DNA of 41,021 bases. It comes from Methanomicrobiales archaeon HGW-Methanomicrobiales-2 (lineage in GTDB: Archaea; Halobacteriota; Methanomicrobia; Methanomicrobiales; Methanoculleaceae). Shown piece by piece: positions 1 to 41,021 of the stretch. The stretch is from assembly GCA_002839645.1 (NCBI GenBank), contig PGYL01000018.1, positions 1 through 41,021 on the forward strand, given 5' to 3'. The position numbers and the translations under genes are program-made. How positions within the stretch are numbered: position 1 is the stretch's first letter; the number at the start of each line of letters is the position of its first letter. The notes below the pieces were generated by a model. It made no database searches and was not told where the DNA came from. It was given only the letters and a program-made list of their open reading frames with translations.

Positions 1-498
1 GAGGAGGAAGTCGGGGTCGTTCACGAGCGCACGGGCTATCGCGACGCGCTGCTGCTGCCCGCCGGAGAGCTCGCCCGGCTTGTGGGTGAAGTGGGTGTCG
101 GCGATCCCCACCGCTCTGAGGACCTCCTCTGCCCGCTCGTGGGACCCGTTCTGCCGGCCCTTCAGGATGAGCGGGTATTCGACGTTCTCGACCACCGAGA
201 GGAGCGGGATGAGGTTGAACTGCTGGAAGACGAACCCGATGTGGTCGCGCCGGAGAAGGGTCAGGTCGTCGTCGTCCATCAGGTTGATCTTCTTGCCGGC
301 GATGGTGACCTCACCCGAGGTCGGGACATCGAGCGAGCCCATGATGTTTAAGAGCGTCGACTTCCCCGACCCCGACGGCCCCATGACCAGGACGAACTCG
401 CCCTTCTCAATGGCAATATCGACCCCGGCGAGCGCTACGACGTCACCTGCGGGGAGGGGGTAGACCTTCGTGACCGCATCGAAACTGATGACCGGCAT
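1..498 (-). CDS. ABC transporter ATP-binding protein, LolD/MacB type (partial, 3' end outside window)
   Basis: Only the first 166 codons are present. The protein starts MPVISFDAVTKVYPL. It shows a Walker A motif GPSGSGKST near residue 47, a Q-loop in FVFQQFNLIPLLSVVEN and the ABC signature LSGGQQQRVAIARAL. The window ends just before the expected Walker B. The spacing and the QFNLIPLLSVVENVEYPL segment are typical of the ATPase that works with MacB/FtsX-like permeases in lipoprotein or peptide export (family knowledge). It is the third gene of a minus-strand set after a Yip1-like protein and an S-layer-like protein, with only 5 bases between it and the latter. A permease gene is expected beyond the left edge (inference). 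The fold is certain; the substrate is unknown. Confidence 0.92.
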   Translation of the reverse strand, partial: MPVISFDAVTKVYPLPAGDVVALAGVDIAIEKGEFVLVMGPSGSGKSTLLNIMGSLDVPTSGEVTIAGKKINLMDDDDLTLLRRDHIGFVFQQFNLIPLLSVVENVEYPLILKGRQNGSHERAEEVLRAVGIADTHFTHKPGELSGGQQQRVAIARALVNDPDFLL

Positions 499-503
499 CG
501 TCG

Positions 504-1643
504 TTACGTCCGTCTCCAGGAGTAGTAGATTGCCCCGGCGATCCCGAGCCCGATCAGCGCGACGATGATGATGCCGACGAGCGGTATGCCGCCGTCCCGC
601 TCTTCGAGGGGCGCCGCAGCAACGCTGCCGACCCCGACCATCGTCGTCGCCGCATAACGGTTGCCGTCGTCGTCACGATACTCGACGACGACCGGGACCT
701 CGGTCGTGCCTGCGTCGGCCCGGAATGTCACCTCAAATGAGGAGATATCGTCGGGGTCAAGGGTCCCGACAACGTAGACCCGGAACGGGTCGATGGGTGT
801 CGCGGGCACACCGGGGGTGACAAGCACCGACCGGGCGGACTCAAGGCCCGCGTTCATGACGTCGCCCACGATCCGGTAGCCGCCGGCGATGGGCGTGACC
901 TCGACGTTCGTGATGACCGGGTCCGCCTGCCTTTTATCCTCGCCAAAGGCGATCGGAAGAACGAGGTCGGTGGTGTGGGTGTTGATGCCGTTACGCCAGA
1001 TCACCTGGAAGGCGACGTCCGTCTCCGTGGTCGGAGTCAGGTTGAAGACGACGGTTGCAGAACCGTCAGGGGCGAGAGCCCCGATGAACCCTCCGGTCGG
1101 GGTGACGGTAATGCCCGTCCCCTGCGGGATCACCTGGACACCGGAGGCAGCGTTCGGGCGGGGGTTGCCGACCCGGATGGTGATGTCGGCCGTCCGTCCT
1201 TCGGAGAAGGCGTCCGGCTTACCGATCACCGACGCGCTGAGCACCGTGTCCTCGACCTGGACCGGGACCGGGTAGCGGAGGCTGCCGGCACCGTCGCGGA
1301 AGTCAAGGACGAACTGTGGGTAGAACGTTCCCTCTCCCCCGTCCGCCCGGACGGTGAAGGTGAACGTCTTGCTGTTCCCGGCACCGATCTCCCCGACCGA
1401 CGCGTAGGAGTCGCTCAGGGGCACGACCCCGCTGCCGTAGAGTCTGGCGCTACTGATGGCGACGGTGTTTTGACCGTTGTTCTGGATCGTCACCGTGAGT
1501 GTTCCGGTATCCCCCTTCATCAGGACCGGCGGATCGGTCGCGGAGGAGGTCACGGTGATGTCTGCCGGGCCGGCACTGGCCGGTCCGGCGACCGCTAAGA
1601 CGGCGCAGAGGAGTGTTACGATTGCAAGGTAGATTGGTTTCAT
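504..1643 (-). CDS. S-layer-like (COG1361-type) membrane-anchored surface protein
   Basis: 379 residues. An N-terminal signal peptide begins MKPIYLAIVTLL and runs to about residue 24 (AGPASAG). Repeated beta-rich, CARDB-like domains follow, with features such as GDTGTLTVTIQNNG and ADITIRVGN. A single C-terminal membrane span, GIPLVGIIIVALIGLGIAG, is followed by a short basic tail (YYSWRRT). This is the usual layout of an exported protein held by its C terminus and facing the outside. An in-frame extension of 34 codons upstream is rejected: it overlaps the Yip1 gene, and the signal peptide starts at this Met. The start lies one base after the Yip1 stop codon, so translation is probably coupled. 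In related archaea such proteins sit beside LolD/MacB-type transporters (family knowledge). The exact role is unknown. Confidence 0.85.
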   Translation of the reverse strand: MKPIYLAIVTLLCAVLAVAGPASAGPADITVTSSATDPPVLMKGDTGTLTVTIQNNGQNTVAISSARLYGSGVVPLSDSYASVGEIGAGNSKTFTFTVRADGGEGTFYPQFVLDFRDGAGSLRYPVPVQVEDTVLSASVIGKPDAFSEGRTADITIRVGNPRPNAASGVQVIPQGTGITVTPTGGFIGALAPDGSATVVFNLTPTTETDVAFQVIWRNGINTHTTDLVLPIAFGEDKRQADPVITNVEVTPIAGGYRIVGDVMNAGLESARSVLVTPGVPATPIDPFRVYVVGTLDPDDISSFEVTFRADAGTTEVPVVVEYRDDDGNRYAATTMVGVGSVAAAPLEERDGGIPLVGIIIVALIGLGIAGAIYYSWRRT

Positions 1644-1644
1644 G

Positions 1645-2301
1645 TTACAGCCATCCGGCAAGTGTGACGATGCTATAGAGGATATAGAGGCCCACGGGTA
1701 TCCCGACGGTGAGAGCCGCGTCCCGCGTGGAGAGGTTCCGTGCATATTTCATGCCGAAGATCCAGATGTTCGCGCTCCAGAGCGTGAAGAGGATGCCCAC
1801 GAGCCCGGCAATCTGCGCCAGGGGGTCGGTCGCGAGAATGGTCACCAGGCTCTCGGAGAACTCCGCTATCTGCTCGGGGCTCGTCATGGGCGGGACATTC
1901 AGGCCCGAAAGGAGCTGGTAGGAGAAGTATGTCCCGATGATGCCCCCGAATACCTGGGGCAGAAGCCCGTAGCCGGTGAACTCCACCGTCCGCTTGAGGT
2001 CGCCCTGACCCTTGAAGATCATCGAGACGATGTAGAAGATGAAGCTGTAGATGATCCAGCCCAGGAGCCCGCCGACGAAGGCAACAGCGGCGGAGAAGAT
2101 TGTTATGAGCAATCCGAGACTCTGCATCTCCGCGGGAAGCATGGCCATGGTTATATTCGTAATCGGTATGACCGAGACCGCGGTGATCAGCCCGATGGCG
2201 AGCGCGATAAGCGCCGGAATCTTCAGGCTCGGCTCGTCCTGCATGCGCGCTTCAAAGAAACGCCCGGGGTTGAGCAATACCCGGATAAATCCAGTATCCA
2301 T
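1645..2301 (-). CDS. Yip1-domain integral membrane protein
   Basis: 218 residues. A short N-terminal segment (MDTGFIRVLLNPGRFFEARM) has the 'P..FFE' pattern common at the start of Yip1-family proteins. About five hydrophobic segments follow, at roughly residues 28-50, 64-85, 88-105, 120-140 and 165-215. The family is named after membrane-trafficking proteins, but in archaea its function is not known. It is the first gene of the operon with the S-layer-like protein and the ABC ATPase, so a shared role in surface protein export or envelope maintenance is likely (inference). An AT-rich AAAAAGTTTATCC stretch upstream at about 2332-2344 (read on the minus strand) is a plausible TATA element. Confidence 0.8.
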   Translation of the reverse strand: MDTGFIRVLLNPGRFFEARMQDEPSLKIPALIALAIGLITAVSVIPITNITMAMLPAEMQSLGLLITIFSAAVAFVGGLLGWIIYSFIFYIVSMIFKGQGDLKRTVEFTGYGLLPQVFGGIIGTYFSYQLLSGLNVPPMTSPEQIAEFSESLVTILATDPLAQIAGLVGILFTLWSANIWIFGMKYARNLSTRDAALTVGIPVGLYILYSIVTLAGWL

Positions 2302-2454
2302 GATATCGTATATCTGGCTGACGAGAGGGGATAAACTTTTTCAGGAACGGGATCCGGAGCAGCCGGGACTTCCGCGAAAAAAGCCATGATAATCGTGAGA
2401 AGTCCCCTTCCAGGAGGATAGACCGCCCGGATGGATCTGAGATCCCGGAGACAC

Positions 2455-3129
2455 CTAGAGGTGCCCGAGTTCTTTGAGGCTCACGTAACCCTTCTTCGTG
2501 ACGATGACATGGTCGAGCACCCGGATGCCGAGGATGGACCCCGCCTCGACGAGTTGCCGGGTGATGCTGATATCCTGGGTGGAAGGCTCCAGGGTGCCTG
2601 ATGGGTGGTTGTGGACCAGGATGACCGAAGCGGCGCGGTCGGTGATCGCCTCGGCAAAGACTTCCCGGGGGTGGACGAGGCTCTGATTTAAGATCCCGAC
2701 GGTGACGGTCCGGCGCTCGATCACTTCGCCGGCTCCGTTGAGGGTTATGCAGAAGAAATATTCCTGCTTCTTATCCCGCCATTCCGCAACAAGCGGGAGG
2801 ACGTCGGCAGGACAGGTGATCCGGTGTCCGGAGACGCCGTCGTCCCCGAGATATCGCCGCCCAAGTTCGAAGCAGGCCATGATCTCGCAGGCTTTCGCTG
2901 ACCCGACCCCATCTATCGCAAGGAGGGCGTCATACGATGGGCCGGCCCCGGCACTCCCCAGGTAGCGTTCAACATCGCTGGCGACCTGCCAGACGTCCCG
3001 CCTCTTTGTGCCCCGCCCGAGAAGGAGAGCAATCAGTTCGGCATCGGTGAGCGCCTGCGGTCCCCGTGCTGCCAGTTTCTCGCGCGGACGATCGCGGTCC
3101 GGTGTATCGCGCATCCTCTTCATGCTCAT
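2455..3129 (-). CDS. radC: RadC family JAB/MPN+ domain protein
   Basis: 224 residues, the usual length for RadC. The N-terminal part (about residues 20-95) contains a helix-hairpin-helix segment, LLAIDGVGSAKACEIMACFELGRRYL. The C-terminal JAB metalloprotease-like domain has the signature EVFAEAITDRAASVILVHNH followed by PSG and D, i.e. E plus HxH...D ligands of a zinc site. RadC proteins were once linked to DNA repair, but their biochemical role remains unsettled (family knowledge). Three Met codons lie close together at the start (3129, 3123, 3114) and no clear ribosome binding site decides between them. The gene is transcribed away from the TPR gene. Confidence 0.93.
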   Translation of the reverse strand: MSMKRMRDTPDRDRPREKLAARGPQALTDAELIALLLGRGTKRRDVWQVASDVERYLGSAGAGPSYDALLAIDGVGSAKACEIMACFELGRRYLGDDGVSGHRITCPADVLPLVAEWRDKKQEYFFCITLNGAGEVIERRTVTVGILNQSLVHPREVFAEAITDRAASVILVHNHPSGTLEPSTQDISITRQLVEAGSILGIRVLDHVIVTKKGYVSLKELGHL

Positions 3130-3322
3130 CCGGCCCGGGTGGGTTACCCTGATCGGCGTTTTTGATCCCGGAGCATGTATACGTTGTCAATCGATCCCAT
3201 GCACCGGACGGGTCTACTGTCCGAACCGGCGGGGGCGGTTCGGAGGAGTTCCCTTCTGACCGGGGAAATCCCGGGGACGGTATCGAAACCCTTTTTGCTA
3301 GAGGGTTGCCATCTCTCACAAA

Positions 3323-5017
3323 ATGGAACTCCCCTGGAAGAGCGCCGAGGCCTGGTGCAGGAAGGGACGGGCATACGCCGAGCAGGGGCAGTACGACCGG
3401 GCTGTCGAGTGCTACGACCGGGCAATCGCCCTGAATGCCAGCATCGCTGCCGTCTGGTACCACAAGGGACTCGCCCTCACGACCGCCCGAAAATACCGGG
3501 AAGCAGCCGAATGCCTCGACCAGGCCATCAGGATCGACCCAACCTGCGCCCGGCTCTGGCACGCCCGGGGGCAGGCGCTCTATGACCTCCAGGAGTACCG
3601 GGAAGCGGCCGATTACTGCGGCCAGGCGGTGAAACTCGCGCCGGAGATCGCGAACGCCTGGCTTATCCGGGGCCATGCCCTCAGGAAGATAGGGCGAACT
3701 CCTGACGCGATCGCCTGCTACGACCATGTCGTCACGATCGAACCGGGGCGCGTCGAGGCCTGGCTCGCCCGCGGAATGGCGCTTGCTGCCGATCGCCGGT
3801 ACGACGCAGCGGTCGACTGTTACGACCGGGTCATCGCTCTCGATCCCCGGAACGCAAATGCCTGGTACGCCAGAGGAACGATCCTGATCCTCCTCTCCCG
3901 CTACGAGGACGCGCTCGCCTCGTATGACCGGGCCGTTGCCATCGATCCGAACCACGCCGACACCTGGTATACCCGGGGATGCACGCTTGCAGCGCTGAAG
4001 CGTTATGACGAGGCCATCGGATGCTTCGATCGGGCGCTTGCTCTCCGCCCCGACGACGCCGAGGCCTGGTACAACCGGGGTCGGGCACTGCAGAACCTGG
4101 AACGCTACGAGGAGACACTTGTCTGCTATGACCGGGCGTTCCGGGTCAATCCCGACCACCCCGGGATCTGGTACCACAAAGCGATAGTGCTGAAGAAATT
4201 GAAGCGTTACGACCTCTCGCTTGGCTGTTTCGATCGGGCGCTCAGGGAGAACGCCGTCGATGCGGAGATCTGGCACCAGAAGGGACTTCTCTTTTTTGCC
4301 CTGAAGCGCTACGGGGAGGCGATAGAGTGTTTCGATCAGGCGCTCAGGGTCCAAACCGACCACAAGGACGCATGCTACTACCGGGGCGAGAGTTACTACG
4401 CTCTCGGGGACTGGGAGGCCGCGGTTGCCTGCTACCAGGCTGTGGTCAGGGCGGCCCCCACGAATGCCGTCGCCTGGAACAATTACGGAAACACGCTCTA
4501 TCGGCTTGAAAAATACGAAGAGGCACTTGTCTGCTACGAACGGGCGCTCGAGATCGACCCGGAGAACCGCCAGGTCTGGAACAACAAAGCAAGCGTCCTC
4601 TCAGTTCTCTCGCACTACGACAAGGCGCTCGTCTGCTACGACCAGGAACTCCGGGCCCACCCGGAGAACGCGGACGCCTGGTACAATAAGGGCCTTGCGC
4701 TCTTCATCCTCGGGCGGTACGGCGAAGCCGTAACCTGCTATTCGCACGCACTCCAGATCGATCCTGCGAGGGCCGAGATCTGGGGCACGAAGGGGAATGC
4801 TCTCGTCATCCTGGAACGTTGCGAGGAGGCTCTCGACTGCTATGACCGGGCAATCGCTCTCAACCCCGACGACGCCGACGCGCTCAACGGGAAGGCGATG
4901 GTGCTCATTTATCTCGACCGCCCCGCCGAGGCGGTCAAATACTACGAGAGGGTGCAGCGGCTGCCGGAACGGGACTGGGCTGCAAAAACGGATTCGAGTA
5001 AAAATAAGAGGGTCTAG
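3323..5017 (+). CDS. Tetratricopeptide repeat protein with 16 TPR units
   Basis: 564 residues made almost wholly of 16 tandem 34-residue TPR units, from about residue 8 to the end. Each fits W..KG..L....RYEEA..CYDRAL.IDP...A. A Cys before the final Y/F-D-R-A of most units (ECYDRA, GCFDRA, VCYERA) is unusually regular. There is no signal peptide or membrane span, so it is probably a cytoplasmic protein-binding scaffold. Partners cannot be inferred from the neighbours. The stop overlaps the stop of the convergent aminotransferase gene. No strong ribosome binding site precedes the Met; a GAGGG lies about 17 bases upstream, so the transcript could be nearly leaderless (inference). Confidence 0.93.
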   Translation: MELPWKSAEAWCRKGRAYAEQGQYDRAVECYDRAIALNASIAAVWYHKGLALTTARKYREAAECLDQAIRIDPTCARLWHARGQALYDLQEYREAADYCGQAVKLAPEIANAWLIRGHALRKIGRTPDAIACYDHVVTIEPGRVEAWLARGMALAADRRYDAAVDCYDRVIALDPRNANAWYARGTILILLSRYEDALASYDRAVAIDPNHADTWYTRGCTLAALKRYDEAIGCFDRALALRPDDAEAWYNRGRALQNLERYEETLVCYDRAFRVNPDHPGIWYHKAIVLKKLKRYDLSLGCFDRALRENAVDAEIWHQKGLLFFALKRYGEAIECFDQALRVQTDHKDACYYRGESYYALGDWEAAVACYQAVVRAAPTNAVAWNNYGNTLYRLEKYEEALVCYERALEIDPENRQVWNNKASVLSVLSHYDKALVCYDQELRAHPENADAWYNKGLALFILGRYGEAVTCYSHALQIDPARAEIWGTKGNALVILERCEEALDCYDRAIALNPDDADALNGKAMVLIYLDRPAEAVKYYERVQRLPERDWAAKTDSSKNKRV

Positions 5018-6144
5018 ACCCGCGCAATCCGCCTGACCGCTTCCTCGAGGTTCTCCATCGAGGTCGCGTAGGAGAGCCGGAGCCAGCCGGGGGTGTAAAA
5101 CGCGCTTCCCGGGGTGACCGCCACGTGGGCGTCGTGGAGCCACGAGCGGGCGATCGCCATGTCGTCGCCCTCGACGTTGACGTAGGCGTAGAAGGCGCCG
5201 TCCGCCGGGGCGGTGACGTAGCCGAGGTCGCGGAGCGCCGGGATGAGGTAGTCGCGCCGGCGCTCGAACTCGCGGCGCATCGCTTCGACGCAGTCCTGGC
5301 TGCCCTGGAGGGCGGCGACCGCGCCGAACATTGCAAACGTCGTCGGGTGCGATATGGTGTGCTGCTGCACCTTCTCCATCTGCCGGATGATCGGCCGGGG
5401 AGCGACCGCGTAGCCGATCCGCCACCCGGTCATCGCGTAGGCCTTCGAGAACCCGTTGATGGTGATCGTCCGCTCCGCCATACCATCAAGGGAGGCAAGC
5501 GAGATGTGCTCCTTCCCGTAGACCAGCTTCTCGTAGATCTCGTCGGAGAGCGCGAAGAGGTCGTGGTCCCGGCAGATGTCGGCGATCAGGTGGAATGAGT
5601 CCGCGTTTAACACCGCGCCGGAGGGATTCGAGGGAGAGTTGACCACGATCATCTTCGTCCTGGGGCCGACGGCCTCGATCAGGGTATCGTCGACCTGGAA
5701 GGTCGCGGGAGAGAGCGCGTGGTGCCGGACGCTCGCGCCCGTAAACCGCGCGCACGGTTCGTAGGAGACCCACGCTGGATCGAGGACGAGCACCTCGTCC
5801 CCGGGATCCAGCACGGCCTCCATCGCCTCGTAGATGGCATCCTTCGCCCCGCAGGTGACGATCACCTCATCCTGCTGTGCGTTAAAGCCGTTCTCCCGGG
5901 TGATCTTCTCCGCGATCGCGCCCGTCAGTGCCGGTATCCCGGCGCTCGGGGCGTAGTGGGTCTCTCCGCGGCGGAGAGCTTCGATGCAGGCACTCTTGAT
6001 ATGTTCCGGAGTATCGAAGTCCGGCTCTCCTATAGAGAGGCTGATGACGTCGGTGCCCTCCTGTACCATCCGCTTTGCCGCATTCGAGATCTCGATCGTC
6101 GCGGAGGGAGCGATGCCCGCAATCTTCTCCGAGAGGCTTCTCAT
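5014..6144 (-). CDS. Class I/II pyridoxal-phosphate aminotransferase
   Basis: 376 residues of the aspartate aminotransferase fold type I. Visible motifs are SIGEPDFDTPEHI near the start, the cofactor-contacting VNSPSNPSG around residue 165, SDEIYEKLVYG, and the Schiff-base lysine in NGFSKAYAMTGWRIGY. The C terminus carries the carboxylate-binding Arg in GWLRLSYATS. The Met overlaps the ribH stop (ATGA), so it is translated from the same message as ribH and ribC. Substrate cannot be fixed from sequence; aspartate or aromatic amino acids are typical. The gene ends tail to tail with the TPR gene, sharing four bases. Confidence 0.93.
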   Translation of the reverse strand: MRSLSEKIAGIAPSATIEISNAAKRMVQEGTDVISLSIGEPDFDTPEHIKSACIEALRRGETHYAPSAGIPALTGAIAEKITRENGFNAQQDEVIVTCGAKDAIYEAMEAVLDPGDEVLVLDPAWVSYEPCARFTGASVRHHALSPATFQVDDTLIEAVGPRTKMIVVNSPSNPSGAVLNADSFHLIADICRDHDLFALSDEIYEKLVYGKEHISLASLDGMAERTITINGFSKAYAMTGWRIGYAVAPRPIIRQMEKVQQHTISHPTTFAMFGAVAALQGSQDCVEAMRREFERRRDYLIPALRDLGYVTAPADGAFYAYVNVEGDDMAIARSWLHDAHVAVTPGSAFYTPGWLRLSYATSMENLEEAVRRIARV

Positions 6145-6548
6145 CCCAATCGCTGGACCATCTTCACGGCCGACTCAACGGCACGCTTGGCGTAGTCGAT
6201 ACGCTCGGTCGCTTCCATCCGGGTCATCCCCGGTCCCGAGATGCCGAGGGAGACGGGCTTACCGTATTCAAGGGAGAGGTCGATGATCTTCCTCGCGGCA
6301 TGCTGGACGACGATCTCGTCGTGCTGGGTGGCACCCTCGATGACGCACCCGATGGTGACGACTGCGTCGACATTTCCGTCGTTGAGCATCTTCTTGATGG
6401 CAAGCGGCATATCGTAGGCGCCGGGGACGTAGAACGTCTCGGTCACCTCAGCCCCGAGGAAACCGGCGTGCTCCCGGGCCTCGATCTCCATCATGTAGGT
6501 GATGTCGCGGTTGAACTCCGCGACGACAAATCCAAGTTTTACCGTCAT
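6141..6548 (-). CDS. ribH: 6,7-dimethyl-8-ribityllumazine synthase
   Basis: 135 residues, the short archaeal length. RibH joins 5-amino-6-ribitylaminouracil to 3,4-dihydroxybutanone 4-phosphate, the penultimate step of riboflavin synthesis. The sequence has the substrate-binding FNRDIT segment, VPGAYDMPLAIKKML, and the GCVIEGATQHDEIV loop with the catalytic-region His. The ending is a typical helix, KRAVESAVKMVQRLG. Riboflavin synthase (ribC) lies 58 bases upstream on the same strand, and an aminotransferase overlaps the 3' end. The substrate is also used by the CofH proteins encoded about 6 kb away, linking flavin and F420 supply. Confidence 0.96.
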   Translation of the reverse strand: MTVKLGFVVAEFNRDITYMMEIEAREHAGFLGAEVTETFYVPGAYDMPLAIKKMLNDGNVDAVVTIGCVIEGATQHDEIVVQHAARKIIDLSLEYGKPVSLGISGPGMTRMEATERIDYAKRAVESAVKMVQRLG

Positions 6549-6606
6549 TCCAATCCTTCCTGTGTTACTACTCGCACCGGTTGTTGATAATCCTCACTTT
6601 TTCATG

Positions 6607-8195
<1,589 letters not shown>

Positions 8196-8330
8196 GAGAG
8201 ATCAGTCCATATCGTCTCGTTGAGGACAGACGCTGTTCCTGCAAGGAACTTGGATGTGGATTCATATCAACCTCTCCACCGTGCAATATCGACAGGGTGA
8301 AAAAGAGGCGGGGCACAATTGAAGCTGGAT

Positions 8331-8723
8331 ATGGCAGACGTCACGGTTATCTGCGGTTCCGCCTCGGACGGCACCGTCGCGGAGAAAGTTTTTGAAACCT
8401 TAAAGGAGCATGGCGTGTCCTACGACTACAAGGTGATATCGGCGCACCGTGACCCTGACAAACTCGACGAGTACGTGAAGGCAAGCACTGCCCGGGTCTT
8501 CATCGCGATCGCCGGACTCTCGGCAGCCCTCCCGGGCGTGATTGCCTCCAGGACCGAGCGGCCGGTGATCGGTGTCCCGGTGAGCGGAACGCTGATGGGT
8601 CTCGACGCCCTCCTCTCGATCGTCCAGATGCCCAGAGGGGTGCCGGTGGCCTGCGTCGGGGTGGACAACGGCGTGAACGCCGCCCTGCTTGCGATCCGGA
8701 TCCTCGGCGCGCACAGCGCCTGA
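8331..8723 (+). CDS. purE: 5-(carboxyamino)imidazole ribonucleotide mutase / AIR carboxylase family protein
   Basis: About 130 residues starting [20 protein letters not shown]. PurE acts at the carboxylation step of purine synthesis. Signature parts are GSASD, the SAHRDP segment with the catalytic His, and [13 protein letters not shown]; the conserved VGVDNG...AALLA ends the protein. The AALPG form (no His in this loop) is seen in many archaeal members (family knowledge), so whether it uses N5-CAIR or CO2 with AIR cannot be read directly. A TTG start four codons earlier, at 8319, is possible and has a better-spaced AGGCGGGG; the ATG is preferred because it matches the family N terminus. The T-run just after the stop may end transcription. 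Confidence 0.9.
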
Positions 8724-8728
8724 CATAG

Positions 8729-8734
8729 TTTTTT
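8729..8734 (+). terminator. T-run after purE
   Basis: TTTTTT begins six bases after the purE stop. The ArsC-like gene has its own strong ribosome binding site 20 bases later, so readthrough is also possible. Confidence 0.3.
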
Positions 8735-8760
8735 CACGACCCGGCCGGGAAGGGAGGGGT

Positions 8761-9165
8761 ATGAAGCAGAGAGTGCTCTTCATCGGCACAAACAACGCTG
8801 CCCGGACCCAGATAGCGGAGGGCTACCTCCGCGCTCGCTACGGCGGCCGCTACGAGGCCTGCTCCGCCGGGATAGCCCCCACCGCCCTCGATCCCCTCGC
8901 CACAAGAGTGATGGGCGAGATCGGGATCAGTATCTCGGAACAACGGGCGAAGGATCTCACCCTCTTCGATGGAACCGAGATGGACTACGTGGTCGCGCTC
9001 TGTGCAGGTGGCATCTGCCCGATGTTTCCCTGGACAAAGGAGACGCTCCACGTCGACTTCCCGGACCCGGGCCGGGCCACCGGAACCCCCGACAAGGTCC
9101 TCGCCGCCTACCGGCGGAGCCGGGACGCGATAGCCGCCTGGATCGATGGAAAATTCGGAAAATAA
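8761..9165 (+). CDS. ArsC / low-molecular-weight phosphatase-like protein lacking the nucleophilic cysteine
   Basis: 134 residues of the low-molecular-weight phosphatase fold, clearly paralogous to the arsC at 32375 (shared [15 protein letters not shown] and FPDP..ATGT blocks). In the catalytic loop the normal C-T-x-N-A-A-R-S reads G-T-N-N-A-A-R-T: the Cys codon TGC is GGC here, so the essential nucleophile is missing. The second Cys region, ALCAGGICPMFPW, keeps two cysteines but is two residues shorter than in a thioredoxin-coupled arsenate reductase. It cannot act as a normal reductase or phosphatase by the known mechanism; it may bind oxyanions or be a decaying copy (inference). GGGAGGGG precedes the Met. 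The start upstream at 8689 is rejected because it runs into purE. Confidence 0.85.
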   Translation: MKQRVLFIGTNNAARTQIAEGYLRARYGGRYEACSAGIAPTALDPLATRVMGEIGISISEQRAKDLTLFDGTEMDYVVALCAGGICPMFPWTKETLHVDFPDPGRATGTPDKVLAAYRRSRDAIAAWIDGKFGK

Positions 9166-9188
9166 GAGGGATATTCAGCGGAACCCTT

Positions 9189-10469
9189 TCACGGCTCCAT
9201 CCGCTCCTGCGGTGCTTTGAGGATATCCCGCACCATCTTTACGGCGCAGAGGTCGCCGCACATCGAGCAGGTCTCGATCTCCCCGTCCCGCTCATGGATG
9301 CGCCGTGCCTCTTCCGGGACGAGTGCCGCCTCGAACTGCTTCTCCCAGTCGAGCGCCCGGCGTGCCTCCGCCATCCGTATCTCGCGGTTCTTCGTTTTCG
9401 CGGCGGTGCGGGAGAGGCTCCCGACGTGCGCCGCAATCCTCGCCACCCGCGTCCCCTCCACGATGTCGTCGAGGTCCGGTAGTGCCAGGTGTTCGCTCGG
9501 CGAGACCATGCAGAGGAAGTCGGCGCCGTGCATGCAGGCGATCACGCCGCCGATCGCCCCCACCACATGGTCGTAGCCCGGCGCCACATCGGTCACGAGC
9601 GGTCCGAGCAGGTAGAGCGGGGCGCCGTCGGTCAGTTCCTTGAGCATCCGCACGTTGTAGCCGATCTGGTCGGCCGGGATATGCCCCGGCCCCTCGATCA
9701 TACGCTGCACCCCGGCGGCGAGTGCCTTCTTCGCCAGGTGCCCGAGCGTCAGGTACTCGGTCGTCTTCGCGAGGCGGCCGGCGTCCACGAGCGCACCCGG
9801 GCGCATCCCGTCGCCGAGGCTCACGACCACATCGTGCTCGGCGAGGATCTCGAGCAGGTAGTCGTACTCGGCATAGAGCGGGTTCTCTTCGCCGGTCGCG
9901 GCCATCATCGCCACGTGGAAGGCCCCGCCCCGGGAAACGACGCCCATCGTCCGTGGGTCGGCCTGGAGCGACGCGAGGGCGTCGCGGTTCACACCGCAGT
10001 GCAGGGTCAGGAAGTCCACGCCCTGCCGGCAGTGCTCCCGGATCACCTTAAAGAGCAGGTCGGCGTCGACGTCCGCGGCAGCCCCCGCCCGCCGGACCGC
10101 CTCGTAGATAGGGACCGTCCCGACGGGCGCGTCGAGAGCGAGGATTCGGCGCCGGATGCGGGGGAGGTCGCCTCCGGTCGAGAGGTCCATCAGCGCGTCC
10201 GCCCCCTCGCGGAGGGCCGCTTTCGCCTTCTCGATCTCGAGGTCCTCGTCACACCGGGTGCCCGACGTGCCGATGTTCACGTTGACCCGGACCCTGCAGC
10301 CCTCCCCGATGGCGCAGAGCCGGTGTGACCGTACGGGGTTCGCTGGAATGACAATCCGCCCACGGGTGATGGCCCGCGCGGCGTGGTGCCCGACGAGGTC
10401 CTCCTCCCGGGCAATCGTCTCCACCTCCGGGGGGACCCCGCGCAGGCACGCAGAGATCAGGGTATGCAT
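9189..10469 (-). CDS. thiC: Phosphomethylpyrimidine synthase
   Basis: ThiC rearranges aminoimidazole ribotide to the hydroxymethylpyrimidine phosphate of thiamine, using a radical SAM mechanism. This is the short archaeal form, 426 residues from MHTLISACLRGVPPEV. Motifs include GRIVIPANPVRSH, VNVNIGTSG, MDLSTGGDLP, TLHCGVNRDAL and MIEGPGHIPADQIGYNV. The C-terminal cluster-binding region is CSMCGDLCAVK, i.e. cysteines spaced 2 and 3, as in archaeal members. Further in-frame Met codons at 10478 and 10493 could also be starts, but this one matches family N termini. The divergent MBL gene begins 34 bases away, leaving almost no room for two separate promoters. Confidence 0.95.
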   Translation of the reverse strand: MHTLISACLRGVPPEVETIAREEDLVGHHAARAITRGRIVIPANPVRSHRLCAIGEGCRVRVNVNIGTSGTRCDEDLEIEKAKAALREGADALMDLSTGGDLPRIRRRILALDAPVGTVPIYEAVRRAGAAADVDADLLFKVIREHCRQGVDFLTLHCGVNRDALASLQADPRTMGVVSRGGAFHVAMMAATGEENPLYAEYDYLLEILAEHDVVVSLGDGMRPGALVDAGRLAKTTEYLTLGHLAKKALAAGVQRMIEGPGHIPADQIGYNVRMLKELTDGAPLYLLGPLVTDVAPGYDHVVGAIGGVIACMHGADFLCMVSPSEHLALPDLDDIVEGTRVARIAAHVGSLSRTAAKTKNREIRMAEARRALDWEKQFEAALVPEEARRIHERDGEIETCSMCGDLCAVKMVRDILKAPQERMEP

Positions 10470-10503
10470 AAGAACCATTTGCCCGGAAGCCATATTAGTC
10501 TGC

Positions 10504-11106
10504 ATGCCAGTCCGGTGGATCGCGAGCGGCACGACCTACGCCAATTCGTTCGTTTACGGAAACATCCTTGTCGACGCGGGCGTTCCCCCGATGGCGGTGG
10601 AGCCGTATGCGGGGGCGATCGAGACGATCGTCATCACCCATGCCCACTACGATCACATCGCTCATCTCCGGGAGATCGCCCGGATATGCGGCGACCCGAC
10701 CGTCTGCATCCATGAGGCGGACGCGCCCGGCCTCGTCGACGACACCCGGAGCCTCGCCATGCACTTTGGGGCCCGGTCGCCCGGGATCGTCCCCGACACC
10801 ATCCTTCACGACGGTGACCGGATCGGGAGCCTCCGCGTGATCCACACCCCCGGGCACACGCCGGGCGGGATCTGCCTCTATGACGAGGCGGCAAAGGTGC
10901 TCTTCTCGGGAGATACAGTCTTTACCGGCGGATCCTTCGGACGGTACGACTTTCCGGGCGGCGACCGGACAGCACTTGGTGCGTCCATAGAGCGCCTTAG
11001 CACGCTCGAAGTCGTTGGCCTCTACCCCGGGCACGGCGAGCCCGCCCTCCGTGACGGGGGGAGGCATATCGCAGCCGCGCGGGAGGCCCTCCGGTTTTAT
11101 GGATAA
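10504..11106 (+). CDS. Metallo-beta-lactamase fold hydrolase (glyoxalase II-like)
   Basis: 200 residues from MPVRWIASGTTYANSFVYG. The metal-binding signature THAHYDHI (HxHxDH) is near residue 44. HTPGHTPGGICLYD supplies the third His, SGDTVFTGGSFGRYDFPGGD supplies the bridging Asp, and YPGHGEP the last His, so the dinuclear metal site is complete. Substrate is unknown; glyoxalase II-like thioester hydrolysis is the nearest general activity (family knowledge). The DUF123 gene starts inside its last codons (8-base overlap), so the two are probably co-translated. There is no ribosome binding site before the Met, and thiC starts just upstream on the other strand; a leaderless mRNA is plausible. 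Confidence 0.88.
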   Translation: MPVRWIASGTTYANSFVYGNILVDAGVPPMAVEPYAGAIETIVITHAHYDHIAHLREIARICGDPTVCIHEADAPGLVDDTRSLAMHFGARSPGIVPDTILHDGDRIGSLRVIHTPGHTPGGICLYDEAAKVLFSGDTVFTGGSFGRYDFPGGDRTALGASIERLSTLEVVGLYPGHGEPALRDGGRHIAAAREALRFYG

Positions 11107-11548
11107 AGGAGTCTACGCCCTCGTCCTCGAAAACCCACGGTGCGAAGCCCGCATCGGTGCCCTGGGACCGCGGGAGTTTGCCGCAGGCCGACACGTCTAC
11201 ATCGGTTCGGCGCAGGGAAGTGGTGGCCTCGCCCGGGCAGACCGGCACGTGAGGCTCGCCCTCCGCCGCGACCGCCCTCCCCGGTGGCACATCGACTACC
11301 TCCTCCTCGACCCGCACTTCGCGCCTGCCGCCGTCGTCACCGCCGCTACGGACCGGGACTGCGAGTGTGACCTCGCCCGCGCCATCGGTGGGGCACACAT
11401 CCCCGGGTTCGGGTGCAGCGACTGCACCTGCCCCTCGCACCTCTTCTACCGTTCCGGCGACCCGGTCCCGGAGATACTCGCCTGCTTTCGGGATCTCGAC
11501 CTCGATGCCCGGATCACAAGAATCAAGAACGAGGGGAGCGAGCACTAG
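11099..11548 (+). CDS. DUF123 / GIY-YIG-like endonuclease-related protein
   Basis: 149 residues. It opens with MDKGVYALVLENPRC and contains HVYIGSAQGSGGLARADRHV, the 'GxYxYxGSA..GL..R..RH' pattern of DUF123 (COG1833), a Uri-like branch of the GIY-YIG nuclease superfamily. RRDRPPRWHIDYLL is the next conserved block. Cys residues in CECDLA and GFGCSDCTCPSHLFY may bind a metal. The role is not established; a nuclease acting on DNA or RNA is suggested by the fold. The start was chosen from the family N terminus and overlaps the MBL gene by 8 bases. Confidence 0.85.
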   Translation: MDKGVYALVLENPRCEARIGALGPREFAAGRHVYIGSAQGSGGLARADRHVRLALRRDRPPRWHIDYLLLDPHFAPAAVVTAATDRDCECDLARAIGGAHIPGFGCSDCTCPSHLFYRSGDPVPEILACFRDLDLDARITRIKNEGSEH

Positions 11549-11551
11549 GCC

Positions 11552-12103
11552 ATGAATGTTCTCGGTATCTCCGGAAGCATGCGGAAGAACGGCAACACCG
11601 CGCTGCTGGTCACCACCATCCTCGACCGGGTGCGGGAGGCGGGCATCGAGACCGAATACCTGACGCTCGCCGATATGGACATCCGGCCCTGCACCGGGTG
11701 CGAAGCCTGCCGGGAGGCGAAGTGGTGCGTGATGGAGGATGACGACTGGGCCGGTGTGGCACAGAAGATGATCGACTGCGAGGTGCTGGTCCTCGGCGCC
11801 CCGACCTACTACTACGACATCAACGGCCAGACGAAGAACCTGATCGACCGGACCTACTCCCTCTTCCACGACAGGAGGCTTTCAGGGAGGAGGGCCGTGG
11901 CCGTTGCCGTCTGCGCCGACCGGGGGGGCGAGCGCTCCCTGGAGACCATAGAGGGATTCTTAAACGCCCATCAGTTCTCGTACCTCGGCTACGTCTGCGG
12001 CAGGGCCTATGCGCCGGGAGACGTTGTGAAGGACGAGCGGGCAATGAAGAGGGCCGTAGCGGTTGCGGATACGATCGTCAGGTACCTCCGGCCGGAGGAC
12101 TGA
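11552..12103 (+). CDS. Iron-sulfur flavoprotein (NADPH-dependent FMN reductase-like)
   Basis: 183 residues with a flavodoxin-like fold. The FMN phosphate loop is GISGSMRKNGNTALL near the N terminus. A compact cysteine motif follows, C-T-G-C-E-A-C-REAKW-C, spaced 2, 2 and 5, typical of archaeal iron-sulfur flavoproteins that bind a [4Fe-4S] cluster. LGAPTYYYDINGQTKNLIDR is the second FMN contact. In methanogens these proteins are thought to move electrons, with roles in oxygen or peroxide defence proposed (family knowledge). It lies three bases after the DUF123 gene, so it belongs to the same transcription unit. Confidence 0.9.
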   Translation: MNVLGISGSMRKNGNTALLVTTILDRVREAGIETEYLTLADMDIRPCTGCEACREAKWCVMEDDDWAGVAQKMIDCEVLVLGAPTYYYDINGQTKNLIDRTYSLFHDRRLSGRRAVAVAVCADRGGERSLETIEGFLNAHQFSYLGYVCGRAYAPGDVVKDERAMKRAVAVADTIVRYLRPED

Positions 12104-12233
12104 GAAGCCCGTCTCAGCCGGTCATGCTCCCCGGAAAAAAGAGGTCCCGGCGTTGTTGGAGATCGAGGATCCCGGGTACCGCCCGTATACCGGGCTCATC
12201 GGCCGGCGAACGGCTCGTGAGCCCGGCTGGCGG

Positions 12234-12392
12234 TCAGAGCAGCAGCGATATTATCGCGAGGACGATGAAGATGATGACCAGCCACTTGGCGATCGACATC
12301 GACATCCCGGCAATGCCCCGTGCCCCCAATATGGCGAAAACAAGCGCCAGTACGAAGAAGAGGATTGCAAGGCCTACAAGACCGTTTACCAT
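12234..12392 (-). CDS. Small two-span membrane protein, DUF1328-like
   Basis: 52 residues, almost entirely hydrophobic: span one [20 protein letters not shown], a central G-x-x-GIAG loop, and span two [17 protein letters not shown]. The pattern (short N terminus, 'GxxGIAG', second span ending SLLL) matches the DUF1328/YtjA group of unknown function. An in-frame Met 16 codons upstream is rejected. The Met used here has a strong ribosome binding site, GGGAGGAG, six bases upstream, and a TATA-like element lies at about 12454-12467. Confidence 0.78.
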
Positions 12393-12436
12393 CTTTTTCT
12401 CCTCCCAATCACCGGCATCCCGCCGGCGTCGAGGAG

Positions 12437-12467
12437 CCACAATTTATTTGTGGATATTTATAATTTT
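12437..12467 (-). promoter_or_regulatory. TATA-like promoter of the small membrane protein gene, with adjacent hairpin
   Basis: On the minus strand AAAATTATAAATAT (12467-12454) is a good TATA element; initiation would fall about 25 bases on, next to the hairpin CCACAA-ATAAA-TTGTGG (12453-12437). The gene starts at 12392, giving a leader of about 40 bases. Confidence 0.5.
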
Positions 12468-12515
12468 CCGGAGGTATCATGGATCCAGGCGAATCGATCC
12501 GGCCCCTCCCGGAGA

Positions 12516-13610
12516 TCAGCCCGGAAGGAGAGTGTAAATCGTTGTCCGCTGCCGGAGCGTCCTCCCGAGGTCCTCGGCCATCCGGCGCATCTCGGCGGGG
12601 TCCAGGTAATCTGTATCCCGGGCGCCCGCCTCCCGGGAGATGCTCTCCTCAAAGAGTGTCCCGCCGAGGTCGTCTGCACCGGAAAGGAGCGCCACCCCCG
12701 CCATCTTCGTCCCGAGCTTCACCCAGGAGGTCTGGATGTGGTCAATGTTATCGAGGAAGAGCCTTGATACTGCAAACATCAGGATATCCTCCCTCCCCGT
12801 CGCCCCGGGCCGGGCGAGCCCCGCCCGATAAAGAGGGGTGTTCTGGTGGATGAACGAGAGGGGAACGAACTCGGTGAACCCCCCGGTATCGTCCTGGATC
12901 TCCCGGAGGACCGCGAAATGCCGGGCCCGGTCCGCCCCGGTCTCGCAGTGGCCGTACATGATCGTCGCCGTCGACCGGATGCCGAGCCCGTGCGCCTCTT
13001 TGATGACCCGGACCCAGGTCGCCGTGTCGATCTTGTCCGGGCAGATCGCCGCGCGGACGCTGTCCACCAGGATCTCGGCCGCCGTCCCACAGAGCGTCCC
13101 AAGTCCCGCGGTCTGCATCGCCATAAGCACCTCCCGGGTGGAGAGACCGCTTCTCTTTGCGGCGTAGGCCACCTCCATCGGGTTGCTCGCGTGGATATGA
13201 GCCCCGGGAGCCTCGTCCCGTATCCAGGAATAGATATCGACGTAGGATTGAGCGTCGAACTCCGGGTGGAGGCCGCTCACCGTGCAAACCTCGGTCACGC
13301 TACGCTCACGTGCCATCCGGGCCTTCTCCCGGACGGTGGCTTCATTGTGGTAAAACACATCAGTGTCGCCCGATTTTCGGGAGAACCCGCAGAACCCGCA
13401 GGCGTTCACGCAGAGGTTGGTCACGTTGATGTTCTGGTTACGGACGTAGGTGACGACATCACCGACCTTCTGTTCGCGGAGTTCGTCCGCGGCGGCGGCG
13501 ATCTCCCAGACGCCCCGGTCGCGTGTCGAAAGAAGGCGCACGGCTTCCTCCTCGGTGAGCCGGTGACCGGCAAGCACGTCGTCAAGTATCTGTCGTAGTG
13601 GTGGCGTCAT
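12516..13610 (-). CDS. cofH: 5-amino-6-(D-ribitylamino)uracil--L-tyrosine 4-hydroxyphenyl transferase (first CofH paralogue)
   Basis: 364 residues from MTPPLRQILDD. CofH is the radical SAM subunit that couples the tyrosine-derived 4-hydroxybenzyl group to 5-amino-6-ribitylaminouracil; CofG then closes the deazaflavin ring of FO, the F420 chromophore. The cluster motif is C-VNA-C-GF-C (CX3CX2C) near residue 69. YVRNQNINVTNLC, TVSGLHPEF, TAGLGTLCGTAAEILVDSVR, STATIMYGHCETGADR and FVPLSFIHQN are characteristic. A GTG 12 codons upstream is an alternative start. A second CofH is encoded 1.5 kb away, and the first part of the two genes is nearly identical in DNA. No cofG is present in the window. 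Confidence 0.93.
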   Translation of the reverse strand: MTPPLRQILDDVLAGHRLTEEEAVRLLSTRDRGVWEIAAAADELREQKVGDVVTYVRNQNINVTNLCVNACGFCGFSRKSGDTDVFYHNEATVREKARMARERSVTEVCTVSGLHPEFDAQSYVDIYSWIRDEAPGAHIHASNPMEVAYAAKRSGLSTREVLMAMQTAGLGTLCGTAAEILVDSVRAAICPDKIDTATWVRVIKEAHGLGIRSTATIMYGHCETGADRARHFAVLREIQDDTGGFTEFVPLSFIHQNTPLYRAGLARPGATGREDILMFAVSRLFLDNIDHIQTSWVKLGTKMAGVALLSGADDLGGTLFEESISREAGARDTDYLDPAEMRRMAEDLGRTLRQRTTIYTLLPG

Positions 13611-13729
13611 AGCCCTCAGCCGTCTCTCCTCGGGGAATAATTTCACTTGGCGCGGTCAGGTCAAGAACCTTCGGGTGCGCCCCGGTGGTGGTGCATACAC
13701 TTATCAGTTCCGGGGGTATCCCGGCACCT

Positions 13730-14044
13730 ATGGCTCAGCAGATCCTATGCCACCAGCGCACAAGACTCAGCTACAAGGACGCATACGGATACGTCATCCC
13801 GGTCGGGAGCACCAGCCTGATGGCCTGGGTGACCGACGAGGGGATGATCGGAACCGTCGGGTTCGATATCGAGGCTCTGGCAAACGCCGGGGTTCCTGCG
13901 GCGATCGTCGGGGTCTCGGAAGATTCCAGCCTGGAGAACCTTGATAGCCTGATGGACGCCGAGGTGAGGGCGGTAAACCTTCCGGCGGTGCAGCGCCGCG
14001 TCGAGGTCGGGATGCCGGGGAGAGAGGCATTAAACAGGATGTGA
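13730..14044 (+). CDS. DUF1805 family protein (YunC-like)
   Basis: 104 residues from MAQQILCHQRTRLSYKDAYG. The glycine-rich ending of YVIPVGSTSLMAWVTDEG and MIGTVGFDIEALANAGVPAA are typical of DUF1805, a small family of unknown function with a YunC-like fold. It sits between the two cofH genes on the opposite strand: divergent from the first and convergent with the second. This placement suggests it was captured during the cofH duplication or is tied to it in function (inference). An in-frame start at 13685 is less likely because the extra residues do not resemble the family. The stop codon lies inside a predicted three-arm hairpin. Confidence 0.82.
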   Translation: MAQQILCHQRTRLSYKDAYGYVIPVGSTSLMAWVTDEGMIGTVGFDIEALANAGVPAAIVGVSEDSSLENLDSLMDAEVRAVNLPAVQRRVEVGMPGREALNRM

Positions 14045-14094
14045 GCGGGCTCCGCACCTTAAATCGGTGCGAACCGGCCTTCGGCCGGGCTCAC
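14041..14094. terminator. Three-arm hairpin between convergent DUF1805 and cofH genes
   Basis: GTGAGC (14041-14046) pairs with GCTCAC (14089-14094). Inside, CGCACC/GGTGCG (14053-14071) and CCGGCC/GGCCGG (14074-14088) form two further stems, giving a three-way junction. Both stop codons lie in the outer stem. It probably ends transcription from both sides (inference). Confidence 0.5.
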
Positions 14095-15188
14095 ACCATC
14101 TCATAGGTCGTCGTCCGCTGCCGGAGAGATCGCGCGAGGTCCGTGGCCATCCGCTGCATCTCGCCCGGGTCCAGGTAGTCGGCCCCTTCGCCGCCGGCGT
14201 CGACCGAGACGTCGTCGCAGAACATCGTCCCGCCGAGGTCGTCTGCGCCGGAAAGGAGCGCAAGCTCCGCCATCTTTGTCCCGACCTTTCCCCAGGAGAC
14301 CTGGATATGGTCGAAGTTGTCAAGGAAGAGCCGGGCGACCGCGACGAGGAGGATATCCTCCCTCCCGGTCGCTCCGGGCCGGGCGAGCCCCGCCCGGTAG
14401 AGGGCGGTATTCTCGTAGAGGAAGGAGAGGGGAACGAACTCCGTGAATCCCCCGGTATCGTCCTGGATCTCCCGGAGGACCGCGAGGTGCCGGGAGCGGT
14501 CCGCCTCGGTCTCGCAGGAGCCGTACATGATCGTCGCCGTCGAGCGGATCCCGAGGTTGTGCGCCTCCCGGATGACCCCAACCCAGGTCGCCGTGTCGCA
14601 TTTCCTCGGGCAGATCACCGCGCGGACACTGTCCACCAGGATCTCGGCCGCCGTCCCCTGCAGGGTCCCGAGCCCCGCCTGGCGGAGCCGCTCGATGGCT
14701 GCGGTGATCGAGACGCCGCTTTGTCCCGCCGCCCAGACGATCTCGTCCGGGCTTGCGGTGTGGATATCCACCCCGGGAGCGACCTCCCGCACGCAGGAGA
14801 TGAGGTCGGCGTAGGAGTCAAGCGTGTAGTCGGGATGCACCCCCGAGAGGAGGCAGATCTCGGTGACGTTCCGCGCCACCGCCGTCCGGGCCTTCTCCCG
14901 AACGGTCGCGAGGTCGTCACAGAACGCCTCCGGATCATCCGCCCGCCGCCCGAACCCGCAGAACCCGCAGAGGTTCTTGCAGATGTTGGTGACGTGGATG
15001 TTCTGGTTACGGACGTAGGTGACGACATCGCCGACCTTCTGTTCGCGGAGTTCGTCCGCGGCGGCGGCGATCTCCCAGACGCCCCGGTCGCGTGTCGAAA
15101 GAAGGCGGACAGCCTCCTCCTCGGTGAGCCGGTGACCGGCAAGCGTATCATCGAGCAGGTCATGCAACGAGTGCGGTATCGTAAACAA
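14091..15188 (-). CDS. cofH: CofH-type 4-hydroxyphenyl transferase (second CofH paralogue)
   Basis: About 365 residues. The cluster motif is C-KNL-C-GF-C (CX3CX2C). LLSGVHPDYTLDSYADL, LGTLQGTAAEILVDSVR, TIMYGSCETEADRSR and FVPLSFLYEN align with the first copy without large gaps. No ATG is available near the conserved N terminus: TTG at 15188 is the best candidate, with AAGGGAG directly before it. A second TTG lies at 15164. Differences from the first copy cluster after the Cys motif (for example QSGVSITAAIERLRQ against RSGLSTREVLMAMQT), which may mean a different substrate or partner. In some methanogens two CofH genes are annotated (family knowledge); why is not clear. Confidence 0.9.
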   Translation of the reverse strand: MFTIPHSLHDLLDDTLAGHRLTEEEAVRLLSTRDRGVWEIAAAADELREQKVGDVVTYVRNQNIHVTNICKNLCGFCGFGRRADDPEAFCDDLATVREKARTAVARNVTEICLLSGVHPDYTLDSYADLISCVREVAPGVDIHTASPDEIVWAAGQSGVSITAAIERLRQAGLGTLQGTAAEILVDSVRAVICPRKCDTATWVGVIREAHNLGIRSTATIMYGSCETEADRSRHLAVLREIQDDTGGFTEFVPLSFLYENTALYRAGLARPGATGREDILLVAVARLFLDNFDHIQVSWGKVGTKMAELALLSGADDLGGTMFCDDVSVDAGGEGADYLDPGEMQRMATDLARSLRQRTTTYEMV

Positions 15189-15207
15189 CTCCCTTGTAAT
15201 TCTGAAT

Positions 15208-15870
15208 TTATTCCTCTTTGCGCCGCGCAAGGACGAAATCGTGGATGAGGATGACGACGATGACGATGACGGCAAACTCCACAAGGTGCAGGGGCAGGTA
15301 CCCGATGAGCGGCACCGCGACGAGGGCTTTGCCGACGATCCAGTCCTTCTTGACCGGCTCGACCACCCCGACACCGGAGATCCGGAGGTTCCCCTGGTCG
15401 ATGTAGGGGTTGTTGTCCCCTTTGGTGATGTAGCCGCCATGGGGATCTTCGTAGTATTGCGCGAGCCCCGACTCCTCCACGGCGGCGGTATCGACGTAGG
15501 TCATCGCCCGGTGGATGATCGGGTGGACGGTATCAGCGCCGTTCGGGCGATAGACGATCACGTTGCCATAGTCCCCGAAAGACGAATCCCCGGCCCGTTG
15601 ACCCTCAGACCAGGTCACGAGACCGCCGAACCGATCCTCATCGACGACGAGCACCAGGTCGCCGACGTTCATGTTCGGGACCATGCTCTCCGACTCGATC
15701 GTGACCACCGCCGGCCAGGTGCCGGCGAAGAGGTAGAGGACGAGGGCGATACCCCCCACGACCGCGACGACCCAGAGGAGGTCCCGGGCGAGAGAGACGG
15801 CCGGGTGATCGCTCTCCCGGAACGCCTGCAGGGCCGATGCTGCACGCTGCAGCCAGGTGGTATCCGACAT
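15208..15870 (-). CDS. Signal peptidase I, archaeal/ER type
   Basis: 220 residues. An N-terminal membrane span (DLLWVVAVVGGIALVLYLF) precedes the catalytic Ser in TIESESMVPNM. The general base is His rather than Lys, in HPIIHRAMTYV, as in the eukaryotic ER enzyme. The conserved Asp box is GYITKGDNNPYIDQ. A C-terminal span, FAVIVIVVILIHDFVLA, ends in a basic tail (RRKEE). It cleaves signal peptides of exported proteins such as the S-layer-like protein encoded at 504-1643. The gene is divergent from polB, with TGTATATGAAGG at about 15893-15904 (minus strand) as a possible TATA region. Confidence 0.93.
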   Translation of the reverse strand: MSDTTWLQRAASALQAFRESDHPAVSLARDLLWVVAVVGGIALVLYLFAGTWPAVVTIESESMVPNMNVGDLVLVVDEDRFGGLVTWSEGQRAGDSSFGDYGNVIVYRPNGADTVHPIIHRAMTYVDTAAVEESGLAQYYEDPHGGYITKGDNNPYIDQGNLRISGVGVVEPVKKDWIVGKALVAVPLIGYLPLHLVEFAVIVIVVILIHDFVLARRKEE

Positions 15871-15977
15871 TGCTCTAAAGAGAATGCTATCCCTTCATAT
15901 ACATAGGTTCTCCGGGATACCCGGACAGGAGATAGGGTACTAAAAAGATAAACCCATATCACCAGGGGGAGAATAAG

Positions 15978-17390
15978 ATGGAGTCCATGCTCGCCAACGC
16001 CGAGATCGTACGCCGGTTCCTTGAGTTGAAACATCAGGTCCATCCCGACGTGGTGAGTTACATCCGCGAGCAGAACGACCCGGCGCTCATCGACCGGATA
16101 GCGGCGGGGGTCCCCGGTGGCACCCTCGTCATCTCGGCCGAGCATATTCCGGGCCTCAGGAAAGTCCGGGACGGGACCCGTTTCCTCGTCGACCCGGAAC
16201 TCGAAGTGATCATGGGGAGCGCCGGGACCACGGGGAGCGTCACCGGTCATCAGGACGCCGTCCACTATTTCCGGGACCGCTACAACAGCCTTTCATCGAT
16301 GATCCGGAGCCGGATGACCACCATGCCGATCGAGGCGCTGGTCAAATCCCCCCATCGCTACCGGGACGAGGAGTGCAACATCATCGGGATGGTGGCCGAT
16401 GTGCGGACGACCGCCAAGGGGCACCGGCTCGTCGAGGTGGAAGACCCCACCGGGACCACCCGGGTGCTCTTCAATAAGGGAAAAGACGATGCTTTCGCGG
16501 AAGCGGAGCGGATCCTCCCCGACGAGGTGATCGGGGTCAAAGGGAAACTCTCCAGCGACGGAGGGCTCTTCTTCGCCGAGCAACTCACCCGTCCCGACGT
16601 CCCCATCAACAACGCCCCGTTCAAGAGCGATCGGCCAGGGAAGGCGGTTCTGATCTCCGATGTCCATGTCGGGAGCAACACTTTCCTCGAAGAGGGGTGG
16701 AACCGGTTCGCCGACTGGCTCCAGGACTCCGATGCCGGCTACCTCCTGATCGCGGGAGACCTTGTCGACGGTATCGGCATCTATCCCGGTCAGGAGAACG
16801 AACTGACGATCAAGAACATCTACGAACAGTATGATGTCTTTGCAGAGATGCTCCGGGATCTGCCCTCCCGGGTCCGGATCGTTGCCGCCCCGGGGAACCA
16901 CGACGTCGTCAGGATGGCCGAGCCGCAGCCTGCGATCCCGCCGGAGTTCACCACAAGGTTCCCGGCAAACTGCACCCTCGTCGAGAACCCCTGCCTGTTA
17001 AACCTCCAGGGCGTCCGGGTCCTGATGTATCACGGCCGGTCGATCGACGATATGATCGGGCTTATCCCGGGAGCGAGTTACGAGCGGCCCGGCGAGATCA
17101 TGGAGGAGATGCTGAAACGCCGGCTGCTCGCCTCCCCATACGGGATGCGGACCCCCATCGCCGCGATGAAGACCGACCGGCTCGTCATCGACCCGCTGCC
17201 CGAGATCCTCCTCACGGGGCACGTCCACATCTGCGGCATCACCCGCTACCGGGGTGTCCTCGGGGTGAACACGGGCACGTGGCAGTCCCAGACGTCGTTT
17301 CAGAAGCAGATGAACATCCACCCCACACCGGCGCGGGCATTTGTCATCGATCTCCAGACACTTCAGCCGGAAGTGATGGATTTCAGCTAA
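15978..17390 (+). CDS. polB: DNA polymerase D small subunit DP1 (3'-5' exonuclease)
   Basis: 470 residues. After an N-terminal helical part and an OB-fold (about residues 120-205: EECNIIGMVADVRTT, VEVEDPTGTTRVLF), a calcineurin-like phosphoesterase domain follows. Its metal-binding motifs are all present: LISDVHVGS, IAGDLVDG, APGNHDVVRM, MYHGRSIDD and LTGHVHICG. DP1 is the proofreading exonuclease subunit that pairs with DP2 (polC, not in this window) in the main replicative polymerase of Euryarchaeota. A strong GGGGGAG lies six bases before the Met. hppA follows 89 bases later from its own promoter. Confidence 0.96.
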   Translation: MESMLANAEIVRRFLELKHQVHPDVVSYIREQNDPALIDRIAAGVPGGTLVISAEHIPGLRKVRDGTRFLVDPELEVIMGSAGTTGSVTGHQDAVHYFRDRYNSLSSMIRSRMTTMPIEALVKSPHRYRDEECNIIGMVADVRTTAKGHRLVEVEDPTGTTRVLFNKGKDDAFAEAERILPDEVIGVKGKLSSDGGLFFAEQLTRPDVPINNAPFKSDRPGKAVLISDVHVGSNTFLEEGWNRFADWLQDSDAGYLLIAGDLVDGIGIYPGQENELTIKNIYEQYDVFAEMLRDLPSRVRIVAAPGNHDVVRMAEPQPAIPPEFTTRFPANCTLVENPCLLNLQGVRVLMYHGRSIDDMIGLIPGASYERPGEIMEEMLKRRLLASPYGMRTPIAAMKTDRLVIDPLPEILLTGHVHICGITRYRGVLGVNTGTWQSQTSFQKQMNIHPTPARAFVIDLQTLQPEVMDFS

Positions 17391-17420
17391 CTATTCACTA
17401 ATTTTCCCGATTGCTTTCCA

Positions 17421-17432
17421 CATATTTAAAAG
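17421..17432 (+). promoter_or_regulatory. TATA element of hppA
   Basis: CATATTTAAAAG stands about 50 bases before the hppA ATG, with AT-rich flanks. Transcription would begin near 17455, just before the GGAGG ribosome binding site. Confidence 0.5.
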
Positions 17433-17479
17433 TGTTGAATACCTTTGTATATGGTACTCAATCGGAGGAATGCAAAGAG

Positions 17480-19504
<2,025 letters not shown>

Positions 19505-19509
19505 TCCCC

Positions 19510-19515
19510 TTTTTT
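19510..19515 (+). terminator. T-run after hppA
   Basis: Six T's follow C's directly after the hppA stop, fitting the T-rich type of archaeal terminator. corA has its own upstream region. Confidence 0.35.
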
Positions 19516-19606
19516 CGAGCCCGATTTCCTGACGGGCGTCCATACCTTCATCCCGCCCGCCGACAACAGTAGAGTGTGAACTCCCGGAGCGGAGGTGACA
19601 GACCAT

Positions 19607-20548
19607 ATGTTCCGCATTTATCGCACGGTTGAAGCGGCCCCGGTGCCACGGACAGAGGAGACCGGAACGTTCGAGCCCGGTGCATGGGTCTCGATGATCA
19701 ACCCCACCGCGGGCGAGATACAGGAGATCTCCGGGAGACTCTCCATTCCGGGGGACTACCTCCGGGCAGCGCTCGATGAGGAGGAGCGCCCGCGGACCGA
19801 GACCGAAGACGGCGTAACCCTGATCGTCATCGATATCCCGGTGCCCTACCCGGAGCAGACAATCCTCTACACGACGATGCCGCTCGGGATCATCGTTACG
19901 CCCGATACCATCGTCACCGTCTGCCTCCGCGAGAACGCGATCATCCAGGACTTTGCGAACGGCCGGGTGAAGCTCTTCTACACCTTCAAAAAGACCCGGT
20001 TCGTGCTGCAGATCCTCTTTCGGAACGCATCCTACTTCCTCCAGTACCTGCGCCAGATCGAGCGATTATCCGACAGGATCGGAGCCGAACTGAACCAGTC
20101 GATGCGGAACCGCGAACTGATCCAGCTGATGAACTTAAAAAAGAGCCTGGTCTACTTCTCGACGTCGCTCCGGAGCAACCAGATTGTCCTCGACAAGACT
20201 CTGACGTTCCAGCCGCTCCGGATGTACGAGGACGACACCGATCTTCTTGAGGACGTCATCATCGAGAACAAGCAGGCGATCGAGATGGCGAGCACCTACT
20301 CGACGATCCTCACCGAGACGATGGATGCCTTCGCCTCGATCATATCGAACAACTTCAACAATATCTTAAAACTCCTCACCTCGATAACCATCATCCTCGC
20401 GATTCCCACGATGATCGCGAGTTTCCTCGGTATGAACGTCCCGGTCCCTCTCCAGGATAACCCGTACGGGTTCCTCATCATCCTTGTCCTCTCGCTGATC
20501 GTCTCCTCCCTCCTCGCGATGGCCATCAACCGGAAAGGGTGGCTGTGA
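19607..20548 (+). CDS. corA: CorA family divalent cation transporter
   Basis: 313 residues. A long soluble N-terminal part with predicted helices (about residues 120-250) leads to two C-terminal membrane spans. The first ends in the family signature GMN (ASFLGMNVPVPL) and the second is YGFLIILVLSLIVSSLLAMA, with a short basic tail NRKGWL. CorA proteins form pentameric channels for Mg2+ or related ions. A GTG four codons upstream is part of the ribosome binding site GGAGGTG, which sits nine bases before the ATG, so the ATG was chosen. The loop after GMN lacks the usual MPE, as in several archaeal members. Confidence 0.93.
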   Translation: MFRIYRTVEAAPVPRTEETGTFEPGAWVSMINPTAGEIQEISGRLSIPGDYLRAALDEEERPRTETEDGVTLIVIDIPVPYPEQTILYTTMPLGIIVTPDTIVTVCLRENAIIQDFANGRVKLFYTFKKTRFVLQILFRNASYFLQYLRQIERLSDRIGAELNQSMRNRELIQLMNLKKSLVYFSTSLRSNQIVLDKTLTFQPLRMYEDDTDLLEDVIIENKQAIEMASTYSTILTETMDAFASIISNNFNNILKLLTSITIILAIPTMIASFLGMNVPVPLQDNPYGFLIILVLSLIVSSLLAMAINRKGWL

Positions 20549-20820
20549 GATCTTTGGGGGGAACCGGGTCCGCTGGCCGGGATACGGTAACCACTGTTCT
20601 CTTCGCACCTGACGGTGCTCGAGCTCCGGTTCTACGGAACGTCGCCGCTCGAAAACGCTTCGCGTTTTCTCATGCTCGCTTACGCTCGCACTTCACGTGA
20701 CGCAGGCTATCATCCTTCATGCAGCGCCGCGCGGGCGAGAGTGGTCGACCCGGGGTGCGGTGCACCCCGGAGGGCTCCGGCTGACGCCGGAAATCTGGTG
20801 CAGTCGCCCCGGGCACCACA
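20549..20820. repeat. Hairpin-rich intergenic sequence after corA
   Basis: No gene. Three clear stem-loops: GAAAACGC-TTC-GCGTTTTC (20651-20669), CCGGGGTGC-GGT-GCACCCCGG (20750-20770) and TCCGGC-TGAC-GCCGGA (20776-20791). The stretch ATGCTCGCTTACGCTCGCA (20671-20689) contains a short GCTCGC repeat. The structure looks like a dispersed intergenic repeat element, possibly with a terminator role for corA. Confidence 0.45.
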
Positions 20821-20823
20821 AGG

Positions 20824-20883
20824 TATATCCCCGATCCTACATGATAGATCATGTCAAATTATACATGATAGATCATGTATAAT
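20824..20883 (+). promoter_or_regulatory. acs promoter with two operator palindromes
   Basis: TATAT at 20824-20828 is followed by two copies of ACATGATAGATCATGT, at 20839-20854 and 20863-20878, with centres 24 bases apart. The second extends to a perfect inverted repeat with 12-base arms (20858-20883). Operators just downstream of a TATA box are typical of repression in archaea (established knowledge). The regulator is unknown. Confidence 0.7.
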
Positions 20884-21072
20884 CTGGGGGCGACCGCGCG
20901 GGAGGAGGCGCCCGGAGAAATTACGCTCCCGGCGGGGCCGGCTCGGTTGCCGGCGACCGCATGCCCGAAAGGACGAACACGGACCGGTCGGCCGGGAGGC
21001 CGCCGGGCCGGAGCAATCAGCCGCTTTTGCACGGTGCCGAGACCTGTACGGGGATCGACCGGGGCAATCTGG
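20884..21072. other. Long GC-rich leader between acs operators
   Basis: About 190 bases without a supported gene, rich in inverted GC stretches such as GGCCGG and CGGCCGGGAGGCCGCCGGGCCGG. If transcription begins near 20850 this is an untranslated leader; no known riboswitch was recognised. Confidence 0.4.
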
Positions 21073-21086
21073 CATGATTAATCATG
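21073..21086 (+). promoter_or_regulatory. Third operator-like palindrome before acs
   Basis: CATGATTAATCATG is a perfect 14-base palindrome with the same CATGAT/ATCATG arms as the two upstream sites. It ends 15 bases before the acs ATG and about 200 bases from the others, allowing looping or a second promoter. Confidence 0.6.
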
Positions 21087-21101
21087 TAGGTAAGTGGGAG
21101 T

Positions 21102-22991
21102 ATGGCAGAGACCTTTGCCGTGAAACTTGAGAAGAAACGCTACATCCCCGACCCCCGATGCAGGGCGAATGCCCGGGTGCCTGACTATACGCAGGCATAC
21201 CAGGAGTTCCTGCACGACCCGGAGGGATTCTGGGACCGGGCCGCCCGTGAACTTGAATGGTTCGAACCGTGGGTCCGGGTCAGGGAGTGGAACAACCCCT
21301 ACGCGAGATGGTTTGTCGACGCGAAATTAAACATCACCTGCAACTGCCTGGACCGCCATGTGGCGAGCGACCGGAAGGACAAGCCGGCAATCGTCTGGCA
21401 CGGTGAAAGCGGCGAGACGCGGGTCTTCTCCTACGAGGACCTTCACCGCGAGGTGATGCGGTTTGCAAACGGTTTGAAATCTCTCGGTGTCGGAAAGGGC
21501 GATCGGGTCTGCATCTACATGCCGCTCGTCCCCGAGCAGGTCGTCGCGATGCTCGCCTGCGCCCGCATCGGGGCCGTCCACTCCGTCGTCTTCGGTGGGT
21601 TCGGGCCCGATGCGCTCGCGATGCGGATCAACGACGCGGAGGCGAAGGTTCTCATCACCGCAGACGTCGCCTACCGGCGGGGAAAGACCGTCCCGCTCCG
21701 GGAGATAGCGACGGAGGCGCTCACCCGGACGCCGTGCATCGAGCGGGCCGTCGTCCTCCGGCGTGAGACCCCGGTGGTCGAACTAGACCCCGCACGGGAG
21801 GTCGACTACGCGGCCCTCATGACAGAGGCCGCGCCGGACTGCCCGGCGGAGGTGATGGACGCGGAGGACCAGCTCTTCATCCTCTACACGAGCGGCTCGA
21901 CCGGGAAGCCGAAAGGCATCGTCCACACCTGCGGCGGCTACATGGTCGGGACCTACTACACGACGAAGTGCGTCTTCGACGTCAAGGAGGACGACGTCTT
22001 CTGGTGCACCGCCGACCCCGGCTGGATCACCGGCCACAGTTACATCGTCTACGGCCCGCTCGCGGTCGGCACGACCGTCGTCCTCGCCGAAGGGACGCCC
22101 GACTACCCGGACCCCGGCGCCTACTGGCGGCTGGTCCAGGACCTCGGGGTGACGATCTTCTACACCGCCCCGACCGCCATCCGGATGTTCATGCGCTACG
22201 GTGATGAGTGGCCGGCGAAGTACGATCTTTCAACGCTGCGCGTGCTCGGCTCCGTCGGCGAGCCGCTCAACCCCGAGGCATTCGAGTGGTACTACCACCG
22301 GATCGGCGGTGGGCGATGCCCGATCGTGGATACCTGGTGGCAGACCGAGACCGGGATGCACATGATCACCACGATGGTCGGGGAGCCGATGAAACCCGGG
22401 TTTGCCGGGAAACCCATCCCCGGCGCCGTCGTCGACGTCGTCGACAGGGCGGGCAAGGCGGTCCCGCCGGGGACCGGTGGGTTCCTGGTCATCAAAGAGC
22501 CCTGGCCCTCGATGCTCCGGACGGTCCACGGCAACGACGAGCGCTACCGCGCCTACTGGAACACCATCCCGGGGTGCTACACGGCAGGGGACCTGGCAGT
22601 GAAGGATGAGGAAGGCTACATCATGGTCATCGGGCGGGCCGATGACCTGATCGTCGTCGCCGGCCACAACATCGGCACCGCAGAGGTCGAGAGCGCGCTC
22701 GTCTCCCACGAAGCCGTCGCGGAAGCCGCCGTCATCGGAAAGCCCGACGCCCTGAAGGGGAACGTCATCAAAGCCTTCGTCACCCTCCGCGTGGGTGCGA
22801 CTCCCGGTAACGGCCTCTCCGACGAACTCGCCCGCCACGTCAAAAAGAGCCTCGGGCCTGTCGCGGTCCCGGCCGAGATCGAGTATATGGACCGGCTCCC
22901 CAAGACCCGGAGCGGCAAGATCATGCGCCGGGTCTTAAAAGCCCGCGAGCTCGGCATGGACCCGGGCGACATATCCACCCTGGAGGAGTAA
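21102..22991 (+). CDS. acs: Acetyl-CoA synthetase (AMP-forming)
   Basis: 629 residues, normal length. It activates acetate with ATP and CoA to acetyl-CoA, AMP and pyrophosphate. Motifs: YTSGSTGKPKGIVH (ATP phosphate loop), TADPGWITGHSYIVYGPL, DTWWQTETGMHM, and near the C terminus the catalytic Lys in KTRSGKIMRRVLK. A hydrogenotrophic methanogen would use this for carbon assimilation rather than energy (inference). The 553-base region upstream carries three related palindromes, the last ending 15 bases before the ATG. An OFA-type transporter gene begins four bases after the stop, suggesting an acetate uptake and activation operon. Confidence 0.96.
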   Translation: MAETFAVKLEKKRYIPDPRCRANARVPDYTQAYQEFLHDPEGFWDRAARELEWFEPWVRVREWNNPYARWFVDAKLNITCNCLDRHVASDRKDKPAIVWHGESGETRVFSYEDLHREVMRFANGLKSLGVGKGDRVCIYMPLVPEQVVAMLACARIGAVHSVVFGGFGPDALAMRINDAEAKVLITADVAYRRGKTVPLREIATEALTRTPCIERAVVLRRETPVVELDPAREVDYAALMTEAAPDCPAEVMDAEDQLFILYTSGSTGKPKGIVHTCGGYMVGTYYTTKCVFDVKEDDVFWCTADPGWITGHSYIVYGPLAVGTTVVLAEGTPDYPDPGAYWRLVQDLGVTIFYTAPTAIRMFMRYGDEWPAKYDLSTLRVLGSVGEPLNPEAFEWYYHRIGGGRCPIVDTWWQTETGMHMITTMVGEPMKPGFAGKPIPGAVVDVVDRAGKAVPPGTGGFLVIKEPWPSMLRTVHGNDERYRAYWNTIPGCYTAGDLAVKDEEGYIMVIGRADDLIVVAGHNIGTAEVESALVSHEAVAEAAVIGKPDALKGNVIKAFVTLRVGATPGNGLSDELARHVKKSLGPVAVPAEIEYMDRLPKTRSGKIMRRVLKARELGMDPGDISTLEE

Positions 22992-22995
22992 CCCC

Positions 22996-24288
22996 ATGTC
23001 CGACATCCCGAAGATCTTCGGCATGCCCGCGGAGAGGGGGCGGTGGGGCCTTGTGGGCCTCGGCCTCCTCATCAACCTCTGCCTAGGGAGCATCTACTCC
23101 TGGAGCGTCTTTGTCGCGCCGCTTGCCGCGCACTTCACCGCGACGCTCGGCCGGGAGGTGACGGCCGGGGAGGTGCTCCTCCCGTTCTCGGTCTTCCTGG
23201 CCTTCTTTGCAATAGCAATGCCGCTCGCCGGGAAGTATCTCGAACGCTACGGCCCGCGAAAGGTGACGATCGTCGGCGGGCTCCTCACCGGCCTCGGGTG
23301 GCTCCTCGCCTCGACGGCGACGTCGGTCGAGGCCATTTACATCCTCTACGGAGTTATCGGGGGGCTCGGAGTCGGCATCGCCTACGGGGCGCCGGTCGCT
23401 GTCGCGGCCCGGTGGTTCCCGGACCGCCGGGGGCTCGCGGTGGGGCTTGCCCTGCTCGGGTTCGGGTTCTCGGCGTTCATCACCGCAAACGCTGCGGGAG
23501 CCCTGATCGCCGCGTACGGGGTGATGGCGACGTTCCGGATCTTCGGGGCTGCGCTCATCGCCGTGCTGGTCCTCTCGGCCCTGCCGCTCCGGTTCCCGCC
23601 GGCGGGATGGCAGCCGGCAGGGTGGACGCCTCCCGCACCGGGGGTCGGGACGGCGCCGGTCTGTGAGTGTGACCGGAGGGCGATGCTCCGGACGGGAACG
23701 TTCTACGGGCTCTTCGCCTGCTACTTCGTCGGGTGCCTCGCGGGGCTTGCCGCGATCTCGATCGCAAAGCCGGTCGGGACCGAGGTGGCAGGGGTCGACG
23801 CGGGGCTCGCAACGGTCCTCGTCGGGTTCTTCGCTGTCTTCAACGGGCTGGGACGGCCGGTGTTCGGGAACTTTACCGACCGGATAACGCCGCAGAAGAC
23901 GGCGATGCTGACGTTTGCGCTGATCGCGGCCGCATCGGTCCTGATGTGGCTCGTGCCGGGGGTGCCGGCCTACATCGTCGCGTTCGCCATCCTCTGGGGA
24001 TCCCTCGGGGGCTGGCTCGCGATCGCACCGACGGCGACGGCGTCCTTCTTCGGGACGTGCGACTACCCACGCTGCTACGGGGTCGTCTTCCTCGCCTACG
24101 GCGCCGGCGCCATCGCCGGGCCGCAGCTTGCGGGATTCGTCCGGACGGCGACCGGGACCTACCTCGGCGTCTTCCCACTGGTCGCGGCGCTCGCCGTGGT
24201 GGGGTTTGTCACCGCCTGGCTCCTGATGCGGCCGCCGGCCGGCGTTCCGGGGAGTGCGCCCCTGCCGGGGGCGGCGGTGGAGGAGTGA
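22996..24288 (+). CDS. MFS transporter, oxalate/formate antiporter (OFA) family
   Basis: 430 residues with about 12 membrane spans. The N terminus MSDIPKIFGMPAERGRWGLV and the span LGLLINLCLGSIYSWSVFVAP are typical of OFA-type major facilitators. GKYLERYGPRKVTIVGG is the loop between spans 2 and 3. RFPPAGWQPAGWTPP starts the central loop, followed by CECDRR. OFA members carry small monocarboxylates such as oxalate, formate or lactate. Tight linkage to acs (GGAGGAG of its ribosome binding site lies in the acs stop region) makes acetate or a related monocarboxylate the likely cargo; this is inference from context only. Confidence 0.88.
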   Translation: MSDIPKIFGMPAERGRWGLVGLGLLINLCLGSIYSWSVFVAPLAAHFTATLGREVTAGEVLLPFSVFLAFFAIAMPLAGKYLERYGPRKVTIVGGLLTGLGWLLASTATSVEAIYILYGVIGGLGVGIAYGAPVAVAARWFPDRRGLAVGLALLGFGFSAFITANAAGALIAAYGVMATFRIFGAALIAVLVLSALPLRFPPAGWQPAGWTPPAPGVGTAPVCECDRRAMLRTGTFYGLFACYFVGCLAGLAAISIAKPVGTEVAGVDAGLATVLVGFFAVFNGLGRPVFGNFTDRITPQKTAMLTFALIAAASVLMWLVPGVPAYIVAFAILWGSLGGWLAIAPTATASFFGTCDYPRCYGVVFLAYGAGAIAGPQLAGFVRTATGTYLGVFPLVAALAVVGFVTAWLLMRPPAGVPGSAPLPGAAVEE

Positions 24289-24298
24289 GAAGAAAAGA

Positions 24299-24775
24299 TT
24301 ACGTGTTCCCCGTGAGCCCGAGCCGCCGGAGCATCCCGGCGGCCGCGCTCATTCCGCCGTCCAGGTAGACGGCGCCGGCAAGCGCCTCCAGGCACTCGGC
24401 GAGGACCCGGCCGGAGGTCCAGACCGCCTGGGCGGCCTCCCCTTTCCCCCAGCGGACGTAGTCGGCGAGGTCGAGGTCTTCCGCGAGCCCCCTGAGCCGG
24501 GACATGTTCACCAGGTTCACCTTTTTGTTCGTGATCGCGCCCTTGTCGTGCGCCCCACCGGCGACCACCGTTTCCACGACGACCACGTTGATGACCGCAT
24601 CGCCGAGGGTGGCAAGAGCGTCCATGTGGGTCTCGGGGGGGAGACCCGCCTCCAGGGTGTAGGCGAGGCGGGTGAGCGCCCGCGTAAGAAGTGCGCGGTC
24701 ATTGAAGGTGTAGCCGATCCGCTCCTCGATCACGCCCGGATTCTTGCGGCCGGCGCCGGCGTCGCTGCGGCTCAT
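24299..24775 (-). CDS. RNase III catalytic-domain protein without dsRNA-binding domain, variant active site
   Basis: 158 residues, one RNase III domain and nothing else, similar in build to Mini-III. IEERIGYTFNDRALLTRALT is the usual domain start, and HMDALATLGDAVINV corresponds to the signature helix. Aligned by eye with Aquifex RNase III (HYETLEFLGDALVNF), the first two acidic residues are Asp and Ala instead of Glu and Glu; the Asp of GDA is kept. At the second site, AECLEALAGAVYLD has Glu where Asp is usual and keeps the following Glu. One metal-binding acid is therefore missing. The protein may be a nuclease with altered chemistry or only an RNA binder. It follows the cyclophilin gene by 13 bases on the same strand. 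Confidence 0.82.
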   Translation of the reverse strand: MSRSDAGAGRKNPGVIEERIGYTFNDRALLTRALTRLAYTLEAGLPPETHMDALATLGDAVINVVVVETVVAGGAHDKGAITNKKVNLVNMSRLRGLAEDLDLADYVRWGKGEAAQAVWTSGRVLAECLEALAGAVYLDGGMSAAAGMLRRLGLTGNT

Positions 24776-24788
24776 GGGTAGAGGGGCG

Positions 24789-25286
24789 TTACTCCACGAC
24801 TTCGGCCTTCTCGATCCGGACGGGCGTCTTTGGCTTGTCGGAAGAGCTCGTCTTCACTTTCGCGATCTTGTCGATGACGTCCATCCCTTCCACCACCTCT
24901 CCAAAGACCGGGTGGGCGCTCGGCGTCCTGGGGTTGTCCCAGTCGAGGAAGTCGTTGTTCACCAGATTGATGAAGAACTGGCTGCCGCCGCTGTTCGGGC
25001 GGCCGGTGTTTGCCATGGCGATCGTCCCGCGGGCGTTCGAATGGCCCTTCACGAACTCGTCGGTGATGGTGTATCCCGGGCCGCCCGTCCCGGTGCCGGT
25101 CGGGTCGCCGCCCTGGATCATGAACCCGGCGATCACCCGGTGGAAGATCGTGCCGTCATAGAACCCGGATTTCGCCAGTTTTGCAAAGTTCCCCGCAGTC
25201 ACGGGCATGTCGTCGTAAAGGCGAATCGTAATATCTCCCATGGTCGTGTGGAGCACGACCTGCGTTCCATTCTTCTGGTCAGTCAT
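24789..25286 (-). CDS. Cyclophilin-type peptidyl-prolyl cis-trans isomerase
   Basis: 165 residues of the cyclophilin fold. FHRVIAGFMIQGGDPTGTG holds the catalytic Arg, and MANTGRPNSGGSQFFI the Gln-Phe pair of the active site. There is no signal peptide, so it is a cytosolic folding helper. A TATA-like TCATATAAG at about 25322-25331 (minus strand) lies 36-45 bases before the Met, and GGAGA serves as ribosome binding site. The RNase III-like gene follows 13 bases downstream in the same direction. Confidence 0.95.
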   Translation of the reverse strand: MTDQKNGTQVVLHTTMGDITIRLYDDMPVTAGNFAKLAKSGFYDGTIFHRVIAGFMIQGGDPTGTGTGGPGYTITDEFVKGHSNARGTIAMANTGRPNSGGSQFFINLVNNDFLDWDNPRTPSAHPVFGEVVEGMDVIDKIAKVKTSSSDKPKTPVRIEKAEVVE

Positions 25287-25321
25287 AAGAAAATCTCCGT
25301 AAGGTATTGTCCGCCGTTGCT

Positions 25322-25331
25322 ACTTATATGA
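25322..25331 (-). promoter_or_regulatory. TATA element of the cyclophilin gene
   Basis: TCATATAAG read on the minus strand, 36-45 bases before the start codon, with GGAGA as ribosome binding site between them. Confidence 0.45.
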
Positions 25332-25350
25332 TATGCGGGGGTATGCCCCC

Positions 25351-26028
25351 TCACGCGCCGGTCTCCTCACCGGGGTAGAACGGGCATTCATACCCCGTGC
25401 AATCCTGGTTTATGGTGGCGTACTCGCACGCGATATGCTCCGTCACCGGCAGATGGACGCCGCACTTCTCGTCGAGGAACTTCACCGCCTCGCCGATCGC
25501 GAGCCACGAGTCCCGCTTGCAGCAGCGCGGCCCGCCGCTTACCGCGATCGCCGTAAGGCTCCGCGCCGTCATCTGGTTCGAGAGCGACCACTCCTCCTTC
25601 TTCAGCGGCCCCGCGTGCGTGATCAGGCTCATGAAGATCCCGGTGCCGATCGCCGCGCCGCAGGTCCCGTGGGTGCCGCAGAAGGCCGGCTGGACGGCCT
25701 CGGCCCGCTTCCTCGCCTGCCGGAGGGCCGGGTCCTTCTTCTCCGGGCTCCCCCGGTGGTTGTAGTAGGCCGCGATCAGGACAGCCGGCACGAGGAAGTG
25801 GTGTTCCGGGCCGTGGAGGCTGATCTGGGGACGCTGCATGATCCTGCAGGCGATCGCGAGCGGGTCCTCGAGCGCCGTCGTCCTGCAGACCTGCTCGATC
25901 AGGTCGAGGTTCGAGAGCGCGCGGTCGGCCCCGGAGAGGGTGTCCTCCCCCTGCGGTGCCTTCTCCGGTTCTTTTTCACGCGGGACGAGGTTCTTTCTGC
26001 AGGCCGTGCAGGCCTTCTCCTGGTCCAT
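25351..26028 (-). CDS. Cys-rich DUF5714-like protein
   Basis: 225 residues with about 13 cysteines, many grouped: C-TA-C near the N terminus, FCGTHGTCGAAIG, GPRCCKRDS and, near the end, ECPFYPGE. The His-rich stretch GPEHHFLVPAVLIAAYYNH lies in the centre. The layout resembles DUF5714 proteins of anaerobes, which have no established function; metal or cluster binding is likely from the Cys groups (inference). No signal peptide or clear membrane span. The Met at 26028 is preceded by AGGAGTG; an in-frame Met 31 codons upstream is rejected because the added sequence lies in AT-rich promoter DNA. A TATA-like TTTAAATATTTT is about 70-80 bases upstream. Confidence 0.7.
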   Translation of the reverse strand: MDQEKACTACRKNLVPREKEPEKAPQGEDTLSGADRALSNLDLIEQVCRTTALEDPLAIACRIMQRPQISLHGPEHHFLVPAVLIAAYYNHRGSPEKKDPALRQARKRAEAVQPAFCGTHGTCGAAIGTGIFMSLITHAGPLKKEEWSLSNQMTARSLTAIAVSGGPRCCKRDSWLAIGEAVKFLDEKCGVHLPVTEHIACEYATINQDCTGYECPFYPGEETGA

Positions 26029-26098
26029 GGGCACTCCTGGCGCCGGGCCTCGCATAAGAGTTGCGGGGCCGACAACCGGCGGCGCAGCAAAGTAAATC

Positions 26099-26141
26099 AA
26101 AATATTTAAACAATACACCAAAGTAAAATTATTTTATATAG
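26099..26141. promoter_or_regulatory. Divergent promoter region between the DUF5714-like and NTPase genes
   Basis: Two AT-rich blocks in an otherwise GC-rich area: AAATATTTAAA (26099-26110), placed for leftward transcription, and ATTTTATATA (26131-26140), for rightward transcription. They give leaders of about 45 and 100 bases respectively. Confidence 0.5.
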
Positions 26142-26223
26142 CAAGCCGCAGATGTATACCCATGTACTCCGGAGCGAACGTTTTCCGGGTTGTCCTCCCG
26201 GGCCCCGACCGGGATATACTCGT

Positions 26224-26254
26224 ACCTCCATATCCGGCCTCCAGCAACGGAGGT
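26224..26254 (+). promoter_or_regulatory. Inverted repeat covering the NTPase ribosome binding site
   Basis: ACCTCC (26224-26229) can pair with GGAGGT (26249-26254), the ribosome binding site eight bases before the ATG at 26263. This could hide the site in the mRNA and reduce translation. The stem is only six bases, so the effect is uncertain. Confidence 0.35.
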
Positions 26255-26262
26255 GTTCCCGG

Positions 26263-26955
26263 ATGAACCAGGAGACGCCGGTCTTCATCATTACCGGCGA
26301 GCAGGGCCAGTGCAAGACGACGTTCCTGCATCTGGTTCTCGGGCTCACCGTCGGGCTGAACGTACGGGTCCGGGGCGTGATCGCTCCCGGCCATATGCGG
26401 GACGGGCGGAGGTCCGGGTTCACCCTCGTCGACCTCGCCACCGGCGAACACGAGGAACTCTCCTCGATCGACCCCGACCCGCGGTGCGAGGCCCACGGCC
26501 GGTTCTATTTCCGGCCCGAGGGGCTCGCCTTCGGCCGCAGGGCGCTCGCACCGCCGGACCCCCGCGAGACCGATCTCATGGTCATCGACGAGGTGGGGAG
26601 GTTCGAGCTCCAGGGTGCGGTCTGGGCGGAGCAGATCGACCGATTGCTCGCGCACCCGCACCCCCCCATGGTCTGGACGGTCCGGCGCCGGCTCCTCGAT
26701 ACGGTCGTCGACCGCTGGAAGATCACGAATCCCGTCGTGGTGGACGTCTGGGCCGCGAGCGTCATGGCGACGGCGGACGCCGTGATGGACGCTGTCTGGG
26801 AGTGGCGGGAGGCGCAGACGGCCTCCAGGGCTCCAGATTTCCCGCTCCCCGGGGGCCGCATCGCCGGCGATCCCCCGCTGCTTGCGGATTCAGCCGCCGG
26901 AGCCTCGCCAAACGCCCCGGTAATCCTCCGGCGATGCTATGGCCCGGGGGAGTGA
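26263..26955 (+). CDS. P-loop NTPase, THEP1-like nucleoside-triphosphatase
   Basis: 230 residues. An N-terminal P-loop reads GEQGQCKTT: the Gly before the invariant Lys is Cys (TGC), which is odd. A Walker B-like LMVIDEVGRFEL is near residue 109, and PPMVWTVRRR fits the arginine-containing strand of THEP1/NTPase_1 proteins. Members hydrolyse nucleoside triphosphates in vitro, with unclear roles. The Met follows CGGAGGTG by eight bases. An upstream in-frame extension of 37 codons is rejected. The leader is about 100 bases long and contains ACCTCC, able to pair with the ribosome binding site. The gene ends five bases before the convergent DGC-motif gene. Confidence 0.75.
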   Translation: MNQETPVFIITGEQGQCKTTFLHLVLGLTVGLNVRVRGVIAPGHMRDGRRSGFTLVDLATGEHEELSSIDPDPRCEAHGRFYFRPEGLAFGRRALAPPDPRETDLMVIDEVGRFELQGAVWAEQIDRLLAHPHPPMVWTVRRRLLDTVVDRWKITNPVVVDVWAASVMATADAVMDAVWEWREAQTASRAPDFPLPGGRIAGDPPLLADSAAGASPNAPVILRRCYGPGE

Positions 26956-26960
26956 TGCAC

Positions 26961-27323
26961 TCAGGGCTGCTGCCCGTCCCGGATCGCCCCAATCACCGCC
27001 CCGACAAGCCGCTCGATCTCGTCAAACCGCGGCTCCGCCATGCCGTTCTTCACGATCCCGCACCCGGTCGCGACGACGTGCAGGTCCGGCTCGACCCCGA
27101 TCTCCCGGAGTTTTTTGAGCGCACAGGTGTCTTCGCAGCCGTCCAGCGCGAGAACGCGCCCTGCAGAGCGTGCTGCCTCCTCGAGCGAGGCTGCTGGCCG
27201 GCTCGCCGGGAGTGAGGCCTCCATGGAGTCCGGGTACCGCTGCAGGAGCACCATTCCCACCCGGGCGGTCAGCTTCCCGGTATTCGAGAGGCCCGAGCAG
27301 GTGACGAGGGTAACGGGCTCCAT
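26961..27323 (-). CDS. Putative zinc-binding DGC-motif protein
   Basis: 120 residues from MEPVTLVTCSGLSNTGKLTA. The family signature DGCEDTCALKKL is in the middle (about residue 61), with further cysteines in TCSG at the start and VATGCGIVKN near the end. All fit the DGC family, whose cysteines are thought to bind zinc; its function is unknown. It lies eight bases after the DUF2703 gene on the same strand. In methanogens, DGC and DUF2703 genes are often found beside arsenic-resistance or related redox genes (recollection, not checked), as is the case here. Confidence 0.8.
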   Translation of the reverse strand: MEPVTLVTCSGLSNTGKLTARVGMVLLQRYPDSMEASLPASRPAASLEEAARSAGRVLALDGCEDTCALKKLREIGVEPDLHVVATGCGIVKNGMAEPRFDEIERLVGAVIGAIRDGQQP

Positions 27324-27330
27324 CACGGCC

Positions 27331-27735
27331 TCACTCCATCTCAAGCGCTTTTGCGGCCGCCCGCCCGATCAGTTCCGGGGGGATTGCCTCGTACTCCTCG
27401 CCGTTATAGCGGAGCGTCCGGCACTCCGCCTCCTCCTCCCCACAGGTTTCACAGGTGTCGCATCCTGCGCAGGAGCAGGCTGTGGCGGTCACCTCGACCC
27501 CCTCGAGAAGTTCCTCGATCGGCACCCCGTTGAAGAGGAGGCTCCCCGATCCCGCGGGGGCATCATCGGGGAGGACGGTCTCGACCACCCGAACGCTTAC
27601 CCCCTCCATCTCGAGGAGCATCCGGATCTCCGCGAGAACGGCCGAAAGCGTCATTCCGGTCTCCTCAAACTCTTCTGCGGTCTTCTCGATCTCGTTTCCG
27701 ATGTGCTTCCATTCGATGACGAGTTCCTTCTTCAT
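27331..27735 (-). CDS. Cys-rich DUF2703 family protein
   Basis: 134 residues from MKKELVIEWKHIGNEIEKT. The first 75 residues look like an alpha/beta domain (EETGMTLSAVLAEIRMLLE, VRVVETVL); SLLFNGVPIEELLEG then leads into a cysteine cluster C-S-C-AG-C-DT-C-ET-C and another Cys in ECRTLRYNG. This fits DUF2703, a family without known function. The cluster could hold As(III), Sb(III), Zn or an iron-sulfur cluster (inference). The acr3 fragment ends 11 bases upstream in the same direction, so this gene was probably once part of an acr3-DUF2703-DGC operon. Confidence 0.8.
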   Translation of the reverse strand: MKKELVIEWKHIGNEIEKTAEEFEETGMTLSAVLAEIRMLLEMEGVSVRVVETVLPDDAPAGSGSLLFNGVPIEELLEGVEVTATACSCAGCDTCETCGEEEAECRTLRYNGEEYEAIPPELIGRAAAKALEME

Positions 27736-27745
27736 GGTATCATCT

Positions 27746-27913
27746 CTACTGGGTGTTGACGGGACATCTTCCTGTCGCCTCCCCACCATACCACCGGTCT
27801 CGGTGCCGGAGCGCCACATTCACAAGCGATATCAGCATCGGCACCTCAAGGAGCGAGCCGATGGCCGTGGCGAACGCCACACCGGAGCCGATCCCGAAGG
27901 CTCCTATGGTAAC
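27746..27913 (-). pseudogene. 3' remnant of an ACR3 arsenite exporter gene
   Basis: Minus-strand translation from 27913 gives VTIGAFGIGSGVAFATAIGS, then [20 protein letters not shown] and WYGGEATGRCPVNTQ before a stop at 27746. It aligns closely with the last 55 residues of the intact ACR3 at 31293-32378 ([38 protein letters not shown]...C.V). The rest of the gene is missing: a TAG lies directly upstream and the DNA before it encodes something else. It is therefore a truncated relic, not a short gene. It shows that an older, separate acr3 copy stood in front of DUF2703. Confidence 0.82.
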
Positions 27914-28005
27914 CTACCTCACGCGAGCAATCCCGGTCACCAGGAGCAGCGAGAAGGCTATCACCAGCAGGGCTTTTCGTTCGGATATGGTGCAGGCGCC
28001 GCCCG
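27914..28005 (-). pseudogene. Unassigned hydrophobic coding fragment joined to the acr3 remnant
   Basis: Reading the minus strand into the TAG at 27914-27916 gives TISERKALLVIAFSLLLVTG then IARVR. It looks like the N-terminal membrane span of a protein, but there is no ATG, no continuation, and it does not match the corresponding part of ACR3. It may be the start of a deleted gene fused to the acr3 tail by the same deletion. The family is not recognised. It directly abuts the arsR promoter. Confidence 0.3.
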
Positions 28006-28006
28006 C

Positions 28007-28029
28007 TAATATTTATATATTCGAATATA
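28007..28029 (+). promoter_or_regulatory. arsR promoter with 14-bp operator palindrome
   Basis: A TATA-like stretch TAATATTTATATAT leads into the perfect palindrome TATATTCGAATATA at 28016-28029, which ends 13 bases before the arsR ATG. ArsR-family repressors bind AT-rich inverted repeats that overlap their own promoter (family knowledge), so this is the probable arsenite-responsive operator for the whole operon. The palindrome is visible; binding is inferred. Confidence 0.65.
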
Positions 28030-28042
28030 GCAATATAACGAT

Positions 28043-28348
28043 ATGCAAGGGAAGATAAAGCTGCTGAAATCTCTCGCCGACGAGACACGAGTAAAAATCG
28101 TCCAATGCCTGATGGACGGCGAGCGATGTGCGTGTACCCTCGTGCCGGCCGTTGGAAAGGCACAACCGACGGTCTCGCAACACCTCAGGATCCTGGAAGA
28201 GGCCGGGGTCCTGGAGTCGCGGAGGGACGGCGTAAACATCTGGTACAGGATCCGATCGGATCAGGCGGTTCAGATCCTGAAGATCCTCGACATTCAGAGT
28301 ATTGAAATACCCATTTTTTGTAGCGGGGGTGACCATGACGAACGATAG
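28043..28348 (+). CDS. arsR: ArsR family metalloid-responsive repressor
   Basis: 101 residues, winged helix-turn-helix. LKSLADETRVKIVQCLMDGE is the usual opening, and AQPTVSQHLRILEEAGVLES the DNA-recognition helix region, followed by the wing RRDGVNIWYRI. The inducer site is probably the C-A-C pair in ERCACTLVPA, matching the ELCVCDL position of classic arsenite sensors, plus Cys in PIFCSGG near the C terminus. It likely represses its own operon through the palindrome just upstream. A small ORF overlaps its 3' end and leads into the P-type ATPase gene. Confidence 0.93.
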   Translation: MQGKIKLLKSLADETRVKIVQCLMDGERCACTLVPAVGKAQPTVSQHLRILEEAGVLESRRDGVNIWYRIRSDQAVQILKILDIQSIEIPIFCSGGDHDER

Positions 28349-28415
28349 CGTGATAGCATTCAAAGGAGCGATCTGCTCCTGGGGGTTTGCCCGCCGGGAG
28401 ATGGGAGCGAAATGA
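28335..28415 (+). CDS. Possible 26-residue small ORF bridging arsR and the ATPase gene
   Basis: The ATG overlaps the arsR end, and a good ribosome binding site (GGGGGTGA) stands about two bases before it. The product MTNDSVIAFKGAICSWGFAR then REMGAK has one Cys. Its stop TGA overlaps the ATG of the ATPase gene. No family is recognised. It may only couple translation of arsR to the ATPase. The ATPase also has its own GGGAG four bases before its ATG. Confidence 0.35.
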   Translation: MTNDSVIAFKGAICSWGFARREMGAK

Positions 28416-31153
28416 GCACTCCTTCATCAACACCTGATACCGATACGGTCACCCTGCAGATCCAGGGGATGGACTGCACCTGCAACGCCGACCTCCTCGC
28501 CCGAAAACTGGATGCCCTCGCCGGCGTCCGGGGCCACGAGATCACGCCGGTCACCGGCCAGGCCCGGATCAGCTATGATCCCGCGATCGTCAGTGTCCAG
28601 GAGATCATCCGCACCGTCGCTGAGACGGGGATGACCGCCTCGCAGGTGCGGAGCGAGGGGCGGAAGAGCACCTGGTGGCGTGAGCCACAGCAACTCGCCC
28701 TCTACGGGAGCTTCCTCACCGCAGTGATCGCCTTCGTCGCGGGATACTTCGGGACGTCGCTCACCATCGTGAACGGGCTCTACCTGCTCGCCGTGCTCAT
28801 CGGCGTCTACTACCCGGCACGAAAGGCGCTGATCGCGCTCAAGAACCTGACGCCGACGATCCACCTGCTCATGCTGATCGGCTCGGTCGGCGCGATGGCG
28901 CTCGGCCTCTGGGGGGAGGCCGCGGTCCTGATCATCGTCTACTCGCTCGGCGACGTCCTCGAGTCCTACGCCGTGGATAAAGCCCGGGGTGCGATCCGGT
29001 CGCTCATGGCGCTCGTGCCGAAGGAAGCGCTGGTCCGGCGCAACGGCCGCGAGACCATCTGTGCGGTCGAGACGATCGGCGTCGGCGAAGTCGTGATCGT
29101 CCGACCGGGCGAGCGGGTGCCGGTCGACGGCACGGTCATCGCGGGGTCGTCGTATGTCGACCAGGCAGCGGTCACGGGAGAACCGGTTCCCGTCCACCGC
29201 GGCCCCGGCGAGGACGTCTTCGCCGGGACGATCAACCAGAACGGGTCACTCGAGGTCCGGGTCACGAAACCGGCGTCCGAGACGATGCTCTCCCGGATCA
29301 TCCTCTCGGTCGAGGAGGCGCAGGCGAAACGGACGTCGTATCAGCGGTTCTCGGACTCCTTCGGGAAGTGGTACACGCCGGCCATGTTCGTCCTCGGCGT
29401 GCTGGTCGCCACCGTGCCGCCGCTCTTCTTCGGTGCCGAGTGGTACCCGTTCATCTACCGCGGGCTCGTTGTCTTCGTGGTCTCGTGCTCCTGCGGCCTT
29501 GCGCTCTCCGTGCCCGTCGCGGTGGTGGGCGCAATGGCGAACGCTGCGAAGCAGGGGACGGTCTTCAAGGGCGGCGCCTACCTTGAGACCATCGACACGG
29601 TGAAGGCGATCGCGTTCGACAAGACGGGGACCCTGACCATCGGACGGCCCGCGGTCACGGATGTCGTGACCTTTGACGATCTCGCCGGGGATGAACTGCT
29701 CGACCTCGCCGGCTGCATCGAGTCGCGGTCGGGCCACCCCCTCGCGGCCGCGATCGTCCGGAAGGCTCGCGAGAGCGGGACGTTCTCGGGTCGGTCGGCC
29801 GTTCAGTTCGAGGAGACGGCCGGGCGCGGGGTCGCGGCGACGGTGGATGGCCGGGCATGCCGCATCGGCAGTTCCCGCGCCATGCTCGAACAGGGTATCG
29901 ACATCGGTCACGCGGAGGAGACGATCGCCCGGATCGAGGGTGAAGGCCGGACCGTGGTCCTCGTGAGCCGCGACGGGACGCTCGCCGGCCTGATCGCGAT
30001 CGCCGATGAGGTGCGGCCCGGCGCTGTCGAGGCCTTGCAGCGGTTAAGACGCGCCGGTGTCCGGACCGTGATGCTGACCGGGGACAACGAACGGAGTGCC
30101 CGGGCCATCGCACAGCGTGTCGGTGTGGATGAATACCGGGCGCAGCTCCTGCCGACGGATAAGGTCGACGCGGTGCGGCAGTTGAAAGAGCAGTACGGCG
30201 CGGTGGCCATGGTCGGCGACGGCATCAACGACGCACCGGCCATGGCCGCCGCGGACGTCGGCATCGCGATGGGCGCGGCAGGCACGGACATCGCGATCGA
30301 GGCCGGCGACGTGGTGCTGATGTCCGACGACCTCGGGAAACTCGCGTATGTGCGCGAACTCTCGCACCGGACGGTCACCGTGATCCGGCAGAACATCGCC
30401 GTCTCGCTGATCAACGTCGCGTTCATGGTCGTCGCGGCCCTGCTCGGCTACCTCGGGCTGGTCACGGGCCTGCTCCTGAACGAGGGAAGTGCGGTCTTCG
30501 TGATCTTGAATGCCCTGCGTCTGCTGACGTGGCGGAGCGGCGCCGAACCTGAGATCCCCGTTGCTGCCCGGATAAAGGCTCCCGCCACTCCGACTGCAGC
30601 GCAGACGACGGCGGCTGTTGGCTGCTGTTCCTGTACCGCGCCTGCGGCCGGTGCGCTACCCGTTCCTTCAACGGGGGGAGCCGGTGGCTGCTCGTGTGGA
30701 GAACCGCAGATCTCCGGGGCGACAGGCGCGTGCTGCTCCGGCGCGGAGGACGTCGGTGCGGCATCGACGGCGACAGCCCCCGCAGGGGCCGGATGTTCCT
30801 GCGGTGATAAGCAACGGGATATGCCGACCCCGATCCTCGTCGAGACGGAGGGGGGCTGTTGTTGCGGAGAGCCCGCCGGCGAGGTGCTGCTTCCAGCCCC
30901 CCTCCCCGGCAACGGTTCCGGATCGTCCGGTCCTGCGACCGCAACGTTCCGACTCGAAGGGCCCGGTTGCGCCTGTGAGGGACAGATGGTCGAGAAACGG
31001 GTGAAGGTCCTGAAGGGGGTGACCGCTTTCACCCTGAATGCGATCACGAACCAGCTGAAGGTCACCTACGACCCGGCCGCTGTCTCGGTCGACGATATCG
31101 TGATGGCGGTAAAGAAGGCGGGCGTAACCGCGGTCCCTGTAGACCGGCGCTGA
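28412..31153 (+). CDS. P1B-type heavy-metal/metalloid ATPase with CxC motifs and Cys-rich tail
   Basis: 913 residues. Order: N-terminal HMA domain (about 8-75) whose metal loop is GMDCTCNAD (CxC, not CxxC); membrane spans; actuator TGEPVP; membrane motif VVSCSCGLALSVPV, where CSC replaces the usual CPC; phosphorylation site DKTGTLT; SGHPLA; GDGINDAPAMA; last two spans; then a tail of about 130 residues with CC-S-C, CSC, CC, CSC and CCC groups; finally a second HMA-like domain with GPGCACEGQ (CxC). In the last spans, the Lys and Asp that ZntA uses for zinc are Val and Asn (LLLNEGSA). So it is not a standard Cu+ or Zn/Cd pump. Its place between arsR and acr3 suggests As(III), Sb(III) or another soft metal (inference). 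Confidence 0.93.
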   Translation: MSTPSSTPDTDTVTLQIQGMDCTCNADLLARKLDALAGVRGHEITPVTGQARISYDPAIVSVQEIIRTVAETGMTASQVRSEGRKSTWWREPQQLALYGSFLTAVIAFVAGYFGTSLTIVNGLYLLAVLIGVYYPARKALIALKNLTPTIHLLMLIGSVGAMALGLWGEAAVLIIVYSLGDVLESYAVDKARGAIRSLMALVPKEALVRRNGRETICAVETIGVGEVVIVRPGERVPVDGTVIAGSSYVDQAAVTGEPVPVHRGPGEDVFAGTINQNGSLEVRVTKPASETMLSRIILSVEEAQAKRTSYQRFSDSFGKWYTPAMFVLGVLVATVPPLFFGAEWYPFIYRGLVVFVVSCSCGLALSVPVAVVGAMANAAKQGTVFKGGAYLETIDTVKAIAFDKTGTLTIGRPAVTDVVTFDDLAGDELLDLAGCIESRSGHPLAAAIVRKARESGTFSGRSAVQFEETAGRGVAATVDGRACRIGSSRAMLEQGIDIGHAEETIARIEGEGRTVVLVSRDGTLAGLIAIADEVRPGAVEALQRLRRAGVRTVMLTGDNERSARAIAQRVGVDEYRAQLLPTDKVDAVRQLKEQYGAVAMVGDGINDAPAMAAADVGIAMGAAGTDIAIEAGDVVLMSDDLGKLAYVRELSHRTVTVIRQNIAVSLINVAFMVVAALLGYLGLVTGLLLNEGSAVFVILNALRLLTWRSGAEPEIPVAARIKAPATPTAAQTTAAVGCCSCTAPAAGALPVPSTGGAGGCSCGEPQISGATGACCSGAEDVGAASTATAPAGAGCSCGDKQRDMPTPILVETEGGCCCGEPAGEVLLPAPLPGNGSGSSGPATATFRLEGPGCACEGQMVEKRVKVLKGVTAFTLNAITNQLKVTYDPAAVSVDDIVMAVKKAGVTAVPVDRR

Positions 31154-31188
31154 TTGCAGTTACACAAGACCGAACTCGAGGTGACGTG

Positions 31189-31308
31189 ATGCAACAAAAG
31201 ACGATGATTATGCCGGTCGATGGCCAAACCCGGGGAGCGAACAACGCCGGTCCCGGGGGCCGACACACCCCCGGACACCACGGAGAACAACCATGGCTGA
31301 AACTATGA
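31189..31308 (+). CDS. Possible 39-residue His/Gly-rich small protein in the ars operon
   Basis: The ATG has a strong ribosome binding site, GAGGTGA, four bases upstream. The product starts [20 protein letters not shown], continues with [16 protein letters not shown] and ends LKL. Three His lie close together. The stop lies 16 bases inside acr3 in another frame, so translation could be coupled. It is not a recognised family and could be only a leader peptide. Its position between the ATPase and acr3 would also suit a metal-binding helper (inference). Confidence 0.4.
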
Positions 31309-32378
31309 AACGGCTCTCGTTCCTCGATCGCTACCTGACCCTCTGGATCTTCCTCGCGATGGCGATCGGGATCGGGATCGGCTACTTTGTCCCCTCGGTC
31401 CCGCAGGCGATCACCGGCTTTGCGGTCGGCACGACCTCGATCCCGATTGCGATCGGCCTGATCGTGATGATGTACCCGCCGCTCGCGAAGGTCCGGTATG
31501 AGGAACTCGGCAGCGTCTTCCGCGACCGGAAGGTGCTGGGCGTATCGCTCTTCCAGAACTGGCTTGTCGGCCCGGTCCTGATGTTCGCCCTCGCGGTCCT
31601 CTTCCTCGCCGACCGGCCGGAGTTGATGTACGGCCTGATCCTGGTGGGCCTCGCCCGGTGCATCGCGATGGTGATCGTCTGGAACGACCTCGCCGGCGGG
31701 AGCTGCGACTACTGTGCCGCGGTGGTGGGCTTAAACTCCGTCTTCCAGGTCTTCTTCTACTCGATCTACGCGTACATCTTCATCACGGTTCTGCCGCCGC
31801 TCCTCGGGATCGGGACCGGCACCGCGATCAGCATCTCGATCGCCGAGATCGCGACCTCGGTCTTCATCTACCTCGGCATCCCGTTCATCGCCGGGTTTCT
31901 GACCCGCTTTATCCTGCTTCGGGTACGATCGAAGGAGTGGTATGAGACCCGGTTCATCCCGCGGATCTCGCCCCTGACCCTCGTCGCCCTGCTCTTCACG
32001 ATCATCGTGATGTTCTCGACCCAGGGGGCGAACATCATCCAGGTCCCGTTCGACGTCGTCCGGGTCGCGATCCCGCTCCTGATCTACTTCCTCGTGATGT
32101 TCTTCGTCTCGTTCTGGATGAGCCACCGGCTCAACGTCGACTACCCGCGTTCGGCGACCCTGGCTTTCACAGCAGCGTCGAACAACTTCGAACTCGCCAT
32201 CGCCGTCGCTGTTGCGGTCTTCGGCATCGGCTCCCAGGTCGCGTTCGCGACCGTGATCGGCCCCCTCGTCGAGGTGCCGGTCCTGATATCGCTCGTCAAT
32301 GTTGCGATCTGGCTCAAGAAGCGGTGGTACGCGAATGAGCCGGCCGCGCAGTGCGCCGTCGATCAGGGAGTCGTATGA
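31293..32378 (+). CDS. acr3: Arsenite efflux permease, ACR3 family
   Basis: 361 residues with about ten membrane spans. [20 protein letters not shown] and [15 protein letters not shown] form the family N terminus. The essential Cys region is [20 protein letters not shown], and [20 protein letters not shown] is the conserved ending region. ACR3 exports As(OH)3 or arsenite, driven by the membrane potential or proton gradient. GGAGA precedes the ATG. The stop overlaps the arsC start (ATGA), so exporter and reductase are co-translated. A truncated second copy of this gene type lies at 27746-27913. Confidence 0.95.
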
Positions 32379-32830
32379 AACGCGTCCTCTTCATCTGTAC
32401 GCACAACGCGGCCCGCTCACAGATGGCCGAGGGGTATCTGCGGGCGCGGTACGGCGGCCGGTATGAGGCATTCAGCGCCGGCACGGTCGCGACGGAGGTC
32501 CATCCGCTCGCCGTCCGTGTGATGGCCGAGCTCGGGATCGAGATCTCCGGGCAGCGGTCCAGGGATCTTGGCAGATTCATCAGCGAGGAGATGGACGTCG
32601 TGGTCACGGTATGTGACGCGGCAAAGACCGCCTGCCCGATCTTCCCGGGGGCAAAATCAACGGTCCACGCAAATTTCCCCGACCCTTCCGCCGCGACCGG
32701 GACCGAGGAGGAACGGCTGGCCGTCTTCCGGGTGGTGCGGGACGATATCGCGGCCTGGATCGATGCCGCCTTCGGGGATGCGGACCACGAGCAGCAATCC
32801 CCCGGGGGCCTATACCCTGAGGTTTTCTAA
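32375..32830 (+). CDS. arsC: Arsenate reductase, thioredoxin-coupled type
   Basis: 151 residues. The nucleophile loop is [15 protein letters not shown] (Cys, then Arg five residues later plus Ser), and the redox Cys pair lies in [16 protein letters not shown], spaced as in the Staphylococcus thioredoxin-linked enzyme (VTLC...CPILP). It reduces arsenate to arsenite for export by ACR3. It starts within the acr3 stop codon. Its last 21 bases overlap the 3' end of pdxT on the other strand. The paralogue at 8761-9165 lacks the first Cys. Confidence 0.94.
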
Positions 32831-33388
32831 GAACATCCGGTGCAGGCGGAGATCCCCTCCGAGCTCCGGGTGGAAGGCGAACGCCATATGCCGGCCGTGC
32901 CGGACGGCAACAATCCCCTCCGGTATGCGGGCGAGCACCTCGACGCCGGAGCCGACGTCCGTCGCCGCCGGGGCCCGGATGAAGACCGCCCGGAAGGGTT
33001 CGGTGAGGCCCGCGACATTGAGAAACGTTTCACGGGAGTCGACCTGCCGCCCGAAGGCGTTTCGCGCCACGTGCATCGGGATGAGGGAGAGAGTCCGGAC
33101 CCGGGGGTCGTCCACCCGGTCCGCGAGAAGGACCATTCCCGCGCAGGTGGCAAATACTCCGCCCTCAAACCCGGCGAGCGGCTCATAAAGCCCGTTCTTC
33201 CCGATCAGCCGGGAGATAGTGGTGGACTCGCCGCCCGGCATCGCGAGGGCGTCGAGCCCCGGGAGGTCCTCCACGTGCCGGACCGCCGTGACCGTTGAAC
33301 CCGGCCGGTCCGCAAGAGCCTCGCGGAACGCCAGAATATGCTCGGCGACGTCGCCCTGGAGCGCGAGAACACCGACCTTAACGCCCAC
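32810..33388 (-). CDS. pdxT: Pyridoxal 5'-phosphate synthase glutaminase subunit
   Basis: 192 residues, with a GTG start that overlaps the last 11 bases of pdxS. The class I glutamine amidotransferase triad is visible: CAGM nucleophile loop ([12 protein letters not shown]), HPE near the C terminus ([11 protein letters not shown]), and the substrate loop [13 protein letters not shown]. It releases ammonia for PdxS. The Met 13 codons upstream is rejected because its extra residues are antisense-like readthrough of pdxS and do not match the family start [12 protein letters not shown]. The 3' end overlaps arsC tail to tail. Confidence 0.95.
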
Positions 33389-34274
33389 GGGTCTGCAACA
33401 CCTCTTCTTCGCGGAGCAGATGGACATCGAGGCCTTTCATCGCCTCGCCAAGACCTTTGCTCACCTCGGCGATGACCATCGGCTCATTGTAATGGTTCAC
33501 CGCCTCCACGATCGCCCGGGCGGTCATCTCGGGATTTGAGGACTTGAAGATGCCCGACCCGACAAAGACTCCGTCAGCCCCAAGCTGCATCATCAGGGCC
33601 GCGTCGGCGGGCGTCGCGATGCCGCCGGCCGAGAAGTTCACCACCGGGAGCCGCCCGAGGTTCGCGCACTCGATGACGAGTTCCGCAGGTGCCTCGATCT
33701 CGCGGGCCCGGTCGATGAGCTCCTGGCTGGAGAGGCCTTTCAGCGCCCGGATCCCGCCCATGATCGCCCGCATGTGGCGGACCGCTTCCACGACGTTGCC
33801 GGTGCCGGCCTCGCCTTTCGTCCGGATCATCGCAGCCCCCTCGTTGACCCGGCGCAGTGCCTCCCCGAGGTTCCGGGCGCCGCAGACGAACGGGACACCA
33901 AACCCGGTCTTATCGATATGGAACTGCTCGTCCGCCGGGGTCAGCACCTCGCTCTCGTCGATCATATCGACACCGAGCGCTTCCAGGATCTGTGCCTCGA
34001 CGGAGTGACCGATCCGGGCTTTCCCCATCACCGGGATGGAGACCGCATCGATGATCTCGACAATCTTCTGCGGGTCGGCCATGCGGGCCACGCCCCCGGC
34101 CGCTCTGATATCGGCAGGGACTCTCTCAAGCGCCATAACGGCGACGGCGCCGGCCTCTTCGGCGAGCCGTGCCTGCTCTGCATTGACCACGTCCATGATG
34201 ACGCCGCCCTTCTGCATCGACGCAAAGCCGCGCTTGATCAGCTCGGTGCCAAATCTCAGTTCCTCGAGTTTCAT
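33378..34274 (-). CDS. pdxS: Pyridoxal 5'-phosphate synthase lyase subunit
   Basis: 298 residues from [18 protein letters not shown]. PdxS builds PLP from ribose 5-phosphate, glyceraldehyde 3-phosphate and ammonia in a 24-subunit complex with PdxT. Highly conserved parts: [37 protein letters not shown] (a catalytic Lys), [18 protein letters not shown] and [20 protein letters not shown]. The PLP made serves the several aminotransferases in this window. It follows cbiB by five bases and overlaps pdxT. Confidence 0.98.
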
Positions 34275-34279
34275 TACTT

Positions 34280-35200
34280 CTATGTATAGCTCATTGACCA
34301 CAATAAAAATAGTGCGACGATCTCCACCAGGGCGAAGATGATCGTCGCCGCCCGGACCGCACGGACGATCCCGGCGCCCGCCTCCGCAAGCGTCCGCTCC
34401 GGGTCCCCTATCGTGTAAACGCCGGGTTTTTCAAGCCGGATCCCGACACCGCCAGCGATGACGGCCATCGGGATCCCGCCATTGAAACCGGGGCGCTTCT
34501 TTCGATCCCGGCGGAGCGCCGCGTAGGCCGGGGCGAACCGGCCCTTCGCTGCAAAGTAGGCAAGCAGGATAAGACCGGTGATCCGGGCCGGGATGAAGTT
34601 CGCGACGTCGTCGGCGCGTGCGGGGAACCACCCGATCCGGAGCCGCTCGTCCCGGTAGCCGAGCATTGCATCCAGAGTGTTGACCGCCCGGAAAGCGGCC
34701 GCCCCGGCGAGGCCGAAGAGCCCGAAGTAGAAGAGCGGAGAGATGATGCTGTCCACCAGGTTCTCGGTCATCGACTCGTAAGCGGCCGAGAGGATCTGCT
34801 CGTGCTCGAGGCGCGCCGTATCCCGGCTCACCATCATCCCGACCTGTGAACGTCCCGCATCGATGCCACTGGCTTCAAGTGCCCGTACCACAGCGACGGT
34901 ATGCTCCTCGAGCGCCCGCCAGGCCAGGCAGGCCTTGAGGAGGAAGGGCGCGAGGAGGATGTAGAGGTACCAGGGAGCTGCGAGCTGGACGAGGAGGAAA
35001 GGGGCGGTAAAGAGCGCCACGGTCGCGATGGTTCCCGCGACCCCCGCCACCCGCTGGATGCGGGCCGGGTAGCGGCCCGGGACTCCCCACCATCCGATGA
35101 ACCGGCCGAGGACCGCCACCGGATGATACCGGGAATGCGGGTCCCCGATGAGCCGATCCACCAGCAGCGACGCAGCGATTACGACCGCTGCTGCAGCCAT
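34280..35200 (-). CDS. cbiB: Adenosylcobinamide-phosphate synthase
   Basis: 306 residues, integral membrane enzyme of cobamide synthesis that attaches the aminopropanol arm to adenosylcobyric acid. [20 protein letters not shown] is the family opening. [37 protein letters not shown] and [15 protein letters not shown] are the conserved core, with [20 protein letters not shown] near the end. Methanogens need cobamides for methyl transfer by Mtr. The gene start overlaps the end of the DUF7524-like gene by 22 bases, and pdxS follows at once, so all are one operon. Confidence 0.95.
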
Positions 35201-35703
35201 GTGAAGATGACCCCGAGGAGCAGCGCCGCAAACGCAACGGCGTTAAAGAGATCGACCCGGTAGGCCAGCCAGAGCCCGTAGAGGACCAGGGCAGCGGCGA
35301 TGAGGGCGAAGATTGGAATGGAGGGCCGCCACCGGGACGGGACCGCCGTGACGGCTGCTGTCGAAGGGGACTCAACCAGCTCAGGCTCAGATTTCACTCG
35401 TTCCCGGACGACGACCCGGAACTCCGCTCTCCGGGCGCCGTACCCGGCGATGACCTCCACGTTAAAGGTCCCGGGATAGGCGTCCTCCCGGATGGGGATG
35501 ATGAACTCCTCGGTCTCGTTCACGTAGAGGTTCTCGTGAAAAAAACCGGTGAAGGTCGAGGAGTTCGCTGAGGCGAGGGTGATGTGGAGCGGCGAGCCAT
35601 GGTTGACGAGCCTGAGGGCGAGGTCGCTCCCGGCCGTCGCCTCGACCACGTCGGGGACCTCGATCGCGTTGATCCCCCGGCGGTTGAGATGAATCTCCGA
35701 CAT
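35179..35703 (-). CDS. DUF7524-like membrane protein of unknown function
   Basis: 174 residues. The first 100 form a beta-rich domain (IHLNRRGINAIEVP, LALRLVNHGSPLHITLA, FIIPIREDAYPGTFNVEVIA), like an Ig-type fold. A proline/serine-rich linker follows, then two C-terminal spans (SIPIFALIAAALVLYGLWLA and FNAVAFAALLLGVIF) and a short LQQRS tail. There is no N-terminal signal peptide, so the domain may face the cytosol. The 'LNR..AIEVP...LRLVNHG' pattern resembles archaeal DUF7524 proteins as remembered. It starts eight bases after the Trm112-like gene. Confidence 0.68.
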   Translation of the reverse strand: MSEIHLNRRGINAIEVPDVVEATAGSDLALRLVNHGSPLHITLASANSSTFTGFFHENLYVNETEEFIIPIREDAYPGTFNVEVIAGYGARRAEFRVVVRERVKSEPELVESPSTAAVTAVPSRWRPSIPIFALIAAALVLYGLWLAYRVDLFNAVAFAALLLGVIFTWLQQRS

Positions 35704-35711
35704 CGCCGAGA

Positions 35712-35900
35712 TCAGTCCTCACCGGCGTTCTGTGGAAGGAGATTCGGGATGCCTTCGCTGATAGGGTAATCGACGCAACAGGTCGCGCACCGGAGGGTGC
35801 CCTCCAGCACCTCCTCACCGTTCTCTTCGGTCACCGTCAGCAGGAGGTCGCCCTTGCAGACCGGGCAACAGAGGATATCCATCAGGTTTCGTCTCATCAC
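35712..35900 (-). CDS. Trm112-like zinc-ribbon protein
   Basis: 62 residues. Two Cys pairs form a zinc ribbon: CCPVC near residue 11 and RCATCC near residue 38, followed by VDYPISEGIPNLLP. This is the Trm112/YcaR pattern; in archaea and eukaryotes Trm112 binds and activates several methyltransferases for tRNA, rRNA and translation factors (family knowledge). The Met overlaps the purA stop (ATGA), so it is translated with purA. The start could be Met1 or Met2. Confidence 0.85.
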   Translation of the reverse strand: MMRRNLMDILCCPVCKGDLLLTVTEENGEEVLEGTLRCATCCVDYPISEGIPNLLPQNAGED

Positions 35901-36904
35901 TTACCCCGGAGATCGATGATCTGGGACATCTCGGGTCCCGTCGAGATCAGGGTGACGGGCTTGCCGATGTCCTTCTCGGCCTGAATGATGAAGTCCTTCG
36001 CCTTCGCGGTCAGCTGGCTGTACTCCGTCGCGCCGAAACAGGCCGGGTCGATCCGGTCGATGCCGGTGATCGCCGCCTGGGTGCACCCGTTGATCATCGC
36101 CGAGTAGCGGGCCATCTTCCCATCCCAGGTGCCGATGCGGCGCTGGCGATGGGTGACGGTACCGAACTCCTCGATACCGAGCTCGTGTGACCGCTCCATC
36201 GGCATCTCGGTGGAGAAGGGGCCCTCGCCGACACGGGTCGGATAGGCCTTGAAGACGACGATGACGTCATCGATCCGGGTCGGGCCAACGCCGTTGTCGG
36301 CGGCGATCTGCGAGGCGGAGGTATCCTTGCTGGTCACGAACGGGTAGGTTCCGAAGTAGAGCGAGATCCCGAAACCCTGGGTCCCCTCGAGAAGGACTAC
36401 CTCACCCTTATCCAGGGCGCAGTTGACCTTCTCGGCCACATCGATGATAAAGTCTGCCAGCTCCGGGACGTCTTTCGCCTGCCGGGATGTCCGCAGAACG
36501 CGATCCGAATTGGCCGGGCCGCACCCGGTCCCGGTGCTCCCGATCTTATCCCTGAGATGCTCGCTCGCTTTGTCCCGCGCGATGTGCTCCTCTTCGATGA
36601 TGCCGCACCGCCCATCGACAAAGGTCCTGTCCCGGACGCCGAGCAAGTCAACCTCTCGCAGGAAGACCCGGGGATCAACGAGTACGCCGCTCCCGACCAT
36701 AAGGGCCGCTTCCGGGTAGACGAATCCCGAGGGGACCATCCTGACACCGTATTCCTTCTCCCCGATACAGACGGTATGCCCTGCGTTCGGACCAACGCCG
36801 CCCCGAGAGATGATGGATGGTCTATCCTGGTGAGCGATATGGGCTACGATTTTTCCTTTCCCTTCGTCACCAAAGAACCCGCCGACGATAATGGTACAAC
36901 TCAT
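35897..36904 (-). CDS. purA: Adenylosuccinate synthetase
   Basis: 335 residues, the short archaeal form. PurA joins IMP and aspartate using GTP on the way to AMP. The N-terminal GTP loop is GGFFGDEGKGK, followed by GGVGPNAGHTV. EGTQGFGISLYFGTYPFVTS and DNGVGPTRIDDVIVVFKAYP are the IMP-binding region; KPVTLISTGPEMSQII closes the protein. It is the first gene of the purA-Trm112-DUF7524-cbiB-pdxS-pdxT operon. A TATA-like AACGTTTATCACC lies about 35-50 bases upstream. The gap behind it contains two origin recognition box-like sequences. Confidence 0.97.
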   Translation of the reverse strand: MSCTIIVGGFFGDEGKGKIVAHIAHQDRPSIISRGGVGPNAGHTVCIGEKEYGVRMVPSGFVYPEAALMVGSGVLVDPRVFLREVDLLGVRDRTFVDGRCGIIEEEHIARDKASEHLRDKIGSTGTGCGPANSDRVLRTSRQAKDVPELADFIIDVAEKVNCALDKGEVVLLEGTQGFGISLYFGTYPFVTSKDTSASQIAADNGVGPTRIDDVIVVFKAYPTRVGEGPFSTEMPMERSHELGIEEFGTVTHRQRRIGTWDGKMARYSAMINGCTQAAITGIDRIDPACFGATEYSQLTAKAKDFIIQAEKDIGKPVTLISTGPEMSQIIDLRGK

Positions 36905-37253
36905 TGTTCTATCAAGTAGGATGGAGCGATACTGGGTGATAAACGTTACAATGTGATACCGGGTGAGTGGTCAGACCCTTTAAAGGCAGCCGGGGTCCGG
37001 CAGTCCCTGTACCGCTCGTTTCGCGCTGCTACGCGCCCGGGGAGTGAGCACCGGGCCGGTGTCTCGGACGCGGGCAACTGGAGGCATCCCCCGTGGTCGG
37101 ACGGATCTTGCGGGAGGTGGGGAGTGTTGGGCAGGTGTCTCTGGCATTGCGTCACAATATTCGCGTATATCCGCATTCCCGGCTGGTAACGGCCATCCTA
37201 TATCAACCTTCGCTGCCGCAGAGGGGCTCCGGCACGGTTGCCATTGGGATCTG

Positions 37254-37276
37254 AACCCCTTCATTTCCAGTGGAAA
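37254..37276 (-). other. Origin recognition box-like element (ORB3)
   Basis: Read on the minus strand: TTTCCACTGGAAATGAAGGG followed by GTT. It contains the dyad TTTCCA-C-TGGAAA and the G-run of archaeal ORB sequences bound by Orc1/Cdc6. It shares 20 of 22 positions with the element upstream of cdc6 at 40628. Confidence 0.65.
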
Positions 37277-37470
37277 TTTAATTTCCTGGACATCCGGGAC
37301 TGTCACATCGAGTTTTTCCCCTGGAACGGCATGATGATCTGTAATCAGATCGTTTGTCGGAGCGCGGATGCGAACCCGGAGATCTGCCCGGGGTTTGGAT
37401 GACAGGATGCATTTTCTGAGTATGGGTGTGACGGGATCCCGGGCAGCCGGAATCCCTGAATAAATCCACA

Positions 37471-37493
37471 TCTCCAGTGGAAGTAAGGGGGTT
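37471..37493 (+). other. Origin recognition box-like element (ORB4)
   Basis: Plus-strand TCTCCAGTGGAAGTAAGGGG followed by GTT. The dyad TCCAGTGGA and the G-run match the ORB pattern, in the orientation opposite to the element 195 bases to the left. Somewhat weaker than the other copies (G for A after GGAA). Confidence 0.55.
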
Positions 37494-37552
37494 GTCTGCC
37501 CGCCATTCTCCTGTCGGACACCCAACCGTCTGGCACTTAAGTAAAAATGCCC

Positions 37553-37570
37553 AATAAAAATGTTTTTATT
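37553..37570. terminator. AT-rich hairpin downstream of the aminotransferase gene
   Basis: AATAAAAA and TTTTTATT form an eight-base perfect stem with a TG loop, 30 bases after the aminotransferase stop in its direction of transcription. The T-rich arm resembles archaeal T-run terminators. It could alternatively be an easily melted element of the nearby ORB region. Confidence 0.4.
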
Positions 37571-37599
37571 TTGTCTGGAGGGCACTTAGGGTGATGTTC

Positions 37600-38769
37600 T
37601 TATTTCACCGAGTCCAGAAATGCTCCCATTCTGGAGAGGGCCTCTTTGAGGTTGTCGCGCGAGACTGCATAGGCGCACCGCACATGCCCGGCACCGGAGG
37701 ACCCGAGGACACTCCCGGGGACGACCGCCACATGCTGCTCACGGAGGAGCGACTCGGCAAACTCGGTATCGGTCATACCGGTGCTCTCCACCGAGGGGAA
37801 GGCGTAGAACGCGCCCTTCGGAACGTGGCAGGCGAGACCGAGTTTGTTCAACCCGTCAACAAAGAGATTCCGCCGGAGCCGGTACTCCCGGACCATGGCG
37901 TCCTTCTCAGCTTCCCCAATCCGGAGCGCCTCGTAGGCCGCGATCTGCCCCATGACCGGGGCGCAGAGCGCGACATACTGGTGGATCTTCAAGGCTGCCG
38001 CAGTGATCTCCGGGGGGGCACAGAGGTAGCCAATCCGCCACCCGGTCATGGCGAAGGCCTTCGAGAACCCGTTCAAGGTGATCGTCCGGTCACGGAGTTC
38101 GGGAATCATCGCCGGCGAAAAGTGGTCGCCATCGTAGGTGAGCTCGGCGTAGACCTCGTCACTGATGAGGAGGAGGTCTTTATCGACCAGCAGATCGGCG
38201 ATTTCGTGCCAATCCGCCTTCTGCATCACCCCGCCGGTGGGGTTGTTCGGGAAATTTGCTATCAGAGCCTTCGTCCGCGGGGTGATGCATTCTGCGAGGG
38301 CATCGGCCGTCAGCCGGAACTCGTCCTCCGCCCGGCAGGGGACGGTGACCGGGGTACCGCCGGCGAGGGAGACGCAGGGGGTGTAGGAGACATAACAGGG
38401 CTCCGCGACCAGCACCTCGTCGCCCGGGTCCGTCACGGCCCGGATGGCGATGTCCGCAGCTTCCGAGACGCCGCAGGTCACAATGATCTCACTGTCGGGA
38501 TCGTAGCGTGTACCAAACCGGGTATCGAGGTAGCGGCTGATGGCGCCACGAAGCTGGGGTGTCCCCTTGTTCGAGGTGTAGGCGGTCGATCCCTGCTCGA
38601 TGGAGTAGATGGATGCCTCGCAGACACACCAGGGGGTCACGAAGTCCGGTTCGCCGACACCCAGGGATATGACGTCCTCCATAGTCTGGGCGATATCGAA
38701 AAATCGCCTGATTCCCGAAGGAGGTATGGCGCGGGCCCGTTCCGAGACGAAGTTCCTCACACGCCTCAC
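37600..38769 (-). CDS. Class I/II aminotransferase linked to an Lrp regulator
   Basis: 389 residues with a GTG start. Motifs: SLGVGEPDFVTPW, IANFPNNPTGGVMQ, SDEVYAELTYDGDHF, the PLP Lys in LNGFSKAFAMTGWRIGYLC, and HVRCAYAVSRDNL at the end with the substrate Arg. It is about the same type as the gene at 5014-6144 but clearly a different paralogue. It follows the Lrp/AsnC gene by one base, so it is likely both co-transcribed with and controlled by that regulator; aromatic or branched-chain amino acids are the usual substrates (inference). A second GTG three codons on, at 38760, has better spacing to GAGGTGA. Confidence 0.92.
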   Translation of the reverse strand: MRRVRNFVSERARAIPPSGIRRFFDIAQTMEDVISLGVGEPDFVTPWCVCEASIYSIEQGSTAYTSNKGTPQLRGAISRYLDTRFGTRYDPDSEIIVTCGVSEAADIAIRAVTDPGDEVLVAEPCYVSYTPCVSLAGGTPVTVPCRAEDEFRLTADALAECITPRTKALIANFPNNPTGGVMQKADWHEIADLLVDKDLLLISDEVYAELTYDGDHFSPAMIPELRDRTITLNGFSKAFAMTGWRIGYLCAPPEITAAALKIHQYVALCAPVMGQIAAYEALRIGEAEKDAMVREYRLRRNLFVDGLNKLGLACHVPKGAFYAFPSVESTGMTDTEFAESLLREQHVAVVPGSVLGSSGAGHVRCAYAVSRDNLKEALSRMGAFLDSVK

Positions 38770-38770
38770 C

Positions 38771-39262
38771 TCAGAACGAGTAGGGGAGACGCTCGACCTC
38801 TTCGCGCTCGGCGAAGGTGGTGCCGTTCTCCTTGTAGGTCTTCATGATGATATGCGTCGCCGTTTCCCGGATCCGGTCCATCGGAGCGATCTGCTCGGAT
38901 ACGAACCGGGCGATCTCATGCATGCTCGGTCCGGTCACCAGCAGCTGGAGGTCGTAGGCCCCGGTCATCAGCCGGAGCGACCGGACCTGCGGGAACCTGG
39001 TGATCCGCTCTGCGATCCGGTCGTAGCCGAAGTCCCGCTCGGGCGAGACCTTCAGCTCGATCACCGCGGTGACGTTGCCGTCGCCGGCCCGTTCCCAGTC
39101 GACGACCGCCCCGTAGCGGCGGACGGCGCCGGTTGCTTCCAGACGGCGAATCCGGTCTTTTGCATCCTGCTCACTCACCTCGGCCAGCACCGCGAGCTCT
39201 TTTTCCGGGGTGCGGCAGTTCTCCTCCAGGAGCTGGAGGAGGATACGGTCCTTTTCATCCAT
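38771..39262 (-). CDS. Lrp/AsnC family transcriptional regulator
   Basis: 163 residues. The N-terminal helix-turn-helix covers about residues 1-60 (MDEKDRILLQLLEENCRTPE, VSEQDAKDRIRRLEATGAVR), followed by the RAM ligand-binding domain (TAVIELKVSPERDFGYDRIA, SLRLMTGAYDLQLLVTG). These regulators respond to amino acids. The ribosome binding site AGGTGA overlaps the cdc6 stop codon, which couples it to cdc6. The aminotransferase downstream is the probable target. Confidence 0.93.
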   Translation of the reverse strand: MDEKDRILLQLLEENCRTPEKELAVLAEVSEQDAKDRIRRLEATGAVRRYGAVVDWERAGDGNVTAVIELKVSPERDFGYDRIAERITRFPQVRSLRLMTGAYDLQLLVTGPSMHEIARFVSEQIAPMDRIRETATHIIMKTYKENGTTFAEREEVERLPYSF

Positions 39263-39266
39263 AATT

Positions 39267-40550
39267 TCACCTGAACATTGCTCTTAAACGATTGATGTCG
39301 AGTTTCTTGAGCCGCTGGTCATCGAGTCTCGGGTCGCGCGTAACGACCTCCTCGATCTTGCTCGTCGCTGCATCGAACCACATCTCCTTCGTCCGGCCGT
39401 AGCGGCCTCGCGAGATGACCCGGGTGTTGATGACACCGAGCATGTTGAGCTCGGAGATGAGGTCCGTGATCCGGCGGTGCGTCAGGACGTCGAGGTCGAT
39501 GATCCGGGCGATCTCACGGTATACCACCGTGACCTCGCCGCTCGTGAAGATCCGCTTGCCCATCTGCTCGAGGATCAGCATCGAGTAGAGGACCGCCTTG
39601 CTCTGGGTCGGGAGGGTGGAGATGCACTCCACCATGCTGTCGGTCTCAATCTTCTCCTGCGCCATCCGGACGTGCTTCTCATCCACGCTCGTGGCGTTTT
39701 CGCGGTCTGCGAGTTCCCCCGAGACCCGGAGGAGATCGAGCGCCCGCCGGGCGTCGCCGTGCTCCTGCGCCGCGAGGGCCGCGCAGAGCGGGATGACCGT
39801 CTCGCCGAGTGCTCCCTCCACGAACGCCAGCTCGGCTCTCTGCTGGAGGATGTCGCAGAGTTGCGGGGCGTTGTAGGGGGGAAAGACGATCTCCTCTTCA
39901 GAGAGTGAGGAGAGGACACGGGGGTCCAGGAAATCGGTGAATCTGAGGTCGTTTGAGATCCCGATGATGCTGACTTTGGCGGACTTCAGATCGGAGTTGA
40001 TCCGGGTGAGGTTGTAGAGGGTGTCGTCACCGCTCTTTTTCACGAGTTTGTCGATCTCGTCGAGGATGATGACCGTGACCCCACCGCTGCTCTCGAGTTG
40101 GTTCTTTAGCTCCATGTAGACCTGGTCGGTCGGCCACCCGGTCATCGGGATGTGGTTTCTCGTGCTGTCGCTTGGATGCTGTTCGGCATCGTCGAGGCCG
40201 TTTGCGATCTGGGCGAGGACCCGGTACTGGGTATCGATCACTTCGCAGTTGAGGTGAACGATCCTGCACTTCGTCCCGGCGAGTGCGCTGGCATTCTCGA
40301 GTTCCGTCCCGACATACCGTGCCGACGCCGTCTTCCCTGTCCCGGTCTTGCCATAGATGAGAATGTTTGAGGGGGTCTCGTTCGTGAGGGCAGGCGCAAG
40401 GATGGAGGCGAGTTCATCGATCTGCGGTTTCCGGTGAGGCAGGATCTGAGGACGATAACTGTGTCGGAGCACTTCCCTGTTCTTAAATATACGTCTATTG
40501 GTCAGGTATTTTTTGAATAATCCCATTGGGTTTGTCTTATCGTCCGACAT
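39267..40550 (-). CDS. cdc6: Orc1/Cdc6 replication initiator
   Basis: 427 residues from MSDDKTNPMGLFKKYLTNRR. AAA+ ATPase: Walker A YGKTGTGKT at about residue 75, Walker B VTVIILDEIDKLV, sensor 1 SIIGISNDLRF. The C-terminal winged helix (about residues 325-427; SGEVTVVYREIARIIDLDVL, THRRITDLISELNMLGVI) binds origin DNA. It recognises ORB elements and loads MCM helicase. The Met 15 codons upstream is rejected; GGTGAC stands before the chosen ATG. Two ORB-like sites lie within 200 bases upstream, as is common for archaeal origins placed next to their initiator gene. Confidence 0.97.
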   Translation of the reverse strand: MSDDKTNPMGLFKKYLTNRRIFKNREVLRHSYRPQILPHRKPQIDELASILAPALTNETPSNILIYGKTGTGKTASARYVGTELENASALAGTKCRIVHLNCEVIDTQYRVLAQIANGLDDAEQHPSDSTRNHIPMTGWPTDQVYMELKNQLESSGGVTVIILDEIDKLVKKSGDDTLYNLTRINSDLKSAKVSIIGISNDLRFTDFLDPRVLSSLSEEEIVFPPYNAPQLCDILQQRAELAFVEGALGETVIPLCAALAAQEHGDARRALDLLRVSGELADRENATSVDEKHVRMAQEKIETDSMVECISTLPTQSKAVLYSMLILEQMGKRIFTSGEVTVVYREIARIIDLDVLTHRRITDLISELNMLGVINTRVISRGRYGRTKEMWFDAATSKIEEVVTRDPRLDDQRLKKLDINRLRAMFR

Positions 40551-40627
40551 AGTGTCACCGGAGAGGGTTGCCAGGACAGGAAATTTTCGTGTCAAGGGCT
40601 CTTAATATGATCGCTTTCAGGGCAGAT

Positions 40628-40650
40628 AACCCCTTCGTTTCCAGTGGAAC
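40628..40650 (-). other. Origin recognition box (ORB1)
   Basis: Minus strand: GTTCCACTGGAAACGAAGGG followed by GTT. It matches the published archaeal ORB pattern TTCCAGTGGAAACRAAGGGG almost completely, differing only at the central base of the dyad. It lies 78 bases upstream of the cdc6 start codon. Confidence 0.8.
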
Positions 40651-40690
40651 AGCAGACTACCGGCTGACGGCGGAATGGATGATGTTGGAG

Positions 40691-40717
40691 AGGGGGACCG
40701 GGGAGGGGGAGGGGGGA
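40691..40717 (+). other. G-rich tract with G-quadruplex potential
   Basis: Four runs of four to six G (GGGGG, GGGG, GGGGG, GGGGGG) separated by one to three bases, ending AGCA before a C-run that belongs to ORB2. The G6 and C5 runs can also pair as a hairpin. Haloarchaeal ORBs carry adjacent G-strings (family knowledge), so this may be part of the origin. Confidence 0.6.
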
Positions 40718-40725
40718 GCACCCCC

Positions 40726-40746
40726 ACCCCTTTGTTTCGTGTGGAG
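40726..40746 (-). other. Origin recognition box-like element (ORB2)
   Basis: Minus strand: CTCCACACGAAACAAAGGGG then T. The GAAACAAAGGGGT half is a perfect match to the mini-ORB core; the left half of the dyad is degenerate. It has the same orientation as ORB1, about 96 bases away. Confidence 0.65.
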
Positions 40747-40751
40747 GGTGA

Positions 40752-40777
40752 TGATGATACAACCCTGTGTATCATCA
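40752..40777. repeat. Perfect 10-base inverted repeat in the origin region
   Basis: TGATGATACA and TGTATCATCA pair fully around the six-base loop ACCCTG. It sits directly beside ORB2 and before the AT-rich stretch. It is not followed by a T-run and no gene ends here, so a terminator is unlikely. Confidence 0.7.
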
Positions 40778-40895
40778 AATCAAAGGTGATGATAATAGTC
40801 ATGTGTACCTCTGCAATTCAAGATATAAAGTTTTATGGTATGTGTACAGGGTTTGAATAGAAAAAAACCGGATGAGAGAAAACGGGTGCAGGACA

Positions 40896-41021
40896 GGGAG
40901 AAAGGAGAACTGGATGAGATATGAAGAGTACGAAGTGGGGAGGAAGGAGAACTGGATAGGATAAGAAGAGTACGAAGTGGGGAGGAAGGAGAACTGGATA
41001 GGATAAGAAGAGTACGAAGTG
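40896..41021 (+). repeat. 42-bp tandem repeat, three units, running off the window
   Basis: Units at 40896-40937, 40938-40979 and 40980-41021. The second and third are identical; the first differs at five positions. Each unit begins GGGAGGAAGGAGAACTGGAT and ends GAAGAGTACGAAGTG. The strand is strongly purine-rich. There are no spacers. The third unit ends exactly at the window edge, so the array probably continues. Confidence 0.9.

Follow-up and report, generated by a model that had tools for sequence, protein, structure and literature searches.

Arsenite export is known mainly from the carriers ArsB and Acr3 and from ArsA. In the ArsA-ArsD system, arsenite extrusion is powered by ATP and assisted by a chaperone of thioredoxin fold. 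The P1B-ATPase TtArsX of Thermus thermophilus, a CPC-type P1B-2 pump under an ArsR/SmtB repressor, is required for arsenic resistance (PMC5658604, PMC5960188). Its disruption cuts the arsenate/arsenite MIC 13-15 fold (PMC5658604), and it also serves cadmium (PMC5658604, PMC5960188, PMC8649762). The genes of the TtArsX system are scattered, and no CxC-HMA or Cys tail is described for TtArsX, which keeps the CPC, QN(X)7K and DXG(X)7N motifs listed for P1B-2 (PMC5960188) together with a CxxC domain. Seven P1B subgroups have been proposed; up to 2016 no biochemical work had addressed P1B-6 and P1B-7 (PMC4932525), and the substrate of P1B-7 is listed as unknown (PMC7558416).

The window, meaning the whole stretch of 41,021 nucleotides analysed here, contains a P1B-ATPase gene embedded in an ars locus (Table 1). 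The pump gene lies between arsR and acr3 in close-set frames, as the initial annotation described, with gaps of 63 nt and 139 nt on its two sides, and acr3 overlaps arsC. A DGC-DUF2703 gene pair on the minus strand runs divergently from these four plus-strand genes. The DGC gene adjoins DUF2703 in several relatives. DUF2703 is a thioredoxin-like domain from the same clan as ArsD and has been found fused with it (PMC3091736), and a DUF2703 gene sits in an arsenate-induced ars cluster (PMC6514093). Three further Methanoculleus genomes (four with the window) preserve most of the palindrome preceding arsR, despite flanking DNA that differs from that of the window. An Rfam scan found no RNA between the operon genes, and no terminator-like site was found in the pump-acr3 gap.

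Two further elements are observed in this region. Between the DUF2703 gene and arsR lies a decayed C-terminal piece of a second acr3 (about 27755-28000, minus strand), with 62% identity and an in-frame stop. Because an intact acr3 overlaps DUF2703 at another locus (L066), the window probably once had an older acr3-DUF2703 unit that has since been lost. A 26-codon frame (28335-28415, plus strand) starts inside the end of arsR, and its TGA overlaps the pump ATG (ATGA); translational coupling and a gene remnant are both possible explanations.

Table 1 Features of the ars locus and of the CSC-type pump in the window.
Feature	Position	Strand	Basis or remark
DGC-domain protein, 14 nt overlap with the DUF2703 gene	26961..27344	-	Domain match
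DUF2703 gene, divergent from arsR; product of thioredoxin-like fold	27331..27819	-	PF10865, 5e-23
Imperfect palindrome ATATTTATATATTC/GAATATAGCAATAT directly before arsR	28009..28036	+	Overlaps archaeal TATA-like box; candidate operator
arsR, ArsR/SmtB metalloregulator with ERCAC box	28043..28348	+	Domain/profile match
CSC-type P1B-ATPase, 913 aa	28412..31153	+	Pfam E1-E2_ATPase, Hydrolase (HAD) and two HMA domains
N-terminal HMA with CTC (C22, C24; nt 28475-28483)	28442..28648	+	Pfam; modelled fold, residues 11-79
Membrane motif C359-S360-C361 (in SCSC), replacing CPC	29486..29494	+	Alignment; predicted helix break
Val669, ZntA-type Lys position of QN(X)7K	30416..30418	+	Alignment
Asn690 in NEG(X)7N; Asp in P1B-2, His in P1B-4	30479..30481	+	Alignment
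Cys-rich tail, 12 Cys, residues 713-838	30548..30925	+	Disorder predicted
C-terminal HMA with CAC (C853, C855; nt 30968-30976); counterpart of separate archaeal CxC-HMA genes	30935..31138	+	Pfam; model
acr3, arsenite efflux transporter	31293..32378	+	449 bits to NCBIfam TIGR00832, above its cut-off
arsC (overlaps acr3 at its start); LMWPc fold, family of thioredoxin-type arsenate reductases	32375..32830	+	NCBIfam score below equivalog cut-off

The pump is translated from one stop-free frame and shows all general P1B features, namely DKTGT, TGE, HP, GDGxNDxP, HMA domains and a CPx-type site in the sixth span. Its top NCBIfam match is the generic heavy-metal P1B profile TIGR01525. The catalytic motifs (TGE at 255-257, D403-KTGT, H442-P443 and GDGxNDAP) are invariant in an alignment with 24 relatives. 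Translation and alignment recover every Cys motif reported initially (CTC, membrane CSC, tail clusters and CAC), and alignments likewise bear out Val and Asn at the Lys and Asp positions of ZntA. The tail clusters are CCSC (738-741), CSC (760-762), CC (774-775), CSC (795-797) and CCC (816-818). Against 10,000 shuffles of the 131-residue tail, the CxC and CC pairs (four each) are in modest excess (p about 0.01 each), and CxxC shows no enrichment. A search for a conserved third membrane Cys, which could complete a three-thiol As(III) site, found none.

In an AlphaFold model of the pump (mean pLDDT 76.8), both HMA folds are present, at residues 11-79 and 842-909. A helix is interrupted at 358-360, and the tail is disordered over 713-838. 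The nearest solved relatives are ZntA and CopA/ATP7B; the best sequence match with a solved structure is ZntA 4umv, and the top structural match is 4umw.

With the P1B-2 ATPases (ZntA/CadA; Zn2+, Cd2+, Pb2+), the window pump shares the fold, the catalytic motifs and the N-terminal HMA. It differs from them in having CSC at 359-361 instead of CPC and QN(X)7V plus NEG(X)7N instead of QN(X)7K plus DXG(X)7N. The TtArsX pump also retains this CPC/Lys/Asp set, which the window pump does not share, and the TtArsX ATPase is reportedly stimulated by Zn/Cd and Cu. The CPC plus MxxSS-type last helix of P1B-1 (Cu/Ag) is absent as well, the CopA row reading MALSS where the pump has NEGSA. The NEG of the last helix resembles in layout the HEG of P1B-4, but the SPC and the His of that group are lacking and the pump falls in a separate clade. 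In comparison with ArsA-ArsD, the window ATPase is a P-type pump rather than ArsA, and DUF2703, although it belongs to the thioredoxin-like clan of ArsD, is not ArsD. Since the built-in Lys and Asp are lost, the sequence suggests a substrate other than Zn2+/Cd2+ and a different trigger for dephosphorylation.

A maximum-likelihood tree was computed with the motif columns removed beforehand. The CSC pumps form one clade (support 99/95), the archaeal part of which reaches 100/100, and this clade branches outside the sampled CPC, SPC and APC groups. The window pump accordingly lies inside neither the CPC Cu+ clade nor the Zn/Cd clades with ZntA and CadA, either of which would have spoken against the initial reading. 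CSC is found in 22 of 22 sampled rows, and each of the 21 rows whose TM8 can be read has Asn-Glu (the other row is cut off by its contig end); the TM7 Lys occurs in no row with a readable TM7. Identity is at least 59% inside the archaeal CSC clade and reaches at most about 45% with the compared CPC pumps. Because of the shared CSC/Asn-Glu signature and the single clade, the window pump is, judged from its sequence, a member of a distinct P1B lineage and not a mutated ZntA. The CSC clade may coincide with P1B-6 or P1B-7.

Pumps 73-96% identical to that of the window occur in nine genomes of its class, its own included, and all nine carry CSC, the CTC N-terminal HMA, a Cys-bearing tail and a CxC C-terminal HMA. 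In a tenth genome (G222), the C-terminal end of such a pump is visible at a contig edge. A scan of a wider collection added a Methanomassiliicoccus, one unclassified euryarchaeote and one Bathyarchaeote. In whole-genome searches, a CSC pump is present in 7 of 257 Bathyarchaeia genomes (the starting genome counted); samples of 293 genomes from the Methanomassiliicoccus phylum and of 295 genomes from the window's own phylum each contained one genome with such a pump. Plasmid searches located bacterial CSC pumps in Vibrio campbellii (two), Planococcus, Enterococcus faecalis, E. faecium and Dietzia. This patchy spread is consistent with horizontal transfer.

Several further candidates were discarded. 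A search for the DNA pattern of CSCGLA in 393 genomes of the phylum returned chance matches only, Methanoculleus excepted. Selenocysteine was considered for an in-frame TGA in the 43%-identical pumps of G061 and G077; the TGA of G061 is the ordinary stop codon that ends a CPC pump, and G077 has a pump of this type too. A match in Candidatus Shapirobacteria (L074; DCTR01000019.1, about 10000-10900) is a chimeric contig, in which a Methanoculleus CSC-pump segment interrupts the CPC pump of the contig itself and the junction contains ambiguous bases.

The gene neighbourhood was surveyed by tblastn within 9 kb of 19 archaeal CSC loci and of 11 control loci carrying other P1B pumps of the same or related archaea. 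An ArsR-type gene accompanies all 19 CSC loci and 4 of the 11 controls. Genes for acr3, arsC, arsP or DUF2703 lie near 14 of the 19 CSC pumps and 2 of the 11 controls (Fisher p 0.007, a guide only, as the loci are related by descent, hence not independent, and some lie on short contigs), and the remaining five CSC loci have ArsR-type neighbours alone. In two genomes (L023, L024), DUF2703 is fused to the N-terminus of the pump. A nearby ArsR with a box of the C-D/M-x-CPC type is common to the pumps of Bathyarchaeia and Methanomassiliicoccales and to one Methanomicrobiales pump (L062). The expected tie of relatives to ars genes thus holds among archaea. In the stretches read around bacterial CSC pumps, no acr3 or arsC was found, and the neighbours are ArsR-family regulators with HMA or redox/ABC/SMR multidrug genes. 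CSC alone is therefore no proof of an arsenic role; conversely, since the CPC pump TtArsX is tied to arsenic resistance, such a role does not need CSC.

The Cys modules differ in how widely they are kept. The pumps of Methanomassiliicoccales and Bathyarchaeia have a Cys-free N-terminal HMA and no Cys-rich tail, so the initial view that every metal-binding element is CxC describes the window pump correctly but not its family. In five distant archaeal loci (L075, L077, L149, L150, L151), a small stand-alone HMA gene carrying CSC or CGC is located next to the pump or near it. These proteins are 46-52% identical to the C-terminal domain of the window pump with CxCE invariant in the alignment, and this recurrence beside the pump marks the C-terminal CxC-HMA as a real partner. 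A profile of this domain, run with an E-value limit of 1e-14 on 231 genomes from the class, matches exactly the 10 genomes with CSC pumps; weaker second matches are the N-terminal HMA domains of the same pumps. By these comparisons, the conserved pair is the membrane CSC and the CxC-HMA, fused or separate, with the CTC domain and the tail only in Methanomicrobiales. The suggested tail-to-membrane relay through CxC sites is therefore supported in part only: the membrane CSC and the C-terminal CxC are widely kept, the tail and CTC domain are not.

A separate CxC-HMA gene (L169, G545:C10, at 11592, minus strand; 72% match) is located near acr3, arsC and a CPC pump in a Bathyarchaeote that has its CSC pump on another contig. 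This arrangement suggests that the CxC-HMA itself tracks ars genes.

The reading we favour, at about even odds, is that the window pump is the ATP-driven exporter of an arsenic-resistance island and expels As(III)/Sb(III) bound to thiols. A trivalent metalloid is the leading guess because the pump lies outside the CPC Cu+ and Zn/Cd clades and its archaeal relatives are ars-linked; the bacterial relatives, found apart from acr3 and arsC in the stretches read, limit how far this original proposal can be carried. More tentatively, we suggest that the CSC/Asn-Glu pumps form a distinct P1B subclass whose archaeal branch would be a dedicated ATP-driven As/Sb(III) exporter with built-in chaperone modules, namely the CxC-HMA and the Cys-rich tail, joined in some species by an ArsD-like DUF2703 domain fused to the pump.

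In such a mechanism, arsenic would enter the cell or ArsC would yield As(III), and As(III) (or Sb(III)) would become thiol-bound. It would be held by the CxC-HMA, by the Cys-rich tail and by DUF2703, an ArsD-like protein of thioredoxin fold, and handed on from these to C359/C361; phosphorylation of D403 would drive its release outside. ArsR would derepress the operon of pump and acr3, and the pump, beside the secondary carrier Acr3, would serve the thiol-bound pool as a primary transporter of high affinity. Against As(III)/Sb(III) export, Acr3 of the same operon already exports arsenite, five archaeal loci and the bacterial relatives have the sparser neighbourhoods noted above, and only two membrane Cys are conserved, although As(III) prefers three thiols. 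To our knowledge, the P1B pumps of known substrate move metal cations, not metalloids.

Alternatively, the pump may export soft metals (Cu(I)/Ag(I), Cd(II), Pb(II), Hg(II) or Bi(III)) and have been recruited to composite metal-resistance islands, with the ars neighbours co-selected and not functional partners. We hold this to be possible though doubtful. ArsR-family regulators sense many metals, and the ars-free surroundings of the bacterial pumps would be natural for such an exporter. Co-selection has to account for the DUF2703-pump fusion and for the repeated acr3/arsP/arsC link in several archaeal groups; such neighbours are uncommon at other P1B pumps (CPC etc.) from these or related genomes (2 of 11), and the window pump also lacks the Lys and Asp typical of Zn/Cd pumps. 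Also in favour of a soft-metal exporter is TtArsX, a P1B-2 pump that handles both Cd and As (PMC5960188).

Permeases of the ArsP type lie near the pump in five islands without detected acr3 (L063, L064, L065, L147, G222), and there are anaerobic methanogens among the hosts. Both would suit a pump that exports methyl-As(III) or thioarsenite, an organic or sulfur-bound arsenical, and shares its work with ArsP, not Acr3. We judge this unlikely, given that the window operon has acr3 and arsC with no ArsP nearby and that ArsP is assigned by resemblance only. It is very improbable that the protein is mainly a metal-storage or sensing ATPase, a poorly active pump with tail and HMAs as a sink: the predicted disorder of the Cys-rich tail fits this, yet the catalytic motifs are all intact and invariant, and relatives without the tail retain the catalytic core and the CSC.

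If As(III)/Sb(III) export holds true, the known means of arsenite export would be joined by a new one, a P-type pump made for metalloids. What appears new is a CSC/Asn-Glu clade spanning both domains together with its archaeal arsenic-island tie, its CxC-HMA partner and the DUF2703 fusion. The clade is a natural test of P1B substrate choice, with Pro to Ser, Asp to Asn and the loss of Lys occurring together and fixed across archaea and bacteria. The little-studied, ars-linked families DUF2703 and CxC-HMA gain a concrete partner, and CSC pumps on Enterococcus and Vibrio plasmids are flagged.

The Vibrio campbellii plasmid pIFL1_1 (L152) carries its CSC pumps at 8642-10747 (plus strand) and 18340-20439 (minus strand), with genes for ArsR-like proteins and DsbA-like thioredoxins, and with Tn3/IS91 elements and arr nearby. 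On the plasmids of Enterococcus faecalis and E. faecium (L155, 6292-8241; L158, 6349-8292), an ArsR-family gene comes after the CSC pump; this locus is unannotated in the E. faecium record. In Planococcus, a DUF4346 protein with repeated CGC clusters (plasmid L153, 7350-8729) adjoins the CSC pump and recalls the Cys-rich tail of the methanogen pump; the paper found on this strain, ANT_H30, gives no metal phenotype. A further P1B group (L107, L109, L110, L113, L114 and L156, from Chloroflexi and a Manganitrophus plasmid), which has APC as its membrane motif and a last helix with HE, forms its own clade in the tree. In the same genome as the window, a CPC P1B pump (G000:C36, about 1648-4905; L013, L014) is split over two frames, representing either a pseudogene or a sequencing error.
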